Positions 1 to 64,000 of a stretch of DNA of 64,000 nt are shown here, piece by piece; position 1 is the stretch's first letter; every line of letters begins with the position of its first letter. A program made the position numbers and the translations under genes. The stretch spans positions 62,001 to 126,000 of the forward strand of contig JADJYM010000016.1 in the NCBI GenBank assembly GCA_016719755.1. The letters are read 5' to 3'. This DNA is from Novosphingobium sp. (lineage in GTDB: Bacteria > Pseudomonadota > Alphaproteobacteria > Sphingomonadales > Sphingomonadaceae). The notes beneath the pieces were generated by a model that was not told where the DNA came from, did not search any database, and worked only from the letters and a program-made list of their open reading frames with translations.

Positions 1-860
1 ATGTCCGAATACTCGATCCGCTTGACGTCGGCGGCGATCGTCAGCGCCGCAACCGGCTTGACCGCGATCCCCGCGCCGTAGGAGGCCGGAACGTCGAACC
101 CGCCCTGCCCGGCAAACAACCCGGCATACTTGTCGAACCGCCCGGTCCAGATCCGCGACTGGTAGAACGCCCCCAGGCTGAAGCTGTCGCTCAGCTTGCC
201 GAGATAGCCAACCCGCACGCCCGCGCCCGCCGACCAGTCGGTGCCGCGATTGGTGAAGGCTCCCGGCGCCTGCGAGGCGGCCGAGAACGGCTGGATGCCG
301 CGCGCCTGGAACCCCTGGACCACCACGACCGGCGAAACGCCCAGGCTGTGCCCCGGCGCGACGCGCACGGCGATGGTCGGGGTGATGAAGATCTGCTTGA
401 GATCGACCCCCGCCGGGCCGGTGCCCCCGAAAGCCGCAAAGGGATTGGCCTTGTAGGTCGTGTTCATCCCGCCATTGCCATAGATCGCCAGGCCAACGGC
501 GACGTTATCGGACAGCGGGCGGACATAGCCGATTTCGGGCAGGACGAAGGGATTGGCGCCGTTGCCGTTGTAGCTGCCGTTCAGCCCCGCGCCATTGCCC
601 CGGATCGACGCTCCGCGATCGGGAACGAAGACCTCGAACCCGGCATCGAGCCGGTGCCCGACCTCGATCGCGGCGGCGGGATTGGCGGCGACCGACAACG
701 CGTCCTGCGGCTGGGCAATGCCCGCACCGGCCGATCCCTTGGCCTTGGCGCCATAGCCATTCAGGAAATAGCCGTCGGTGGCGTGGGCCGGGGTGGCGCT
801 CAGCAGGGTCGCCAGCACGGGGGCGAACGCGGCGGCAAGCGAAGGGACGATACGGGTCAT
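1..860 (-). CDS. FadL/OmpP1-family outer-membrane transport protein, partial (C-terminus beyond window)
   Basis: The reverse strand from ATG at 858-860 reads through the window edge, giving 286 residues. It opens with a signal peptide (MTRIVPSLAAAFAPVLATLL..., cleaved near AHA-TDG). The mature start TDGYFLNGYGAKAKGSAGAGIA, followed by PQDALSVAANPAA, is the typical N-terminal plug region of FadL/OmpP1/TodX channels, which carry long-chain fatty acids and aromatic hydrocarbons across the outer membrane. Alternating hydrophobic segments follow, as expected for a 14-strand barrel. The family is about 400-450 residues, so roughly the last third is missing. The substrate is unknown. A hydrocarbon is plausible given the oxygenase genes elsewhere in the window. 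Confidence 0.8.
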   Translation of the reverse strand, partial: MTRIVPSLAAAFAPVLATLLSATPAHATDGYFLNGYGAKAKGSAGAGIAQPQDALSVAANPAAAIEVGHRLDAGFEVFVPDRGASIRGNGAGLNGSYNGNGANPFVLPEIGYVRPLSDNVAVGLAIYGNGGMNTTYKANPFAAFGGTGPAGVDLKQIFITPTIAVRVAPGHSLGVSPVVVVQGFQARGIQPFSAASQAPGAFTNRGTDWSAGAGVRVGYLGKLSDSFSLGAFYQSRIWTGRFDKYAGLFAGQGGFDVPASYGAGIAVKPVAALTIAADVKRIEYSD

Positions 861-1105
861 GGATGCTCTCTCGAACGGACGGACAAAGGAACGACGGGCA
901 TCCTTGGCAAAGGTAGCGCATCAACGATCTCGGCAGGCGCGGTGCGCCCGCCCGGGCTGGGGGGACAGGACGTCGGGAATCCCTGCCGCCTCTGCATGAG
1001 CGGCGTCTAATGAATGGAGGCAGGCAGGGTCAACGGCGCAAACCGGACCGCAGGGGTAGAATTTCTGGGGTGCGGGAAAGCTGGGTTTTGCCCCGCTGCC
1101 GGGGG

Positions 1106-1810
1106 TCAGCGATAGACTGCCATCAGCATCGGCTGATCGAAGGCATAGTCGCCCGCAGCGGTCTGTCCCGCCTCGAACAGGGCGCGCACCTCTGCGGTTT
1201 CGACCCGGTCGCGGGTGATGGAATTGAAGGTCTGGCCGGTGACCCGGCTGACCATCGCCGCGAAATCGGGATAGCGCACGTACTGGACCCAGCGATAGTG
1301 CCGCGCGCTGGCGAACAGCTTTGCCGCGGTGCGCGCCAGGGCCGCCTGCGCGGCATTGCGGACCACGGTTTCATCGTGGAACGGGCGCATCACCGGAAAA
1401 TGGGTGCCCTCCATCCCCGGCTCCACCACGCACAGGGTGCCACCCGGCTTCAGCACGCGCGCGGCCTCTGCCAGGGCGGCGTCCATCGCCGGAACCGGCA
1501 CATGATGCAGCGAGCGGAAGAAGAACACCGCGTCCAGCGATCCCGGTTCGACCGGCAGGCATTCAGCGCGCGCCTCGGCAAAGCTGAGGCCGGGGAACGG
1601 CTCGGCGGCACGATTCTTTTCCGCCTGGATAGGATCGGGTTCGATCCCCAGCACCTGCGCCCCGGCCCGGGCCAGCTCGCGCGAGATCAGGCCGGGACCG
1701 CAGCCGACATCGGCCACCCGCAAACCGTCCAGCGCCAGCACACCCCGGACCGCGCCGACGTCGCTGGATTCCCCAAGGTCGGTGACGGTTTCCGGCGCGG
1801 CGTCAGTCAA
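1106..1810 (-). CDS. Class I SAM-dependent methyltransferase (Methyltransf_11 type)
   Basis: 234 residues. Motif I for S-adenosylmethionine binding is clear (VADVGCGPGLISREL, about residues 32-46), followed by the acidic strand-2 residue in VLGIEPDP and a motif-IV-like stretch SLDAVFFFRSLHHVP. The C-terminal part after KPGGTLCVVEPG is not diagnostic, so the methyl acceptor cannot be assigned. The start is a TTG at 1808-1810 inside the last codons of the upstream crotonase gene. The two frames overlap by 8 bases, so translation is probably coupled. It is the last gene of a three-gene reverse-strand run (regulator, crotonase, methyltransferase). Confidence 0.8.
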   Translation of the reverse strand: MTDAAPETVTDLGESSDVGAVRGVLALDGLRVADVGCGPGLISRELARAGAQVLGIEPDPIQAEKNRAAEPFPGLSFAEARAECLPVEPGSLDAVFFFRSLHHVPVPAMDAALAEAARVLKPGGTLCVVEPGMEGTHFPVMRPFHDETVVRNAAQAALARTAAKLFASARHYRWVQYVRYPDFAAMVSRVTGQTFNSITRDRVETAEVRALFEAGQTAAGDYAFDQPMLMAVYR

Positions 1811-2615
1811 CGAAAGTGGCTTTGCGCTTTTCCATCTGGCTCATCACAGCCTCGATCTGGTTGCGGGTGCCCATCAGCTTCTGCTGCTCGATGCTTTCAG
1901 CCATCAGGATCTCGTCGGTCGAGGCTTCGAGATAGCGGTTGAACAGGCGCTTGGCGGCGCGCTGGGCATCGGGATTGCGGTTCGCGATTTCCGCCGCGAT
2001 GGCCGTGGCCCGGGCAACCGGGTTGGGATCGACCATGGTGGCAAAGCCGTATTCGCGAGCCTGCTCGCCGTTGAATTCACGGTTGGTATAAGTCAGCTCG
2101 CGCAGGATATCGTCGCGCACGGTGCCTTTCCACAGGGCATAGCCGGCCATGTCGGGCACCAGGCCCCACTTCATTTCCATCACCGCAAGGCGCGCGGTGG
2201 GATCGATCACGCGGATGTCCGCGCCGCTGGCGATCTGCAGTCCGCCGCCAAAGCACACCCCATGGACCGCCGCGATCACCGGCACCGGCAGCTTGCGCCA
2301 CTGCATCGCCACCTGCTGCGGCATATTGGCATTGCCGTGGGTCCGTTCGGTCAGCGGATGTTCGCGGTGGCGGCCGGAATTGGCCATCGAACCCATGTCG
2401 AGCCCGGCGCAGAAGCTGCGCCCCTCGCCCGCCAGAACCACGGCGCGCAGGCCCGCCATGTCATAGAGCGCGCTGCCCGCGGCGATCAGCGCGGCAAACA
2501 TGTCGGGATCGAGCGCGTTCATCTTGTCGGACCGGATCAGCCGCACCTGGGCGACGCCATCGGAGTCCATGGTGATCGTCACACGTCCTGCCGGGTTCAT
2601 TTCGAGCATTGCCAT
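1803..2615 (-). CDS. Enoyl-CoA hydratase/isomerase (crotonase) family protein
   Basis: 270 residues from ATG at 2613-2615 (MAMLEMNPAGRV). A longer in-frame extension upstream overlaps the regulator gene and has no family character. The two oxyanion-hole segments of crotonases are present: GEGRSFCAGLDM and GVCFGGGLQIASGADIRV. The residues after the second loop (LAVMEMKWGLVPDMAGYALW) match the fold but not one specific reaction, so hydratase, isomerase or hydrolase activity on an acyl-CoA is all that can be claimed. It lies 32 bases downstream of a winged-helix regulator gene and overlaps the following methyltransferase gene, suggesting one transcript. Confidence 0.85.
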   Translation of the reverse strand: MAMLEMNPAGRVTITMDSDGVAQVRLIRSDKMNALDPDMFAALIAAGSALYDMAGLRAVVLAGEGRSFCAGLDMGSMANSGRHREHPLTERTHGNANMPQQVAMQWRKLPVPVIAAVHGVCFGGGLQIASGADIRVIDPTARLAVMEMKWGLVPDMAGYALWKGTVRDDILRELTYTNREFNGEQAREYGFATMVDPNPVARATAIAAEIANRNPDAQRAAKRLFNRYLEASTDEILMAESIEQQKLMGTRNQIEAVMSQMEKRKATFVD

Positions 2616-2647
2616 CTTCCTGCTACCAGCGGCGCCCATGGCGCCTG

Positions 2648-3364
2648 TTATCGGACCCGTTCCTCGCCGAAACGCAGGTAGCCGTCCAGAGCGAATTGCG
2701 CTGTCGCGGCCGCCGGTGGCGGCACAGCCGGGGTGGCGAGGCGGTATCCGCCCTCCAACGTCGTCTCGATCAACCCGTCGAGTCCGGAAAGGCGCAGCTT
2801 GCTGCGCAGGCGGCTGACGTGGACGGCCAGCGAGTTGGTTTCGGGGCGGAACGCGAGGCGCCAGACATCGGTGAGCAGGTTGCCGCTGCCCACCGTCTCC
2901 CCCGGATTGTCGGCCAGCCGCCACAGCAGCGCGAACTCGCGCGGGTGCAGCCCCACCGCGCGCCCGGCGACGAATGCCTCGCGCGCCAACAGGTCGAGCC
3001 GCAACGGGCCGACCTCGCGGTGGCGCGGCAGCGAATGGATCTGCTCCTCGATCCGTAGCGCGCGGCTTTCCACTTCTTCCAGATGCGGCTGCGCGCCAAT
3101 CGCATCGCCGAACCCCAGGCGCAGCAGGCGCGCGCGCTCCAGCGCGTCATCCACCCCCACCACCAGCACCCGCCGCCGCCGCGCCGGAGCCGCGCCGAAC
3201 AGGGTGACCCATTCCCCCAGCACGAGCCGCGCGGGCATGGCGATCAGGGGCAGAACCTCACCTTGGGGAACGGCCTCGCTCTCCCGCAGCAGCTTCCACC
3301 CCAGACGGCGCAAATCGCACCCGGCCGGGACTGGCCCGGCCGCAAACCATTGGAAGTGACGCAA
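2648..3364 (-). CDS. OmpR-type winged-helix transcriptional regulator with atypical N-terminal domain
   Basis: About 238 residues. The C-terminal ~95 residues are an OmpR/PhoB DNA-binding domain: REVGPLRLDLLAREAFVAG, then LHPREFALLWRLADNPGE, the recognition region NSLAVHVSRLRSKL and the closing ETTLEGGYRL hairpin. The N-terminal half resembles the end of a receiver domain (RVLVVGVDDALERARLLRLGFGDA) but lacks a recognisable phosphorylation site, so it probably works without a cognate kinase. The start is uncertain. TTG at 3362-3364 (LRHFQWF) is used here; GTG at 3377-3379 and TTG at 3428-3430 are in frame upstream. It probably heads the operon with the crotonase and methyltransferase. Confidence 0.7.
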   Translation of the reverse strand: MRHFQWFAAGPVPAGCDLRRLGWKLLRESEAVPQGEVLPLIAMPARLVLGEWVTLFGAAPARRRRVLVVGVDDALERARLLRLGFGDAIGAQPHLEEVESRALRIEEQIHSLPRHREVGPLRLDLLAREAFVAGRAVGLHPREFALLWRLADNPGETVGSGNLLTDVWRLAFRPETNSLAVHVSRLRSKLRLSGLDGLIETTLEGGYRLATPAVPPPAAATAQFALDGYLRFGEERVR

Positions 3365-3493
3365 AGACCCCCCGCGCACACCGCAATCGAATCGGGCGTT
3401 GACGCAACTATAGATTCTTGCAGGGCGCAAGCATGGTTAACGCGATTTTGGTGGGATTCGGGGAGTTTGGAGGCAGTGGACGGTCTTTACCGG

Positions 3494-3607
3494 ATGCGCC
3501 CTTCGCATCCGCGAAGGGCTTGGCCTGGCCGGCCCGCTCCCCCGGCCCGGCCACCCACAGGGTACCTTGAACGGGTGGTCGGGCCGGGGGAGCGGGCCGG
3601 CCAGGCC
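3494..3607. repeat. Long intergenic inverted repeat (35-bp arms) preceded by a dispersed element
   Basis: Arms 3522-3556 and 3573-3607 are reverse complements over 35 bases with one mismatch that can still pair as G-T, around a 16-base loop. Just before them, 3501-3516 forms a small hairpin (CTTCGC...GCGAAG). The left part (about 3494-3550) recurs at about 14384-14439. It sits between the aminotransferase terminator side and the upstream end of the regulator gene. There is no U-tract, so it is more like a REP/ERIC-type palindromic repeat than a simple terminator, though it could stop transcription from either side. Confidence 0.75.
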
Positions 3608-3651
3608 AGGGAAGCACGTCCGTGCTTCCCGCACCGCCATCAGCCGGCAAA

Positions 3652-4851
3652 CTAAGCCGCCGAGCTATTGACGCCCATGCTTTGCAGATAGCGGCGGATG
3701 TTGCGCGCGGCCTGGCGCAGGCGCTGTTCGTTTTCGACCATGGCGATCCGCACAAAGCCTTCGCCTTCCTCGCCGTAACCGACGCCCGGAGCCACCGCGA
3801 CTTCGGCGTGGGTGAGCAGCTGCTTGGAAAACTCCAGGCTGCCCATGTCCTTGAGCGCGGGGGGCAGCGGGGCCCAGGCGAACATCGAGGCCTTGGGGCT
3901 GGGAATGTCCCACCCGGCCCGGCCGAACGCCTCGACCATCACGTCGCGGCGCTTCTGGTAAAGCACCCGGTTGGCCTCGACGATGTCCTGCGGGCCGTTG
4001 AGCGCGGCGCAGGCCGCCGCCTGGATCGGGGTGAAAGCACCATAATCGAGATAGCTCTTGACCCGGGTCAGCGCCGCGATCAGCCGCTGGTTGCCGACTG
4101 CGAAGCCGACGCGCCAGCCGGCCATCGAGAAGGTCTTGGACATCGAGGTGAATTCCACCGCCACGTCCTTGGCGCCGGGCACCTGAAGGATCGAGGGGGT
4201 TGGATTGCCGTCGTAGTAGAGCTCGGAATAGGCGAGGTCCGACAGGATCCAGACCTTGTTCTCTTTCGCCCAGGCGACCAGCCGTTCGTAGAACGCCAGG
4301 TCAACCGTTTCAGCAGTCGGGTTCGAGGGATAGTTGACGATCAGGATCGACGGGCGCGGCACGGTGAAGGCCATCGCCCGGTCAAGCGATTCCCAATAGC
4401 GCTCGTCCGGCGTGGTCGGAACCGAACGGATGGTCGCACCCGCGATGATGAAGCCGAAGGTGTGGATCGGGTAGCTGGGGTTGGGCGCCAGCACCACGTC
4501 ACCCGGCGCGGTGATTGCCGTGGCAAGGCTGGCAAGGCCTTCCTTGGACCCCATGGTCATCACCACTTCCGTTTCGGGATCGACATCGACCCCGAAGCGG
4601 CGGCCATAATAATTGGCCTGGGCCTTGCGAATGCCGGGAATGCCCTTGGATGCGGAATAGCCATGAGCGTCGGGCTTCTGCGCAACCTCGCACAGCTTGT
4701 CGATGACGTGGCTCGGCGGGGGAAGGTCGGGATTGCCCATGCCAAGGTCGATAATGTCCCTACCGGCGGCGCGTGCTGCTGCCCGCATGCCGTTGACTTC
4801 GGCGATGACATAGGGCGGCAGTCGCTTGATGCGGTAGAATTCTTCGGACAT
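3652..4851 (-). CDS. alaC: Alanine transaminase AlaC-type pyridoxal-phosphate aminotransferase
   Basis: 399 residues, the usual length for fold-type I class I/II aminotransferases. The opening FYRIKRLPPYVIAEVNGMRAAAR, the block IIDLGMGNPDLPPPSHVIDKL and GSKEGLASL are characteristic of AlaC (YfdZ), which makes alanine from pyruvate and glutamate. The PLP-binding lysine lies in SMSKTFSMAGWRVGF and the phosphate-contacting tyrosine in YSASKG. NYPSNPTAETV is the conserved NPT segment. Related LL-diaminopimelate aminotransferases look similar, but this subgroup matches AlaC better. It lies 43 bases downstream of the DUF2306 gene on the same strand. Confidence 0.85.
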   Translation of the reverse strand: MSEEFYRIKRLPPYVIAEVNGMRAAARAAGRDIIDLGMGNPDLPPPSHVIDKLCEVAQKPDAHGYSASKGIPGIRKAQANYYGRRFGVDVDPETEVVMTMGSKEGLASLATAITAPGDVVLAPNPSYPIHTFGFIIAGATIRSVPTTPDERYWESLDRAMAFTVPRPSILIVNYPSNPTAETVDLAFYERLVAWAKENKVWILSDLAYSELYYDGNPTPSILQVPGAKDVAVEFTSMSKTFSMAGWRVGFAVGNQRLIAALTRVKSYLDYGAFTPIQAAACAALNGPQDIVEANRVLYQKRRDVMVEAFGRAGWDIPSPKASMFAWAPLPPALKDMGSLEFSKQLLTHAEVAVAPGVGYGEEGEGFVRIAMVENEQRLRQAARNIRRYLQSMGVNSSAA

Positions 4852-4894
4852 TGGACCTTTCCAGATTGCTTCGCGCCATCAGGGCGCGCGGGCC

Positions 4895-5548
4895 TTATCG
4901 GGGATTGGCGCGCAAATCGCCAGCCCGATTGAGCACAAGCGCCGTAATTGCCACCGGCAGCCCCCAGGCAAGCCAGGCATCGAGCGCGTAGAACGCCTCG
5001 TAATGGCGCGCCGGACCGTAGATCGCAAACAGCGCGAGCCAGATCCGGAAGAACACCGCGCCGCTGGTCGCCGCCGCCATCAGCAGCATGCAGGCGCGGT
5101 GCCGCGCGGTGCGGCCCGCGCGGATGTGGCGGATTCCCAGCCCCAGCAACACCAGCCACAGCGCGCCCTGGGCGGCGAAACCGAACGCCGAAACCATGGT
5201 CACCGGCGCGACCAGCGCAACCGGAAAGGCGGTGAGGCCCGCGATCAGCACCACCAGCGCGGTCAGCCGCGCCACCGGCCGGTGCCAGACGGGATGGCGG
5301 TGCAGCAGGATTGCCAGCGGCACCAGCACCAGCGCCAGCCCTCCCGCAATCATGTGCACCGGGAACAGCACCGGCATCAGTTCGGCCTTCACCGCCAGCG
5401 CTTCGGGGAAATCATCCACCATCCACGGCGCGCGTAAAGCCTTCCACGCAGTGGAGATTACAAATGCGGCAATTGCTGCTAGGATTGTTCCGCGCAGAAC
5501 CCGCAGCGCCGTGCTGCGATGGATGGGGTCTGCCCGGGAGTCCGTCAT
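4895..5548 (-). CDS. DUF2306-type integral membrane protein
   Basis: 217 residues with about six hydrophobic helices: residues ~17-33, 60-80, 90-115, 120-140, 150-170 and 185-205. Conserved histidines lie at the helix edges (VHMIAGGLALV, RHPVWHRPVARL, RHYEAF). This is the pattern of DUF2306 proteins, whose function is unknown; the histidines suggest heme or metal binding. The ATG start (5546-5548) overlaps the ATG of the divergent gene at 5547-5549. Each promoter must therefore lie inside the other gene unless one start is misjudged. Confidence 0.7.
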   Translation of the reverse strand: MTDSRADPIHRSTALRVLRGTILAAIAAFVISTAWKALRAPWMVDDFPEALAVKAELMPVLFPVHMIAGGLALVLVPLAILLHRHPVWHRPVARLTALVVLIAGLTAFPVALVAPVTMVSAFGFAAQGALWLVLLGLGIRHIRAGRTARHRACMLLMAAATSGAVFFRIWLALFAIYGPARHYEAFYALDAWLAWGLPVAITALVLNRAGDLRANPR

Positions 5549-6035
5549 GAGCCGCTTATTCCACCTTGCCGCGCTGCTGTCGATTGCCCCGCTTGCCCTC
5601 GCGGCCTCTGTCGCGACGGCCGGTCCGGCTCCGGCCTCCAGCCTTTATTACGGGCGCTGGGCCGTGTCGGAGGATCGCCCCGTGTTCACTGCGCGCGGGC
5701 GGGAGTACAAGACGATCGACCTGGCCCCCTGCGGCAAGGACTTTTGCGGGGTCAGCGTTGCCGACAATGGCCGTTGCGGGCCGGTGCTGTTCCGCTTTCT
5801 TGGCCACCGCGCGCTCGATTCGAACCAGGATTACCTGCGCGGCCACGGCAAGTGGGGCGCGGCGAAGAAGAACGTCGTGATCTATGCCTACGACGATACC
5901 GATGCGACCCCGGTCAAGCGCAGCATCGAGCTCTACCTTGGCGAAGGCTACGACTTCGGCGAGCGTTCGGGCAGCATGCCGAAATTCCATGCCGGTTACG
6001 CGCGCACCGGAAAGGCCCTGTGCAAGGCGCGCTGA
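5547..6035 (+). CDS. DUF2147-type secreted/periplasmic protein
   Basis: 162 residues. The N-terminus is a Sec signal peptide (MSRLFHLAALLSIAPLALAASVATAGPAPA). The mature part reads YYGRWAVSEDRPVFTARGREYKTIDLAPCGKDFCGVSV, then cysteine NGRCGPVLFRFL. This is the lipocalin-like beta-barrel signature of DUF2147, a family of envelope proteins with no known biochemical role. Four cysteines (two in CGKDFC, one in GRC and one near the C-terminus) could form disulfides. The ATG (5547-5549) shares two bases with the start codon of the divergent DUF2306 gene. A much longer in-frame extension upstream runs antisense through that gene and is rejected. Confidence 0.7.
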   Translation: MSRLFHLAALLSIAPLALAASVATAGPAPASSLYYGRWAVSEDRPVFTARGREYKTIDLAPCGKDFCGVSVADNGRCGPVLFRFLGHRALDSNQDYLRGHGKWGAAKKNVVIYAYDDTDATPVKRSIELYLGEGYDFGERSGSMPKFHAGYARTGKALCKAR

Positions 6036-6115
6036 GTGCTGCTAAGCTGCGGGCGAGGAGAGGACTTCAAACCGTAGTCTTGCCCGGCTAGGCTGCGGTC
6101 TTCCAAGGAGTCTTC

Positions 6116-8014
6116 ATGTCCGACCAGTCCGATCCCGCCGCCACCATCGCCGGAGCCTTTGCCTCGCTGGTCAACCAGCAGATGGCCATGGCCCAGCAGA
6201 TGTTCGGCGCGCTCCAGCCCGGCGTTGCCGCCGCTGGCGAGGACGAGGCCGTGGGCGACATGGCGCAATGGGCGGAAAATACCCAGAAGCTTCAGGCGCT
6301 GTGGCTCGATTTCCAGCGCGAGCAGGCCGGCACGATGGCCGCGCAGGCGCCGAACGTGTTCGCCGATCCCGGCAACTGGATGGGCGTGATGCAGGGCTGG
6401 ATCAAGACGCTGCCGCTGACCGATCCGGACACCCAGAAGAAACTGTGGGAAGACAGCCTGGCCCTGTGGCAGGGCGTGCTGGGCCAGTACGGCATCGGCC
6501 CCGGCGCGGCCGGGACGACTGAGGGCAATGCGCAGTTGCCGCGCAAGGACCGCCGCTTCGCCGATCCCAAGTGGCGCGAGCAGCCGTTCTACGCACTGGT
6601 CCACCAGACCTACCTGCTGATCGCCGAGCAGGTGATGGCCATGGCCGAAAACGCGGAGACGCCCGATCCGGCGCAGCGCGAGCAGCTGAAATTCGCCGCG
6701 CGCACCCTGGTCGAGGCGCTCAGCCCGGCGCACTTCCCGCTGACCAACCCGCTGGTGATGCAGAAGGCGGTGGAAACCAGGGGCGAAAGTCTGGTCAAGG
6801 GCTTCGAGCACCTGCTGACCGACCTCAAGCGCGGGCAGCTCACGCACGTCCGGCCCGGCGCCTTCACCCTTGGCGAGAACATCGCGGTGACGCCGGGCAA
6901 GGTCGTCTACGAAACGCCGCTGTTCCAGCTGCTCCAGTACAGCCCGACCACTGAAAGCGTGCTGGAAACGCCGCTGGTGATCTTTCCGCCGTGGATCAAC
7001 CGGTTCTACATCCTCGACCTCTCGCCCGAGAAGAGCTTCATCCGCTGGGCGGTGGAGCAGGGGGTGACGGTGTTTGTCGTCTCGTGGAAGTCGGCCGACG
7101 AAAGCATGGCGGACGTGGTGTGGGACGATTACATCGCCAGCCAGATCGAGGCGATCGACACGGTGCGCGAGCGCCTTGGCGTCAGAAGCGTCCACACCAT
7201 CGGCTACTGCGTGGCGGGCACCACGCTGGCGGCGACGCTGGCGATCCTGGCCCGGCGCGGCGAGGCGGACAAGATCCGGTCTGCCACCTTCTTCACCGCC
7301 CAGGTCGATTTCGACCGTTCGGGCGAGCTCAAGGTGTTCATCGACGACAAGCAGTTCGAGGTGGTCGAGAAGCTGGGCGCGGGCAAGGGCTACCTTGACG
7401 GGCGCTACATGGCCGCGACCTTCAACCTGCTGCGTGGCAACGACCTGATCTGGAACTACGTGGTCAACAACTACCTGCTGGGGCAGGACTACCCGGCCTT
7501 CGACCTGCTCCACTGGAACGGCGATGTCACCAACCTGCCCGCCAAGTGGCACAAGTCGTACCTCAAGGACCTTTACCGCGATAACAAGCTGGTCGTGCCC
7601 GATGCGATGAGCGCGCTGGGCACGCCGATCGACCTTACCCGGATCGAGACCCCGGCCTATATCCAGGCCGGGCGCGAGGACCACATCGCCCCGGCCGAAA
7701 GCGTCTGGCGGCTGACCCGCCACCTGCGCGGACCGTGGACCTTCCTGCTGGCCGGATCGGGCCACATCGCCGGGGTGGTCAACCCGCCCACCGCGAAGAA
7801 GTACCAGTACTGGACCAACCCGGGGCCGGTCGATTCGTTCAGCGAGTTCGTTGCCGGAGCGCAGGAAACGCCGGGCAGCTGGTGGCCCCACTGGATCGAC
7901 TGGCTGCGCGGCCAGGATGCGGCCGAGGTTCCCGCCAAGGGCAAGCGGGTGCCCGGTTCGAAGGGCGATTCCGTGATCGAGGACGCTCCCGGACGCTACG
8001 TGAAAACGCGGTAA
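6116..8014 (+). CDS. phaC: Class I poly(R)-hydroxyalkanoic acid synthase
   Basis: 632 residues, in the class I PhaC range (about 560-630). It polymerises (R)-3-hydroxyacyl-CoA, chiefly 3-hydroxybutyryl-CoA, on the surface of PHA granules. The lipase-like box GYCVAGTT carries the nucleophile Cys365. The catalytic aspartate is in QAGREDHIAPAESVW and the histidine in LLAGSGHIAGVVNPP. The N-terminal PhaC domain (WMGVMQGWIKTLP, QPFYALVHQTYLL) is intact. RBS-like AAGGAG lies 8-12 bases before the ATG. phaA and phaB are not in the window. The phasin gene follows after 139 bases with its own promoter. Confidence 0.96.
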   Translation: MSDQSDPAATIAGAFASLVNQQMAMAQQMFGALQPGVAAAGEDEAVGDMAQWAENTQKLQALWLDFQREQAGTMAAQAPNVFADPGNWMGVMQGWIKTLPLTDPDTQKKLWEDSLALWQGVLGQYGIGPGAAGTTEGNAQLPRKDRRFADPKWREQPFYALVHQTYLLIAEQVMAMAENAETPDPAQREQLKFAARTLVEALSPAHFPLTNPLVMQKAVETRGESLVKGFEHLLTDLKRGQLTHVRPGAFTLGENIAVTPGKVVYETPLFQLLQYSPTTESVLETPLVIFPPWINRFYILDLSPEKSFIRWAVEQGVTVFVVSWKSADESMADVVWDDYIASQIEAIDTVRERLGVRSVHTIGYCVAGTTLAATLAILARRGEADKIRSATFFTAQVDFDRSGELKVFIDDKQFEVVEKLGAGKGYLDGRYMAATFNLLRGNDLIWNYVVNNYLLGQDYPAFDLLHWNGDVTNLPAKWHKSYLKDLYRDNKLVVPDAMSALGTPIDLTRIETPAYIQAGREDHIAPAESVWRLTRHLRGPWTFLLAGSGHIAGVVNPPTAKKYQYWTNPGPVDSFSEFVAGAQETPGSWWPHWIDWLRGQDAAEVPAKGKRVPGSKGDSVIEDAPGRYVKTR

Positions 8015-8046
8015 GCCTTTGCGCAAAAGCGGTTTTCGTCCGCCTT

Positions 8047-8108
8047 TGCTGCACTGCACAAAAATCCTTGACTTCGCAGGTGCAATACCTATTTTGTGCA
8101 CTGCAACA
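8047..8108 (+). promoter_or_regulatory. Phasin promoter bracketed by inverted 17-bp operator-like sites (candidate PhaR sites)
   Basis: Two near-identical 17-mers face each other: 8047-8063 (reverse complement TTTTGTGCAGTGCAGCA) and 8092-8108 (TTTTGTGCACTGCAACA), with two differences. Between them is a sigma-70-like promoter, TTGACT at 8068-8073 and TATTTT at 8090-8095, 16 bases apart. The second site overlaps the -10 box and probable start. In other alphaproteobacteria the PHB-responsive repressor PhaR binds TGC/GCA-rich palindromes ahead of phasin genes. Repression of phaP until granules titrate PhaR is therefore the expected logic. The phaR gene is not in this window. Confidence 0.65.
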
Positions 8109-8153
8109 TAGACCCGCGCCCTGCCGGTGCGGACTCTGCGAAGGACCGAGACG

Positions 8154-8927
8154 ATGGCTGACGCCGCCGAACCGAAGATCGATACCGCCAAGGCCGATGT
8201 GCTGGCCGAACAGGCCTATGCCGCCGCTTCCGCCGAAGTACCGGCCAAGCCCGCCGCGGCCCCCAAGGCTGAAGCGCCCAAGGCCGCTGCTCCCGTGAAG
8301 GCCCCGGCCGCAAAGGCGGCGCCCGCCGCCGCGAAGGCCCCTGCCGTCAAGCGGGCCGCCGCGACCAAGGCCCCGGCGAAGAAGATCGCTGCAAAGAAGA
8401 CTGCCCCTCGCAAGACGGTGAAGGCCCCGGCCATCAAGGCTGCCAAGGCCGTTCCCGTTACCAAGCTCAAGGATACCATCATGGCCAAGACCAAGACCGT
8501 CACCGAAGATTTCACCGCCAAGGTTCAGGAAACCGTTGCCGAAGCGCAGGAACGCGCCAAGGCCGCCTTTGAAAAGGGCCAGGCCCTGTTCGGCGATGCC
8601 GGCGAATTCACCAAGGGCAATGTCGAAGCCGTGGTCGAATCGGGCAAGATCCTCGCCGCCGGTCTCCAGAACCTGGGCAAGGACTACGTGGCCGAAGGCA
8701 AGACCGCCTTCGAAACCGTCCAGGCCGACATCAAGGAACTGGCCGCGGTCAAGTCGCCCGCCGACTTCTTCAAGCTGCAGGGCGAAATCATGCGCCGCAA
8801 CTTCGACGCTGCCGTGGCTTCGGGTTCGAAGCACTCGGAAGCCGTGCTGAAGCTCACCAACGACGCCTTCGCGCCGGTTTCGACCCGCGTCAGCCTGGCG
8901 ATCGAAAAGGTCAAGAAGGCGGCCTGA
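8154..8927 (+). CDS. phaP: Phasin (PHA granule-associated protein) with Ala/Lys/Pro-rich N-terminal arm
   Basis: 257 residues from ATG at 8154, with GAAGGA 9-14 bases upstream. Residues ~1-105 are low-complexity Ala/Lys/Pro repeats (KAPAAKAAPAAAKAPA...), resembling histone-H1-like tails. From about residue 110 the amphipathic Phasin_2 domain follows (FTAKVQETVAEAQERAKAAFEKGQ, AVKSPADFFKLQGEIMRRNFD). Phasins coat PHA granules. The basic tail could bind DNA and tie granules to the nucleoid, as PhaM/PhaF-type phasins do, but that is inferred from composition only. It is transcribed behind phaC with its own operator-bearing promoter and followed by a clear terminator. Confidence 0.9.
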   Translation: MADAAEPKIDTAKADVLAEQAYAAASAEVPAKPAAAPKAEAPKAAAPVKAPAAKAAPAAAKAPAVKRAAATKAPAKKIAAKKTAPRKTVKAPAIKAAKAVPVTKLKDTIMAKTKTVTEDFTAKVQETVAEAQERAKAAFEKGQALFGDAGEFTKGNVEAVVESGKILAAGLQNLGKDYVAEGKTAFETVQADIKELAAVKSPADFFKLQGEIMRRNFDAAVASGSKHSEAVLKLTNDAFAPVSTRVSLAIEKVKKAA

Positions 8928-8992
8928 TCCGCCTTTCCAACGCTTGCGAGACAGGGCGTCTCCTCTCCCCGTCCGATCCCCCGCGAGCTACC

Positions 8993-9041
8993 ATCGGCCC
9001 GGACCGCCAGACCCCTCGGCGGCCGGGCCGATTTGTGTTTT
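8993..9041 (+). terminator. Rho-independent terminator after phaP
   Basis: Arms ATCGGCCCGG (8993-9002) and CCGGGCCGAT (9023-9032) pair perfectly. An inner CCGCC/GGCGG pair (9004-9008 with 9018-9022) extends the stem. The T-rich stretch TTTGTGTTTT follows. It lies 65 bases after the phasin stop codon. Confidence 0.8.
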
Positions 9042-9082
9042 GGTAACCCATCGCGCGCAGAGGGGTTTTCCTCCCAACCCGG

Positions 9083-9487
9083 ATGCGATATTTTAGCGTG
9101 ATGCAGTTTCAGCCCACCCCTGCCGACTCCACCCTCGCCGTGCGCTGCGGCGACGATGGCGATTCCGGAGATCCGGGCAAGCCGGGCGGCGGCAGCCAGA
9201 TCGGGATTGCCACCAAGACCCGCGCCAAGCCGAAGAAGCCCAGCCAGTTCAAGGTGCTGATGCTGAACGACGATTACACCCCGATGGAATTCGTGGTGGT
9301 CGTGCTCAAGCGCTTCTTCCAGATGGACCTTGAACAGGCGACCCGGGTGATGCTCCACGTCCACCAGCGCGGCGTCGGCGTCTGCGGGATCTTCCCGTAT
9401 GAGATCGCCGAGACCAAGGTGAACCAGGTGATGGACTTCGCGAAGCAGAACCAGCACCCGCTGCAGTGCACGCTGGAAAAGGCGTAA
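9083..9487 (+). CDS. clpS: ATP-dependent Clp protease adaptor ClpS
   Basis: 134 residues. The ClpS core begins at [24 protein letters not shown], containing the Asn-Asp-Asp motif that binds the alpha-amino group of N-degrons. [22 protein letters not shown] is the conserved ClpA-binding and hydrophobic-pocket region. ClpS delivers N-end-rule substrates to ClpAP. The N-terminal ~40 residues are variable and rich in Gly/Lys. Start choice is uncertain: ATG at 9083 is used, ATG at 9101 (MQFQPTPAD) is equally plausible, and neither has a strong RBS. clpA is not adjacent here. Confidence 0.93.
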
Positions 9488-9613
9488 CCGGTTGAGCGTG
9501 GGCGGGGCCATGTCCCGTTTTGTCCCGGCCTGATCAGCCTGTTCCCCCGGCGGGATATTCGCGCTTTCACCCTGCCCCCTTGGCGGTTATGGAGGCGGCA
9601 GAGACACCGCCCA

Positions 9614-10822
9614 GTGAAATCGCTTCCCGCCATAGACCGTTACATTTTCCGGCTCGTGCTGATGCCGATGCTGGCCGTGTTCCTGATCGCCGCCTCGCTG
9701 CTTGTGCTCGACAAGATGCTCAAGCTGTTCGATTTCGTGGCGACCGAGGGCGGCCCGGTGTCGATCGTGTTCCGGATGCTGGCCAACCTGCTGCCCGAAT
9801 ATGCCAGCCTGGCGATCCCGCTTGGGCTGATGCTGGGCATCCTGTTCGCATTCCGCAAGCTTGCCACCTCCAGTGAACTTGACGTGATGCGCGCGGTGGG
9901 GCTCAGCTATAACCGGCTGCTGCGCGTGCCCTACATGATCACGCTGGCGCTGGCCGCGCTCAACCTGGTGATCGTCGGCTATCTCCAGCCGCTGTCGCGC
10001 TATTATTACGAGCAATTGCAGTTCGAGCTGCGCTCCGGCGCGCTCGGCGCCTCGATCAAGGTGGGCGAGTTCACCACGCTCAAGGACAAGATGGCGCTGC
10101 GCATCGAGCAGAGCGAGGAGGATGGGCGGCGCCTGCTGGGGATCTTCGCCCGGGTCAATTCGGCGCGCGGGCAGATGCTGACCATTTCGGCGCGCGAGGG
10201 CCGGTTCCTGGCGCTGAAGGACCAGCCGGACACGATCATCCTGCGCCTGACCGACGGCCAGATCATCCAGGACCAGCCGGGTCAGACGCCCCGGGTGCTG
10301 AGCTTTTCCAGCCATGACCTGCCGATCGACCTCCCCGCGATCGAGAAGTTCCGCCAGCGCGGCGACAAGAACGCCGAATACCTGCTGCCCGAACTGCTGA
10401 GAGTGGGCTGGAGCGATCAGGTCAGTCAGGAAGTGCGCAACCAGACCCGCGCCAGCCTGAACTATCGCCTGGTCGAAGTGGTGATGATGCTGTTGCTGCC
10501 GCTGCTGGCCGTGGCGCTGGCGATTCCGCCCAAGCGCTCGACCTCGCCGCTGGGCGTGTTCGTCTCGATCGTGCTGGTGGTGGCCTATCACAAGGTCAAC
10601 GAATACGGCCAGGCGGTGGCCGCGCTGGGCCGGGTTTCGCCCGCACTGGCGCTTTGGGGGCCGTTCGTGGTGTTTGCCGCCCTGATCATCTGGATGTACT
10701 GGCGCGTCGCCTTTGTCCCCGGCGGGCAGGCAATCGGCGCGCTGGAACGCGTTGCCACGGGTCTGGGCAAGCGGCTGCGCAGCCTGATGGCCCGCCGCAA
10801 GGCGCGTAGCGGAGCCGTGTGA
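9614..10822 (+). CDS. lptF: LPS export ABC transporter permease LptF
   Basis: 402 residues with the LptF/LptG (YjgP/YjgQ) layout: TM helices at ~10-30, 55-80 and 95-125, a periplasmic beta-jellyroll from ~130 to 265, then three TM helices at ~280-370. LDVMRAVGLSYNRLLRVP is the cytoplasmic coupling helix that contacts LptB. It forms the inner-membrane LptB2FG complex, which extracts lipopolysaccharide towards LptC/LptA. A GTG start (9614-9616) is used. The stop codon overlaps the start of lptG (TGATG), indicating translational coupling. Confidence 0.93.
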   Translation: MKSLPAIDRYIFRLVLMPMLAVFLIAASLLVLDKMLKLFDFVATEGGPVSIVFRMLANLLPEYASLAIPLGLMLGILFAFRKLATSSELDVMRAVGLSYNRLLRVPYMITLALAALNLVIVGYLQPLSRYYYEQLQFELRSGALGASIKVGEFTTLKDKMALRIEQSEEDGRRLLGIFARVNSARGQMLTISAREGRFLALKDQPDTIILRLTDGQIIQDQPGQTPRVLSFSSHDLPIDLPAIEKFRQRGDKNAEYLLPELLRVGWSDQVSQEVRNQTRASLNYRLVEVVMMLLLPLLAVALAIPPKRSTSPLGVFVSIVLVVAYHKVNEYGQAVAALGRVSPALALWGPFVVFAALIIWMYWRVAFVPGGQAIGALERVATGLGKRLRSLMARRKARSGAV

Positions 10823-11919
10823 TGCTGGCCGACCTGTTTCCATCGCCCACCCTGGGACGCTATCTGGCAAAGCTGTTCGTCACCCGGATCATCGGGGTGC
10901 TGTTCCTGCTGGTGATCGTGTTGCAGATGCTCGATCTGCTGAGCGAAAGCGGCAAGATCCTGGCCTGGAAGGGCAATGGCGAACCCGAGCTGTGGCACTA
11001 TGTCACGCTGCGCATTCCGCAGCTGATCGCGCGGTTCCTGCCCTATGCGGTGCTGCTGGCAACGCTGTTCACCTTCTGGCCGCTGAACCACAACAGCGAA
11101 ATCATCGCGATGCGCGCGGCGGGCCTGTCGGCACACCAGATCCTTGCCCCGCTGCTGCTGAGCGCGGTGGCCCTGTCCGTGGCCAGTTTCGGCTTCAACG
11201 AACGGGTGGTGACCCGCGCCAGCGCCACGCTGAAAGCGTGGGAGGCGGCGAAATACGGCCCGATCCCGACTGATCCCAGCGTCCGCGCGAACATCTACCT
11301 GCCCGACGGGCCGAACATCCTGGCCGCCGGATCGATGACTGGCGAGGGCACCAACGTGACCATGACCGACGTCACCTGGTATCGCCGCGATGCCGCGGGC
11401 ATGGTGTTGGAACAGGTGCGCAGTCCGGCGGCCCGCTATGCCGGCCCCGGCTGGCTGCTGACCGATCCGGTGCGCTTCGACGTGGCCGCCACGGCGCAGA
11501 CGAAACTGCCCGGCATGGTCGTGGCGCAGGCGGTAACCCCCACCCAGGTCGTGATCGCCAAGGTCGATCCCGACCGTGAAAGCCTGTTCCAGCTTGGCCG
11601 CTCGATCGAAACGCTGAAAGCTTCCGGGCGGCGCACCAGCGAGCTTGAGGGCAAGTGGTGGCACAAGCTGTCTGGCCCCCTGTCCGCACTGCTCATGCCG
11701 CTGCTGGGCTCGGTCGCGGCCTTCGGCCTCGCCCGCTCGGGCCAGCTGCTGGTCCGCGCGGTGGTGGGCATGGCCCTGGGCTTTGCCTATTTTGTGGTCG
11801 ATAACGCGGCCCTGGCGATGGGCAATTTCGGCGGCTACCCCCCGCTGATCGCCGCCTGGGCGCCATTCCTGCTGTTCGCCCTGCTGGGGGCGACAGTACT
11901 GGTGCGAACGGAGGAGTAG
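10822..11919 (+). CDS. lptG: LPS export ABC transporter permease LptG
   Basis: 365 residues from ATG at 10822, which overlaps the lptF stop codon (TGATG). A GTG one codon upstream is in frame but less likely. The topology mirrors LptF: N-terminal TM segments (FVTRIIGVLFLLVIVLQMLDLL, FLPYAVLLATLFTFWPL), coupling helix EIIAMRAAGLSAHQILAP, periplasmic domain ~115-265, and C-terminal TM helices ending ALLGATVLVRTEE. It pairs with LptF in the lipopolysaccharide extractor. Sphingomonads often replace LPS with glycosphingolipids yet retain Lpt proteins. Whether this one carries LPS or another glycolipid cannot be read from sequence. Confidence 0.92.
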   Translation: MLADLFPSPTLGRYLAKLFVTRIIGVLFLLVIVLQMLDLLSESGKILAWKGNGEPELWHYVTLRIPQLIARFLPYAVLLATLFTFWPLNHNSEIIAMRAAGLSAHQILAPLLLSAVALSVASFGFNERVVTRASATLKAWEAAKYGPIPTDPSVRANIYLPDGPNILAAGSMTGEGTNVTMTDVTWYRRDAAGMVLEQVRSPAARYAGPGWLLTDPVRFDVAATAQTKLPGMVVAQAVTPTQVVIAKVDPDRESLFQLGRSIETLKASGRRTSELEGKWWHKLSGPLSALLMPLLGSVAAFGLARSGQLLVRAVVGMALGFAYFVVDNAALAMGNFGGYPPLIAAWAPFLLFALLGATVLVRTEE

Positions 11920-11978
11920 TAGGCGGGGTGCGGTCGCCAATCGCCTCCGCGTTCAGCGCACCCGACAAAAAACTCCCC

Positions 11979-13070
11979 CTACCGCACCTTCATCGTCGAA
12001 CGCGCGATCTTGGCCACCAGCATCAGCAGGCCGGGATAGTTCGAGCGTTCATAGGTCGATCCCGCGCCAAGGTGCGCACGCAGGCGGCGGTTGGCTTCGC
12101 CCAGCGAGTGGTAGGGCATCGAGGGCAGCAAATGGTGCAGCGCGTGATAGCGCAGGCCGACCGGCGCCCACAGCGGGGCCAGCAGGCCCGGCGGCGGCAC
12201 GTTGACCGAATCGAGGAACTGCCCGGTAACGGTCATCGGATCGCCGTCATTCTCCCACAGGTGCGCGACCAGGGTACGCAGCTGGTTGAGCACGGCAGCG
12301 AGTGACACCACCGCCAGCCCGATCGCCAGCGGGCGCCAGCCCCAGGCAATGGCGCTTGCCACCAGGAACAGCGCCCAGGCGGTGGCGCCCAGTTCCTGCC
12401 AGAACACCATCCGCGCAAAGTCTCCCTCGGGCGGGCGGCGGCGGAAATCGGGATTGATCGACAGCGAGGAGACGCGCTCCCACACCAGCTTGCGCAGCGG
12501 CGGGATCACCGCGCCCAGCGGCACCAGCAGCGCCGAGCGGATCAGCAGGCCCACCGGCAGCAGCACGGCGATGACGATGAACAGCGGCAGCGACCATGGC
12601 TTCATCAGCGCCAGCGGCAGGTATTCGGGATCTTCCGCCGTGCCATAACGGGTGCGGGCGTGGTGCAGCGTGTGCACCCCTTCGTACATGAAGCTGGGGG
12701 TCAGCACCGGAATCCCGACCAGCACGTTCCAGGCGAAGCGAAAGCCGGGCAGCGCGGTGCGGTGGATATGGGTCAGTTCGTGGATGAACAGCAGCGCGCG
12801 GTACAGCGCCAGCGCGGCGATCACGCCCAGCCCCGCCGCCATCCACGGATTGCCGGCAAGGATCGCCCCGGCCAGCGCGGCATAGCCCAGCGCGGCCGAT
12901 CCCAGCATATCCGGCCAGTAGATTTCGGGCCGCGCGGCGGAAATGTCGCGGGTCAGCTCCACCGCGGCGCGCAGCATTTCCTTGTCATCCGGCGTGCCGG
13001 ACAGCTTGATCGCCGCGCCCGGTGCAGCGCTGCGCGTTGCGGCGATGTCGATCGTTTCCTGCACAGTCAT
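11979..13070 (-). CDS. Membrane fatty acid desaturase/hydroxylase (FA_desaturase family)
   Basis: 363 residues from ATG at 13068-13070. All three histidine boxes of the membrane di-iron family are present: HELTHIH (~residue 100), HTLHHARTRYG (~140) and YHALHHLLPSMPYHSLG (~325). TM helices surround them (LGVIAALALYRALLF, PLFIVIAVLLPVGLLIRSALL). These enzymes introduce double bonds or hydroxyls into lipid acyl chains using O2. The chain and position are unknown. It is divergent from a YghO-like acyltransferase gene 140 bases away, which makes a role in membrane or sphingolipid acyl modification worth testing. Confidence 0.85.
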   Translation of the reverse strand: MTVQETIDIAATRSAAPGAAIKLSGTPDDKEMLRAAVELTRDISAARPEIYWPDMLGSAALGYAALAGAILAGNPWMAAGLGVIAALALYRALLFIHELTHIHRTALPGFRFAWNVLVGIPVLTPSFMYEGVHTLHHARTRYGTAEDPEYLPLALMKPWSLPLFIVIAVLLPVGLLIRSALLVPLGAVIPPLRKLVWERVSSLSINPDFRRRPPEGDFARMVFWQELGATAWALFLVASAIAWGWRPLAIGLAVVSLAAVLNQLRTLVAHLWENDGDPMTVTGQFLDSVNVPPPGLLAPLWAPVGLRYHALHHLLPSMPYHSLGEANRRLRAHLGAGSTYERSNYPGLLMLVAKIARSTMKVR

Positions 13071-13210
13071 GCGATTCCAGTTCCAACCAACGGGGCTTGT
13101 CGCCCGCTTCCTGCCCGCAGCATCGCGCCAGCGCCAGACAGCCAATGGCCCGCTTGACAAGTCCGCAGGACCATACGCAGAGCTAACTGGTCCTGAACAA
13201 AGGCAAGATC

Positions 13211-14368
13211 GTGGCGAACCCTGAGATTATTGTAACGCCGGTGTCCGGCAAGGCCGATTTCGATGCCTTTATCGACGTGGCATACCGGATCAACGCGCAG
13301 GATCCCGCCTGGGTACCACCGCTGCGCAGCGAGGTTGTGGCCCTGCTGACCCCGGGCAAGAACCCGTTTCACGAACACGCCACGATCCAGCTGTTCCTCG
13401 CCCGGCGCGGCGGGCGGGTGACGGGCCGGATTTCCGCTCATATCGACCATCTCGCACTGGCCCAGCCGGCCGAACAGGGCATGGGCCCCGGCACCGGCAA
13501 CTGGGGCCTGCTCGAAGCCGAGGACGAGGCAACCGCCCGCGCGCTGATCGCCGCCGCCGAACAGTGGCTGCGGGATCAGGGCATGAAGCGCGTGCTCGCC
13601 CCGCTCAGCCTCTCGGTCTGGGAAGAACCGGGCTTGCTGACCAAGGGCTTTGAACAGTCCCCAACCGTGATGATGGGCCACAACCTGCCCGCGTACCAGG
13701 GGTGGATCGAAGGCGATGGCTATGCCCTTGCCAAGAAGCTGTTCACCTATGAACTCGACATCACGAAAAGCTTCCCGCCGCTGATCCAGCGGATCGTCCA
13801 GTCAGGCGAAAAGAACCCCCGGATCACCATCCGCGAGGTCGAGATCAGGCATTTCGACCGGGATTCGCGCATCCTGATCGACATCCTTAACGATGCCTGG
13901 TCGGCCAACTGGGGCTTCGTGCCGTTTACCGAATCCGAAATCGTCCACACCGGCAAGAAGATGCGCCCGCTGGTCCGCGAGGACCTGATCATGATCGCCG
14001 AATACGACGGCCGCCCGGTGGCCTTCATGATGGTGCTGCCGGACTTCAACGAGCCGGTGAAGGCGATTGGTGGCAAGCTGTTCCCATTCGGCTGGGCGAA
14101 GCTGCTGTGGTGGTTGCGCAAGCCGAAGGTGCGGACCATGCGGGTGCCGCTGATGGGCGTGCTGAAGGAATACCAGGCCAGCCGCCTGGCCAGCCAGCTG
14201 GCCTTCATGATGATCGAATTCATCCGCCGCAATTCCATCACTCGCTACGGCGCGACCCGCGGCGAGATCGGCTGGATTCTTGATGACAACCAGGGGATGA
14301 ACTCGATCGCGGAAGCGATCAACAGCCATGTGAACCGCGAATATTCGATCTACGAAAAGGACCTGTAG
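13211..14368 (+). CDS. YghO-like GNAT-fold acyltransferase (candidate bacterial ceramide synthase)
   Basis: 385 residues from GTG at 13211. The N-terminus (FDAFIDVAYRINAQDPAWVPPLRSEVVALLTPGKNPFHEHATIQLFLARRGGRVTGRISAHID) and SLSVWEEPGLLTKGFEQSPTVMMGHNLPAYQGW are typical of the YghO/GNAT-like family. These proteins carry two degenerate acetyltransferase folds and are about 370-390 residues long. As I recall, the bacterial ceramide synthase reported in Caulobacter belongs to this type. Sphingomonads make ceramide, so N-acylation of a sphingoid base is a reasonable but unproven function. No sphingoid-base genes (spt, acyl carrier protein, ceramide reductase) are nearby. Confidence 0.6.
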   Translation: MANPEIIVTPVSGKADFDAFIDVAYRINAQDPAWVPPLRSEVVALLTPGKNPFHEHATIQLFLARRGGRVTGRISAHIDHLALAQPAEQGMGPGTGNWGLLEAEDEATARALIAAAEQWLRDQGMKRVLAPLSLSVWEEPGLLTKGFEQSPTVMMGHNLPAYQGWIEGDGYALAKKLFTYELDITKSFPPLIQRIVQSGEKNPRITIREVEIRHFDRDSRILIDILNDAWSANWGFVPFTESEIVHTGKKMRPLVREDLIMIAEYDGRPVAFMMVLPDFNEPVKAIGGKLFPFGWAKLLWWLRKPKVRTMRVPLMGVLKEYQASRLASQLAFMMIEFIRRNSITRYGATRGEIGWILDDNQGMNSIAEAINSHVNREYSIYEKDL

Positions 14369-14383
14369 GGGAGGTTTTCCTGG

Positions 14384-14439
14384 GTGCACCTTTCGCATCC
14401 GCGACAGGCCTGCAACACCAGCCCGCTCCCCCGGCCCAG
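14384..14439. repeat. Second copy of the intergenic repeat found at 3494-3550
   Basis: It aligns along its length with 3494-3550. The shared core TTTCGCATCCGCGA / CTTCGCATCCGCGA and the shared block GCCCGCTCCCCCGGCCC lie the same distance apart. Here the right-hand inverted arm is missing. Both copies lie in intergenic space next to a gene end, here between two convergent genes. Confidence 0.65.
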
Positions 14440-14454
14440 ACGGACAAAGACACC

Positions 14455-14988
14455 CTACCCCTTCCACTCCCGCCGGTCTTCGGCGGCGCGCAGGACTTCG
14501 TAGGCGAGTTGCAGGGCCTGGAAAGCCTTGGCGGCTTCCTCGTCGCCAGGGCGCACGTCGGGGTGGACTTCCTTGGCCCTGGCGCGCCAGGCCTTGCGCA
14601 CGTCGTCAAACTCCGCGTCCGGCTCAAGCCCCAGCACTTCCAGCGCGCGCAGTTCGTCGCGGCTGCGGGTGCCATCGCCGCTGGCAGCCCAGCCATAGTG
14701 GGCGGATTCGTGGAACCCTTCGTGGGTCTGGCGCTCCTCCGCCTCGCGCTGGGCGGCCTCCTCGGCGTCGAGCCCGGCGAAGTAATCCCACCCGGCGTTG
14801 TATTCGGCGGCGTGCTTCTGGCAGAACATCCAGCGGTCGGGGCTGTTCGGGCTTTTCGGCGCGGGACAATTGCCCGGTTCGCTGCAGCCGTGCCGGTCGC
14901 ACAGGCGGATGCGGGCGGCATCGCGCGCGCCTTCATAGCCGCGCCAGCGCGGGAATCCCCAGTCGTTCGTTCGGCGCGCGCGGCTCAT
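14455..14988 (-). CDS. J-domain (DnaJ-like) protein with C-terminal J domain
   Basis: 177 residues from ATG at 14986-14988 (MSRARRTNDWGFPRW). The J domain is at the C-terminus (~residues 118-172): RALEVLGLEPDAEFDDVRKAWRARAKEVHPDVRPGDEEAAKAFQALQLAYEVL. It includes the HPD tripeptide that stimulates DnaK ATPase. The first half has four cysteines (RLCDRHGCSEPGNCPAP..., MFCQKHAAEYN), which may bind zinc. Short J proteins of this layout are common in Sphingomonadales and their clients are unknown. An upstream in-frame extension reaching 15126 overlaps the MarR gene and is rejected. Confidence 0.82.
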   Translation of the reverse strand: MSRARRTNDWGFPRWRGYEGARDAARIRLCDRHGCSEPGNCPAPKSPNSPDRWMFCQKHAAEYNAGWDYFAGLDAEEAAQREAEERQTHEGFHESAHYGWAASGDGTRSRDELRALEVLGLEPDAEFDDVRKAWRARAKEVHPDVRPGDEEAAKAFQALQLAYEVLRAAEDRREWKG

Positions 14989-15062
14989 GCCGGCACGAAT
15001 AGGCCGGGCAGGGGTGGTGACGCAAGCTCTGGGCAGGCAGGGACTGGCGATTCCGGCGCGTT

Positions 15063-15530
15063 TCAGGCCGTGGCGCGGGTCTCCGCCTCCAGCGTCTCGC
15101 GTTCGAAGTCGATCGGTTCGCCCCAATCGGCCCCGCAGGCGGCGATCAGCCCGGCCAGGCCCGGCTGGCCGATCCGTTCGGCCAGCCGCCGGGTCATCTC
15201 GTTCACCGCCATCTGCGCGTGGCGACGCATCGGTTCGCCCAGTTCGGTCAGGACGGCAATCTTGGTGCGGCGGTCGGTGGGATCGTCCTGCAGGCGCAGG
15301 ATGCCCACCTGCGCGATCTGCGCCAGCGTGACGTGAACCGCCTGGCGGCTGATGCCAAGGTTGCGGGCGATTTCGACCGGGCGGGTCGCGCCCATCACCA
15401 CGTTGATCATCACCATCGACTGCGAATGGGTCAGCGTCGGCCAGCCGCGCGCGCGCAGATAGCTTTGCAGGCCCGAATCGAACCAGTAAAAACCCTGGAG
15501 CAGTGAAACGATCAGGTGCGGTGGTTGCAT
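15063..15530 (-). CDS. MarR-family transcriptional regulator
   Basis: 155 residues with the MarR winged helix-turn-helix: THSQSMVMINVVMGATRPVEIARNLGISRQAVHVTLAQIAQVGILRLQDDPTDRRTKIAVLTELG (~residues 34-100). The wing carries the conserved DxRxK-like DPTDRRTK. Helices at both ends (SLLQGFYWFDSGL..., AQMAVNEMTRRLAERIG) form the dimer interface. MarR proteins usually repress a nearby catabolic or efflux gene and respond to small aromatic ligands. The flavin monooxygenase gene starting at 16784 lies upstream on the same strand. The target and ligand are unknown. Confidence 0.85.
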   Translation of the reverse strand: MQPPHLIVSLLQGFYWFDSGLQSYLRARGWPTLTHSQSMVMINVVMGATRPVEIARNLGISRQAVHVTLAQIAQVGILRLQDDPTDRRTKIAVLTELGEPMRRHAQMAVNEMTRRLAERIGQPGLAGLIAACGADWGEPIDFERETLEAETRATA

Positions 15531-15632
15531 CGGCGGTCCCGTGACGATCAGCCGTTCAGATAGACCAAGCTCCGCCGCCTCGCCAGAGCGCGCGGCATGA
15601 TTATCACCCGCCAGCGCGGCGCGCGGCGCAGC

Positions 15633-16784
15633 TCAGACCAGCGGATTGGTGAAGGGCAGGCCGAAGTGGTGCCGCCCGGTCTGTTCGGCCGTCACGTCCC
15701 AGTCCCAGAAGGCATGGCTGGCCACCGTGTTGAGATCGCGCCAGATCCGCTGGATCGGCTGATCGACGTGATAGCTTGACGCGCCCGAAGCGGCCATCAT
15801 CGCGTTGACCGTGTCGCGGCACAGCCTGGAGATAAACGCCGCCTGCCCCTTGGCCGCCAGCCGGTCCTCCACGGTGAAGGCCAGCTTGGGCAGTCCTTCC
15901 TCGACGCGGCGATAGACGCTGCGGGCCAGTTCGCGGGCCGCGCGGGTGGCGATCTGCATTTCGCCCAGCGTCACGTGGGCCATCTGCTGGTCGCGCACCA
16001 CCGCGCCGCTGAAATTGCGCACCCGCTTGTCCGCGATCTCCTCAAAGGCGTGCAGCGCGCCCAGCAGCGTGCCGGTCAGCACCGGCAGGATCGTGCAATA
16101 GGCGGACAGCAGGAAGGGGATCGAATAGTGCGGGTTGGCATGAATCCGCGAACCTTCGGTCGGCCCGGCATAGAAGTCCGCCGCGGATACCGCGCGGTCG
16201 TCCGGCACGAAGACCTTGCGCGCGACATAGTCCGCACTGCCGGTGCCGGCCATGCCGGTGTAGTGCCAGGTGTCGATCACCTCCACATCGGAAACCGGCA
16301 TCAGGAAGGATCGGTTGCCGTCCCCGGCCTTGCCGCTCATCTGCACCCAGTCAGCGTGCATGATCCCCGATCCCCAGGCGGCGCGCCCGCTGACTTCCCA
16401 GCCGCCATCGACCTTGCGCGCTTCCATGTCGGGGGCGCCCGCCGCTGGCAGCAGGACATAGCCCCGGGGGCCGAACAGCAGCTCCTGCGTGGCTTCGGGG
16501 AACTTCGCGACATAGGTGTTGTGGGCGATGTAGAAGGCCGCGATCCACCCGGTGGAGGGGCAGGCGGCGGCGATGAGCTCCACCACCTCCATCATCGTCG
16601 AAAGGCTGGCTTCCGATCCGCCCCAGCGGCGCGGCACGAACATCTGGATCAGCTCGGCATCGACCATGTCGCGGATCGAATCGTCATGCGGGCGGCGCAG
16701 CTCCGCCGTCTGCGCTGCGCGCGCCTTGATGCGCGGGGCGATATCGCGGGCACGCTGGATCAGTTCGGCATCGCTGGCAGGCAT
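15633..16784 (-). CDS. Flavin-dependent monooxygenase, acyl-CoA dehydrogenase fold (HsaA/HpaB-like group D)
   Basis: 383 residues from ATG at 16782-16784, with GAGAAG 5-10 bases upstream. The fold is that of acyl-CoA dehydrogenases, but features match two-component hydroxylases (HsaA, PigA-like): IAAACPSTGWIAAFYIAHNTYVAKFPEATQELLFG, then SGRAAWGSGIMHADWVQMSG. The C-terminal Acyl-CoA_dh_2 domain contains RIWRDLNTVASHAFWDWD. The catalytic Glu of true dehydrogenases is not evident. Such enzymes hydroxylate phenols or related rings with FMNH2/FADH2 from a separate reductase, which is not encoded nearby. A TetR gene is divergent at 16877, separated by an AT-rich control region. Confidence 0.8.
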   Translation of the reverse strand: MPASDAELIQRARDIAPRIKARAAQTAELRRPHDDSIRDMVDAELIQMFVPRRWGGSEASLSTMMEVVELIAAACPSTGWIAAFYIAHNTYVAKFPEATQELLFGPRGYVLLPAAGAPDMEARKVDGGWEVSGRAAWGSGIMHADWVQMSGKAGDGNRSFLMPVSDVEVIDTWHYTGMAGTGSADYVARKVFVPDDRAVSAADFYAGPTEGSRIHANPHYSIPFLLSAYCTILPVLTGTLLGALHAFEEIADKRVRNFSGAVVRDQQMAHVTLGEMQIATRAARELARSVYRRVEEGLPKLAFTVEDRLAAKGQAAFISRLCRDTVNAMMAASGASSYHVDQPIQRIWRDLNTVASHAFWDWDVTAEQTGRHHFGLPFTNPLV

Positions 16785-16822
16785 CGGCTTCTCCCGGTTT
16801 CGCTCTTGCCGCAATCCATGGG

Positions 16823-16850
16823 AATAAAATATCCGATTGTCTAATAAAAT
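16823..16850. promoter_or_regulatory. AT-rich divergent control region with direct repeats AATAAAAT
   Basis: Between the divergent monooxygenase and TetR genes (92 bases), AATAAAAT occurs at 16823-16830 and 16843-16850, 20 bases apart, about two helical turns. The segment stands out in an otherwise GC-rich region. It is the natural place for both promoters and for autoregulation by the TetR protein. No single convincing -35/-10 pair could be fixed. Confidence 0.4.
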
Positions 16851-16876
16851 CGCGCGGACTGTGCTAGGGCAGATTC

Positions 16877-17530
16877 ATGACTGCCGCATCCACCCGCCGC
16901 CGGGGCCGCCCGGCGCTGGCCGACCAGCCGCCCGCCGCCGACGAGGCGCTGCTTGACCGTGCGCTGGAAGCCTTTGCGATGCGCGGCTTCGAAGGCGCAT
17001 CCCTGCGCGAAATCGCCCGCGCCGCCGGGGTCAGCCACGGGCTGCTGAACGCCCGGTTCGGATCGAAGCTGGCGCTGTGGACGGCGGCGGTCGACCAGGG
17101 GATGGAGCGGCTCCACGCTGCCATGGGCCGTCACCAGTCCGGCCTGCCGGTCGATGCGGGAATCGAGGAGCGGATGCGCGCCGCCTGCATCGATTTCCTC
17201 CACACCCTGGCCGATCGGCCCGCCATCGTCCAACTGATGAACGTGGAAGGCGCGCGGCGCAGCGAGCGGCTGGACTATATCGTCGAAACCTTCTTTCGCG
17301 GCCGCCACTGGCCCTTCACCCAGCTGCTGGCACAGGGGCAGGCTTCGGGGGTGTTCCGCCCGATGCACGTCAGCGTTCCCTTTACCATGCTGGCCCACGG
17401 CGCCGGCGCGCTGGTGGTGCTGCGCCCGCTGGTCGAAGCCGCCGACAAGCGCCTGCGGACCCGGCCCGAGGCCCTGGCGCAGACCATAGCCAGCGCGGCG
17501 GACCTGATCGTGCGGGGGCTGAAGGCCTAG
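16877..17530 (+). CDS. TetR-family transcriptional regulator
   Basis: 217 residues. The N-terminal TetR helix-turn-helix is clear: ALLDRALEAFAMRGFEGASLREIARAAGVSHGLLNARFGSKLALWTAAVD (~residues 24-73). A basic arm (MTAASTRRRGRPAL) precedes it. The ligand-binding C-terminal domain is variable, and no ligand can be inferred. It is divergent from the flavin monooxygenase gene, so it probably represses that gene and itself in the absence of inducer. Confidence 0.88.
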   Translation: MTAASTRRRGRPALADQPPAADEALLDRALEAFAMRGFEGASLREIARAAGVSHGLLNARFGSKLALWTAAVDQGMERLHAAMGRHQSGLPVDAGIEERMRAACIDFLHTLADRPAIVQLMNVEGARRSERLDYIVETFFRGRHWPFTQLLAQGQASGVFRPMHVSVPFTMLAHGAGALVVLRPLVEAADKRLRTRPEALAQTIASAADLIVRGLKA

Positions 17531-17685
17531 GGTCAGGACCTGTCAATCGCCACCATATCGCTTCGCCGCACCGCGCGCCCGGGCTGCCGGAGCAATCGAC
17601 GGGCTTGCCAGACGCGTTCATCTGCGAGACATCCCGTCACCAGCAGCCGGGGGGCCGGTCGGTGCAGCCGGTAAGGAGGAGCTTA

Positions 17686-18558
17686 ATGCAGATCATTTCC
17701 ACTGGGGCGGGAGTGCGCCTTGTGCTTGGGGCGCTGGCCATGGCGGCCCCGGCCGGCCTGACCGCGCAGCGGCTGGAACCGGCACCGGGCATCGTCGTGA
17801 CCGGCGAACCCGTTCCAGAATTTGCCGGATTGCCCGCCGGGCCGGAGATCAAGGGCGTGATCACCGCGCGCAGCGGCAACCGGATCAAGGTTGCCACGCC
17901 GGACGGTTCCAGCTCGATCATCACGCTTTCCGAGGCGACCCGGATCAAGGCCAGCGGCGGCGGACTGGGCGGCAAGCGCGCCAAGCCGGACGCGGAATCG
18001 CTGCTCAACGGCCTGCCCGTCACCGTGAAGACGCTGCAGTGGAACGGCGGCCTGCTGGCCAGCCAGGTCAGCTTCAAGGGCAACGACCTCAAGATCGCGG
18101 CGATGATCCAGAGCGGCACCGCCCAGCGCTTTGAAGAGCAGACCGCGGAGACCGAGGCGCTGCGCGGCCGGATGGGCGACATCGACAAGTACAACCTGAA
18201 AAGCACGACCAACGTGTACTTCGATACCGGCAAGGCGATGCTGTCGGCCAAGGCGAAGGAAGACCTATGCGCCGCCGCCGCCGCCGCCGAGGCGGTCGAC
18301 AATTCGCTGCTGCTGGTGGTCGGCTACACCGATTCGGTCGGCAACGAGGAATACAATCAGAAGCTCAGCGAAAAGCGCGCCAGCAGCGTGATCAACTATC
18401 TCCAGCAGGCCTGCCGCTGGAAGCCCTACCGGATGCTGACGCCAACCGGTATGGCCGAATCCGACCCCGCCGGCAGCAACGATACCGAAGAAGGCAAGGC
18501 GCTCAACCGCCGCGTCTCGGTGAACGTGCTGGTCAGCAAGGCGCTTGACGGAATGTGA
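17686..18558 (+). CDS. OmpA-family envelope protein
   Basis: 290 residues from ATG at 17686, with AAGGAGGA 8-15 bases upstream; the long in-frame extension upstream is antisense-type noise. A signal peptide (to about TAQ-RLEP) is followed by a small beta domain (EIKGVITARSGNRIKVATPDGSSSIITLSEATRIKA) and the C-terminal OmpA/MotB peptidoglycan-binding domain (~residues 165-288). The latter includes NVYFDTGKAMLS, GYTDSVGNEEYNQKLSEKRA and LNRRVSV. It probably anchors the outer envelope to peptidoglycan. The 155-base region upstream (17531-17685) shows nothing else recognisable and presumably holds its promoter. Confidence 0.88.
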   Translation: MQIISTGAGVRLVLGALAMAAPAGLTAQRLEPAPGIVVTGEPVPEFAGLPAGPEIKGVITARSGNRIKVATPDGSSSIITLSEATRIKASGGGLGGKRAKPDAESLLNGLPVTVKTLQWNGGLLASQVSFKGNDLKIAAMIQSGTAQRFEEQTAETEALRGRMGDIDKYNLKSTTNVYFDTGKAMLSAKAKEDLCAAAAAAEAVDNSLLLVVGYTDSVGNEEYNQKLSEKRASSVINYLQQACRWKPYRMLTPTGMAESDPAGSNDTEEGKALNRRVSVNVLVSKALDGM

Positions 18559-18592
18559 TGCGGGCGGGGGGGCGGCCATGCCCCCCGCATCA
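18556..18592. terminator. Hairpin between convergent genes, overlapping the ompA-type stop codon
   Basis: TGATGCGGG at 18556-18564 pairs with CCCGCATCA at 18584-18592, and the G-run at 18566-18571 can pair with the C-run at 18581-18586 as an alternative or extension. The first three bases are the stop codon of the OmpA-family gene. It ends 10 bases before the stop of the convergent HbpS-like gene, so it may act in both directions. A T-tract is lacking. Confidence 0.5.
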
Positions 18593-18602
18593 GACAGGCG
18601 GC

Positions 18603-19025
18603 TTACAGCCCCGCTGCCGCCAGCGCGGCTTCGGCGACCTGCATGTCGTGGGTGTAGTGACCCCCGCTGACCCCGATGCCGCCAACCACCTTGCCATCGA
18701 CCTTGACCGGATAGCCGCCGCCGAACACCACCAGGCGCGGGGTGTGGACGATGCCGTGGAGCAGCGGCGGGTCGTTCTTGATGAAATCGTGCCATTCATG
18801 GCTCGGCATGCCGAACGAGACGGCGGTGAAGGCCTTGTCCTGCGCGATCTGGACCGAGAGCAGCGGCGCGTGATCCATCCGCAGGAACTGCACCAGGGTG
18901 CCCGCCGGATCGCAGATCGCGATGCACATGGGCACCTGCATGTCCTGTGCCTTCGCCACCGCGCCGCGCATCAGCGCTTCGGCCAGTTCGTTGGAAATGC
19001 TGGGGATACTGAGCGTCTGGGCCAT
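18603..19025 (-). CDS. GlcG/HbpS-family protein
   Basis: 140 residues from ATG at 19023-19025. The family signature is seen throughout: ALMRGAVAKAQDMQVPMCIAICDPAGTLVQFLRMDHAPLLSVQIAQDKAFTAVSF, then HTPRLVVFGGGYPVKVDGKVVGGIGVSGG. HbpS-like proteins form octamers. Some bind heme or cobalamin, others (GlcG, PduO C-terminal domains) are of unknown role in operons for glycolate or diol use. No cofactor ligand can be assigned. It sits alone between a convergent OmpA gene and a divergent HMG-CoA-lyase-like gene. Confidence 0.8.
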   Translation of the reverse strand: MAQTLSIPSISNELAEALMRGAVAKAQDMQVPMCIAICDPAGTLVQFLRMDHAPLLSVQIAQDKAFTAVSFGMPSHEWHDFIKNDPPLLHGIVHTPRLVVFGGGYPVKVDGKVVGGIGVSGGHYTHDMQVAEAALAAAGL

Positions 19026-19230
19026 GGCCGGGGTTCCTTCCGGGAAGAGTGATTGCCAGCGCATTTCCGGCGCGGGACCGATCATGTCAACCGCCGCCGC
19101 CCGCGCAACCTCGCCTCAGTGCGGGGACTGTGCGAACGGGAGGTTGCCGGTGGCAGTGATTCCCGGCTAGAAATACTTCGAATACTCAGTATCTGCACAA
19201 GGCGGCAGAGACAAGGTGGAAGCGGCAGGC

Positions 19231-20139
19231 ATGCAACGAAGGATCGAACTGGTCGAGGTTGGCCCGCGTGACGGGCTCCAGAACGAAGCGAAGCTCGTTT
19301 CGACCGAGGACAAGGTGGCGCTGATCCGTCACGCCATCGCGGCAGGCGCGCGGCGGATCGAGGTGGCAAGCTTCGTCAACCCGCGCCGCGTGCCGCAGAT
19401 GGCCGATGCCGAAGCCGTGGTCGCGGCGCTGGGCGAGACCCAAGGCGTGACCCGGATCGGGCTGGTGCTCAACGAACGCGGGGCGGAGCGGGCGATTGCC
19501 TGCGGGCTGGACCAGCTGGGCGCGGTGGCCATCGCCTCCGATCCGTTCGGCATCCGCAACCAGGGCCAGACCAGCGCCGAATCAGTAGAGGTCGCAGGCC
19601 GCATCCTGGCCATGGCGCAAGGGGCCGGGCGCAGCGCGCAGGTGACCATCGCGGCCAGTTTCGGCTGCCCGTTCGGCGGCGAGGTGGATCCGGCCCATGT
19701 CGTCGCCATGGCCGCGCGGCTGGCCGAACTGGGCCCGTGCGAGATCGCCCTGGCCGACACCATCGGCGTGGGCGTTCCCGCGCAGGTTTCCGCGCTGGTC
19801 AGCGCCGTGCGGGCTGCCATCGCCCCGCTGCCGGTGCGGGTCCATTTCCACAACACCCGCAACACCGGCATCGCCAACGTCTGGGCCGCCGTGGAAGCGG
19901 GAGCGAGCGTGGTCGACGCCTCGATCGGCGGCCTCGGCGGTTGCCCCTTCGCGCCGGGCGCGGCGGGCAATGTCGCGACCGAGGACGTCGCCTATCTGCT
20001 CGCCCGGTCCGGGGTGGAAACCGGGCTGGACCTTGACCGGCTGATCGCGGCCTCGCACTGGCTGGGCGGGGTGATGGACAAGACCATGCCATCGATGCTG
20101 GCCAAGGCGGGCGGGTTTCCCAAGGCGGAACAGGAATGA
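19231..20139 (+). CDS. Hydroxymethylglutaryl-CoA lyase-family protein
   Basis: 302 residues from ATG at 19231 (MQRRIELVEV); a GTG five codons upstream is an alternative. The TIM-barrel HMGL motifs are complete: EVGPRDGLQNE with the metal-ligand Asp, EVASFVNPRRVPQMAD, the metal-binding HFHNTRNTG, and the catalytic Cys loop GGLGGCPFAPGAAGN. Such lyases cleave 3-hydroxy-3-methylglutaryl-CoA to acetyl-CoA and acetoacetate, or related 3-hydroxyacyl-CoAs. Its stop overlaps the start of a CaiB/BaiF CoA-transferase. That coupling suggests activation of a dicarboxylic acid by CoA transfer followed by cleavage. Confidence 0.88.
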   Translation: MQRRIELVEVGPRDGLQNEAKLVSTEDKVALIRHAIAAGARRIEVASFVNPRRVPQMADAEAVVAALGETQGVTRIGLVLNERGAERAIACGLDQLGAVAIASDPFGIRNQGQTSAESVEVAGRILAMAQGAGRSAQVTIAASFGCPFGGEVDPAHVVAMAARLAELGPCEIALADTIGVGVPAQVSALVSAVRAAIAPLPVRVHFHNTRNTGIANVWAAVEAGASVVDASIGGLGGCPFAPGAAGNVATEDVAYLLARSGVETGLDLDRLIAASHWLGGVMDKTMPSMLAKAGGFPKAEQE

Positions 20140-21335
20140 TGGAAAGCGAAAACACCGGCGCCCTGGCCGGGATCAAGGTCGTCGAACTGGGTCAGCTGAT
20201 CGCCGGGCCGTTCTGCGGCCAGCTGCTGGGCGACATGGGCGCCGACGTGATCAAGGTCGAGCCGCCGGGCGCGGGCGATCCGATGCGCCAGTGGGGCAAC
20301 GGAGACCACAAGGTGTGGTTCGATGTGATCGGCCGCAACAAGCGCTCGGTCACGGCAAACCTGCGCGTCGCCGAAGGGCAGGACCTGGTCCGCCGCCTGC
20401 TGGCCGGGGCCGACATCATGATCGAGAACTTCAAGCCCGGCACGGTCGAGAAGTGGGGGCTGGGGCCGGACGCGCTCCACGCCATCAACCCTCGCCTGAT
20501 CGTGGTCAGGATGTCGGGCTACGGCCAGACCGGCCCCTATTCCAGCCGCGCCGGGTTTGGCGGCATCGGCGAGGCGATGGGCGGCTGGCGCGCGATCGTC
20601 GGCGATCCGGACCGTCCGCCCAGCCGCATGGGCGTTTCCATCGGCGATACGCTGTGCGCCACCTATGGCGCGATGGGCGCGCTTGCCGCGCTGCGCGCGC
20701 GGGAACTGTCCGGCAAGGGCCAGGTGGTCGATTCGGCGCTGTACGAATCGGTGCTGCAGGTGATGGAAAGCCTGGTGCCGGAATACGACGTGTCCGGCAT
20801 CGTCCGCCAGCGCTCCGGCTCGATCCTGCCAGGCATCGCGCCGTCCAACGTCTACCGCTGCAGCGACGGCGAATACATGATCGGCGGCAACGGCGACGCG
20901 ATCTTCGCGCGCCTGGCCGAAGCGATGGGCCAGCCCGAACTGGCCAGCGATCCGCGCTATGCCACCCACAGCGCGCGCGGCACCAACCAGACCGAGCTGG
21001 ACGCGCTGATCAACCAGTGGACATCCACCCTGACCGTGGACGAACTGGAAGCGCTGATGATCGCGCATTCGGTCCCCGCCGGGCGGATCTACACCGGCAA
21101 GGAAATGCTGGCCGACCCGCACTTTGCCGCGCGCGAGGCGATCGTCGCGGTGCCGCACCCGGTCCATGGCCAGGTGCGGATGCAAGCGCCGGTGCCCAAG
21201 CTGTCGGCCACGCCCTCCTCCATCCGCCGCCCCGCCCCGCGCTTTCCGGGCGAGCACAACGCCGAGGTCTATGGCGAGCGGCTGGGGCTGGATGCGGCGG
21301 CGCTGGCGCGGCTGGCCGAGGCCGGGATCGTCTAG
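20136..21335 (+). CDS. CaiB/BaiF-family CoA-transferase (class III)
   Basis: 399 residues, starting at ATG 20136, four bases before the end of the lyase gene. The class III CoA-transferase features are LAGIKVVELGQLIAGPFCGQLLGDMGADVIKVEPPG, VTANLRVAEGQDLVRRLLAGADIMIENFKPG, and the catalytic aspartate in GVSIGDTLC. GQVVDSALYESVL is also conserved. These enzymes move CoA between carboxylic acids through an aspartyl-CoA thioester. Human SUGCT in this family uses glutarate and 3-hydroxy-3-methylglutarate, which fits coupling to an HMG-CoA lyase. The actual substrate is not provable here. Confidence 0.88.
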   Translation: MMESENTGALAGIKVVELGQLIAGPFCGQLLGDMGADVIKVEPPGAGDPMRQWGNGDHKVWFDVIGRNKRSVTANLRVAEGQDLVRRLLAGADIMIENFKPGTVEKWGLGPDALHAINPRLIVVRMSGYGQTGPYSSRAGFGGIGEAMGGWRAIVGDPDRPPSRMGVSIGDTLCATYGAMGALAALRARELSGKGQVVDSALYESVLQVMESLVPEYDVSGIVRQRSGSILPGIAPSNVYRCSDGEYMIGGNGDAIFARLAEAMGQPELASDPRYATHSARGTNQTELDALINQWTSTLTVDELEALMIAHSVPAGRIYTGKEMLADPHFAAREAIVAVPHPVHGQVRMQAPVPKLSATPSSIRRPAPRFPGEHNAEVYGERLGLDAAALARLAEAGIV

Positions 21336-22150
21336 GCGCGGTCCCAGCCCGCGCGGCGCTTCACGCCCCGGTTGACCTCGTCGAGCGCGGCAGGGTCCAT
21401 TTGCGGGAACATCTTCAGCAGCGCGCGGCTTTGCTTGTGGGGGGCGATCACTTCCTCTCCGGCCAGCACCGCGCGGATCGTTTCGGCGGCAACGGCATCG
21501 ATAGCGTCCTGACCATTGGCCGCCTGGCTCGCCACGTCCAGCGCATCGGCGAGCCGGGTGTCGAGCGCGGGCGGATAGACCTCGAACACCCGCACGCCCG
21601 TCTCCGCCAGATGGCGCCGCAGCGACAGGGTGAACATATGGAACCCCGCCTTGGTCGCGCAGTAGAGCGGGTTGGCGTCGAGCGGGAAGAAGGCGCCCGG
21701 CGTGCTGACGTTGAGGATCGCGCCCGGCCCCCTTGCGCGGCCCATCCGGCTTTTCAGAAACAGGCGGCACAGGTCCACCGGGGCGGCAAAATTGATCGCG
21801 ATCTCGTCCGCCGCGCGGTCCTGCTCAAGCGTGAAGGGGTTGGCATAGTCATGCGCGCGGACAATCGCGGCATTGTTGACCAGCAGATCGAGCGGGTGGC
21901 CACCATGCTGCTCCACCTCGGCCATCACCCGGTCACGGTCGGCAGGCAGGGCAACGTCGGCGCGGATGGCGTGGAGCGCGGGCTCCAGCGCCCGCGCCGC
22001 ATCAAGATCGGCCTGCGTGCGCGCGCAGATCGACACGGCAAAGCCCCGCCGCACCAGTTCGCGCGCCAATGCCAGCCCAAGCCCCACCGATCCGCCGGTG
22101 ACCAGCGCGGTGGGCTGGTGGTTCAGCCCCTGATTCAGCCAGTCGTCCAT
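21332..22150 (-). CDS. Short-chain dehydrogenase/reductase
   Basis: 272 residues from ATG at 22148-22150, with GGAG 12 bases upstream; an in-frame GTG at 22165 is less likely. The Rossmann nucleotide motif TGGSVGLGLALA, LLVNNAA and the active-site Ser/Tyr/Lys region (ILNVSTPGAF...YCATKAG) are all present. VYPPALDTRL follows the active site. This is the DltE/YbbO-like branch of classical SDRs, usually NADP-dependent oxidoreductases of unknown substrate. Its stop overlaps the end of the convergent CoA-transferase gene by four bases. A perfect 19-bp palindrome lies 20 bases upstream of its start. Confidence 0.85.
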   Translation of the reverse strand: MDDWLNQGLNHQPTALVTGGSVGLGLALARELVRRGFAVSICARTQADLDAARALEPALHAIRADVALPADRDRVMAEVEQHGGHPLDLLVNNAAIVRAHDYANPFTLEQDRAADEIAINFAAPVDLCRLFLKSRMGRARGPGAILNVSTPGAFFPLDANPLYCATKAGFHMFTLSLRRHLAETGVRVFEVYPPALDTRLADALDVASQAANGQDAIDAVAAETIRAVLAGEEVIAPHKQSRALLKMFPQMDPAALDEVNRGVKRRAGWDRA

Positions 22151-22170
22151 CGTTCCTGCTCCCACTTTGT

Positions 22171-22189
22171 TATATCACCAGGTGATATA
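22171..22189. promoter_or_regulatory. Perfect 19-bp palindrome TATATCACCAGGTGATATA (operator)
   Basis: Nine-base arms around a single central A, perfectly complementary, 20 bases upstream of the SDR start codon. The AT-rich, dyad-symmetric form is typical of a dimeric repressor site (TetR, MarR or GntR). It probably overlaps the SDR promoter. No regulator gene is directly adjacent. The rest of the 311-base gap (22151-22461) holds only the doubtful small ORF listed next. Confidence 0.7.
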
Positions 22190-22271
22190 GGTAAGGCGGC
22201 AAGGGTCAACTGCCCTTGGTCCAGTGCCTTCCTTTACCTTTTGGAAAGATGCGGCGGGCCATTGTCAGCCC

Positions 22272-22409
22272 ATGGCCCGCGCCCTTGCCCTTACCGCCGA
22301 AAGCATCCGTCTCCACGCCGGCGAGCGGCAACTGGAACTGCTGCGCCGCGCGGTGGTGCTGACCTGCGCCGCCGCGCTGATCCTGGCGGGCAAGTCACTG
22401 CCGTTCTGA
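22272..22409 (+). CDS. Possible small membrane protein (45 residues), doubtful
   Basis: An ATG at 22272 opens 45 codons: a charged start (MARALALTAESIRLHAGERQLELLRR) and one hydrophobic helix (AVVLTCAAALILAG). One short TM segment and the position in a 311-base gap between two gene ends make a small membrane peptide possible. There is no clear RBS and no family is recognised. It may be chance. Confidence 0.25.
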   Translation: MARALALTAESIRLHAGERQLELLRRAVVLTCAAALILAGKSLPF

Positions 22410-22461
22410 TCGCTTGGATTTTCCCCACCCGCCGTTCGTGTCGAGTGGTGGAGCATTGTAG

Positions 22462-23205
22462 CTAGCTCTGCATCAGCCGCCAGACGGCGGCGAGGGCTGA
22501 GATGCCCAGCACTCCGCCGGTAAAGGTCCGCCAGGCCGTATCGCTGATCCTCCCGAAGGCCAGATGCCCCAGCCAGTTGCCGAGCAGCACGGCGGGAAAC
22601 AGCACGCCCGCCAGCATCGGTTCGCGCCAGGTGGCCACATTCAGCAGCAAGGCCGAAGCTACCCCGGCCACCGAAGTGGCCATGAAGATCGTCATCATCG
22701 AGGCGCGGGCCAATTGCGGCGGGATCGCGCGGCGCAGGTAATAGGGCACGACCGGCGGCCCCGGCATCCCGGCAAAGCCGGTCAGCACGCCGGAAAGGAC
22801 GCCGGTAGTGCCGGTTTCCGCCATGCCCGGCGCGTGATGCGCGGGGCGCTTGGGCAGCAGCACCAGCGCGAACGAGCCGAGCGCGATCAGTGCGATCAGC
22901 AGCCGCGCCAGCCCCGCGTCGGTGATCGCCAGAAGCCAGACGCCCAGCGGGGTCGCCAGCACCGCCAGCGCGGAGATGTGCAGCGCGCTGCGCTCGCTGG
23001 CGCCGATGATTTTCCGGATGCCGACAAGGCCGATCAGCAGCCCCAGCCAGTTCGCCACCACCACCGCCTCGCGCGGGGGGACGGCCAGCCCCAGCACCGG
23101 GACCAGCAGGATCGCCATGCCGAACCCGGCAAGGCCGCGCACGAAGGCGGCAGCCAGCGTGGCAAGGATCGCCACCGCCAGCTGCGCTTCAGTCAACCCC
23201 AGCAT
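22462..23205 (-). CDS. TSUP-family (TauE/SafE) membrane permease
   Basis: 247 residues from ATG at 23203-23205, with GGAGGAA 7-13 bases upstream that is itself part of a palindromic repeat. About eight TM helices are seen. The N-terminal repeat has FVRGLAGFGMAILLVPVLGLAVPPREAVVVANWLG and the second repeat has GVLSGVLTGFAGMPGPPVVPYYL. These two G-rich loops define the TauE/SafE family, which exports or imports sulfite, sulfoacetate and other small organic anions. Substrate is unknown. Confidence 0.85.
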   Translation of the reverse strand: MLGLTEAQLAVAILATLAAAFVRGLAGFGMAILLVPVLGLAVPPREAVVVANWLGLLIGLVGIRKIIGASERSALHISALAVLATPLGVWLLAITDAGLARLLIALIALGSFALVLLPKRPAHHAPGMAETGTTGVLSGVLTGFAGMPGPPVVPYYLRRAIPPQLARASMMTIFMATSVAGVASALLLNVATWREPMLAGVLFPAVLLGNWLGHLAFGRISDTAWRTFTGGVLGISALAAVWRLMQS

Positions 23206-23215
23206 CAGGTTCCTC

Positions 23216-23344
23216 CCCGGCACGGGGAGGGGGACCGCCGCAGGCGGTGGAGGGGTTTGGCGCCATGGCGCGTCGCAGGCAGGCAGGCCCGGAGCGGCGA
23301 GCCCCCTCCATCACCCTGCGGGTGGTCCCCCTCCCCGTGCCGGG
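23216..23344. repeat. Long imperfect inverted repeat (intergenic palindromic element)
   Basis: Left arm 23216-23255 and right arm 23302-23344 are largely complementary. The outer CCCGGCACGGGGAGGGGGACC pairs with its reverse complement at the right end, with small differences inside, across a ~46-base spacer. It fills the space between the TSUP gene start and the thrS stop. Similar palindromes rich in CCCTCC and GGAGGG are frequent between sphingomonad genes. It may serve as a terminator for thrS. Confidence 0.65.
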
Positions 23345-23350
23345 CTGCTT

Positions 23351-25351
23351 TCACCTGAGATCCGGCGGGGTTGCTTCCGCCTTCAGCAGCGCAATCGCCT
23401 CGGCCAGCGGCATGACCTTCTGGTGCTCGGCGCCCAGCGTGCGCAGTGCCACGGTGCCTTCCTCGGCCTCGCGCTTGCCGACCACCAGCAGGTGCGGAAC
23501 CTTCTGGAGCGAATGCTCGCGCACCTTGTAGTTGATCTTCTCGTTGCGCAGATCGGTCTCGACCCGAATGCCCGCCGCCTTGAGCTGTTCGGCAACCTGT
23601 TCGGCATAGCCATCGGCGTCCGACACGATGGTCGCCACCACCGCCTGGACCGGGGCAAGCCAGACCGGCAGCCTGCCCGCGAAATGCTCGATCAGGATCC
23701 CGATGAAACGCTCGAACGTGCCCAGAATCGCGCGGTGGAGCATGACCGGGCGGTGCTTGCTGCCATCCTCGCCGATGTAGTGCGCATCCAGCCGTTCGGG
23801 CAGCACGCGGTCGGACTGGATCGTGCCGACCTGCCAGGTGCGGCCGATCGCGTCGGTCAGGTGGAACTCCAGCTTGGGGGCGTAGAACGCGCCTTCGCCG
23901 GGCAGTTCCTCCCAGCCGAATTCCTCGGTGGCGCGGCCCGATGCGGCAACCGCGTCGCGCAGTTCCTGCTCGGCCTTGTCCCACATTGCGTCCGATCCGA
24001 ACCGCTTTTCGGGGCGCAGCGCCAGCTTGATCGCGTACTTGTCAAAGCCAAGGTGCTGGTAGACGCTGTCGAGCAGGTCGCAGAAATCGCGGACCTCCTC
24101 CACCAGTTGGTCCTCGCGCACGAAGATGTGCGCATCGTCCTGGGTGAACTGGCGCACCCGCATGATCCCGTGCAGCGCGCCGTGCGGTTCGTTGCGGTGG
24201 CAGCAGCCGAACTCGGCCATGCGCAGCGGCAGGTCGCGGTAGCTGGTGATGCCCTGCTTGAAGATCAGCACGTGGGCGGGGCAGTTCATCGGCTTCAAGG
24301 CCATCCAGTCGGCCTCGCCGCTGATCACCGGGCCTTCGTCCTCGGTGTTGGGGACCTCGTCGGGGATGACGAACATGTTCTCGCGGTACTTGCCCCAGTG
24401 GCCGGACTGTTCCCACTGGCGCGAATCCATGACCTGCGGGGTCTTGACCTCGACATAGCCGGCCTTGTCCAGGCGGCGGCGCATATAGGATTCCAGCTGG
24501 CGCCAGATCAGGTAGCCCTTGGGGTGCCAGAACACGCTGCCGTGGGCTTCGGACTGGAGGTGGAACAGGTCCATTTCCTGCCCGAGCTTGCGGTGGTCGC
24601 GCTTGGCGGCCTCTTCCAGCCGGGTGAGGTGCGCGTCGAGCTGCTTCTTGTTCAGCCAGCCGGTGCCGTAGATGCGGGTCAGCTGCGCATTCTTCTGGTC
24701 GCCGCGCCAGTAGGCGCCCGAAACGCGGGTCAGCTTGAAGGCTTGCGCGTCGAGCTTGCCGGTGGAGGGCAGGTGCGGCCCCCGGCACATGTCCAGCCAG
24801 TCATCGCCCGACCAGTAGACGGTCAGTTCCTCGCCCTCCGGCAGTTCGGCGGCCCATTCGGCCTTGAAGTTTTCGCCTTCCGCGCTCCACTTGTCGATCA
24901 GCTGCTGGCGGCTCCAGACCTCGCGGCGCAGCGGCTTGTCGGCGCGGATGATCTCGCGCATCTTGTCCTCGATCGCGGGCAGATCTTCGAGGGAGAACGG
25001 CTCGCGGCTCGCGGGCGCCATCACGTCGTAATAGAACCCGTCGTCGGTCGAGGGGCCGAAGGTGATCTGGGTGCCGGGCCACAGCGCCTGGACCGCTTCG
25101 GCCAGGACGTGGGCATAGTCATGCCGGGCCAGATCCAGCGCCTCGGCCTCGTCGCGCGCGGTGACGAGGGCGGCGGTGCAATCGCCCGGGAAGGGGCGGG
25201 TAAGGTCGACCAGTTCCCCGTCGATCCGCGCGGCAAGCGCCGCCTTGGCCAGGCCCGGCCCGATCGCGGCGGCGAGGTCGGCCGGAGTCGATCCGGCCGC
25301 CATCTCGCGAACGGAACCATCGGGCAGCGAAATCTTGAGAAGCTCGGTCAT
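23351..25351 (-). CDS. thrS: Threonyl-tRNA synthetase
   Basis: 666 residues, full length. It shows the N-terminal TGS domain ([26 protein letters not shown]), the editing domain ([33 protein letters not shown]) and the class II catalytic core. Key motifs are [11 protein letters not shown] with a zinc-binding Cys, motif 2 ([37 protein letters not shown]) and motif 3 near [23 protein letters not shown]. The C-terminal anticodon-binding domain starts near LPVWLAPVQ. It charges tRNA-Thr and edits Ser-tRNA-Thr. It is transcribed alone, with a palindromic repeat after its stop. Confidence 0.97.
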
Positions 25352-25382
25352 GCAGCGCCCTTAGCGGGCAAAGGTGCGCGCC

Positions 25383-27032
25383 TCAACCGCCTGCGAACTT
25401 TCGCTGCCCGGCAAGCACGGTCATCCGCTTGGCTCCGGCCAGCGCCGTGCCTTTTTCCCGCACCGTGGCGAGGAAGCGCCACTCGCCGGTCGCGGCCTGC
25501 GGGGTCAGTTCCACCGCCAGATAGCCGCGCTGCGCGGTGTCGCACCATTTGAGCTGCGGGTTGCGCGCGACCACCTCTGCCGCCAGGGTATCCGGACGCT
25601 GCCAGCGGATCGTGTCTTCCGCCCCGGGCGAGGTCACCGAATGGCCGGCCATTTCCACCCCCACCCGCCTGCCCTTGCGCTCAAGATCGGATGCCCAGGC
25701 GTTGTGGCTGTCTCCGGCCAGGACCAGCAGGTTGGCCCGGGCCTCCAGCGCCGCCTTGTAAAGCCGGTCGCGCGCCGCCGGATAACCATCCCACGCATCC
25801 ATGTTCCATGGCAGCCCGACCCTCGACGCGGTGACCGCATCCCGGATCCGCTGCTTCAGCCAGTCAGGCGAAGTGGCCGCCATGCCTTCGGCCAGGCTCT
25901 GCGGCATGGCGATCGAGCCCATCACGATCTGCTGGACCAGCACCTGCCACGGCTTGTTCGATCTGGCTGAGGCCCTGAGCCCGCCGGCCAGCCAGGCCTC
26001 CTGCTCCGCGCCCAACAGCCCGCGCGACGGATCGCGCCACTTGCCGTCCCGAAACGCCTTCAGCGCGGCTTCGGCCTCGTCCGGAGTCTTGCTCTTGACT
26101 ACATCGACCAGTTCGAAGGGTTCGCTGCGGGCGACGTGCCGGGTCTCCAGCCGGAACAGGGTGGCAAGCTCTCCGACCTCGTACTTCGCCCAGTAATCGT
26201 CCGACACCGGGAGCCATGCGCGGTAGGCCTTTTCCGACGCGGCCTTGCGCACCGCCCAATCGCCCTCGGTGCCGTTCTGGTGGTTCTCGGCGCCGTTCTG
26301 CCACGTGTCGTTGGCGGTCTCGTGATCGTCCCAGACGGAGATCATCGGGTAGAGCTGGTGGAGCCGCTGAAGGTCCGGATCGGCGCGGTAGGTGGCAAGG
26401 CGTTCGCGGTATCCGGCCAGGGTCACCGCCTCGTCCAGCGGCCCTGATCGTCCGCCAACCGTCTGTTTTACGGATGGATATTCGCCGCGCTTGTACTCGT
26501 AGAAGTAGTCGCCAAGGTGCAGCGCAAGGTCGAAATCGCCCGCCTCGGCGGCATGGGCATAGGCGTTGAACCAGCCGAAGCCATAGTTGGAGCAGGAAAA
26601 CACCGCGATCCGGAAGTGCGGCACCTTGCCCACCGGCAGGGTCCGCGTCCGCCCGGTCACCGACCGCTCCCCCGATGGCGCGATGAAGCGGTAATAGTAC
26701 CAGCGCCCCGGCGCGAGGCCCCGCGCCCAGGCCTTGGCGCAGCAGTCGCTGGCGGGGGAGGCAAGCGCATCGCCCTCCGTCATGATGCGGGAAAAGGCTT
26801 CATCCTCAGCCACTTCCCACTTGAGCACAACCTCCTGCGCGGCAGCAAAGCGGGTCCACAGCAGGACCTGCTCCGCCCCCGGCTCTCCGCTCGCCACGCC
26901 GTGGGTGAAGCCTCCACCGGTCCCGGCCTTGCCCGGCGCGGACAGCCCGGCCAGCCCGAGCAGGCCCAGCTTCAGCGCGCTCCTCCGGTCGGCATGAGCA
27001 ATCGGTGCGGGCGCGGGCGGCGGCAGGTGCAT
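25383..27032 (-). CDS. PhoD-family alkaline phosphatase/phosphodiesterase, Tat-exported
   Basis: 549 residues from ATG at 27030-27032, with GGGAGAGAG just upstream. The N-terminus has a twin-arginine signal (ADRRSALKLGLLGLAGLSA). The Fn3-like PhoD N domain follows (FTHGVASGEPGAEQVLLWTRF), then the metallophosphatase core: AVFSCSNYGFGWFNAYAHAAE, LHLGDYFYEYKRG, ISVWDDHETANDTWQNGAENH and LVLAGDSHNAWASDLE. The Fe/Ca-binding Asp, Asn and His residues are intact. It releases phosphate from mono- and diesters in the periplasm, normally under phosphate starvation. No Pho box was identified upstream. Confidence 0.9.
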   Translation of the reverse strand: MHLPPPAPAPIAHADRRSALKLGLLGLAGLSAPGKAGTGGGFTHGVASGEPGAEQVLLWTRFAAAQEVVLKWEVAEDEAFSRIMTEGDALASPASDCCAKAWARGLAPGRWYYYRFIAPSGERSVTGRTRTLPVGKVPHFRIAVFSCSNYGFGWFNAYAHAAEAGDFDLALHLGDYFYEYKRGEYPSVKQTVGGRSGPLDEAVTLAGYRERLATYRADPDLQRLHQLYPMISVWDDHETANDTWQNGAENHQNGTEGDWAVRKAASEKAYRAWLPVSDDYWAKYEVGELATLFRLETRHVARSEPFELVDVVKSKTPDEAEAALKAFRDGKWRDPSRGLLGAEQEAWLAGGLRASARSNKPWQVLVQQIVMGSIAMPQSLAEGMAATSPDWLKQRIRDAVTASRVGLPWNMDAWDGYPAARDRLYKAALEARANLLVLAGDSHNAWASDLERKGRRVGVEMAGHSVTSPGAEDTIRWQRPDTLAAEVVARNPQLKWCDTAQRGYLAVELTPQAATGEWRFLATVREKGTALAGAKRMTVLAGQRKFAGG

Positions 27033-27127
27033 GGTCTCTCTCCCTGTTTTGCGGCTGAGATTAGTGCGGTTTGATAACAGCACAATGGCCGCTTGCCGCC
27101 CCGCCCCGCCTGACGCAGATAGCCCGC

Positions 27128-27865
27128 ATGACCGAGACCCGCTTTCACGACCTGTCCGATGGCCGCCGCATTGCCTTCCGCCTGCTGCCCGGCAGCGGCC
27201 CCGCGCTGGTGTTCCTGCCCGGCTATATGTCCGACATGGCGGGCAGCAAGGCGAGCGCCGTGATCGACTGGGCACGAAGCGAGGGCCGCGCCTGCCTGCT
27301 GCTCGATTACTCGGGCTGCGGAGCGAGTGCAGGCGATTTCGCGGATGGCACCCTGTCACGCTGGCGCGAGGAAGTGCTGGCGCTGATCGAGGCGCATTGC
27401 GCGGGGCCGGTGGTGCTGATCGGATCTTCGATGGGCGGCTGGCTGATGCTGCTCACCGCCTTGGCCGCACCGCAGCGGGTCCATGCCCTGGTCGGGATCG
27501 CCGCCGCGCCGGACTTCACCGAGTGGGGAACGACCACGGATCAGAAGGCCAAGCTTGCCGCAGGGCGCGCCGTCTACGAAGACAACCCCTATGGCCCCGA
27601 GCCAACCCCGACCCATCCCGGCTTCTGGGCAGACGGGCAGGCGCAGCGGCTGCTTGAGGGCGATATCGCGCTCGACTGCCCGGTTCGCCTGCTTCACGGC
27701 CAGCGCGATGCCGACGTGCCATGGGACATTGCCCTGCGCCTGTCCGTCGCGCTGCGTTCAGCCGATGTGCAGGTGACGCTGGTCAAGGACGGGGACCACC
27801 GCCTGTCCCGCGACGAGGATATCGCGCTCCTGCTGCGCACTCTCGCCGCCCTGCCCGAAGGCTAA
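27128..27865 (+). CDS. Alpha/beta hydrolase
   Basis: 245 residues from ATG at 27128. The nucleophile elbow is GSSMGGWLM (Ser ~100), the oxyanion strand is LVFLPGYMSDMAGSKA, and the acid and base residues lie in LLHGQRDADVPW and VKDGDHRLSRDED. The arrangement resembles ABHD10/palmitoyl-protein thioesterase-like hydrolases more than epoxide hydrolases, so an acyl-thioester or ester substrate is likely. It is the first of three tightly packed genes (hydrolase, TPR protein, LLM oxidoreductase). It is divergent from the phosphatase gene. Confidence 0.85.
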   Translation: MTETRFHDLSDGRRIAFRLLPGSGPALVFLPGYMSDMAGSKASAVIDWARSEGRACLLLDYSGCGASAGDFADGTLSRWREEVLALIEAHCAGPVVLIGSSMGGWLMLLTALAAPQRVHALVGIAAAPDFTEWGTTTDQKAKLAAGRAVYEDNPYGPEPTPTHPGFWADGQAQRLLEGDIALDCPVRLLHGQRDADVPWDIALRLSVALRSADVQVTLVKDGDHRLSRDEDIALLLRTLAALPEG

Positions 27866-27868
27866 GTC

Positions 27869-28714
27869 ATGTCCGCCCCGTTCCTGCTGCTTGTTCCGCT
27901 CCTCGCCCAGCTCGGCCCCCCGCTGCCGCGCACCTCCATGCCCGAGGTCGATTCCCCGCCCCGGCGCGAACAGGCGGCGCCCGTCCCGGCGCCCGCCACC
28001 ACGCGCGAAACCGATTGCCAGGTGCTGGTCCGCAGCGATCCTCCGGCCGCGCTCGATTTTGCCGAGACCTGGCGCGAGGGGAGCGCCTCGATGAGCGAGC
28101 GCGCCGCCGCCGAACACTGCCGGGGCATGGCCGCCGCCGCGCTCGAGCGCTGGGACGATGCCGAGGAAGCCTTCCGCGCGGCGCGGGATTCGACCCCCGC
28201 CAACGAGCGCGCGGCCCGCTCGCGGTTGGGCCTGCTGACCGGCAATGCGGCGCTCGCCCGCAATGAGGCCGGCCGCGCGATCGAGGCGCTTGACGAAGCG
28301 CAAAGCGAGGCAATCGGCGCGGGCGACACGAAGCTGGCCGGGGAAATCGCGATCGACCGCGCCCGCGCGCTGGTCATCCTCGGGCGCGAGGCCGATGCGG
28401 CGGGCGCGCTTGCCCAGGCCCGCAACCAGGTGCCGGACAATCCGCAGGGCTGGCTGCTGTCGGCCACGCTCTCGCGCCGCCAGGGCAGGCTGGTGGACGC
28501 ACAGACACAGATCCAGCGCGCCGCCGAACTGCTGCCGGTCGATCCGGAAATCGGACTGGAGGCGGGCGTCATCGCCGCGCTTTCGGGCCGCGACGAGGCC
28601 GCGCGCAAGAGCTTCCGATCGGTGATCGCCGCCGCGCCAGGCAGCCTGCCTGCGAAGACCGCGCAATCCTACCTTGACCAGCTGGGGCCGGAGGCGCCAT
28701 CACCCGCCCGGTGA
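27869..28714 (+). CDS. TPR-repeat protein with signal peptide
   Basis: 281 residues, starting three bases after the hydrolase stop. A hydrophobic N-terminus (MSAPFLLLVPLLAQLGPPLP) suggests export. Alanine-rich helical repeats from ~residue 80 have TPR spacing (AAAALERWDDAEEAFRAARDSTPANERA, IAIDRARALVILGREADAAGALAQARNQVPDNP, GRLVDAQTQIQRAAELLPVDPE). TPRs bind partner proteins, and none is evident. Its stop overlaps the GTG start of the next gene (GTGA). It may well be periplasmic. Confidence 0.75.
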   Translation: MSAPFLLLVPLLAQLGPPLPRTSMPEVDSPPRREQAAPVPAPATTRETDCQVLVRSDPPAALDFAETWREGSASMSERAAAEHCRGMAAAALERWDDAEEAFRAARDSTPANERAARSRLGLLTGNAALARNEAGRAIEALDEAQSEAIGAGDTKLAGEIAIDRARALVILGREADAAGALAQARNQVPDNPQGWLLSATLSRRQGRLVDAQTQIQRAAELLPVDPEIGLEAGVIAALSGRDEAARKSFRSVIAAAPGSLPAKTAQSYLDQLGPEAPSPAR

Positions 28715-29691
28715 CCAATCTTTCCGTCCTCGATCTGGTGCCCGTGCGCGAAGGCGGCAGCATTGCCGCCGCGCTTCATGACAGCGCGCAGCTGGCGCAG
28801 ACCGCCGAAGCGGCGGGCTACAAGCGGTTCTGGGTGGCGGAGCACCATGCGATGGATGGCGTCGCGGGCGGCGCGACATCGGTCGTCCTGGCCCATGTCG
28901 GCGCGGCAACCTCGACCATCCGGATCGGTGCGGGCGGGATCATGCTGCCCAACCACAATCCCTTCGTGATCGCCGAACAGTTCGGCACGCTCGACGCGCT
29001 CTATCCCGGGCGAATCGACCTTGGCCTTGGCCGTGCGCCCGGCGCGGACCCGCGGATCGGTCAGGCGCTACGCCGCGATCTGGCACGGGCTTCCGAATAC
29101 TTCCCGCAAGACGTGGTCGAACTGCGCGCGCTGCTGACCGGCGAGCCGGCGCTGGCCATCCGCGCCACCCCGGGATACGGCGCGCAGGTGCAACTGTGGA
29201 TGCTCGGCTCCAGCACCTTCGGCGCGCAGCTCGCCGCCGCGCTGGGCCTGCCCTATGCCTTCGCCTCGCATTTCGCGCCCGACCAGCTCGATCAGGCGCT
29301 TGAGCTTTACCGCCGCCAGTTCCGCCCCTCGCCCGCGCTGGAACGCCCGCACGTGATGGCGGCGATGAACGTGGTCTGCGCCGATAGCGACGAGGAGGCC
29401 GTGCTGCTGGGCTCGTCGATGGACCAGAGCTTCGTGGCGCTGCGCACCGGCACTCCGGGCCGACTGAAGCCGCCGGTGCCTGGCTACCGCCAGACCCTGT
29501 CGCCTTCGCTGCTCGCCACGCTGGAACACATGCGCCAGGCGAGCGCGGTCGGATCGCCCGCAACCGTCGCGCGTGAAATCGGCAAATTTGTCGAGCGCAC
29601 CCGCGCTGACGAGATCATAGTTTCGGGCGCGACCTTCGATCCCGCCGCACGCCGCCGTTCGCTGGAGCTGACCGCGCAAGCGCTCGCCTAA
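28711..29691 (+). CDS. LLM-class flavin-dependent oxidoreductase (luciferase-like)
   Basis: 326 residues from GTG at 28711, overlapping the TPR gene stop. The bacterial-luciferase TIM barrel is recognised by LSVLDLVPVREGGSIAAALHDSAQLAQTAEAAGYKRFWVAEHHAMDGVAGGAT, RIGAGGIMLPNHNPFVIAEQFGTLDALYPGRIDLGLGRAPG and the C-terminal VGSPATVAREIGKFVERT. This is the MsnO8/YhbW-like group 1 subfamily, which takes reduced FMN from a partner. The substrate is unknown. Co-transcription with the hydrolase and TPR genes is likely. Confidence 0.88.
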   Translation: MTNLSVLDLVPVREGGSIAAALHDSAQLAQTAEAAGYKRFWVAEHHAMDGVAGGATSVVLAHVGAATSTIRIGAGGIMLPNHNPFVIAEQFGTLDALYPGRIDLGLGRAPGADPRIGQALRRDLARASEYFPQDVVELRALLTGEPALAIRATPGYGAQVQLWMLGSSTFGAQLAAALGLPYAFASHFAPDQLDQALELYRRQFRPSPALERPHVMAAMNVVCADSDEEAVLLGSSMDQSFVALRTGTPGRLKPPVPGYRQTLSPSLLATLEHMRQASAVGSPATVAREIGKFVERTRADEIIVSGATFDPAARRRSLELTAQALA

Positions 29692-29710
29692 GTCGCTTTA
29701 CGTAGCGGCA

Positions 29711-29771
29711 AACTGGTTGCGATGGAGACCAGTTGCCTCTAGACTGCGCAAATATGCTACCAAAGATAGCA
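29711..29771 (+). promoter_or_regulatory. Two inverted repeats upstream of NAD-glutamate dehydrogenase
   Basis: AACTGGT (29711-29717) pairs with ACCAGTT (29728-29734), and TGCTA (29755-29759) with TAGCA (29767-29771). The first could be a weak terminator of the preceding gene. The second lies in an AT-rich stretch 50 bases before the dehydrogenase ATG and looks like part of its promoter or an operator. Confidence 0.35.
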
Positions 29772-29821
29772 ATAATATTTCCGCAGGAGAGGGCGGTCCG
29801 GCCGCCCGAGGAGCGCATGGG

Positions 29822-32800
29822 ATGAGTTCGAAATCCGCCCCGGCCGACGATCGCGCCGCTATCGCATCGGCCCTTGCCGTCCGGCTCGCGGCCTCGGTTC
29901 TCCCCGGGGATCCGCCACTGGCGGGCGAGGCGCTGGAGCGTGCGACGCAGTTCCTCCAAGGGGTGGCCGGGCAGCGCACCGGCAGCGAGCCTGCCATCGC
30001 CATCGAATCCATTGCCGGTGCTGCCAGCGAGCGCTTCATGCGCATGGCGATCATCAACGACGATATGCCGTTCCTGGTCGATTCGATTGCTTCGACCATC
30101 GCCGCGCACGGTCTTGCGATCGACCGCCTGCTGCACCCCGTGGTGCCGGTGCGCCGCGACGGCGAAGGGCGGTTGACCGCGATTCCCGCTGGCGATGCGG
30201 CGGGCGAGAAGCGCGAATCGATGGTCTATCTGGAAACCCAGCGCGGCGATGCGCGCCTGCGCCGGCAGCTGGTTCAGGCCATGGCCGAGACGCTGGCCGA
30301 TGTCCGCGCCGCCGTGGCCGACTGGCCGGCGATGCAGGCCGCGATGGCCGCCGATGCCGATGCCTGCGCCGATGGCGAAGGCGCGGCGCTGCTGCGCTGG
30401 TTCAAGGACGGGATGCTGACCCAGCTTGGCCATGTCGTGCGCCGCCGCGATGGCAGCCAGGACGGCGCCCTGGGGATCTGCCGCACCAGCGGCAGGACCC
30501 TGCTCGGCCCGGTCTCCTACCAGCGCGCCTTTGCCTGGTTCGAAGGGCAGGCGAAGGGGGTGCGGATTCCGCTGGTCGTCAAGTCCAACCGGATCAGCAA
30601 CGTCCACCGCCGCGTCCCGCTCGACCTGTTCATCCTGCCGCAAATCGAGGACGGACGGATCGCCGCCTTGTCGGTCCATGCCGGAATCTGGACCAGCGCC
30701 GCACTGGCTGCCGCGCCGACCCAGGTGCCCCGGATGCGCTCGCAGCTGGCCGATCTCAACGCGCGCTTCGGATTTTCCGCCCAGGGCCACGCCGGCAAGG
30801 CGCTGGTCCACGCGCTGACCCAGCTGCCCCATGACGTGCTGCTGAGCTTTGCCGACGCCGACATCGAACGCATCGCCACAACCGCGATGAGCCTGACCGA
30901 CCGGCCACGCGCGCGCCTGGCGCTGGTCGCCGCGCCGCTGATGCGCCACCTTTTCGCCTTCGTCTGGCTGCCACGCGATGCCATGTCGACCGGAACCCGG
31001 CTACAGGTCCAGGCCATGCTGGCTGAAACCTGCGGCGCCCCTCTGCTTGACTGGAGCGTGGAGATCGAGGGCGGCCTGGCGCTGATGCGCTTTGTCATTG
31101 ATCTGCCCGAGGTCGCCACCATTCCCGACGAGGCGCAGCTCGACGCGCGGCTGCAGGCGATGCTGCGCGGCTGGAGCGAAGCGGTGGAAAGCGAGATTGC
31201 CGCGAGCGGGGAGCCGTCGCGCGCCGCCGCCATGGCGCTGCGCTTTGCCGAGGCATTCCCTTTGGCCTATCGCAGCGAATACGGCCCTGGCGAGGCCGCG
31301 CGCGACATTGGCCGGCTGCGCCGCCTCGCCGGGAAGGGCGAGGCCGGCGCGCGCCGCGGGGTGCGGTTCCATGCCATGCCGGGCGACGAACCCGGCGTGC
31401 TGCGGCTCAAGCTGTACCAGCGCGGCGGCAGTTTCTGCCTGTCGGACGCGGTCCCCGCGCTGGAGAACTTCGGCTTCCGGGTCATCGAGGACGTGCCCAC
31501 TGATCTCGACGACGGGCGAATGGGCACGATCCACGATTTCGTGCTTTCCCTGCCCGCCGAAATGACGCCGGACCGGCTGCTCGCCCGCGCCGAAAGCATC
31601 GAAGCCGCGATCTCCGACGTGCTCAACGGCGCAGCGGAGGATGATCCCTTCAACCGCCTGATCACGGCGGTGGAACTGGCCGCGGGCGAGGCAAACTGGC
31701 TGCGCGCCTGGTATCGCTATCTGCGCCAGGCCGGGCTCAACTTCTCCGTCCCGACGGTGGTCGATGCGCTGCAGAATGCGCCGACAGTGGTGCGCGGCCT
31801 GATCGCGCTGTTCCTGTGCCGCCACGATCCGGCCTTCGCCGGGGACCGCGCCGCTGCGGAAGAAGCCGCGCAGGGAGCGATCCGCGACGGCCTTGCGCAA
31901 GTGGCGGCAATCAACGACGATCGCCTGCTGCGCCAGTACCGCGCCGTGGTGGAAGCCATGCTGCGGACCAACGCCTTTGCGCCCGCCGGGGCGGATGCGC
32001 TGGCCTTCAAGCTTGATTCCGCCCTGATCCCGGGCCTGCCCAAGCCGCTGCCTTGGCGCGAGATCTTCGTCTATTCGCGGCGGGTGGAAGGCATCCATCT
32101 GCGCGCCGGGCCAGTCGCGCGCGGCGGGTTGCGCTGGTCCGACCGGCGCGACGACTTCCGCACCGAAATCCTCGGGCTGATGAAGGCCCAGCGGGTCAAG
32201 AACGCGGTGATCGTGCCGACCGGGGCCAAGGGCGGCTTCTATCCCAAGCAGTTGCCCAACCCCGCTAACGACCGCGATGGCTGGCTGACCGAGGGCAAGG
32301 AAAGCTACAAGCTGTTCATCCGCACCCTGCTGTCGATCACCGACAACATTGTGGACAGCACGGTCGTTCACCCGGCAGGCGTGGTGGTCCGCGACGGCGA
32401 GGACCCCTATTTCGTGGTCGCCGCTGACAAGGGCACCGCGACCTTCTCGGACACCGCCAACGCGTTGGCCGGTGAGCGCGATTTCTGGCTGGATGACGCT
32501 TTCGCGAGCGGCGGATCCAAGGGCTATGACCACAAGGCGATGGGCATCACCGCGCGGGGTGCGTGGTTATCCGTCCAGCGCCATTTCCTGGAACTGGGGA
32601 TCGACGTCCAGACCCAGCCGGTGCGCGTCGCGGGCTGCGGCGACATGTCCGGGGACGTGTTCGGCAACGGAATGCTGCTGTCCCGGGCGCTCAAAGTGGT
32701 GGCCGCCTTCGATCACCGCCACATCTTCCTAGATCCCGATCCCGACCCGGCGAAAAGCTGGGCGGAACGGGCGCGGATGTTCGCCCTGCCGCGCTCCAGC

Positions 32801-34519
32801 TGGGACGATTACGACAAGGCGCTGATCTCGAAGGGAGGCGGGGTCTTTGCCCGCAGCCTCAAGGAAATCACGCTTTCGGCAGAGGTCCAGGCCATGCTGG
32901 GGCTGGAGCAGGCGAACATCGATCCCGACAGCCTGATCACCGCAATCCTCAAGGCCGAGCTCGACCTGCTCTGGTTCGGAGGGATCGGCACCTATGTAAA
33001 GGCCAGCAGCGAAAACAACGTGGCGGTCGGCGATCCGGCCAACGACGCCCTGCGGATCGACGGGGCCGAGGTCCGCGCGCGGGTGATCGGCGAGGGTGCG
33101 AACCTTGGCTGCACCCAGGCGGGCCGGATCGAGTTCGCGCTGAAGGGCGCGGGCGGCACCGGCGGGCGGGGCAACACCGATTTCATCGACAACAGCGCGG
33201 GCGTCGACTGTTCGGACAACGAGGTCAACATCAAGATCGCCCTTGCCGCCGCCAAGCGCGCCGGGCGGCTGACCGAGGACGAACGGGTCGCTCTGCTCGC
33301 CGCGATGACGGATGAGGTTGCCGCGCTGGTGCTGGAAGACAACCGGCTTCAGGCGCTGGCCCTGTCGATTGCCGAAGCTGGCGGAGCGGCCGCCACGGCA
33401 GCGCACCTGCGGCTGGCCGAGGCGCTGGAAGCCAGCGGTCAGCTTGACCGCCGCACCGAGGGTCTGGCCGAGAACGAGGCCCTGCTGCGCCGCGCGAGCG
33501 ACGGGCGCGGGCTGACCCGGCCGGAACTCGCGGTGCTGCTGTCCAGCGCGAAGCTGGCGCTGCAGGATGCCCTGGAGCAATCCGGCGTGGTTGACGATCC
33601 GGGCCTTGCCACGGACCTGCTGGCAGCCTTCCCCGCTCCGATGCGCGAGCGGTTCGAGCCGGAAATCCTGGACCACCGGCTGCGGCGCGAAATCGTGGCG
33701 ACCAAGCTGGCCAACCGGATGGTCAACCGGCTGGGCCTGATCCATCCCTTCGAACTGGCGGAAGAGGAAGGCGCGACGCTTGCCCAGGTCGCCGCCGCAT
33801 TCGTGGCCGTGGAGCGATTGTTCGGGATGCCCGCGGTGTGGCAGGCGCTGGAAACCACCGCCATGCCGGAAAGCGCCCGCCTGCTGCTGTTCGAACGCGC
33901 GGCAGCGGCGATGACTGACCACATGGCCGACATGCTGCGTGCCGGGGCCGGAACGGTCGCGGCCTCGAAGCTGGTGGCGGACCTCGGCCCCGGAGTGGCC
34001 GCGCTGGCCGATGGCAGCTCCGGCCTGCTGGCGGCTGAGGCCAGGGCCCAGTCGGCGCGGATGCTGGCCCGGTTTGCCGGGGCAGGTGTGCCGCAAGCCG
34101 AAGCGGCCATGGTCACCCGTCTGTTCGATCTTGACGGTTCGGTCGGACTGGCGCGGCTGGCGGGCGAGACCGGCGTCAATCCGCAGGCATTGACGCACGG
34201 CTTCACCGATCTGGGCGCGCGGCTGGGACTGGACTGGGCGCAGATGACCGCCGCGCGGATGAGCCCGTCGGACCCGTGGGAACGACTGCTGATCAATGGC
34301 CTTGCCCGCGATTTCCAGCAGATGCGGCTCGATTTCCTGCGCCGCGCGATGAGCGCGGGCGAAAGTCCCGCCACCGCTGTCGCCCGCTGGGCGGATGAGC
34401 ACGCGCTGGCCGTCGCCCAGTTCCGCAAGGTCGTGGCGCGCGCCCAGGCCGCAGCCCCGGTCGCCCCGGCGATGCTGGCCCAGATCGCCAGCCAGGCCCG
34501 CAATCTGCTGGGGCGCTAG
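29822..34519 (+). CDS. Large NAD-specific glutamate dehydrogenase (L-GDH)
   Basis: 1,565 residues from ATG at 29822 ([11 protein letters not shown]). The in-frame extension upstream has no RBS or family match. N-terminal ACT-like regulatory segments ([35 protein letters not shown]) precede the catalytic domain. That domain carries [52 protein letters not shown], and the NAD-binding domain has [19 protein letters not shown]. This is the ~180-kDa class, which oxidises glutamate to 2-oxoglutarate and ammonium in catabolism and is allosterically controlled. Its TAG stop lies within a CTAG shared with the stop of the convergent queG. Confidence 0.95.
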
Positions 34520-35583
34520 GACAAGCGCTCCAGCGCCCAGCGGGCGGCATCGGCGACCGCTTCGTCAGGGTCGCCGAGCAGCGCGCGTACCTGCGACGCC
34601 AGCGCGGGTTCACCGTTGTTGCCTGCGGCGTAGAGGCAATTGCGCACGAACCGGTCGCGCCCGATCCGCTTGATCGGCGAGCCGGAGAACAGCGTCCGAA
34701 AGCCCGCATCATCCAGCGCCAGCAGTTCGGCCAGACGCGGTGCGGCAAGTTCCGCGCGTGGCAGAAAGGCGCGGTTCGCCGCCGCCGCTGAAGCGAACTT
34801 GTTCCACGGGCAGACCGCCAGGCAATCGTCGCAGCCATAGATCCGGTTGCCCAGCGCGGCACGGAATTCCTCTGCCACCGGCCCCTTGTGTTCGATGGTG
34901 AGGTAGGAAATGCAGCGCCGCGCATCGAGCCGATAGGGCGCCGGGAAAGCCTCGGTCGGGCAGGCCCGCTGGCAGGCATCGCACGAACCGCAGCGGTCGC
35001 GCGCCGGTTCGTCGGGCGCGAAGTCCAGCGTGGTGTAGATCGCGCCGAGGAACAGCCACGAACCGTGATCCCGGCTGACCAGGTTGGTGTGCTTGCCCTG
35101 CCAGCCCAGCCCCGCCGCCGCGCCCAGCGGCTTTTCCATTACCGGCGCGGTATCGACGAACACCTTGACCCCCGCTTCGCCCACGGCGCGCCTTGCGGCT
35201 TCGGCCACCAGCCAGCGGGCCAGCGCCTTGAGCGCCTTCTTCACCGTATCGTGATAATCCCGGCCCTGGGCATAGACCGAGATGCGCGCCCGGTCGGCGC
35301 TGCCCGCCAGGGCCAGCGGATCGGCGGCGGGGGCATAGCTCATCCCCAGCGCGATCACGCTGCGCGCCTCGCCCCATAGTCCTTCAGGGCTGCGGCGATG
35401 GTGCAGGCGGTCCGCCATCCACGCCATCTGCCCGTGCATCCCTTCTTCCAGCCAGGTTTCCAGCCGCGCGGCGCGCACCGGGTCTTCCGCCGCCGGAGCA
35501 ATGCCAAAGGCGGCAAAGCCCAGCCGCCGCGCCTCGACCTCCAGATCGTGCCTAAGGGCTTGAATGGAGGCCGCGTTAACCAA
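34516..35583 (-). CDS. queG: Epoxyqueuosine reductase QueG
   Basis: 355 residues from TTG at 35581-35583, chosen because AGGAG and AGGAAC lie immediately upstream; an ATG at 35631 is in frame but lacks an RBS. The cobalamin-binding N domain has [36 protein letters not shown]. Two ferredoxin-type clusters follow: [16 protein letters not shown] and [16 protein letters not shown]-terminal HEAT-like stretch ([28 protein letters not shown]) completes the protein. It reduces epoxyqueuosine in tRNA to queuosine, the last step of Q34 synthesis. Cytoplasmic. Confidence 0.93.
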
Positions 35584-35650
35584 GTTCCTGTTGCTCCTGT
35601 TCACGAGGGCGGCGATAGGTGCCCGCTGCATGAAACTAGGGGAAGGACCG

Positions 35651-36616
35651 ATGGCGGGCAACGCGGGCGATGCACAGGCACGGCCGCTGGCCATCGAAGC
35701 GCGCGGGCTGGTCAAGCGGTTCGACGGATTCACGGCGGTTGACGGGGTTGACCTCTCCGTGCCTGAAGGCGCGATCTACGGCATCCTTGGCCCCAATGGC
35801 GCGGGCAAGACGACAACCCTCAGGATGCTGCTGGGGATCATCGATCCCGATGAAGGGGTGCGCCGCGTGCTGGGCCACGACCGCCCGCACGAAGTGGCTC
35901 ACACCATCGGCTATCTTCCGGAAGAGCGCGGGCTCTACCCGGCGATGAAGGCCTATGAGGCGATCGCCTTCCTTGGCGCGCTGCGCGGCTTGCCGCTGGC
36001 CGAGGGACGGCGGCGGGGGCGTGAACTGCTGGAAGAACACGGGCTGGGCTATGCCGCCGACCGCCAGATCCGGCAGCTGTCCAAGGGCATGGCCCAGCAG
36101 GTCCAGTTGCTCGGTACGCTGGTCCACGAACCCCGGCTGGTGGTGTTCGACGAACCGTTTTCGGGTCTCGACGCGCTCAACCAGGGCAAGCTGGAGCGGA
36201 TGATCCGCGCGCTGGCCGCCAAAGGCACCACCGTGATCTTCTCCACTCACGTCATCGCCCATGCCGAACGGCTGTGCGATGCGGTGGCGATCATCGCCGG
36301 GGGCAAGGTTCCCTTCGCCGGGCCGGTCGACGTGGCGCGCGACCGGATCCGCCCGCAGGTGCGGCTGGAAACCCGCGCGAGCGACGGGCCATGGCGCGCC
36401 GCGCTGCCCGCCGACGCCCGGCACGAAGGCAGCTTCTGGTACTTCTCGCTGCCCGAAAGCGGGATCGAACCCTTGCTGCGGGCGCTGATCGAGGGCGAGG
36501 CTGGCATTCTTTCGCTGTCAATCGAGCGCGCCGGGCTGCACGACGCGTTTGTCGCCATTGCTGGCGAGGCCGCTGCACGGGCGCTTGAGGAAGAAAAAGA
36601 GGAGGCCCGTCGATGA
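35651..36616 (+). CDS. ABC-2 exporter ATP-binding protein (NatA-like)
   Basis: 321 residues from ATG at 35651, with GGGGAAGGA just upstream; an ATG at 35630 is less likely. Walker A is [14 protein letters not shown], the signature motif is [13 protein letters not shown] (with the less common LSKGM), Walker B is [12 protein letters not shown], and the H-loop is in [14 protein letters not shown]-terminal extension of ~90 residues is typical of NatA/YhaQ. It energises the permease encoded next, whose start overlaps this stop (ATGA). Substrate is unknown; sodium, drugs or peptides have been proposed for relatives. Confidence 0.9.
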
Positions 36617-37848
36617 GCGAGCAGCGCCGCACCGGACGGCTTTCCACCCTCGCCGCCGCTTATGTCGTGGCGCGCCGCGATTTCGTGGCGATCCTGTTTT
36701 CGCGCAGCTTCATCTTCTTTCTGCTGGGGCCGCTGTTCCCGATCCTGGTCGGCGGACTGGCCGGGGGCATCGGCCAGCGCGTGCAGCAAACCGCCGATCG
36801 CCCGGAACTGGGCGTGGCGATGCAGGCTGGCGACGTCAAGGCGATGGTCCAGGCGCACCAGCGGATTGCCTCGCAGCTTGGCCAATCGATGCCGGTGCTG
36901 GTGGTGGTCAGGGAATTGGCCCCGGGCGAGGCCTTCGATCCCGCCGCCGCGATGCGCGGCGACCGCGCCAATCTTGCGGCCATCGTCTCGGGCACGCCCG
37001 AGGCCCCGGTGCTGACCGGCCCGGCCGAGCGGATCGAGCAGTGGCGCGGCCGGGTGGCGATGGTTGCCGCCGAAGCCCGCGCCTCGTCCTCCGCCGTCTA
37101 TCCCGAGGTCACTCTGGCAGGCATCGCCACCAGCAAAGCCGATCAGAAGCATAGCCGGCTGGTAACGGCGCAGCTTGGCCAGACAGTGCTGTTCCTGCTG
37201 ACCATGCTGCTGGCGGGCATGGTGCTGTCCAACCTGGTCGAGGAAAAGGGCAACAAGATCATCGAGGTGCTGGCCGCCGCGATCCCGATGGATGCGGTGT
37301 TCCTGGGCAAGCTGTTCGCCATGCTGGCGGTATCGTGGGTCGGCATCTCGGTCTGGGGCCTGGCAGGCGGCGGAGTCTGGCTTGCGGCCGGAAACAGCCT
37401 GCAGGACTACCCCGCGCCCGCGCTCGGCTGGCCGATGTTCTTTGCGCTGGGTGTCGCCTACTTCTCGCTTGGCTACCTGCTGCTCGGCTCGATCTTCCTC
37501 GCGATCGGTTCGATGGCGACCACCGTGCGCGAAGTGCAGACCCTGTCGATGCCGGTCACCATGCTCCAGCTGCTCAACTTCTTCTTCGCCAGCTATGCCA
37601 TTGCGCGCAGCGGGACGATGGTTGAGCTGGCCGCGATCGCGGTGCCGTTCAGCTCGCCTTTCGCGATGCTGGCGCGCGCGGCGCAGGACGGGGCGCTGTG
37701 GCCGCATCTTGCGGCGATCGGCTGGCAACTGCTGTGGGTGGCCGTGCTGGTGCGCGGCGGGGCGGCGCTGTTCCGCAAGCGGGTGATGAAGAGCGGCCCG
37801 GCGGGCGGGGGGAGGCGTCCATTCTGGCGGCGCGCCCGCGCAGCCTGA
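36613..37848 (+). CDS. ABC-2 type permease (NatB/YhaP-like)
   Basis: 411 residues, overlapping the ATPase gene by four bases. An N-terminal TM helix (FSRSFIFFLLGPLFPILVGGLAGGIG) is followed by a ~150-residue extracytoplasmic domain. A bundle of TM helices runs from ~residue 190, starting TVLFLLTMLLAGMVLSNLVEEKGNKIIEVLAAAIPMDAVFLGKLFAML. That VEEKxNKIIEvL block is a hallmark of this permease class. It forms the membrane half of an exporter with the preceding ATPase. The C-terminus is a strongly basic tail (RRPFWRRARAA). Confidence 0.9.
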   Translation: MSEQRRTGRLSTLAAAYVVARRDFVAILFSRSFIFFLLGPLFPILVGGLAGGIGQRVQQTADRPELGVAMQAGDVKAMVQAHQRIASQLGQSMPVLVVVRELAPGEAFDPAAAMRGDRANLAAIVSGTPEAPVLTGPAERIEQWRGRVAMVAAEARASSSAVYPEVTLAGIATSKADQKHSRLVTAQLGQTVLFLLTMLLAGMVLSNLVEEKGNKIIEVLAAAIPMDAVFLGKLFAMLAVSWVGISVWGLAGGGVWLAAGNSLQDYPAPALGWPMFFALGVAYFSLGYLLLGSIFLAIGSMATTVREVQTLSMPVTMLQLLNFFFASYAIARSGTMVELAAIAVPFSSPFAMLARAAQDGALWPHLAAIGWQLLWVAVLVRGGAALFRKRVMKSGPAGGGRRPFWRRARAA

Positions 37849-37958
37849 GCGGCGCGCAAGGCACTTCACCGAGGCGCTATTGACTCTCTGGTAAGTTCGG
37901 CGGGATAAGTCTCTCCAGACAACCTAAATGCGCGGATCAACGCGCCGGAGAGAACTGG

Positions 37959-39296
37959 ATGGCCACCCAGCCGATTACCGCCAATCAGGCGTTCACCTAT
38001 CGCCGCTCGCCGAGCGCGACCGAAGCGTTCGAGGCCTGGCTCAAGGAGCATGGGCAGGAACTGCCCAAACACACCCACCCGTGGGACGTCTCGCGCTCGG
38101 ACATCTATGTCGAGGACCGCTGGCAGCCGATTTTCGCGGAAATGCGCGCCAAGGCCCCGGTCAACAAGGTGACCGGCACCCCCTATGGCGATTACTGGAA
38201 CGTCACGACCGTCCAGGCCATCCAGCACGTCGAGGCGCTGCCCGACCTCTATTCCTCCTCCTGGGAGCACGGCGGGATCACTATCGGCGATCCTCCCGAG
38301 GACATCGATCCGGCCAAGCTGGAGGAACGCCGCCTGCCGATGTTCATCGCCATGGACCGGCCCCACCACACCGGCCAGCGCCGCACCGTGGCCCCCGCCT
38401 TTACCCCCGGCGAGATCGAGAAGATGGCTGCCGAGGTGCGGATGCGCACCCAGGCCGTGCTCGACAGCCTGCCGTGGGGCGAACAGTTCGACTGGGTAGA
38501 CAAGGTCTCGATCGAACTGACCACGGGCATGCTGGCGATCCTGTTCGGCTTCCCGTGGGAAGACCGCCGCCTGCTGACCTTCTGGTCCGACTGGGCAGGG
38601 GACGTCGAACTTGGCCTGGCACGTGGCCTTGAGGATACGCGCTTCGAGATCCTGAGCGAAATGGCGCATTACTTCCAGCGCCTGTGGATGGAGCGGGTTG
38701 GCGCCCCGCCCAGCCGCGACCTCATCTCGATGATGATCCATTCCGAAGCGATGCAGCACATGAGCCCGCAGGAATTCATGGGCAATCTGGTGCTGCTGAT
38801 CGTCGGCGGCAACGATACCACCCGCAACACCATGTCGGGCATCGTCCACGCGCTCGACACGTTCCCCGACCAGCGCGAGATCTTCGAAAACGACACATCG
38901 GTGATCCCCAATGCGGTGCAGGAATGCATCCGCTATGTCACCCCGCTCGCCCATATGCGCCGCACCGCGTTGCACGATGCAGAACTGTTCGGGCAGGAGA
39001 TCAAGGCCGGCGACAAGCTGGTTCTGTGGTACATTTCCGCCAACCGCGACGAGGCCGTGTTCAAGGATGCGGACAAGCTGATCGTCACGCGCGAGAATGC
39101 CCGCCGCCACCTCTCGTTCGGTTATGGCATCCACCGCTGCGTTGGCGCGCGGCTGGCCGAACTGCAGCTCAAGATCCTGCTCGAGGAAATGCACGAGCGG
39201 CGCATGCGCGTGCGCGTCACCGGCAAGGCCGAGCGCGTTCGGGCGAACTTCGTGCACGGCTTCCGCAAGCTGGAAACCACGCTGGAGAAGTTCTGA
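37959..39296 (+). CDS. Cytochrome P450, CYP153-like (terminal alkane/fatty acid hydroxylase type)
   Basis: 445 residues. The heme loop FGYGIHRCVGARLAELQLKILLEE holds the proximal Cys394. The I-helix is LLIVGGNDTTRNTMSG and the ExxR motif is ECIRYVTPLAHMRRTAL. The order MFIAMDRPHHTGQRRTVAPAF, EQFDWVDKVSIELTTGMLAILFGFPWEDR and LISMMIHSEAMQHMSPQEFMGNLVLLIVGG closely follows CYP153 enzymes as I know them, which hydroxylate terminal carbons of alkanes and fatty acids. CYP153 genes usually sit with a [2Fe-2S] ferredoxin and reductase. Neither is here, so electrons must come from elsewhere. Confidence 0.88.
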   Translation: MATQPITANQAFTYRRSPSATEAFEAWLKEHGQELPKHTHPWDVSRSDIYVEDRWQPIFAEMRAKAPVNKVTGTPYGDYWNVTTVQAIQHVEALPDLYSSSWEHGGITIGDPPEDIDPAKLEERRLPMFIAMDRPHHTGQRRTVAPAFTPGEIEKMAAEVRMRTQAVLDSLPWGEQFDWVDKVSIELTTGMLAILFGFPWEDRRLLTFWSDWAGDVELGLARGLEDTRFEILSEMAHYFQRLWMERVGAPPSRDLISMMIHSEAMQHMSPQEFMGNLVLLIVGGNDTTRNTMSGIVHALDTFPDQREIFENDTSVIPNAVQECIRYVTPLAHMRRTALHDAELFGQEIKAGDKLVLWYISANRDEAVFKDADKLIVTRENARRHLSFGYGIHRCVGARLAELQLKILLEEMHERRMRVRVTGKAERVRANFVHGFRKLETTLEKF

Positions 39297-39380
39297 AGCC
39301 GCGCGCGGCCGTCCGGACAGGTTGACTCAAGCCCGATCCTGCCCACCTTGCGCTAGCTGGGGGGCAGGAAAGGATCGCGC

Positions 39381-39860
39381 ATGATCGATAGACGCCGGAT
39401 GCTGGGCTGGCTGGGTGTTGGCGCCGCGCTCCCCGTGCTCGCGGCCTGCGGCGGGCAGGCGCAGGCGCGCGGATTTGCCATCAGCTACAGCGATGCCGAA
39501 TGGCGCCGCCGCCTGACCAGGGAGCAGTATTACATCCTGCGCGGCAAGGGCACCGAGGCGCCGTTCACTTCGCCCCTGCTCAAGGAACGCCGCAAGGGGG
39601 TTTTCGTCTGCGCGGCGGACGGCAACCGGCAGTTCTCCTCGGACACCAAGTACGACAGCAAGACCGGCTGGCCCAGCTTCTGGAGGCCGTTGCCCGGGGC
39701 GATCGCCACCGGCACCGATTGGGATGCGGGCTACCCGCGCACCGAAGTGCACTGCGCGCGGTGCGGCGGACACCTTGGCCACGTTTTCGACGATGGGCCC
39801 AGGCCGACCGGCCTGCGCTATTGCATGAACGGAGATGCCATGGCCTTCGTGCCCGCCTGA
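39381..39860 (+). CDS. msrB: Peptide-methionine (R)-S-oxide reductase MsrB, lipoprotein form
   Basis: 159 residues. The N-terminus has an RRR motif, a hydrophobic stretch and a lipobox LAAC (MIDRRRMLGWLGVGAALPVLAACGG), so it should be exported and lipid-anchored, unlike the usual cytosolic enzyme. The MsrB core is complete: FTSPLLKERRKGVFVCAADGNRQFSSDTKYDSKTGWPSFWRPL, then CARCGGHLGHVFDDGP and the catalytic Cys in LRYCMNGDAM. The first zinc CxxC has only one Cys (CAADG), while the second pair (CARC) is intact. It repairs methionine-(R)-sulfoxide in envelope proteins. Confidence 0.92.
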   Translation: MIDRRRMLGWLGVGAALPVLAACGGQAQARGFAISYSDAEWRRRLTREQYYILRGKGTEAPFTSPLLKERRKGVFVCAADGNRQFSSDTKYDSKTGWPSFWRPLPGAIATGTDWDAGYPRTEVHCARCGGHLGHVFDDGPRPTGLRYCMNGDAMAFVPA

Positions 39861-39876
39861 ACGCGAACGAATCGGC

Positions 39877-40545
39877 CTAGCCGAGGGCCAGCGCCGCAGG
39901 GATCGCCGGAAACATCGCCAGTCCTTCCGAATGCAGGCGAGCCGCGAGCGTCGCCAGTTCGTCGAGCCGGAAGCCGGTGTGGAACACCACGCCATGCGCT
40001 GTTCCCCGCCGCCAGCGCACCCGTCCGGCCAGGGGCGGCAAGCCGTGCGCCTCGATCAGCAATGGCTGGCGCAGGGCCAGCACGAAGTCGGATTCGATCA
40101 GCGCGCCCTGCTGCGAAAGATCGCGCAGCACTGCCGCCCGCGCGATGCCATGGGCCTCTACCATGACAGGGAGTTCAAGCTTCAGCCGGATCTGGCGACG
40201 CGGGTACTGGCTGGTTTCTTCCAGCAGGCCATGAACATCGACCTTGCCGCCGCAAAACCGGAAACCCGCGTGGCCATCGCGGGCCCATACCGGTTCCACC
40301 GCATATCGGGTGCCGTTGCCCAGTTCGAGTTCATAGTGCCCACCCTGCGGCAAGAGATGAAACAACCGCGCCTTGAACCCGGTTGCCGACGCATCGCGCA
40401 GGATGCACAGGAATTCCTGCCCGTCGCAGATCAGCTTTCCCGCGCGCAGCAGCAAGGCATAGCGCCGCGCCGCGCGCTGTTCGGCGCCGTCCACCGGCGG
40501 ATCGTTGTGCGGCTCGCTCGCCTGCCCCATGGTTCTGCTCCGCAT
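39877..40545 (-). CDS. Tandem PilZ-domain protein (candidate c-di-GMP receptor)
   Basis: 222 residues from ATG at 40543-40545; ATG at 40528-40530 (MGQASEP) is a second option, and both have purine-rich upstream sequence. There are two PilZ-like halves. The first is around RRYALLLRAGKLICDGQEFLCILRDASATGFKARL. The second is PRRQIRLKLELPVMVEAHGIARAAVLRDLSQQGALIES, with RRxxR and the (D/N)xSxxG-like DLSQQG. The second keeps the residues expected for c-di-GMP binding; the first is degenerate. It probably links c-di-GMP to motility or envelope behaviour. It is the last gene before the island. Confidence 0.8.
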   Translation of the reverse strand: MRSRTMGQASEPHNDPPVDGAEQRAARRYALLLRAGKLICDGQEFLCILRDASATGFKARLFHLLPQGGHYELELGNGTRYAVEPVWARDGHAGFRFCGGKVDVHGLLEETSQYPRRQIRLKLELPVMVEAHGIARAAVLRDLSQQGALIESDFVLALRQPLLIEAHGLPPLAGRVRWRRGTAHGVVFHTGFRLDELATLAARLHSEGLAMFPAIPAALALG

Positions 40546-40690
40546 CCCGGAGCCTCTCCTCCGGACAGACGGAAAACTAGAAGGACAGCGCTAAGGAAAT
40601 CATAGCGCCAGACCTAGGGACTTCACTGCCCCGGATGGCCGCTCCGCTGCCTGAGCAGCGATCAAAGGCAAACGCCTAGGATTTGGAAAA

Positions 40691-40710
40691 TGGAGCGGTG
40701 AAGGGAACCG
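40691..40710. repeat. Left attachment-site-like repeat (imperfect copy of tRNA-Gly 3' end)
   Basis: TGGAGCGGTGAAGGGAACCG differs from the tRNA copy at 48513-48533 by one missing G and one T-to-C change. The preceding bases (GGAAAA versus GGAAAT) are also similar. The imperfection argues for an old insertion that has diverged, or for use of a secondary site. Confidence 0.6.
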
Positions 40711-40765
40711 CAAAATGGCCCAAGAAACGCGAATTTCCGGCGTTTCTGACAACTTCGTTTTTCAG

Positions 40766-40806
40766 GATACCCCCAAAGATACCCCCATGGCCTCGCGCTA
40801 CCCCCG
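40766..40806. repeat. Left-end ATACCCCC motif cluster (candidate integrase arm sites)
   Basis: GATACCCCCA occurs at 40766-40775 and 40778-40787, twelve bases apart, and a weaker CTACCCCCGG starts at 40799. The same motif is clustered at the other end of the island near the integrase start. Nothing else is recognisable in the 469-base gap 40546-41014 apart from this cluster and the att-like repeat. No gene is supported there. Confidence 0.55.
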
Positions 40807-41014
40807 GATTGAGCCTCCAGACCCGTCTGGAGAATCGCGGGTCCTACCTGCCTCTATCCAGTGACCCATGCGCTGCTTGACCGCAATTTTCGCGCGTGCC
40901 CTGTTCATCGCGCAACGTTGCAGTCAGTAGTTTCAGTCTCCCGGCCCGGCGTTGCCAACATCATTGATTTGGAAGCGCCTTGGCGCGCACGTGGGCGCAC
41001 GGTAAGCGTCGCGT

Positions 41015-44000
41015 GTGAACGATCCGACCCTCTTCGCTGCTGGCGCGCTTTTCACCCAGGACTACCTTTCCGAAGGCATTGCCGCCACGGCGGCCTATGC
41101 CGCGATTGATCCCCAGCCCTTGCGCGAGCGGCTGGATGCGATCCTGGCCGGTTTCCCTCACGCCAGCCGCCCGAATGAAGCGACCACGGAAAGCGATCTT
41201 GTCTGGCCGGTCCTCTCGCTGCTCGGCTGGAGCGATTACCTTACCCAGCAAAACCTCTCGGCTTCCGGGCGGGTCGACGTTCCCGATGGCCTGCTGTTCA
41301 TCGACGCGGGGGCAAAGGCCCAGGCGAACGCGCACCCCGAAGAATGGAAGCGCTACGAATTCGGCGCGGCGATTGTCGAAAGCAAGCGCTGGGGCCGCGC
41401 GCTGGACCGTGCCGAGGGGCGCAAAGGCGAAGAGCGCGACACGCCTTCGACCCAGCTCCTGCGCTACCTGCGGCGGATCGACGACCTGACCAGTGGCGCG
41501 CTGCGCTGGGGCATCCTGACCAATGGGGCGCGCTGGCGGCTCTACTTTTCGGGCGCCCGCTCGACCATCGACGATTACCTGGAAATCGACCTTGCGCGGG
41601 TGCTGGGGCTCGATCCGGACCTGCTCGACAGCGGCGTTACCCCAGCCGAACGCGATCACTGGCTGCGTGTCTTTGCCGCCATGTTCTCACGCTCCGCGTT
41701 CGAACGTGCGGCGCCCGGCGCACCCAGCTTCCACGATACCGCTCGCAGCGAAGCGGCCTTCTATGAGGAACGGGTCGCCAAAAGCCTGTCCGAACTGGTC
41801 TTCACCAAGCTCTACCCCATGCTTGGCAAGGCGGTCGCCAAGGCCGCGCCAGCCGATACCCCGCTGGACGAAATCCGCCAGGCAACCCTGATACTGCTCT
41901 ACCGCCTGCTGTTCGTGCTCTATGCCGAAGACCGCGGCCTGCTCCCGGTGCGCGACCCGCGCTTCGATGATTATGCGCTGCGCGTCGCGCGGCTGGACAT
42001 TGGCCGGCGCAAGGATGCCGGGGACGCCTTCTCCGGCGTCGCCAAACATATCTGGAGCCGCTTCGCCAGCCTTGCCGAAATGATCGATCAGGGCGATCCA
42101 TCGGTAGGCCTGCCCCCTTACAACGGCGGCCTGTTCAGCGGCGAGCAGACCCCGCTGCTCAAGTCGATCGCGCTGGGCGACGATGTCATGGCCGAAGCGC
42201 TCGACATCCTGTCATGGGAGCAGCGCGGCGGTCGGCGGCGTTATATCAACTACCGCGACCTTTCGGTGCAGCAACTCGGCTCGATCTATGAGCGCTTGCT
42301 GGAGTTCGAACTGGCCCGCGACGAAACCGGCGCGGTCGATGTCCGGCCCAATATCTTCGCCCGCAAGAATTCCGGCAGCTACTACACGCCGGATGACCTT
42401 GTGTTGCTGATTCTGGACGAAACGCTGGAACCGCTGATCAGCGACGCGCACGAAGGCTTTGACAGGGCAATGGCCAGCCTCAAGCCTTCGGACAGCGAAG
42501 ACTACAAGCTGACCCAGCTGCAAAAGGCGGACCCCGCGAAAGCGATCACCCGTCTGCGCGTCTGCGATCCGGCGATGGGCTCTGGCCACTTTCTGGTTTC
42601 GCTGGTCGACCGGCTGACCAATCACGCGCTGGATGCCATGGCCGAGGCTGCGGCGCTGGTGCAGGACAACCTGGGGCTGGAATACGAAAGCCCCGTCGCC
42701 GCCGAAGTGCGCGAGGTGCGCGGCACGATCCGCCACAACGCCCAGGATCAGAACTGGACTGTGGCCGAAGAGCAGCTGGACGATCCCCAGCTGGTCAAGC
42801 GCATGGTGCTGAAACGCTGCGTCTATGGCGCGGACAAGAACCGCATGGCGGTGGAACTGGCCAAGGTTTCGCTCTGGCTGCACACTTTCACGGTAGGGGC
42901 GCCGCTATCCTTCATCGATCACCACCTGGCCTGCGGGGACAGCCTGTTCGGCCTGTGGGTGCGCGATGCGATCGACAAGGCGGGCGCGGGCGGCGAACTG
43001 CTGTATATCGAGGAACTGCGCACGGCGGAGCGCCAGGCGGCAACCATGCAGCGGATCGAGGCGCTGACCGATGCCGAGATTGCCGAGGCCCATTCCAGCG
43101 CCGAAATGTGGCGCGATGTCGAATTTCAGGTCGGCCCGTTCGACAGCTTCGTCAGCTTCATCCATGCGCTGGACTGGCTGGACCTGCCCCGCGCCCAGCG
43201 CCCGCTGATTACCCAATGGCTCGACGGCGGGTTTGGCGATCCCCTGCCGATCGCGCGCGGCAAGAAGGAACCCGAAGCCTACCGCGCTAAACCCGAAGAG
43301 GCCGAAGCCTTCCGCGCCATCTGGCAGGCCGCGCGCGAACTGATCGAGGAGGAACGCTTCCTCAACTGGCAGATCACCTTCCCCGGCGTGTGGAAGAACT
43401 GGGCCAGCCGCGAACTGGAAGGTGGCTTCGATGCGGTCATCGGCAACCCGCCGTGGGACCGGATCAAGCTGCAACAGGTCGAATGGTTCGCCGCGCGCAG
43501 GCCGGAAATCGCCATGGCGCAGCGCGCGTCCGATCGCGGCAAGATGATCAAGGCGCTGGAAAAGGCGGGCGATCCCCTGTTCGCGGACTATGCCAAGGCC
43601 GACCGCCGCGCTGCCGATACCATGCGCATCGCGCGCAAGGGCGGGCATTATCCCCTGCTCAGCCGGGGCGACATCAACCTCTACAGCCTGTTCGTGGAAC
43701 GCGCCTACCGGCTGGTGAAGCCGGGCGGCATGGTTGGCCTGCTCACCCCCAGCGGCATCGCCAGCGACCTTTCCGCCAGCGCGTTCTTCCGCAAGGTGGC
43801 GACCGGCGGCCACCTCAAGGCCCTGTATGATTTCGAGAACAAGAAGGTGTTCTTCCCGGACGTCCACGCCAGCTTCAAGTTTGCGGTGATGGTGGCGAGT
43901 CCGGAGCGCACTTTCACGGCGGCGCGGTGCGCCTTCTACCTGCACGGTGTGGGTGAACTTCACAACCCCGACCAGTGCTTCCCGATTGCCGCTGCTGACT

Positions 44001-45112
44001 TCGCTCGTGTCAATCCCAACACCGGCACCGCGCCGATTTTCCGCACCGCCCGCGACATGGCGCTCACCACCGCGATCTATGCTCGCTGCCCGGTGCTGGT
44101 CGACCGCTCGGGCGACGAGCCGGTGGCGGCATGGCCGGTCAAGTATGCCACCATGTTTCACATGACCAACAACAGCCACCTTTTCCGCACCCGCGCGGAA
44201 CTGGAAGGCAAGGAAGGCGCCTGGCCCATTGGCGGCAACCGCTGGCAATCCCCAAGCGGGGAATGGGTGCCGCTTTATGTTGGCCGGATGATCCATCAAT
44301 TCGATCACCGCGCTGCCTCCGTCACGGTCAACGAAGAAAACCTGCACAATGCGGCCTTGAGCGGCGAAATTACCGCAGCAATGAAGGCTGACCCAACCTT
44401 TACTCCGGAACCCCAGTTTTGGGTTCCTCGGTCTGAATGCAAGGCGAACGCTGATGGCAGTGCCACTTTGGCGTTTCGCGATATTGCAAGAGCAACCGAT
44501 TCTAGAACATTCATCGCAGCGATTTGCCCGTCATACGGCTTTGGCAACAAGGCACCTTTGATTCTTGGTAGGGAGCGCGGACTGTACGCAGATGAAACGA
44601 CGCTTCTTGCGTCTAACTGCAATGCAGTTGTGTTCGATTATGTGACGCGATCGAAGCTGCAAAGCACCAGTCTCAACTGGTTCATCGTCGAACAACTCCC
44701 GGTGATCCCGCCCGAAGCCTACTCCCGCGCCTTCGGCCCCAAGACCGCCGCCGAAATCGTCCGCGAATCCGTGCTGGAACTGACCTATACCGCCCACGAC
44801 ATGGCCCCCTTCGCCCGGGACATGGGATATGTCGACGAGACCGGGGAAGTGCGACCGCCCTACGTCTGGGACGAGGACCGCCGCCTGGCACTGCGCGCCC
44901 GGCTCGATGCGCTCTATTTCATCCTCTACGGCGTGTTCGATCCCGCCAGCCCCGAACAGTCGCGCGATGATGTCCGCTACATCTATTCCACCTTCCCGAT
45001 CGTCGAGCGCGAGGAACTGGCCCGCTGGGGCCGCTACCGCAGCCGCGACCTCTGCCTCGCCTGGATCAACGCCCTGATCGCCGGCCAGCCGGACGCGGCT
45101 GTGGAGGGATAG
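41015..45112 (+). CDS. Type IIG-like restriction-modification fusion: N-terminal PD-(D/E)XK nuclease and gamma-class N6-adenine methyltransferase
   Basis: 1,365 residues from GTG at 41015. The N-terminal ~180 residues look like a PD-(D/E)XK nuclease: E59, D88/D91 in RVDVPDG and E122-S-K124 in AAIVESKRWG. A helical region follows, then methyltransferase motif I DPAMGSGHF at 518-526 and motif IV NPPWD at 811-815, with the large insertion between them seen in Eco57I-type enzymes. The C-terminal third should hold the target-recognition domain. One chain may thus cut and methylate DNA; PglX-like BREX methylases are an alternative, but no other BREX gene is present. Residues ~1125-1225 are encoded by a low-GC patch. 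It is followed after three bases by the next gene. Confidence 0.8.
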   Translation: MNDPTLFAAGALFTQDYLSEGIAATAAYAAIDPQPLRERLDAILAGFPHASRPNEATTESDLVWPVLSLLGWSDYLTQQNLSASGRVDVPDGLLFIDAGAKAQANAHPEEWKRYEFGAAIVESKRWGRALDRAEGRKGEERDTPSTQLLRYLRRIDDLTSGALRWGILTNGARWRLYFSGARSTIDDYLEIDLARVLGLDPDLLDSGVTPAERDHWLRVFAAMFSRSAFERAAPGAPSFHDTARSEAAFYEERVAKSLSELVFTKLYPMLGKAVAKAAPADTPLDEIRQATLILLYRLLFVLYAEDRGLLPVRDPRFDDYALRVARLDIGRRKDAGDAFSGVAKHIWSRFASLAEMIDQGDPSVGLPPYNGGLFSGEQTPLLKSIALGDDVMAEALDILSWEQRGGRRRYINYRDLSVQQLGSIYERLLEFELARDETGAVDVRPNIFARKNSGSYYTPDDLVLLILDETLEPLISDAHEGFDRAMASLKPSDSEDYKLTQLQKADPAKAITRLRVCDPAMGSGHFLVSLVDRLTNHALDAMAEAAALVQDNLGLEYESPVAAEVREVRGTIRHNAQDQNWTVAEEQLDDPQLVKRMVLKRCVYGADKNRMAVELAKVSLWLHTFTVGAPLSFIDHHLACGDSLFGLWVRDAIDKAGAGGELLYIEELRTAERQAATMQRIEALTDAEIAEAHSSAEMWRDVEFQVGPFDSFVSFIHALDWLDLPRAQRPLITQWLDGGFGDPLPIARGKKEPEAYRAKPEEAEAFRAIWQAARELIEEERFLNWQITFPGVWKNWASRELEGGFDAVIGNPPWDRIKLQQVEWFAARRPEIAMAQRASDRGKMIKALEKAGDPLFADYAKADRRAADTMRIARKGGHYPLLSRGDINLYSLFVERAYRLVKPGGMVGLLTPSGIASDLSASAFFRKVATGGHLKALYDFENKKVFFPDVHASFKFAVMVASPERTFTAARCAFYLHGVGELHNPDQCFPIAAADFARVNPNTGTAPIFRTARDMALTTAIYARCPVLVDRSGDEPVAAWPVKYATMFHMTNNSHLFRTRAELEGKEGAWPIGGNRWQSPSGEWVPLYVGRMIHQFDHRAASVTVNEENLHNAALSGEITAAMKADPTFTPEPQFWVPRSECKANADGSATLAFRDIARATDSRTFIAAICPSYGFGNKAPLILGRERGLYADETTLLASNCNAVVFDYVTRSKLQSTSLNWFIVEQLPVIPPEAYSRAFGPKTAAEIVRESVLELTYTAHDMAPFARDMGYVDETGEVRPPYVWDEDRRLALRARLDALYFILYGVFDPASPEQSRDDVRYIYSTFPIVEREELARWGRYRSRDLCLAWINALIAGQPDAAVEG

Positions 45113-45115
45113 GCT

Positions 45116-45613
45116 ATGGAAGGCCGGACCTTTGCCCTGCCCCCCGCCATCGCCGCAATGGTGCAGGCCCGCAATGCAGTGCGCGATCATTACCACCGCG
45201 TCCTGCGCGAACTGGGCAGCGAAGTGGACCTGGGCTTTACGCTGGACGGCAATCTGATTGGCGACATTGGCGAGGCGCTGGCCGCCGAACTGTTCGGCAT
45301 CCGGCTGGTCGAAACCCGCTCGACCGAAGGGATCGACGGCTATGCCCGCGACGGAAGAACCGTGCAGGTGAAAGCCACCGGCACCGGACGCGGCCCCGCA
45401 TTCCGCTGCACTGAGACCCGCGCCGATCACCTGCTGTTCTTCGACCTGGACCTTGAGCGCGGATGCGGGTTCATCGCCTTCAACGGGCCGGAACACTACG
45501 CGACCAGCAATTTGCCGAATGAGTTCCGCAATCAACGCATGGTGAGCCGCGCGCAAATCCGGGCCGCCGATTTGCTGGTAAAGGACGAAGAGCGGCTGGC
45601 AAGGCTGGCTTGA
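45116..45613 (+). CDS. Small PD-(D/E)XK-like protein (DUF6998-type), partner of the methyltransferase
   Basis: 165 residues, beginning three bases after the stop of the methyltransferase fusion, so the two are almost certainly co-translated. The centre reads GNLIGDIGEALAAELFGIRLV...EGIDGYARDGRTVQVKATG, giving E53, D74 and Q84-V-K86. This is the acidic-acidic-QxK layout of PD-(D/E)XK enzymes. C-terminal strands (DHLLFFDLDLERGCGFIAFNGP) complete a compact fold. The family resembles DUF6998, which has no established role as far as I know. It could be a nuclease, a nicking partner or a DNA-recognition accessory. Confidence 0.65.
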   Translation: MEGRTFALPPAIAAMVQARNAVRDHYHRVLRELGSEVDLGFTLDGNLIGDIGEALAAELFGIRLVETRSTEGIDGYARDGRTVQVKATGTGRGPAFRCTETRADHLLFFDLDLERGCGFIAFNGPEHYATSNLPNEFRNQRMVSRAQIRAADLLVKDEERLARLA

Positions 45614-45995
45614 TTGAAGGGCGCAGTGTCCCCTATCACTACCTATCAACCTTGGCTTCTGGTTCATGGTAGTTGGTGAGACCGGTGCTGAAGGACATAG
45701 GACAACTACCCCTGGCGGCGAGCGAGGTTTTCGCTCTCTTGCCAGGGGCAGTCCGGTCCTTCGAAGTCATGGCAGTCGGAGCCGACCGTATGCTTATCGG
45801 ACGCTTCCGGTCGAGGGATCGCCGGATGCTTGGTGGTTGCTACCGGCGCTATTCCCCGCGCCGCCGATCGCCCCTCCACCTTTCGGACTGGGCTTGCCTG
45901 TGTGACCGGCCCCCCCTGGTGTGGCAGTTACGACCTCGCCGCCAGTGTATTGAGCTCCCCGGCGAGGAAGCCCGGCTAAGCCGGGATAGGATCAA
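45614..45995. other. Gene-free island segment with a nested hairpin at 45709-45748
   Basis: No convincing gene lies in these 382 bases. CCCCTGGC (45709-45716) pairs with GCCAGGGG (45741-45748), and inside it GAGCGA (45720-45725) pairs with TCGCTC (45731-45736). This makes a two-part hairpin about 95 bases after the end of the two-gene operon. It could be a terminator without a U-tract, a structured RNA or a recombination feature. The strand is unknown. Confidence 0.45.
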
Positions 45996-46196
45996 TCAGG
46001 CAGCCTCCCCTTCGATCAGGGCGCGCAGGCTGCGGGCGGTGATGATGGTGCGCTTGCCGAACTTGCGCGCCTCCAGCCGACCCTCGCTGATCAGCTGATA
46101 TATGTAGGTGCGGCCAAAGGTGCTGACCCGGCACGCTTCGCTGACCGAATAGGCCAGCGGGGCAAGGGCATCGGCAGAAAATGCTTCCGAGTTCAT
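45996..46196 (-). CDS. AlpA/excisionase-type helix-turn-helix protein
   Basis: 66 residues from ATG at 46194-46196, with GGGAGG 5-10 bases upstream; a longer in-frame reading lacks an RBS. The sequence YSVSEACRVSTFGRTYIYQLISEGRLEARKFGKRTIITARSLRALI is the MerR-like winged helix of AlpA/Xis proteins. In integrative elements such proteins activate integrase or act as recombination directionality factors. It lies between the cargo operon and the integrase on the integrase strand, where an excision regulator is expected. Confidence 0.82.
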   Translation of the reverse strand: MNSEAFSADALAPLAYSVSEACRVSTFGRTYIYQLISEGRLEARKFGKRTIITARSLRALIEGEAA

Positions 46197-46278
46197 GTTG
46201 CCTCCCGGTTCCGCCCGAACTGTGGCGGCAGTGGACGGAGGCGCTTTTAGCTTGGTAGCGGCCTTTCGGCTTTCGCAG

Positions 46279-46959
46279 TTAATCTCGTTTATTTTTGACG
46301 GAGTTTTTCGCGATGCCGTTGAGGGCAACTTTGATGCCCCAGGCGATCCTGCGCTGCTGGGTTTCGAGCGCCCTTCCGGTCAAAGCATTGCTGGTAAGGC
46401 TTGCTGCGATTGCCGTGACGGGGCGAGTATCTCCGCCTTCGATCATGCGTAGTGCGAGCTGGACCTGTTCCCTTTCCCAATCATTGGATGGGCCTTTTGG
46501 GCGACCGGCACGCTTTTTGGGTTTGCCTGCCAACTGGCTCAAGAGATGGTCGGCTTCCTTGCGCGGAATTCGGGTCGCATGGAAGCTGGTCTGCAATTGC
46601 TCAAAGTTCGTCAGTTCCCATTCGATGGCTTCAACCGCCCCAGACACCCAGTCAATCGAGATCCAGACATCGGGTTCTTCGGGATCATCTTGCCAGAAAG
46701 ACGTTAGATCACCCCGGGGGTCCCCCGAATCTCTCCAGATGGATAGGGGCACCGGTTGAGGATGTATGTCGCGTGGAAGACGTTCTACCTTCCCCGTGTC
46801 GTTGAATGTGAACTGCCTGCGATAGCCACGCGCAACCAGTCCGCTCCGCAATGCTGCAAGCAGCGCTTCGGTAGCTGCGAGTTCATCGATGCCTTGCTGC
46901 GCGACAGCTTCAAATATCTCGCCAAAGTATGCCCATTTCGCGCGATCATTGATGCTCAT
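46279..46959 (-). CDS. Hypothetical island protein
   Basis: 226 residues, not recognised. The N-terminal half is acidic and rich in Trp (WRDSGDPRGDLTSFWQDDPEEPDVWISIDWVSGAVEAIEWELTNF). The middle has a basic linker (GKPKKRAGRPKG, an AT-hook-like RGRP variant). The C-terminal ~65 residues are helical (DWEREQVQLALRMIEGGDTRPVTAIAASL...RRIAWGIKVALNGIAKN) and could form a helix-turn-helix. A DNA-binding role is possible but speculative. The base composition is visibly less GC-rich than in the flanking host genes. It sits between the AlpA-like and integrase genes on the same strand. Confidence 0.6.
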   Translation of the reverse strand: MSINDRAKWAYFGEIFEAVAQQGIDELAATEALLAALRSGLVARGYRRQFTFNDTGKVERLPRDIHPQPVPLSIWRDSGDPRGDLTSFWQDDPEEPDVWISIDWVSGAVEAIEWELTNFEQLQTSFHATRIPRKEADHLLSQLAGKPKKRAGRPKGPSNDWEREQVQLALRMIEGGDTRPVTAIAASLTSNALTGRALETQQRRIAWGIKVALNGIAKNSVKNKRD

Positions 46960-47066
46960 TTTCGATTGTCTCCTGGGCTGTCCCCCTCTGGGTCTCGGAA
47001 ATCCGCCATTCTCCCACCTTCGCGAGTCGAGGTGCGAGGTAGGAGTTTCTGGCAGTTTAGACAGTT

Positions 47067-48299
47067 TCAGCGCGTTTGCTGGCTACGAAGAGGAACAACG
47101 TCAGCCCCCTTCCGAAGTTGGTCCAAGTGGTCCGACCACCATTGCGCCATTTCGACGCGCTCCTGCCAATGCGCGCCGCGATGATAGGCTGCGCGAACCT
47201 TGTCAGTGTCGCCATGAGCCAGCGCCCGTTCGATCGCATCCGGGTGCCACTTTCCACTTTCGTTGAGCAGTGTGGAAGCCATCGCGCGGAAGCCGTGGGC
47301 GGTCATTTCGTCGGTCGAATAGCCCAGCCGCCGCAGTGCGCCGTTGATCGTGTTCTCGCTCATCGGACGGGAACGGGAGCGGATCGAAGGAAAGACGTAA
47401 CCAGCCGGACCTGTGACAGACTGCACCTCCCGGAATAGTTCGACCGTTTGCGTCGATAGGGGGACATGGTGCGCCTTGCGCATTTTCATTTTTCCGGCGG
47501 GTATCACCCACAAGGCGGCGTCAAAGTCGAATTCGCTCCACTCCGCGTGGCGAAGTTCGCCGGGTCGCACAAAAACGTGCGGTGCGATTTGAAGGGCAAG
47601 CTTGGTAATGCCGCTGCCTTCGTAATCGTCGATCGCGCGGAGCAGCTGGCCGACCTTCCTCGCGTCGGTGATGGCGCCGTAGTGGGTAACGGTTGGTGCA
47701 GTCAGCGCGCCGCGCAAATCACGGGTAGGGTCCGATCCCAGCCGCGCGGTCGCCACGGCATAGCGGAACACGGCACCTGCGAGTTGCAGGCTGCGCCGCG
47801 CGCTTTCCAGCTTACCCTTGCCCTCAATCCGGCGAATGGCTGTCAGCACGTCCGCCGGTTCGATCTCGCCAATGGGCAGCTTGCCGATGGACCCGCAAAC
47901 CAGAGACAAGAGATACTCGCTGCGCGTGGCGGTTGCGGGTGCCCAGCCCTTCGTGCCGTCGCGCCGCCGCTTCTGGCAATACTCGTCGCAAATTGCCTTG
48001 AACGTATCCGCCGCCTGTATGCGGGCGCGCAGCTTTTCGCGCTGCTTTTCGCGGGAAGGGTCTTTGCCAAGCGCGATCAGTTCCCGCGCTTCCTCGCGCC
48101 GCCTGCGCGCCTCGCCAAGTCCGATTTCGGGATAGGCCCCGATAGCCAGCAGCTTCTCGCGTCCATCGATCCGATACTTCAGCCGCCAGAGCTTACCCCC
48201 GGCTGGCGTCACCAACAGGAACATACCGCCCCCGTCCGCCAGCTTGATTGCCTTGGCGCCGGGCTTGGCGTTCCGGATTCCTACGTCTGTCAGGGCCAT
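47067..48299 (-). CDS. Tyrosine-type site-specific integrase (P4-like, DUF4102 arm domain)
   Basis: 410 residues from ATG at 48297-48299 (MALTDVGIRNAKPG). The N-terminal DUF4102 arm-binding domain is typical: KAIKLADGGGMFLLVTPAGGKLWRLKYRIDGREKLLAIGAYPEIGLGEARRRREEARELIALGKDP. The catalytic domain has the first Arg in VRPGELRHAEW, HGFRAMA for HxxR, and the nucleophile Tyr in RAAYHRG. P4-type integrases insert elements at tRNA 3' ends, in agreement with the tRNA-Gly 214 bases away. The ATACCCCC motif cluster covers the region just upstream of its start, so the integrase may autoregulate. Confidence 0.95.
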   Translation of the reverse strand: MALTDVGIRNAKPGAKAIKLADGGGMFLLVTPAGGKLWRLKYRIDGREKLLAIGAYPEIGLGEARRRREEARELIALGKDPSREKQREKLRARIQAADTFKAICDEYCQKRRRDGTKGWAPATATRSEYLLSLVCGSIGKLPIGEIEPADVLTAIRRIEGKGKLESARRSLQLAGAVFRYAVATARLGSDPTRDLRGALTAPTVTHYGAITDARKVGQLLRAIDDYEGSGITKLALQIAPHVFVRPGELRHAEWSEFDFDAALWVIPAGKMKMRKAHHVPLSTQTVELFREVQSVTGPAGYVFPSIRSRSRPMSENTINGALRRLGYSTDEMTAHGFRAMASTLLNESGKWHPDAIERALAHGDTDKVRAAYHRGAHWQERVEMAQWWSDHLDQLRKGADVVPLRSQQTR

Positions 48300-48325
48300 A
48301 GCGTTTTCCAGCCTCTCCGGGGCTC

Positions 48326-48400
48326 GCACCCCCAATATACCCCCAAGCGTGGGGGTATCGAGTTGGCCGTTTTGCATATACCCCCCAATCATACCCCCGC
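48326..48400. repeat. Right-end ATACCCCC motif cluster (candidate integrase arm sites)
   Basis: Copies include GCACCCCCAA (from 48326), TATACCCCCAA (48336-48346), an inverted TGGGGGTATCG (48350-48360, the reverse complement of CGATACCCCCA), CATATACCCCCCAA (48375-48388) and CATACCCCCGC (48390-48400). GATACCCCCA is shared exactly with the left end. The placement between the integrase start and the tRNA fits arm-type sites of a P4-like integrase. Confidence 0.6.
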
Positions 48401-48512
48401 CGACTGGGGGCTGAGTGCGAACGCGGGTGAACGCTTGCGGCCTGATAGCCGCTAAATACCTTGGATTTCTGGGGCCTGTCTAGACGAATGCGAACATTGG
48501 TGGACAGGAAAT

Positions 48513-48586
48513 TGGAGCGGGTGAAGGGAATCGAACCCTCGTCGTAAGCTTGGGAAGCTTCTGCTCTACCATTGAGCTACACCCGC
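48513..48586 (-). tRNA. tRNA-Gly (anticodon UCC)
   Basis: Reading the reverse strand, the gene begins GCGGGTGTAGCTC and ends with the acceptor CACCCGC, discriminator T and an encoded CCA. The D arm has GCTC/GAGC, and the anticodon loop CTTCCCA gives UCC. The T arm is AGGGTTCGATTCCCT. All seven acceptor pairs match. The genomic island ends at its 3' terminus, leaving the tRNA intact. Confidence 0.96.
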
Positions 48587-48766
48587 GCCGGGCAGACAGG
48601 TGGTGCCTGTTGGCGGCCCTTTGGCATAGGGGCGCGGCGTGGTCAATTCGGTAAACCGGGGGGCGGTACGACCCGGGCGGTTTGCGCGACGCAGGCTTGA
48701 ATCCGATAATCAGATATACTATTTAAATGATGCCGATTCGGCGGACTCTCCATAAATCAGCCTTAT

Positions 48767-48793
48767 CGCGGGCCGGCTCCATGCTGGCCCGCG
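48767..48793 (-). terminator. Hairpin after the crotonase gene
   Basis: CGCGGGCC and GGCCCGCG arms with inner GC pairs form a strong stem about 20 bases beyond the stop codon of the reverse-strand enoyl-CoA hydratase gene. It lacks a U-tract. The rest of the 226-base gap (48587-48812) holds an AT-rich stretch near 48705-48730 and no gene. Confidence 0.5.
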
Positions 48794-48812
48794 GCCTTTC
48801 CCTGCCACGCCG

Positions 48813-49559
48813 CTAACCCCTCGGCCGCTCGGTGAAGTTCTTTCGGCGGGTGGCAGCGTCGCGATCGAAGCCGGCGTTGCGCATGATTTCGTGGTCAAGG
48901 CCGTCCGCCAACCGCATGCCATCGGTATTGTAGATCAGGCGCTTGTTTTCGGCATTGGAATGCCAGCTGTTGGCAAGGATCCTGGCCGCCACGCCCGCCA
49001 CCGCCGCATCGAGCTGACCGGCGGGGACACACAGGTTCGCCAGCCCCATCGCCGCCGCCTCGGCCCCCGTATAGGGCTGGCAGGTCAGCATCATTTCCAG
49101 CGCCTTGGCCTGACCAACCCGGCGCGGCAGGCGCTGCGACATCCCCCAGCCGGGGACCAGCCCCCATTTGCCGTGGGTGTCGGAAAACCGTGCGCTTTCG
49201 TCGCAGACGATGAAATCGGCGGAAAGCGCCATTTCCAGCCCGCCGGTGAAACAGGTCCCCTCGACCGCGGCGATGACCGGCTGGCGCAAGCGGGTCAGCA
49301 GTTCCAGGGTCTGGAGTTCGCGCCGCAACCAGCCCATCGCATCGGCGTGGGGCTTTTCGGACAGGTCATGCCCCGCGCAGAAATGCCCGCCGCTGCCGCG
49401 CAGGACGACGAGGCCGATGGCGGCATCTTCCTGCAGGGTGACAATCTGCGCCCGCAGCGCGCGGAACAGCTCGCGATTGACCGCGTTGCGCTTGTCCGGG
49501 CGGTTGAGGGTCAGGGTCGCGATCCCTTCGCCGTCGCTGCGCAGGATCAGTTCGGACAT
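48813..49559 (-). CDS. Enoyl-CoA hydratase/isomerase-family protein
   Basis: 248 residues from ATG at 49557-49559, with GAAGGG upstream; a longer in-frame start is poorer. The oxyanion-hole segments are GSGGHFCAGHDLSEKP and EGTCFTGGLEMALSADFIVCDESARF. Where classical hydratases have a catalytic Pro-Glu, this protein has DTHGKWGLVPGWGMSQRLPRRVG, so normal water addition may not occur. An isomerase or C-C hydrolase role is possible. It is 13 bases downstream of the E2-like acyltransferase gene on the same strand and presumably co-transcribed. Confidence 0.85.
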   Translation of the reverse strand: MSELILRSDGEGIATLTLNRPDKRNAVNRELFRALRAQIVTLQEDAAIGLVVLRGSGGHFCAGHDLSEKPHADAMGWLRRELQTLELLTRLRQPVIAAVEGTCFTGGLEMALSADFIVCDESARFSDTHGKWGLVPGWGMSQRLPRRVGQAKALEMMLTCQPYTGAEAAAMGLANLCVPAGQLDAAVAGVAARILANSWHSNAENKRLIYNTDGMRLADGLDHEIMRNAGFDRDAATRRKNFTERPRG

Positions 49560-49572
49560 GGCAGGACCCTTC

Positions 49573-50286
49573 CTACAGCCTGGCCGGTTCGGCCAGCAGC
49601 TCGCCGATCCGGCGAACGAATCGCGCCGCATCCGCCCCGTTGATAACGCGGTGATCGTAGCTCAGCGAGAGCGGCATCATCATACGCGGCTGGAAAGCGG
49701 CCCCATCCCACACCGCCTGCACACGCGAGCGGGTGACGCCGAGAATCGCCACTTCCGGCTGATTGATGATCGGGGTGAAGCCGGTGCCGCCGATCCCGCC
49801 GAGCGAGGTGATGGTGATGCAACCGCCTTCCATCGCGCTCATTGGCAAGCCCTTGTCCCGCGCCTGGGCGCTCAGCGCCGCAAGCTCGCCCGACAGGGTA
49901 TGGACGTCCTTCGCGTCGACATCGCGCAGCACCGGAACCAGCAGGCCGAGCGGGCCATCGACCGCGATGCCGATATGGCAGTAGGACTTCATCACCAGCG
50001 TTTTGCCGTCGGCGGCCAGGCTGGCATTGAACTGCGGGAATTCCCGAAGGCAGCGGGCCAGCGCCCTGGCCAGGAAGATCAGCGGCGAGACCCTGCCTTC
50101 GCCGGCAATTGCCTTGCGATGCTCCTCAAGCGCGGAAACGTCGACATCGTCGTGGTGGGTGACGTGCGGGATCTGAGTCCAGCTTTGCGTCAGGCGGCGG
50201 GCCACGACATGCTGGAACTTGCTGAGCGGCGCCGCCTCGACCGGACCGAACTGGGCGAAGTATTCCTCGGGCGAGGGCTGTGTCAT
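49573..50286 (-). CDS. Stand-alone 2-oxoacid dehydrogenase acyltransferase (E2) catalytic domain, no lipoyl domain
   Basis: 237 residues. The E2 core is recognised by LSKFQHVVARRLTQSWTQIPHVTHHDDVDVSALEEHRKA, ITITSLGGIGGTGFTPIINQPEVAILGV and the active-site region LSLSYDHRVINGADAARFV. The catalytic His is retained and the usual Asp is Asn, as in some genuine E2 enzymes. Ordinary E2 proteins have N-terminal lipoyl and E1/E3-binding domains; this one starts directly at the core. It may use free CoA thioesters as an acyl-CoA acyltransferase in a degradation pathway. A perfect AGGAGGT precedes the ATG (50284-50286). Confidence 0.85.
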   Translation of the reverse strand: MTQPSPEEYFAQFGPVEAAPLSKFQHVVARRLTQSWTQIPHVTHHDDVDVSALEEHRKAIAGEGRVSPLIFLARALARCLREFPQFNASLAADGKTLVMKSYCHIGIAVDGPLGLLVPVLRDVDAKDVHTLSGELAALSAQARDKGLPMSAMEGGCITITSLGGIGGTGFTPIINQPEVAILGVTRSRVQAVWDGAAFQPRMMMPLSLSYDHRVINGADAARFVRRIGELLAEPARL

Positions 50287-50396
50287 CCTATACCTCCTTG
50301 CAGGGCAGGCGGCCCTTCAGCAGAGTCCGGCCTTGCGCTGATACGTCATAATCATATAGACCTTAACTCAACAACACCGCTACAACGGCGAGGACC

Positions 50397-52013
50397 ATGA
50401 CGGAAGAGGAATATGCGGCACTGGGGCTGCGGGCGCCGCCGACGCGGATCGATCCGCCGGGCTACCCGCACGACGTTGCCGGGTTGATCGAACGCGCCGC
50501 CGCTCGGTGCCCGGACGACGAGGCGCTGGGCGATGCGCAGCGCACCTTTACCTTCGCCGGGCTGGCCCGCGCGGTCGAGGCTGCCGCGGCCCTGATGGCG
50601 CGGGCCGGAGTGGCGCCGGGAGAGCGGGTCGCCGCCGCGCTCGGCAACGAATGCAGCCTGGTGATCGCGTTCTTCGCGGCGATGCGGCTTGGCGCGGTGT
50701 GGGTGGGGATCAACAGGATCCTGCCGCTGGACGACAAGCGCTACATCCTCGCCCACAGCGGCGCGCGGCTGCTGCTGACCGACAGCACTGTCGAGCCGCA
50801 GATCGAGGCGCTGCGCGGCGAGACGCCGGACCTCGCCCATGTCTGGATACTCGATGCGGCAACGCGCGACGGCGGCTGGAATGCCGCGCTGGACGGCGCG
50901 GAGGCCACCGCTCCGCGCCCCGTGATCGATCCCTATGCCCCGGCGGCGATCATGTATACCAGCGGCACAACGGGCGTGCCCAAGGGTGTGGTCCACAGCC
51001 AGCACAACATGATCGTGGTGCCGGCCGCCGCCTTTGCCCACGGACTGATGCAGCCCGAAGCGCGGCGCGGATCGGCGCTGCCGCTGACCATCACCAACGT
51101 GATGATCCTGGGGCCGGTTTCGGCCTTCCTGTCGTGCAAGCCGTTCTACTTCGCGCCCTCGATCAAGATCGCGCCGCTGGTGGAATGGATCGCGGAGAAG
51201 CGGATCGGCCAGATCGCCTTCGTGCCGACGATGATTTACGATCTGCTGCAGACGGACCTGGAGCTGCCGGAGTGGTTCCGGGTCAGTTCCGGCGGCGCCC
51301 CCTTGCCCGAAGCGGTGCGCGAAGCCTTCTTCAAGCGGTTCGGCTATCACGTCACGACCTCCTATGGCCTGACTGAAGCGCCGACCGTGGTGGCCCAGTC
51401 GTTCGATGGGGTCGCTCCTGAAGGTGCGAGCGGGCGGGCCATGCCCCAGTTCGAAATCACCATCCGCGACGAAGCAGGCCACCCGGTCCCTGCCGGGACG
51501 GTAGGCGAGGTCTGCTTCGGCCCGGTGAGAAGCGGCCCGTGGGCCAATGTCTACACCCCGCCGCTGGGCTACTGGCGCGACGGCGAGAAGACTGCGGCGC
51601 TGCTGCGCGGCGGCGTGGTTCATTCCGGCGATCACGGCAGGCTGGACGAGAATGGCTGGCTTTCGATTGCCGACCGCAGTTCCGAGCTGATCCTGCGCGG
51701 CGGGTCGAACGTCTATCCGGCGGAAGTGGAACGCGTGCTCCACACCCATCATGGCGTCGCCGACTGCGCGCTGGTCGGCAAGCCCGATCTGCGGATGGGG
51801 ATGCTGACCGTGGCCTTCATCCAGCCCGCCGATCCCCACGCCGATTCCGCCGCGCTGGAAGCGGAGCTGACCGCGCTCTGCCTCGACAAGCTGACCCGCT
51901 ACAAGGTGCCGGACGAGTGGCGCTTTGTGGACCAGTTCCCGCGCAACGCGATGGGCAAGGTCGTCAAACCGAAACTGCGCGAGCTCGTCACCGCGCCGCT
52001 GGAGGCGCATTAG
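50397..52013 (+). CDS. Acyl-CoA synthetase (AMP-binding enzyme)
   Basis: 538 residues from ATG at 50397, with GAGGA just upstream. The adenylate-forming motifs are in order: AIMYTSGTTGVPKGVVHSQ (P-loop), TSYGLTEAPTV, HSGDHGRLDENGWLSIADRSSELILRGGSNVYPAEVE and the C-terminal lysine in RNAMGKVVKPKL. It activates a carboxylic acid to its CoA thioester with ATP. Substrate class cannot be fixed; the setting suggests a cyclic or aromatic acid released by oxygenases. It is divergent from the E2-like gene and begins a run of five same-strand genes (SDR, DUF1214-like, thioesterase, kinase). Confidence 0.9.
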   Translation: MTEEEYAALGLRAPPTRIDPPGYPHDVAGLIERAAARCPDDEALGDAQRTFTFAGLARAVEAAAALMARAGVAPGERVAAALGNECSLVIAFFAAMRLGAVWVGINRILPLDDKRYILAHSGARLLLTDSTVEPQIEALRGETPDLAHVWILDAATRDGGWNAALDGAEATAPRPVIDPYAPAAIMYTSGTTGVPKGVVHSQHNMIVVPAAAFAHGLMQPEARRGSALPLTITNVMILGPVSAFLSCKPFYFAPSIKIAPLVEWIAEKRIGQIAFVPTMIYDLLQTDLELPEWFRVSSGGAPLPEAVREAFFKRFGYHVTTSYGLTEAPTVVAQSFDGVAPEGASGRAMPQFEITIRDEAGHPVPAGTVGEVCFGPVRSGPWANVYTPPLGYWRDGEKTAALLRGGVVHSGDHGRLDENGWLSIADRSSELILRGGSNVYPAEVERVLHTHHGVADCALVGKPDLRMGMLTVAFIQPADPHADSAALEAELTALCLDKLTRYKVPDEWRFVDQFPRNAMGKVVKPKLRELVTAPLEAH

Positions 52014-52015
52014 CC

Positions 52016-52837
52016 ATGCCAAGACCAACGCAGTTCCACGACCGCCTGCGGGGCTGGCGCGCGATCGTCACCGGCGCTGGCTCGCTGGGCGACGGGGTCG
52101 GCACCGGCAAGGCGATCGCCGCGCTGCTGGCCGGCGAAGGCGCGAAAGTCGCGCTGCTCGATCTCGACGCGGAGCGCGCGGCGACCACCCTGGCGCTGGT
52201 GCAGGAGCTTGGCGGCGAAGGACTGGTGGTGACCGGCAATGTTGCCGATCCCGCCGATGCCGCGCGGATGACCGGCGAGGCGCTGGCCTGGCTCGGCGGG
52301 CTGGACGTGCTCGTCAACAATATCGGCATCGGCGCAGCCGCCGGCCAGCTTCACACCGCGGCGGAGGCGGATATCGAGCGGGTCATGGCGGTCAACCTTG
52401 GGACCGTCATCAACATGTGCCGCCATGCCATTCCCGCGCTGCTGGAAGGGCAGGGCAAGGCGATCGTCAACATCTCGTCGGTCGCGGGGATGCGCGCCCA
52501 CGGCAACACCGCCTATGGCCCCAGCAAGGCCGCGGTGATCCAGCTGACCGCAGAGCTGGCGGTAATGTACGGCCGCGACGGCATCCGCGCCAACTGCGTT
52601 TCGCCAGGCCATATCGTCACCCCGATGGTAGAGGCGCACCTGCACGACGAAGGCCGCCGTCTGCGCAGCGCGATCGCCCCGCTGGGAGCGGAGGGCGATG
52701 CCTGGGACATCGCCCAGGCCGCACTGTTCCTGGCTGGCCCGGAAAGCCGGTTCATCACCGGCGTCAACCTGCCGGTCGATGGCGGCGTGACGCGCATCGG
52801 CCCCCTGGCCGCCTATGACATGGCGCGCGGTGACTGA
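52016..52837 (+). CDS. Short-chain dehydrogenase/reductase
   Basis: 273 residues from ATG at 52016, two bases after the synthetase stop. The cofactor motif is TGAGSLGDGVGTGKAIA, a slightly expanded glycine loop. LLDLDAERA suggests NAD preference through the acidic residue at the end of strand 2. DVLVNNIGIG replaces the usual NNAG. The catalytic residues are in IVNISSVAGMRAHGNTAYGPSKAA (Ser, Tyr, Lys). The C-terminus has FLAGPESRFITGVNLPVDGG. Probable role: oxidation of a hydroxy group, perhaps a hydroxyacyl-CoA, in the catabolic pathway of this locus. Confidence 0.88.
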   Translation: MPRPTQFHDRLRGWRAIVTGAGSLGDGVGTGKAIAALLAGEGAKVALLDLDAERAATTLALVQELGGEGLVVTGNVADPADAARMTGEALAWLGGLDVLVNNIGIGAAAGQLHTAAEADIERVMAVNLGTVINMCRHAIPALLEGQGKAIVNISSVAGMRAHGNTAYGPSKAAVIQLTAELAVMYGRDGIRANCVSPGHIVTPMVEAHLHDEGRRLRSAIAPLGAEGDAWDIAQAALFLAGPESRFITGVNLPVDGGVTRIGPLAAYDMARGD

Positions 52838-52870
52838 TTGCGGCGTAACACCAAGCCAGGAGAGACGGCC

Positions 52871-54109
52871 ATGAAGAATCCGATTGCCAATCCCTGTCAG
52901 TTCGCCGCCGAAGCCGATGTAAGGGCCATGTCGTCCGATCCGCGCTCGGCTGCGGCCCGGGCTCAGATCGCCGCGCTGTTCGCCCGTGGTTACCAGGACC
53001 GAATCCCGCCCGAATCCCGCCCGCTGCTGGACGCTTTCGCCGAGGAATACCTGAACAACTGGCTATTCAAGGCCGCCGCGTCGGACAGCCAGCACCCCCG
53101 TCTGGTGCGCGGCTTCATGCCGGCCTACGCATGGTTCGGCAACCCTGTGCCGGGTGCGCGGACCGGGGGTGACAATCCCGACAACTGCTACCGTCTGGCA
53201 GGGATCGAGCATGGCACCCGCTACCGCGTTACTGGCCGGTTGAGCCCCGGAAAGGCGGCGAACATATCGTTCACCCTGACCGCCAATTTCGGCACTTCGC
53301 AAACAATCCAGACTATCGAGGACCACGAACTGCGGCTCGATGCCGATGGCCGTTTCGAGTTGCTGATCGACGAGCGCCCATCGGATGGCCTGGCCAATCA
53401 CCTCACCACCCGTCCGGGGGTGAGGCTGCTGTTCGTGCGCGATTCGATGATGGACTGGGCGGCGGAAACCCCGCTCGACCTGACGATCGAGCGGCTGGGC
53501 GAAGCCAATGCCGGGCCGATCGCGCGTGAAACCATGCTGGAACGCGGAATCGAGCACGCGCTGAACGATCTTTACCTCTACTTCTGGTTCCAGAACGTGT
53601 GGAGCGGGATGGCCCCCAACACGATTACCCCGCCGCAGTCCTTCGGGGGTTCGGGTGGCGGGCTGATAACCCAGGGCATTTCCAACGGCACGTTCGATCT
53701 GGGCCCAGATGATGCCGCGATCCTGGAATACGATCCGGCTGGCGCCGGCTATGCGGCGGTACAACTCACCGAATGGCTCTACCGTTCGCTCGACTATCAC
53801 CGCATCCAGTCGAGCCTGACCGCCGCGCAGTCGGCCATCGACGCCGACGGGAGGATCCGGCTGGTGATCGCCCGGCGCGATCCGGGGGTATGGAACTGGC
53901 TGGACACGATGGGGCAGGCGCGGGTGCACTCGATCCTGCGCTGGCAACGGATGGCGCCTGATGGTCCGCCACTTTCAGCCAATCTCAAGCTGACCAGGAT
54001 CGACCGGCTGCGCGGCGAGCTTCCTGCGGAAACCCGCTGGGCGGATACCGACGTGCGCACCGCACAGCTTGCCGGGCGGGTCGCCGCCTATGCCCGGCGG
54101 ATCACCTGA
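52871..54109 (+). CDS. DUF1214-like protein of unknown function
   Basis: 412 residues from ATG at 52871, with AGGAGAG 7-13 bases upstream. No signal peptide. The middle region DNPDNCYRLAGIEHGTRYRVTGRLSPGKAANISFTLT and the later FELLIDERPSDGLANHL...VRLLFVRD recall DUF1214-type beta-sandwich proteins found in sphingomonad catabolic clusters. The second half is helical (ERGIEHALNDLYLYFWFQNVWSGM). No catalytic residues can be assigned. It lies in the operon between the SDR and the thioesterase, and its last 20 bases overlap the thioesterase start. A substrate-handling role is inferred from position only. Confidence 0.65.
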   Translation: MKNPIANPCQFAAEADVRAMSSDPRSAAARAQIAALFARGYQDRIPPESRPLLDAFAEEYLNNWLFKAAASDSQHPRLVRGFMPAYAWFGNPVPGARTGGDNPDNCYRLAGIEHGTRYRVTGRLSPGKAANISFTLTANFGTSQTIQTIEDHELRLDADGRFELLIDERPSDGLANHLTTRPGVRLLFVRDSMMDWAAETPLDLTIERLGEANAGPIARETMLERGIEHALNDLYLYFWFQNVWSGMAPNTITPPQSFGGSGGGLITQGISNGTFDLGPDDAAILEYDPAGAGYAAVQLTEWLYRSLDYHRIQSSLTAAQSAIDADGRIRLVIARRDPGVWNWLDTMGQARVHSILRWQRMAPDGPPLSANLKLTRIDRLRGELPAETRWADTDVRTAQLAGRVAAYARRIT

Positions 54110-54911
54110 CGCGGGCGTGCGCGCCCTGCTGGAACTCTCCCCCGGAGCGGCACCGGGCAGCTGGGGCGCGGCCGTTCTGCCGCACCTCTGCGTGGGCAGC
54201 GGCGCTCGCACCTTCCTGTTCGGGGGCATTGCGCTCGCTGCCTGTATCGAGGTGATGGAGCGGACCAGCGGGGCGCCCGCCGCCTACGCTTCCGGGCAGT
54301 TTCTTGGCGCCGCCCGGGCAGGGGACGAACTGCGGTTCAGCGCCAGCGGCGAAAGCGGATCGCTGCACCAGTGCTTCTTTGAGGCAAGCCGCGGCGGGCA
54401 AGCGCTTGTGCGCGGGATCGGCGGCTGCGGAAGGCGCGATGATGCCGCCGTTTACCAGGGCACCGCCGAGCCGGCCCTGCCAGCGCCAGCGGACTGCGAG
54501 GAGCGCTCTGTCGCCCGGCTGTTGTCCTCCAATCTCCAGGCCCTGTTCGAGTTTCGCCTCGCGGCCGGCGCCCTTCCCGACCGCGCGGGATGGAGCGCCC
54601 CGGGCGGGCAGGCTCTCGCTTGCTGGGTGCGCAGCCGGAACGGAGCGCCGCTCGACCGGCGGCTGCTGGCAGTCATTGCCGATTGCGCCGCGCTGGCCGT
54701 GCCGGGCGCGCTGGGCCGACCCTCCAGTGGCAGCAGCCTGGACAACGCGATCCGCTTCGCCGCTTCGCCCGAGGGAGAATGGGCACTGGCCGCAACCCGC
54801 GTGGATTCGGTGCGGGACGGCCTGGTCCACACCCGGACGCGCCTGTTCTCCGAACAGGGCGCGCTGCTCGCCGTGGCCAGCCAGACCATGGTGCTGCGCT
54901 TGTGGGAGTGA
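54090..54911 (+). CDS. TesB-like acyl-CoA thioesterase (double hotdog)
   Basis: 273 residues from ATG at 54090, overlapping the preceding gene by 20 bases; a TTG at 54069 is in frame. Two hotdog halves are seen. The first is around ASGQFLGAARAGDELRFSASGESGSLHQCFFEASRGGQALVRGIGG. The second has SSGSSLDNAIRFAASPEGEWALAATRVDSVRDGLVHTRTRLFSEQGALLAVASQTMVLR, close to the TesB ending. The catalytic Asp of TesB aligns near SLDNAIRF. It would release CoA from acyl thioesters, perhaps to relieve a dead-end intermediate. No family beyond 4HBT_3 can be claimed. Confidence 0.72.
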   Translation: MPGGSPDAGVRALLELSPGAAPGSWGAAVLPHLCVGSGARTFLFGGIALAACIEVMERTSGAPAAYASGQFLGAARAGDELRFSASGESGSLHQCFFEASRGGQALVRGIGGCGRRDDAAVYQGTAEPALPAPADCEERSVARLLSSNLQALFEFRLAAGALPDRAGWSAPGGQALACWVRSRNGAPLDRRLLAVIADCAALAVPGALGRPSSGSSLDNAIRFAASPEGEWALAATRVDSVRDGLVHTRTRLFSEQGALLAVASQTMVLRLWE

Positions 54912-54993
54912 GTATCTTCCGGCGCAAAGGCGCTTGCGCTTGGCATTATTAAGGATACTAATTAAACTGAAAAACAAGCATGAGGATTGCCCG

Positions 54994-56067
54994 ATGACCG
55001 TCATTCCAACCAGCCATCTGCCGCTGCGGGTCGAGGAGATCACGGCAGCCTGGCTGACCACTGTGCTGGATGAACGCTTTCCCGGCACCGTGGTGACCGA
55101 GGCCCATGTCGGCACGGTGATCGCGGGTACGGCCACCAAGGTTCGCTTGCTGCTGAGCTACAACGCAGCCGGGCATCGCCACCGTCTGCCGCCGACCATG
55201 TGGCTGAAGGGCGGCTTCATCCGCCACGATTACACCTATGACAAATCCTTCGTGAACGAGGCGAAGTTCTTCGGCACCTGGGGGCAGAAGCTCGATATCA
55301 ACAAGCCGCAGGCCTATTGGTCAGGCTGGGACGAAGGCGTGCAGGGGCTGGTCCTGCTGGAGGACCTTGCCGCGCGCAACGCGACTTTCGGAAACGCCTC
55401 GATCAGCTTGATCTCGATCGACCAGCAGGCCCAGGCGCTGGAACTTCTGGCGAAAATGCACGCCAAATGGTGGGAATCGCCGGAACTGAAAACGCTCAAG
55501 AACTTCTCGACCGCCTGGGAAGCGGCGGGCGACATCGTAATGCAGATGCTGCGGCCCGAATACTTCGAGCAGTGCATCAACCACCGCCGCTGCCAGGCCT
55601 ATACCGGCCCCTATCGCGACCGCGAGCGGATCATGGCCGGCCTGCGTCGGCAATGGGCGCGCGGGCGCGAAGTGCCACAGGTCTTCGCCCACGGCGACGC
55701 GCATCTGGGCAATATGTTCTTCGAGCCTGACGGGACGCCCGGCTATCTCGACTGGCAGTCGTGGCAGGAAGGCCCCTACATGCACGACGTTGCCTATTCG
55801 ACCATCGGCAACCTCGGGATCGAGGACCGCCGCCATGCCGAAAAGGACCTGATCGCGGGCTATCTCGCCGCGCTGAAGCGGAACGGTGTCGCCAATCCGC
55901 CGGAGTTTGCCGACGCCTGGCAGGCCTATCGCCGCCACGCGATGCACGGCTTCATGTGGCCCTTCACGCCCGAGGAAATGCAGCCGGTCGAGATCGTGAC
56001 TGCAGAGGGCGACTGCTTCGGCGCAGCGGTCAGCGATCTCGATACCTTCGGCGCGCTGGGCGTGTGA
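54994..56067 (+). CDS. APH-fold small-molecule phosphotransferase (aminoglycoside/ecdysteroid-kinase-like)
   Basis: 357 residues from ATG at 54994, with GAGGA nine bases upstream. The protein-kinase-like fold is shown by WLKGGFIRHDYTYDKSFVNEAKFFGTW (ATP-binding Lys and Glu), GLVLLEDL, the catalytic loop HGDAHLGNMFF and the metal-binding Asp in YLDWQSWQEGPYMHDVAY. Members phosphorylate hydroxyl groups of small molecules such as aminoglycosides, choline, ecdysteroids or acyl acceptors. In a catabolic operon, antibiotic resistance is unlikely; a hydroxylated lipid or steroid-like intermediate is a better guess. It is the last gene of the same-strand run and convergent with tetR. Confidence 0.82.
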   Translation: MTVIPTSHLPLRVEEITAAWLTTVLDERFPGTVVTEAHVGTVIAGTATKVRLLLSYNAAGHRHRLPPTMWLKGGFIRHDYTYDKSFVNEAKFFGTWGQKLDINKPQAYWSGWDEGVQGLVLLEDLAARNATFGNASISLISIDQQAQALELLAKMHAKWWESPELKTLKNFSTAWEAAGDIVMQMLRPEYFEQCINHRRCQAYTGPYRDRERIMAGLRRQWARGREVPQVFAHGDAHLGNMFFEPDGTPGYLDWQSWQEGPYMHDVAYSTIGNLGIEDRRHAEKDLIAGYLAALKRNGVANPPEFADAWQAYRRHAMHGFMWPFTPEEMQPVEIVTAEGDCFGAAVSDLDTFGALGV

Positions 56068-56218
56068 TCGTGGGGCTAACTGGCAGTGCGGGCGATCTTG
56101 ACGCTGCGACGGACAAAGCGCTTGAACAGCATCACAGCGGCACCAAGCGCCATCTGGGGGTGGTTGACGGGATCGACGCGGGAGAACGCGAACACCCGCG
56201 CGGACTGTTCCTCGAAAA

Positions 56219-56788
56219 CTAGCGGATCGGGAGCGGGGTTTCCGTCAGGGCCGCGCACATCAGATCGACCTGCAGGCGGGTCATCTGCCGCATGTCGTCC
56301 ACATCACGCGCCGTTGCCCCAAGCCCGCGCACCGCGAAGACCAGCCCCCGGGCGAGTTCCTCCGCCGGGGCAGCAAGGCGCTTTGCCGGGATGGCGTCGG
56401 CGATCAATCCGGCCAGCACCACCTGCAGGTGGATGTAGACCTTACGGACCACCGGGAAGGCAAGATCGTCCATGTCGCGGGCGTCGGGAATTTCGCGCTG
56501 CAGGGCGAAGACCTGGACCAGCCAGAGATCGCAGGCGACGAACAGCTTGTCGGCCAGGCCCTGCACTTCGGCAACGGCGCGTTCGATCTCGGCGATGCGC
56601 AGCGTGTTGAGGTGGAGCACGGCGGCTTCGAACACTTCCTCCTTGCCGGGGAAGATCAGGTAGAGCGCCGGGCGCGACATTTCCGCCGCCTGGGCGATGT
56701 CGCCCATGGTCGTGCGGGCGAAGCCGTGGCGCAGGAACAGGTCAGCCGCCGCCTCGATCGCCCGGTTGCGTTTGGTCTGCTTGCCCAT
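56219..56788 (-). CDS. TetR-family transcriptional regulator
   Basis: 189 residues from ATG at 56786-56788 (MGKQTKRNRAIEA), with GGGGGAA upstream; longer in-frame starts exist at 56815 and 56827. The DNA-binding domain is AIEAAADLFLRHGFARTTMGDIAQAAEMSRPALYLIFPGKEEVFEAAV. The C-terminal domain is unclassified. It is divergent from the P450 gene at 56937 and probably represses it, with a candidate operator at 56864-56880 between them. The 150-base gap to the convergent kinase gene (56068-56218) contains nothing supported. Confidence 0.88.
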   Translation of the reverse strand: MGKQTKRNRAIEAAADLFLRHGFARTTMGDIAQAAEMSRPALYLIFPGKEEVFEAAVLHLNTLRIAEIERAVAEVQGLADKLFVACDLWLVQVFALQREIPDARDMDDLAFPVVRKVYIHLQVVLAGLIADAIPAKRLAAPAEELARGLVFAVRGLGATARDVDDMRQMTRLQVDLMCAALTETPLPIR

Positions 56789-56863
56789 TGTCGTTCCCCC
56801 GAGAGGCGCTTCCATGCCCCGAACCACGGCATGAAGACTAGCCGGAAAAATTGATATAACGCA

Positions 56864-56880
56864 ATGACGTTTTTTGTCAT
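56864..56880. promoter_or_regulatory. Inverted repeat ATGAC-N7-GTCAT in the tetR/P450 intergenic region
   Basis: ATGAC at 56864-56868 faces GTCAT at 56876-56880 across seven bases that include a T-run, in an AT-rich stretch between the divergent TetR and P450 genes. GTCATAAT here also occurs in the control region before the acyl-CoA synthetase (about 50347). It is a good candidate for the TetR operator. Confidence 0.5.
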
Positions 56881-56936
56881 AATGTCAGGTATCGAACACA
56901 CCGGCGCGCAACGGCCGGATCTGCGGAGATACCGTG

Positions 56937-58199
56937 ATGAGCGATACCCTTGAACTGCCCCGGCTGGAGGATTTCAGCGACCCCGCCTTTGATGCCTTCG
57001 CGGCCGAGCGCGCATCGCGCGGGGACTATCCCGATCCCTATCCGCTGATCGAACAGCTGCGCCAGCAGGGCGCGGTCCACCATGTGCAGTACCGCAGCCT
57101 GTTCACCGACCGTCCCGATGCCCAGGTCGGCCACATGGATCACTGGACCGTGTTTGGCTACGATGCCTGCAACCAGATCCTGATGGACCATGAGAACTTC
57201 ACCAACTGGGAAGCTTTCCAGCACAACCTGGGCGTCTCGTTCGGGCGAACCATCACCTGCATGGACGGGGCCGAGCACGCCCGCTTCCGCAAGGTGCTGC
57301 AAAAGGCCCTGCTGCCCAACGTCGTGTCCAAATGGGGGGATTCGCTGGTCGCCCCGGTGATGGACAAGCTGCTGGGCAAGTTCATCGGACAAGGCCACGC
57401 CGACCTGGTCGAGGACTATACCCACCACTTCCCGTTCCAGATCGTCTACGCGATGCTGCACATCGGCGACGATCAGGCCGCCGTGTTCCACAAGCTAGCG
57501 GTTGCCCAGCTGCTCTCCGCCGCCGGATTGCCGCAAGGCGCCGAGGCGACCCGCAAGCTGGGCGACTTCTTCAAGGTCTATCTCCAGAAGGTCCGCGCCA
57601 ATCCGTCCGATGACCTGATGAGCTATCTCTCCACGGTCGAGGTCGATGGCGAGAGGCTGGAGGACGAAGTGCTGATCGCCTTCATGCGCCAGTTGCTCAA
57701 TGCCGGGGGTGATACCACCTACCGCGCCACAAGCGTGCTGCTGACCTGCCTGCTGAAGGAGCCCGGCCTCTACCAGCAGGTCCAGGAAGACCGCAGCCTG
57801 CTCGGCTCCGCGATCGAGGAAGCGCTGCGCTGGGACGGTCCGGTGACCAGCACGTTCCGGTTCTGCAAGAACGCGACCTCGGTGCAGGGCACCATCATCC
57901 CGGCGGGCGCGATGGTCAACGTCTGCCTGGGTTCGGCCAACCGCGATCCCGGCAAGTACGAGAACCCGGACCGGTTCGACATCTTCCGCAAGCGCACGGT
58001 GCGCCACCTGGCCTTCGCGGGCGGGCCGCACCTGTGCGTCGGCCAGCACCTGGCCCGGGTGGAGATGCACCGCGCGATGGGGGCGATCCTCGACAATCTC
58101 CACAACCTGCGGCTCGATCCGGACAGGCCGGCACCGGTGATCATCGGCCACCTGCTGCGCGCGCCCGATCACATCCATGTGAAATTCGACCCGGCCTGA
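56937..58199 (+). CDS. Cytochrome P450 (bacterial class I type)
   Basis: 420 residues from ATG at 56937; a GTG immediately before is in frame. Heme loop FAGGPHLCVGQHLARVE with proximal Cys367, I-helix LNAGGDTTYRATSVLL with the conserved acid-alcohol pair, and ExxR in IEEALRWDGPV. The N-terminus has no membrane anchor, as in soluble bacterial P450s. SFGRTITCMDGAEHARFRKVLQKAL is the C-helix WxxxR-like region. It should hydroxylate a hydrophobic substrate, with electrons from a ferredoxin, possibly the 2[4Fe-4S] protein encoded next on the opposite strand. The family number cannot be assigned. Confidence 0.93.
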   Translation: MSDTLELPRLEDFSDPAFDAFAAERASRGDYPDPYPLIEQLRQQGAVHHVQYRSLFTDRPDAQVGHMDHWTVFGYDACNQILMDHENFTNWEAFQHNLGVSFGRTITCMDGAEHARFRKVLQKALLPNVVSKWGDSLVAPVMDKLLGKFIGQGHADLVEDYTHHFPFQIVYAMLHIGDDQAAVFHKLAVAQLLSAAGLPQGAEATRKLGDFFKVYLQKVRANPSDDLMSYLSTVEVDGERLEDEVLIAFMRQLLNAGGDTTYRATSVLLTCLLKEPGLYQQVQEDRSLLGSAIEEALRWDGPVTSTFRFCKNATSVQGTIIPAGAMVNVCLGSANRDPGKYENPDRFDIFRKRTVRHLAFAGGPHLCVGQHLARVEMHRAMGAILDNLHNLRLDPDRPAPVIIGHLLRAPDHIHVKFDPA

Positions 58200-58229
58200 G
58201 CCATGGCCAGCGGAGCGCCTGCCCCCGGC

Positions 58230-58493
58230 TTACCAGTCCTCGGGCGGCAGGCGGTCCCATTCAAGCTGCTGCTCGACCGGGTGGACCGCACCGGGCGGCA
58301 CCAGCCGCACCACCTCGATCGCACCGGTTGCGCATTCCTCGACGCAGGCCTCGCAGTGATCGCACAGGGCAGGGTCGACCGCGACGCGGCGGCCCCGGAT
58401 CTCGATCGCCGCCTTGGGGCAGACCTCGTAGCAGCCGAAACAGGCCGAGCAGAGCTCGGGATCGACCAGCCGCTGGCGGAACCTCTCAGTCAT
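58230..58493 (-). CDS. 2[4Fe-4S] ferredoxin
   Basis: 87 residues from ATG at 58491-58493. Two CxxCxxCxxxC motifs, CSACFGCYEVCP and CDHCEACVEECA, bind two [4Fe-4S] clusters. The ~25-residue C-terminal tail (VRLVPPGAVHPVEQQLEWDRLPPEDW) is unusual and may dock to a partner. It is convergent with the P450 gene (30-base gap) and divergent from the Rieske oxygenase gene, both of which need an electron donor. Ferredoxins of this cluster type are not the normal donors for either, which makes its role interesting. No reductase gene is nearby. Confidence 0.92.
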   Translation of the reverse strand: MTERFRQRLVDPELCSACFGCYEVCPKAAIEIRGRRVAVDPALCDHCEACVEECATGAIEVVRLVPPGAVHPVEQQLEWDRLPPEDW

Positions 58494-58564
58494 GCAACGC
58501 ATCCTGCGCGGAAATTCAGTCGCCTGATTTGACTCCAATCAAAGCCGGCCAGCAAACCAATATA

Positions 58565-58579
58565 TTATCTAGATGATAA
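58565..58579. promoter_or_regulatory. Inverted repeat TTATC-N5-GATAA upstream of the Rieske oxygenase
   Basis: TTATC at 58565-58569 and GATAA at 58575-58579 surround TAGAT in the AT-rich part of the 109-base region between the divergent ferredoxin and Rieske genes. A TTATCT-bearing stretch also occurs before the NUDIX gene (about 61456-61465). It is a possible operator; no regulator can be named. Confidence 0.4.
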
Positions 58580-58602
58580 AGCCGAGCGAAAGGAAGAGGG
58601 AA

Positions 58603-59931
58603 ATGACTCACAATCCGGTCCGCGCCGATTTCGTCCCCAAGGAAGACTACATCTGCCGCGATTTCGCGCGGCGGGAAAAGGAGCGCCTGTGGACCCGGGT
58701 CTGGCAGGTCGCCTGCCGCGAGCAGGAGCTTCCGAAAGTCGGCGATTACATCACCTACGACATCTGCGACCAGTCGATCATCGTGGTGCGATCCGGCCCC
58801 GAAACGATCAGCGCCTATTACAACGTCTGCACCCATCGCGGCCGCCGCCTGACCGAAGGCTGCGGCCATGCCACGCGCTTTCACTGCAACTACCACGGCT
58901 GGCGCTGGAACCTGGATGGCAGCGTGCAGCGCATCCTGGATGAAAAGGACTGGGCTGGCTGCGACAATGTCAGCCACGACGATTTCAGGCTGGTGGATAT
59001 CAAGGTCGATACCTGGGGCGGCTTCGTGTTCATCAACCTGGACCCGGACTGCGAACCGCTCGCCGCATTCCTCGATCCGATGCCCGGCTACATCGACCCG
59101 TTCGAGCTCGACAAGGCGAAGTTCCGCTGGTCGTACTCGGTGCGCGTGCCGTGCAACTGGAAGGTCGCGCTGGAAGCCTTTGACGAGGGCTACCACGTTG
59201 CCGCCACCCACCCCCAGCTGCTCGACGGGTTTGGCGAGGATTACACCTGGTCGAAGGCCATGGGGAAGCACGGGATGTTCGGCTATGACAAGAGCACCTG
59301 CCCGCCCGGCGCGCCCGCGCCGCGGCTCAACCGGCCGATCCCGGACGATCTGCGCCCCGGCCTGGTGCGCTACATCCACCTGATCAACAACACGCTCCAC
59401 GCGATCACCACCGAAAAGGACGCCGCCGCCGCCAGCCGCCTGCTGACCGAGTGCGACGCCAGTGCCGGCCCAGCCGAAGTGCTCAGCAAGCTGCTGGCCT
59501 TTCAGGAACAGGCCGCAAAGGCCGCTGGTGCCCATTGGCCGGCGCTGACCATGGAACAGCGGATTGCCGCCGGGACCGACTGGCACGTCTTCCCCAACCT
59601 GATCTTCCTGCCCACCGGCACCGGCACCCTGTGCTACCGCTCGCGCCCGTGGGGCGACGGAACCGATCCGGACTGGTGCGTCTATGACATCTGGTCGCTG
59701 GAACACTATGCGCCCGGCGCAGAACCGCCGGTGGCGCACAACGTGATCCACAGCGAGGATGGCTGGAAGGCGATCGGCGGGGTCAGCGAAATCCTTGAGC
59801 AGGACTTCCTCAACATGGAGCAGGTCCAGCGGGGGATGAAGCAGGCCGGGTTCGTCGGCAACCGCACCAACCCGGTGCAGGAAGTTGCGATCTCCAACAT
59901 GCACCGCGTGCTGCACGATTACGTCGACTGA
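58603..59931 (+). CDS. Rieske non-heme iron oxygenase, large (alpha) subunit
   Basis: 442 residues from ATG at 58603, with AGGAAGAGGG just upstream; an ATG ten codons earlier is in frame without an RBS. The Rieske [2Fe-2S] ligands are Cys76, His78, Cys95 and His98 (CTHRGRRL...CNYHGW). The mononuclear iron site is D194-EGYHVAATH with His198 and His203. The C-terminal catalytic domain is of normal length. It would di- or mono-oxygenate a ring or demethylate. No small subunit, Rieske ferredoxin or reductase gene is adjacent, so it may be an alpha-only (alpha3) enzyme. Confidence 0.94.
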   Translation: MTHNPVRADFVPKEDYICRDFARREKERLWTRVWQVACREQELPKVGDYITYDICDQSIIVVRSGPETISAYYNVCTHRGRRLTEGCGHATRFHCNYHGWRWNLDGSVQRILDEKDWAGCDNVSHDDFRLVDIKVDTWGGFVFINLDPDCEPLAAFLDPMPGYIDPFELDKAKFRWSYSVRVPCNWKVALEAFDEGYHVAATHPQLLDGFGEDYTWSKAMGKHGMFGYDKSTCPPGAPAPRLNRPIPDDLRPGLVRYIHLINNTLHAITTEKDAAAASRLLTECDASAGPAEVLSKLLAFQEQAAKAAGAHWPALTMEQRIAAGTDWHVFPNLIFLPTGTGTLCYRSRPWGDGTDPDWCVYDIWSLEHYAPGAEPPVAHNVIHSEDGWKAIGGVSEILEQDFLNMEQVQRGMKQAGFVGNRTNPVQEVAISNMHRVLHDYVD

Positions 59932-59998
59932 CGGGGAACGGCCGGGGACCGCGCGATCGGTCCCCGGATCAGGCCCGGAGCGGCCTTGGCAGGTGCAG

Positions 59999-60823
59999 TC
60001 AGTCGCCCGTGAAACTGGGCACGGTCTTGCTGGCGAACAGCTTGACCGCCGCCACGTTGTCCCTGGTCCGCGCAGTGCGTTCCACCGCCGCCGCCTCGCC
60101 TTCAAAGGCGGAGTGGAGTTCGCCGGTCTGGCCCTCGGCGATCAGCTGCTTGATCTCGCCCAGGGCCAGGGTTGCCCCTTCGGCGAATTCCATCGCCACG
60201 GCGCGCGCGCCAGCGGCGAAGCCCTCGTCCGGCAGAACCTCTGAAACCAGCCCCCAGTCGAGCGCGGTCGGCGCATCGACCTTTTCCGCCCGCATCAGCA
60301 TCCGCTTGGCGCGCAGCGTGCCGATGGTGCGCGGCAAGAGCCAGGTCAGCCCGGAATCCGGCGCCGAGGCAAGGTTGCGGAACGGTGTCTGGAACCAGGC
60401 GCTTTGCGCCGCGACCACGTAATCCGCCGTCAGCGCCAGCCCGAGACCAATGCCGATGGCGAGGCCGTTGACCCCGGCGATCACCGGAATGCGCAGGCGA
60501 TGGATCCGCCGCAGCATCGGATGGAAGGTCGTTTCCGCGCCGCCCAGCGCTTCCATCTTGCGGGTGCCCGCGATCACCGCCGCGCGCCTGTCCATCAGGT
60601 TGACCCCGGCTGAAAAGGCCCGCCCCTCCCCGGTGATCAGCAGCGCGCGGCACTTGCGGCGCGGCTTGACCACCTCGCTCAGTGCCTCGGCGATGTCGAG
60701 GGCCATGGCCTCGCCGATGGCATTCAGCGTCTTGGGGGAATTGAGCGTCAGCACCCCCAGCGGCCCGTCGAATTCAATCCGGACGGTGGGATAGTCGATC
60801 GTCTCGCCGCTCACCTGCGTCAC
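59999..60823 (-). CDS. Enoyl-CoA hydratase/isomerase-family protein (PaaG-like)
   Basis: 274 residues from GTG at 60821-60823, overlapping the upstream CMD gene stop by four bases. Oxyanion-hole segments: LLITGEGRAFSAGVNLMDRR and GVNGLAIGIGLGLALTADYVVAAQSAWFQTPFRNLASAPDSGLTWLLPRTIG. The latter resembles PaaG/Eci-type enzymes, which often act as delta-isomerases or hydratases for unusual enoyl-CoAs. The catalytic Glu of classical hydratases is not evident. It belongs with the CMD gene to a two-gene reverse-strand operon and is probably part of side-chain or ring beta-oxidation. Confidence 0.87.
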   Translation of the reverse strand: MTQVSGETIDYPTVRIEFDGPLGVLTLNSPKTLNAIGEAMALDIAEALSEVVKPRRKCRALLITGEGRAFSAGVNLMDRRAAVIAGTRKMEALGGAETTFHPMLRRIHRLRIPVIAGVNGLAIGIGLGLALTADYVVAAQSAWFQTPFRNLASAPDSGLTWLLPRTIGTLRAKRMLMRAEKVDAPTALDWGLVSEVLPDEGFAAGARAVAMEFAEGATLALGEIKQLIAEGQTGELHSAFEGEAAAVERTARTRDNVAAVKLFASKTVPSFTGD

Positions 60824-61395
60824 TCCCCGCCCAGTCCGGCCTTCTGGTTGGCCTTCTTCCAGAACTCGCCCCCGCCGATCGCGTCGATTTCCAGTTCCGC
60901 CACTTCGGAAACGCGGGCGAACAGCATGTAGAGCCCGATCACGTGGATCAGCTCGACGATCTGGCGGGGGGTATAGAAGGCGTTCACGGCATTGAAGACG
61001 AAGTCGTCCACCCGCACGGTCTTCACCACCTGCCGGGTGAAGGCGAGCAGGGCCTTTTCGCGGTCATCGAACACCGGATCGCCGAAGCGGTCACCCGCGA
61101 TCGCGGCAACCTTTTCGTCCGGGATGCCCATGACTTTGGAGACCTGGATATGCTGGGCCCATTCGTACTCCCCCCGATCAAGGTGGAGCACGGCCAGTAC
61201 GCAGATCTGGCGCTCCAGCGGCGGCACGGTGATGTCCATCATCATCGCCTGGACCGCCTGGCTGATGCCCGGCTGCATGGTCTGCGCATGGGCCAGCAGG
61301 CGGCTGAGGTTGAGCTTGCCGCCCGGCTTGTTGTCATAGGCATCGCGCTGTGCGGGCGTCAGGTCTTCCACCGGCACCAGGGGAATACGGTTCAT
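60820..61395 (-). CDS. Carboxymuconolactone decarboxylase (CMD)-family protein
   Basis: 191 residues from ATG at 61393-61395, with GAGAGGA about ten bases upstream. The AhpD-like helical fold is shown by LARAQ-type LLAHAQTMQPGISQAVQAMM, PPLERQICVLAVLHLDRGEYEWAQHIQVSKVMGIPDEKV and PRQIVELIHVIGLYMLFARVSE. The redox CxxC of AhpD is absent; the EYEWAQH motif replaces the Cys-containing version, so it is probably not a peroxidase. A lactone decarboxylase or isomerase-like role in the pathway is possible. It is divergent from the NUDIX gene. Confidence 0.85.
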   Translation of the reverse strand: MNRIPLVPVEDLTPAQRDAYDNKPGGKLNLSRLLAHAQTMQPGISQAVQAMMMDITVPPLERQICVLAVLHLDRGEYEWAQHIQVSKVMGIPDEKVAAIAGDRFGDPVFDDREKALLAFTRQVVKTVRVDDFVFNAVNAFYTPRQIVELIHVIGLYMLFARVSEVAELEIDAIGGGEFWKKANQKAGLGGE

Positions 61396-61482
61396 GGGCG
61401 TGTCCTCTCGTCTGTCGCCAAGGCTGGACCGCTCCGCCCGGCTGTGCAAGTATCAATTATCTTATCTATACGATTTTCAAAC

Positions 61483-62232
61483 ATGACCGCAACCGACCCG
61501 CCCGAAACCATCCCGGCCCGCCTTGCCGCCACCCTGCTGCTGGTGGTCGATGATCCCTTTCGCGTGCTGATGGTGCAGCGCAGCGCGCAGGGGTTCTTCC
61601 CCTCGGCACTGGTCTTTCCGGGCGGGACGCTCGATCCGGGCGACCATGTGGACGACTGGCTGCCGCACCTTGGCGGGCACGAAGAAATCGAAGCCGAAGC
61701 CCGGGCGCTGCGGATCGCCGCCTGGCGCGAAACGTGGGAGGAAACCGGCATCGCCCCGCACGGCGCCCCGCCGCCCCCGGCGTCTGCAAGGCCCCCGCTG
61801 CTCGACAGCCTGCGCGCGGCGGCGGCGCGGATCGAGCTGGGCGCGACGGTTCCCTTCGGGCACTGGGTGACCCCGGCCACGGTCGCCAGGCGCTATGACA
61901 CCCACTTCTTCCTGGCCGCCGCGCCCGCGCCATTCGAACCGGCGGTCGACGGGCACGAGATCGTTGCCGCGCACTGGCTGGAGCCGGGCGAGGTGATCGC
62001 CCGGTCCGAAGGCGGCGACCGCTCGATCCTGTTCTCGACCCTCGCCAACCTCCACCTGCTCGCCCGGTCGCGCTCTACCCGCGAAGCACTGGACGCCGCC
62101 CGCGCCCGCCCGGTGATCCCCGCCCATCCCCGCCGCGAGGATCGCGGCGGCGAGGTCTGGGTCAGCATCCCGGAATCCTGCGGGTATCCGCTGTCACGGA
62201 TGCGCTTCGCCGGGGTCATCGCAGGGAATTGA
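61483..62232 (+). CDS. NUDIX hydrolase (NUDT7/CoA-diphosphatase-like or NUDT19-like)
   Basis: 249 residues from ATG at 61483. The NUDIX box is present in extended form: VFPGGTLDPGD, then RIAAWRETWEETGI, with RETWEETGI matching the invariant REUxEExGU. The insertion between the GG and the RExxEE part, and the surrounding TLLLVVDDPFRVLMVQRS and HFFLAAAPAP, recall eukaryotic NUDT19/RP2-type CoA diphosphatases. It could hydrolyse CoA thioesters in a CoA-dependent catabolic locus. No RBS is visible and TATA-like sequence lies within 20 bases of the ATG, so leaderless translation is possible. Confidence 0.85.
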   Translation: MTATDPPETIPARLAATLLLVVDDPFRVLMVQRSAQGFFPSALVFPGGTLDPGDHVDDWLPHLGGHEEIEAEARALRIAAWRETWEETGIAPHGAPPPPASARPPLLDSLRAAAARIELGATVPFGHWVTPATVARRYDTHFFLAAAPAPFEPAVDGHEIVAAHWLEPGEVIARSEGGDRSILFSTLANLHLLARSRSTREALDAARARPVIPAHPRREDRGGEVWVSIPESCGYPLSRMRFAGVIAGN

Positions 62233-62241
62233 CGTCCCATC

Positions 62242-62265
62242 ATTAAACATCTACCTATGTTAAAT
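62242..62265. promoter_or_regulatory. Near-perfect inverted repeat upstream of the TonB-dependent receptor
   Basis: ATTAAACAT (62242-62250) and ATGTTAAAT (62257-62265) face each other across six bases with one mismatch. A second hairpin, GCCTGA (62271-62276) with TCAGGC (62280-62285), follows. The first is an operator candidate in the promoter of the receptor gene; the second lies in its 5' leader and could be a terminator of the preceding NUDIX gene. Confidence 0.5.
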
Positions 62266-62317
62266 GAACAGCCTGAACGTCAGGCGTCCAGATCATAACC
62301 TCGGGAGGAGCAAAGCC

Positions 62318-64000
62318 ATGAAAAGACTATCCATCACCAGCAAGGCGCTGTTTGCCCTGTCGCTCGGCACGGCATTGTCGAGTCCGGTTCTCGCTCAGGC
62401 TGAGGCAGAGGATGACCAGGCCGGCATTGCCGACATCGTCGTCACTGCGCGCAAGACCGAGGAAAGCTTGCAGACCACCCCGGTTGCCGTCAGCGCCTTT
62501 TCCGGCGCGGACCTTGAAAAGCAGCAGATCGTGGGCGTGACCCAGCTGCAGACGGCCACCCCGAACCTCAACTTCTCCAGCGCCGTGGCCCAACCCGGCT
62601 CGGCCACCATCTTCATGCGCGGCCAGGGCTCGTCCGACGGCCTGATGGCGATCGACCAGGCGATCGGCGCCTATGTCAACGGCGTCTACCTTGCCCGTTC
62701 GACCGGCGGGGCCTTCGACATGGTCGACATCCAGCGCGTCGAAGTGCTGCGCGGGCCGCAGGGCACCCTGTTCGGCCGCAACACTACCGGCGGCGCAATC
62801 AACATCATTCCCAACGAGCCGACCGGTGAACTGGGCGGATCGCTGCGCGCCGACGCGGGCAACTACAAGACCTTCCTGGTTCGCGGCGTTCTCAACGTCC
62901 CGATCAGCGGCGATGACATCGGCCTGCGCGTGGCCGCGCAGCACCGCGAGCATGGCGGCTATGGACGCGACCTGGTGGATGGCCAGCCACTTAACGACGC
63001 CAATTCCGAATATATCCGCGCCACGCTGAAGTTCGCGCCTGCGGGCAGCGGCTTCAAGGCGCTGCTCAGCTATGACTGGTCCGACTTCGTCAACAATGGC
63101 GAGCTGGTCGGACTTGGGCATATTGCCAGCTCTGCGGCCACCCGTGACACGCTGGTTGCGGTCTGCAACGGCAATGCCCCGATCGCCGCGCTCAACGCGC
63201 TGCAACCGCTGTGCTCGCCCGCCGCGCGGGGCACGATGGCGAAGTTCGTCTATGGCGGCCCGGGCGGCCAGAGCGACATCTATGCCGTCAACCAAAACGT
63301 CGCGTCCTATGGCAAGTCGCGCTCCAGCGGCTTTACCGGGATTCTCGAATACGAGTTCTCCGAGGCGGCGCGGATCAAGTCGACCACCGCCTGGCGGCGG
63401 GTCGATCTGGATTCGCTCAGCGACAACGACGGCACCCCTTTCCACTTTACCGGCGGCTTCACCGGATCGTTCGGCAACCGCATCAAGCAGCGCCAGTTCA
63501 GCCAGGAACTTCAGCTGTCTGGCAAGCTCAGCATGGTCGAATACATCCTGGGCGGGTTCTACTTTGTCGAAAACGGCTCCGACGTGTCGCGAAGCGGCAG
63601 CCTGTTTCCGCTGAGCACCGCGATCGGCTTCAACGATGCCACCGTACGCAACCGCAGCGCTGCCGGGTTCGGCCAGCTGATCTTCAACGCGACCGATGCC
63701 CTGCGCATCACTGCGGGCCTGCGCTACACCTCGGACAAACGCGGGATCGAATGGCGCAACCGCAACGAGAGCTTCACCACCGGGGTGCAGACCTCCTCGC
63801 TGCCCGCCAACCTGCTGGATGGCGATCCCAACGATCCGTTCCGGGTCACCCGCAGCCGCACCTACACCTACTGGTCGTGGCTGGGTTCGGTCGACTACAA
63901 GTTCAGCGACAGCCTGTTCGCCTATGCCAAGGTCAGCCGCTCGCAGCGTTCGGGCGGGTTCAACACCCGGATCACGGGCGGCGCGATCCCGCCGATCAGC
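62318..64000 (+). CDS. TonB-dependent outer-membrane receptor, partial (C-terminus beyond window)
   Basis: Starting at ATG 62318 (GGGAGGAGC upstream), 561 codons reach the window edge without a stop. The signal peptide (to about LAQ-AEAED) is followed by the TonB-box-like DIVVTARKTEESLQTTPVAVSAFSG. The plug domain includes VEVLRGPQGTLFGRNTTGGAINI, and then the 22-strand barrel begins (LLSYDWSDFVNNGE, ITAGLRYTSDKRG). It resembles the catabolite-linked TonB receptors that sphingomonads carry in large numbers. Its position at the end of the catabolic locus suggests uptake of the locus substrate. A full protein would be ~750-800 residues. Confidence 0.92.
   Translation, partial: MKRLSITSKALFALSLGTALSSPVLAQAEAEDDQAGIADIVVTARKTEESLQTTPVAVSAFSGADLEKQQIVGVTQLQTATPNLNFSSAVAQPGSATIFMRGQGSSDGLMAIDQAIGAYVNGVYLARSTGGAFDMVDIQRVEVLRGPQGTLFGRNTTGGAINIIPNEPTGELGGSLRADAGNYKTFLVRGVLNVPISGDDIGLRVAAQHREHGGYGRDLVDGQPLNDANSEYIRATLKFAPAGSGFKALLSYDWSDFVNNGELVGLGHIASSAATRDTLVAVCNGNAPIAALNALQPLCSPAARGTMAKFVYGGPGGQSDIYAVNQNVASYGKSRSSGFTGILEYEFSEAARIKSTTAWRRVDLDSLSDNDGTPFHFTGGFTGSFGNRIKQRQFSQELQLSGKLSMVEYILGGFYFVENGSDVSRSGSLFPLSTAIGFNDATVRNRSAAGFGQLIFNATDALRITAGLRYTSDKRGIEWRNRNESFTTGVQTSSLPANLLDGDPNDPFRVTRSRTYTYWSWLGSVDYKFSDSLFAYAKVSRSQRSGGFNTRITGGAIPPIS

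Follow-up and report, generated by a model that had tools for sequence, protein, structure and literature searches.

A Type IIG-like restriction-modification gene directly followed by a DUF6998 nuclease-like gene in a tRNA-Gly island of Novosphingobium sp.

Introduction

Type IIG and Type IIL restriction enzymes, a class including Eco57I, MmeI, and DrdV, and DISARM systems, in which the drmA, drmB, and helicase genes lie beside a methylase gene, are among the described systems closest to the locus analyzed in this work. In Type IIG enzymes, a single site directs both cleavage and N6-adenine methylation. Also relevant is the BisI family of nucleases (Eco15I and NhoI), whose characteristics are a methyl-cytosine pocket with an (H/R)(V/I/T/M) motif and cleavage that depends on modification. 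A further relevant group are the auxiliary effectors of PrrC/PrrI, BREX, and Dnd systems, i.e., varied nucleases or toxins placed beside a modification or restriction core (PMC3506569, PMC3710099, PMC10853773, PMC12839542). For the BisI-family nuclease Eco15I, the published account reports that altering E49, D69, Q79, or K81 abolished activity (PMC11347163). In this study, a pair of adjoining genes identified within a 64,000-nucleotide stretch of Novosphingobium sp. DNA (hereafter, the window) was subjected to comparative analysis with related loci, which are referred to by L numbers.

Results

General Features of the Gene Pair and Its Island

Both open reading frames of the pair (Table 1) are intact and tightly coupled, at the same coordinates as in the first-pass annotation, which had described a two-gene unit at 41015-45613; only 3 nt separate the stop codon of the large gene from the start codon of the small one. 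The ATG of the small gene is directly preceded by GGAGGG, a ribosome-binding-like stretch located within the last codons of the large gene, and such a junction suggests that both proteins are probably produced from one message by translational coupling. In the scan for promoters and terminators, the number of matches was not above that in shuffled sequences. The dN/dS values for the window compared with L043, L044, and L046 were 0.48, 0.18, and 0.09 for the small gene and 0.28, 0.25, and 0.16 for the large gene, with synonymous changes being close to saturation in the comparisons with L046.

Table 1. Features of the locus in the window, and genes found directly after the large gene in related loci.
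Feature	Position or locus	Strand	Basis or remark
Type IIG-like restriction-modification protein, 1365 aa, GTG start	41015..45112	+	Eco57I-type profile, motifs
DUF6998 protein, 165 aa, ATG start, predicted PD-(D/E)XK nuclease, BisI-family-like	45116..45613	+	profile, model
Excisionase-like helix-turn-helix protein	45996..46328	-	HTH_17 30.4 bits, Pfam cut-off 27
226-aa island protein	46279..46959	-	without family above chance level
Tyrosine integrase of the island	47067..48392	-	profile match
tRNA-Gly(ccc), presumed integration target	48513..48586	-	tRNA call
att-like repeat overlapping the tRNA 3' end	48507..48533	.
att-like repeat, imperfect copy at the far end of the island	40685..40710	.
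Downstream gene: GIY-YIG, PADLOC phage-defence candidate PDC-S14	L193, L195, L154		L193 and L154 scanned
Downstream gene: PLD	L197, L166, L171		Pfam matches below cut-off
Downstream gene: SIR2, then HerA	L172
Downstream gene: HATPase with sub-threshold PD-(D/E)XK match (ATPase-nuclease)	L167
Downstream gene: HEPN with TPR	L149
Downstream gene: YafQ-type toxin	L201
Downstream gene: unclassified possible ExK nuclease	L170		named by eye; Pfam match sub-threshold

An integrative island of about 7.8 kb, located at a tRNA-Gly gene, carries the pair as its recognisable cargo, and the earlier proposal of such an island is supported by the tRNA gene, the tyrosine integrase, and the att-like repeats. 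Six other genomes (L245, L247, L251, L253, L256, and L263) carry relatives of the integrase, 71-87% identical to it, close to tRNA-Gly. The excisionase-like protein, the listed start of whose gene is possibly too long, matched a second profile at 27 bits, slightly below its cut-off of 28.8, and the 226-aa protein had no match in Pfam, PADLOC, or NCBIfam and two matches at chance level in PHROGs. When positions 48501-48540 were used as a query, the left att-like copy scored higher (40) than any site in the window apart from the query itself (next 30), and when the whole 120-nt tRNA stretch was used, a long gapped match at 26750 scored 49 versus 40 for the left copy; 6 of 1984 random windows scored above 40. 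In a search for empty sites with the right flank, the tRNA was matched in most relatives, and no locus with both chromosomal flanks was found. It is also worth mentioning that the large gene contains a perfect 17-nt inverted repeat (42220-42236 and 43598-43614), which may be a matter of chance in GC-rich DNA.

The Large Protein

The large protein comprises an N-terminal PD-(D/E)XK nuclease, an N6-adenine methylase, and a variable C-terminal part presumed to be responsible for target recognition. An Eco57I-type fusion with an N-terminal nuclease, as predicted earlier, is supported by the Pfam match to Eco57I (82 bits; the MmeI models stayed below the cut-off), by the methylase motifs DPAMGSGH (518-525) and NPPWD (811-815), by the E122-x-K124 motif, and by the structural matches of the predicted model. 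The N-terminal 300 residues were modelled with a pLDDT of 87, and the Foldseek search with this model returned an HsdR fragment in the first place (probability 1.00, E 0.015, the best E-value obtained), followed by DrdV (probability up to 0.87).

In a 30-row alignment, E55, E122, and K124 were invariant, and E59, D88, P90, and D91 were conserved in at least 90% of rows. Given this conservation pattern, D91 is likelier than D88 to be the residue of the PD motif, so that the first-pass reading stands for the methylase motifs and E122-x-K124 and probably needs correction for D88. Among the 43 long proteins aligned (the window included, some of them near-copies), methylase motif I was present in all, and NPPW was kept except in L154, L201-L205, and L233-L235, which carry NPPY. 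The nuclease motif was kept wherever the N-terminus was recovered, with or without a partner gene, the exceptions being L153 (E59 and PD part absent) and L196 (D88 absent); the N-terminus is missing in L150 and partly missing in L172.

The C-terminal part (residues 960-1365) was less alike than residues 1-820 in most of the close pairs compared, e.g., L197 and L228 share 98.0% identity in the latter region and 54.0% in the former. Little contrast between the two regions was observed for the pairs L192/L224, L193/L195, and L167/L168, and L202/L203 were identical. In the Pfam search, no named target-recognition domain was found in the C-terminal part. The PDB sequence search with the large protein gave one weak, unrelated match, as did that with its N-terminal profile, and there was no match to the protein at E 1e-20 in the annotated phage collection.

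Judged by sequence and model, nuclease and methylase are combined in one chain, as in Type IIG enzymes. Because of the motif conservation, the match of the N-terminal model, and the variability of the C-terminus, the large protein looks complete on its own as a putative Type IIG-like enzyme.

With respect to PADLOC, the best model for the large protein was DrmMI (243 bits), ahead of REase_MTase_IIG (199 bits). Membership in DISARM was rejected, since PADLOC recognised no partner genes among the five genes of the island; so was membership in BREX, for which the PglX models scored 22-32 bits versus cut-offs of 400-900 and no partner was found among the same five genes. No PADLOC model names the pair; a known named system would have spoken against the first-pass reading.

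Near-identical 1404-aa relatives with the same flanks (L202, L203, L204, L234, and L235) were found in different genera of one family, which suggests recent transfer.

The Small Protein

The small protein belongs to DUF6998 (PF22522; 101 bits in Pfam, cut-off 27). In PADLOC, it gave weak matches only (best 19 bits), and the annotated phage collection contained no match to it at E 1e-5. Within the alignment of 48 small proteins, E53, D74, V83, and K86 were invariant and Q84 was conserved in at least 90%, which confirms the E53/D74/QVK86 motif noticed earlier. When the 48-row profile was compared with the PDB, the single match below E 0.1 was Eco15I (E 4.4e-4), with E53/D74/Q84/K86 falling on E44/D64/Q74/K76 of the Eco15I chain; given the numbering offset of 5, these correspond to E49/D69/Q79/K81.

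The predicted model (pLDDT 93.5, pTM 0.88) contains a nuclease core, as had been expected for this protein, and the ten top Foldseek matches were all chains of Eco15I or NhoI, followed by PvuII. Identities of these matches were 13-22%, with TM-scores of 0.31-0.47, a large rmsd, and a best E-value of 2.5e-3. Given the modest TM-scores and the absence of any match below E 0.001, the similarity of the overall fold is regarded as moderate, and the correspondence of the active sites is the stronger argument. Sequence and model thus agree on a PD-(D/E)XK core with QxK catalytic residues as in the BisI family. The literature search yielded nothing on DUF6998 in the journals covered, subscription journals being covered incompletely.

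Co-Occurrence of the Two Genes

Within the flanks fetched (up to 6 kb), the large protein is encoded at only four of the 73 species-genome loci of the small protein (L043-L046) and was not found at the other 69; in 17 of the 73, the small-protein match was weak or interrupted, with fewer than 100 residues aligned in one piece, and four (L052, L091, L097, and L100) had less than 1 kb of upstream sequence. It was likewise absent from all seven viral loci of the small protein and from within about 1.5 kb of the further DUF6998 genes (L002-L027 and L029-L039). The first-pass annotation had proposed a conserved second nuclease-like subunit and had set beforehand, as a check speaking against it, that homologs of the small protein be rarely adjacent to methylases; this is largely what was observed, and the description as a conserved subunit does not hold. 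Methylase-like genes were noticed near four of the remaining 69 loci, i.e., L062 (51 nt upstream), L073 (next gene, other strand), L067, and L110, with five genes flagged among 800 called, in a rough motif screen on script-made gene calls that would miss many. Records examined for plasmid matches numbered 3 of 7 for the small protein and 7 of 137 for the large one.

In L043-L046, the large gene lies directly upstream of the small one, the gap being 3 nt in L043-L045, as in the window, and 5 nt in L046. The pair is kept in the latter, more distant locus, at 66% and 72% identity, and this could point to a genuine partnership that is uncommon. Viewed from the large gene, the small one follows in four of 41 distinct loci (the window, L043, L044, and L046); in an earlier set of 30 large-protein loci, several of which are partial pieces of the large gene, it was found in the fetched stretch solely at the window's own locus (L116). 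Two relatives of the large protein with 76% identity, L192 and L224, are without the small gene. A tree of the large protein, built from 41 rows by a quick method, grouped the window, L043, L044, and L045 (support 98) and placed L046 weakly (69), and in the small-protein tree (53 rows) the same four were grouped (95), with L046 as the nearest neighbour at weak support (65). In view of these groupings, both an early origin of the pair within this branch, followed by losses in L192 and L224, and two separate origins are conceivable.

DUF6998 genes were also observed in other surroundings. In several sphingomonads (L081, L083, L084, and L086), they lie beside methylmalonyl-CoA mutase- and/or carboxylase-like genes (named by eye). 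A second DUF6998-like gene in the window's own genome (C15; L164:9822-10298), with a weak family score of 27.3 bits, directly follows a parE-like gene (also named by eye). Lone, moron-like DUF6998 genes on the strand opposite to their neighbours occur in the viral contigs L266-L268 and L270. In a further viral region, L271:4983-10407, DUF6998 is accompanied by a recombinase-like gene and one of 1023 aa; about 4 kb downstream of DUF6998 lies a methylase-like gene with a DPPF motif, cut by the locus end (neighbours named by eye).

The Position Directly after the Large Gene

A gene was counted as occupying the position behind the large gene when it was on the same strand, at most 60 nt away or overlapping, and of a defence, toxin, or possible nuclease kind. 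This position was filled in 15 of the 41 distinct loci (window included), by DUF6998 in four and by other kinds in 11 (Table 1), and 26 loci had no such gene; the 41 are best matches and not a random sample, and the counts are raw, with any clustering in defence islands included. These 41 loci were obtained from 48 aligned proteins by removing seven, namely L203, L204, and L233-L235 (near-copies of L202), L208 (the same locus as L232), and L045 (a sister of L044). Outside the count are L155-L160 (distant relatives, mostly in multi-gene loci), the contig fragments L161-L163, and those loci from the set of 30 whose fetched stretch stayed unextended.

Genes of the fetched loci were called by a simple script, so gaps are approximate except in annotated records; annotated plasmid records confirmed the gaps for L166 (6 nt), L167 (4-nt overlap), L171 (3 nt), and L172 (4-nt overlap). 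The proteins encoded in this position in L167, L149, and L170 had no PADLOC match at E 0.01. Some of the 26 loci carry another same-strand gene there, such as the response regulator gene of L225, and an effector-type gene is located farther off in L198, L202, and L228.

Direct comparisons of relatives showed where their differences begin. The plasmid loci L167 and L168 share a 5060-nt block of 97.5% identity that ends at position 10064, adjoining the stop codon of the large gene (codon end 10068); beyond it, L167 carries the ATPase gene and L168 an RES/Xre pair and another gene, before identity resumes downstream (94%). Further differences between these two loci lie on the upstream side of the block. 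For L195 and L194, the sequences correspond as far as the end of the large gene, where the GIY-YIG gene is present in L195 only. In the pair L197/L228, the former carries PLD and the latter a GmrSD-Schlafen protein as the second gene.

Discussion

We hold with moderate confidence that the locus encodes a Type IIG enzyme that is complete in itself and is followed by a position for exchangeable add-ons, occupied here by a BisI-like nuclease presumed to cooperate with it. The C-terminal part of the large protein would read the target, at which the methylase would mark an adenine in host DNA, and the N-terminal nuclease would cut unmarked incoming DNA. The small protein would then be an autonomous BisI-like PD-(D/E)XK nuclease forming an add-on second layer rather than an obligatory subunit. 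Its substrate may be DNA that escapes the first enzyme, possibly phage DNA carrying modifications, in the manner of BisI enzymes. Within this enzyme family, the position after the large gene would serve as an exchangeable slot, a proposal that combines observed differences between relatives with a supposed cooperation. The second gene looks exchangeable, and not like a fixed subunit, because relatives can hold other defence-type genes in the same place. The first-pass interpretation as a whole was therefore partly supported.

That interpretation had pictured a two-subunit restriction enzyme with the small nuclease as a required part, a model to which we attach very little probability: the tight coupling and the retention of the pair in four of 73 loci, one of them (L046) more distant, fit it, and against it stand the large protein's own nuclease motif, the 76%-identity relatives without the small gene, and the fact that the small protein mostly occurs without the large one. 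The retained motif also led to rejection of the idea that the fusion is inactive and that the small gene supplies the nuclease it lacks. It would also be conceivable that the large enzyme keeps an add-on effector inactive and frees it once restriction is overcome, as in PrrC/PrrI. Toxin-type genes in the slots of relatives (HEPN, SIR2 with HerA, and YafQ) and the theme described in PMC3506569 and PMC3710099 speak for such guarding; however, homologs of the small protein mostly live without the large enzyme and 26 of the 41 loci lack an effector-type gene in the slot, and we consider this explanation improbable.

More weight, though still short of likely, is given to the two genes being neighbours by chance, i.e., a wandering nuclease gene, similar to a moron or a homing endonuclease, that landed behind a methylase gene in an ancestor and acquired no joint function, the varied neighbours reflecting ordinary island turnover. 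The lone viral DUF6998 genes between oppositely oriented genes, the DUF6998 genes beside metabolic genes or after the parE-like gene, the 69 small-protein loci without the large gene, and the many large-gene loci without a slot effector are in line with this. As the slot holds no effector-type gene in those 26 loci, other genes can occupy it, and PADLOC recognised none of the three slot proteins mentioned above, ordinary island turnover could therefore be at work. Chance alone, however, agrees poorly with gaps of 3 nt in the window and L043-L045 and of 5 nt in L046, with the ribosome-binding-like stretch inside the upstream gene and the dN/dS of 0.18 against L044, and with differences between relatives that begin at the methylase stop (L167/L168 and L195/L194).

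A broader generalisation from the complete enzyme with an add-on nuclease is offered tentatively and is itself doubtful: a one-gene Type IIG family would swap unrelated effectors after its stop codon and so form a minimal modular system, and DUF6998 would be a new BisI-like, possibly modification-dependent family. If this were true, DUF6998 would gain a testable activity, and a pairing with exchangeable backup effectors would extend from large BREX or Dnd operons to restriction systems of the simplest kind. Backup effectors next to a restriction or BREX/Dnd core are as such already described in print, and the variant here is one Type IIG-like gene with a variable downstream position. Among the titles and abstracts searched, with subscription journals covered incompletely, nothing was found on a slot of this enzyme family or on effector swapping.

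Comparison with Known Systems

Like Type IIG/IIL enzymes, the large protein combines a nuclease, an N6 methylase, and a variable C-terminal part in a single chain; unlike them, the large gene here is followed by a separate nuclease gene. The small protein resembles the BisI family (Eco15I and NhoI) in that its E/D/QxK catalytic residues align with theirs, its top structural matches belong to this family, and its 165 aa are near the size of the 173-aa catalytic domain given for Eco15I. It differs in adjoining an adenine methylase and in the low identities and modest TM-scores given above; the likeness concerns the core and the catalytic residues, and a dependence on modification may possibly be shared. 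Likeness to DISARM consists in DrmMI being the best PADLOC model for the large protein, whereas no DISARM partner is recognisable in the island. Finally, in contrast to the PrrC/PrrI, BREX, and Dnd systems, the core of the locus described here is one Type IIG-like gene with one variable downstream position.
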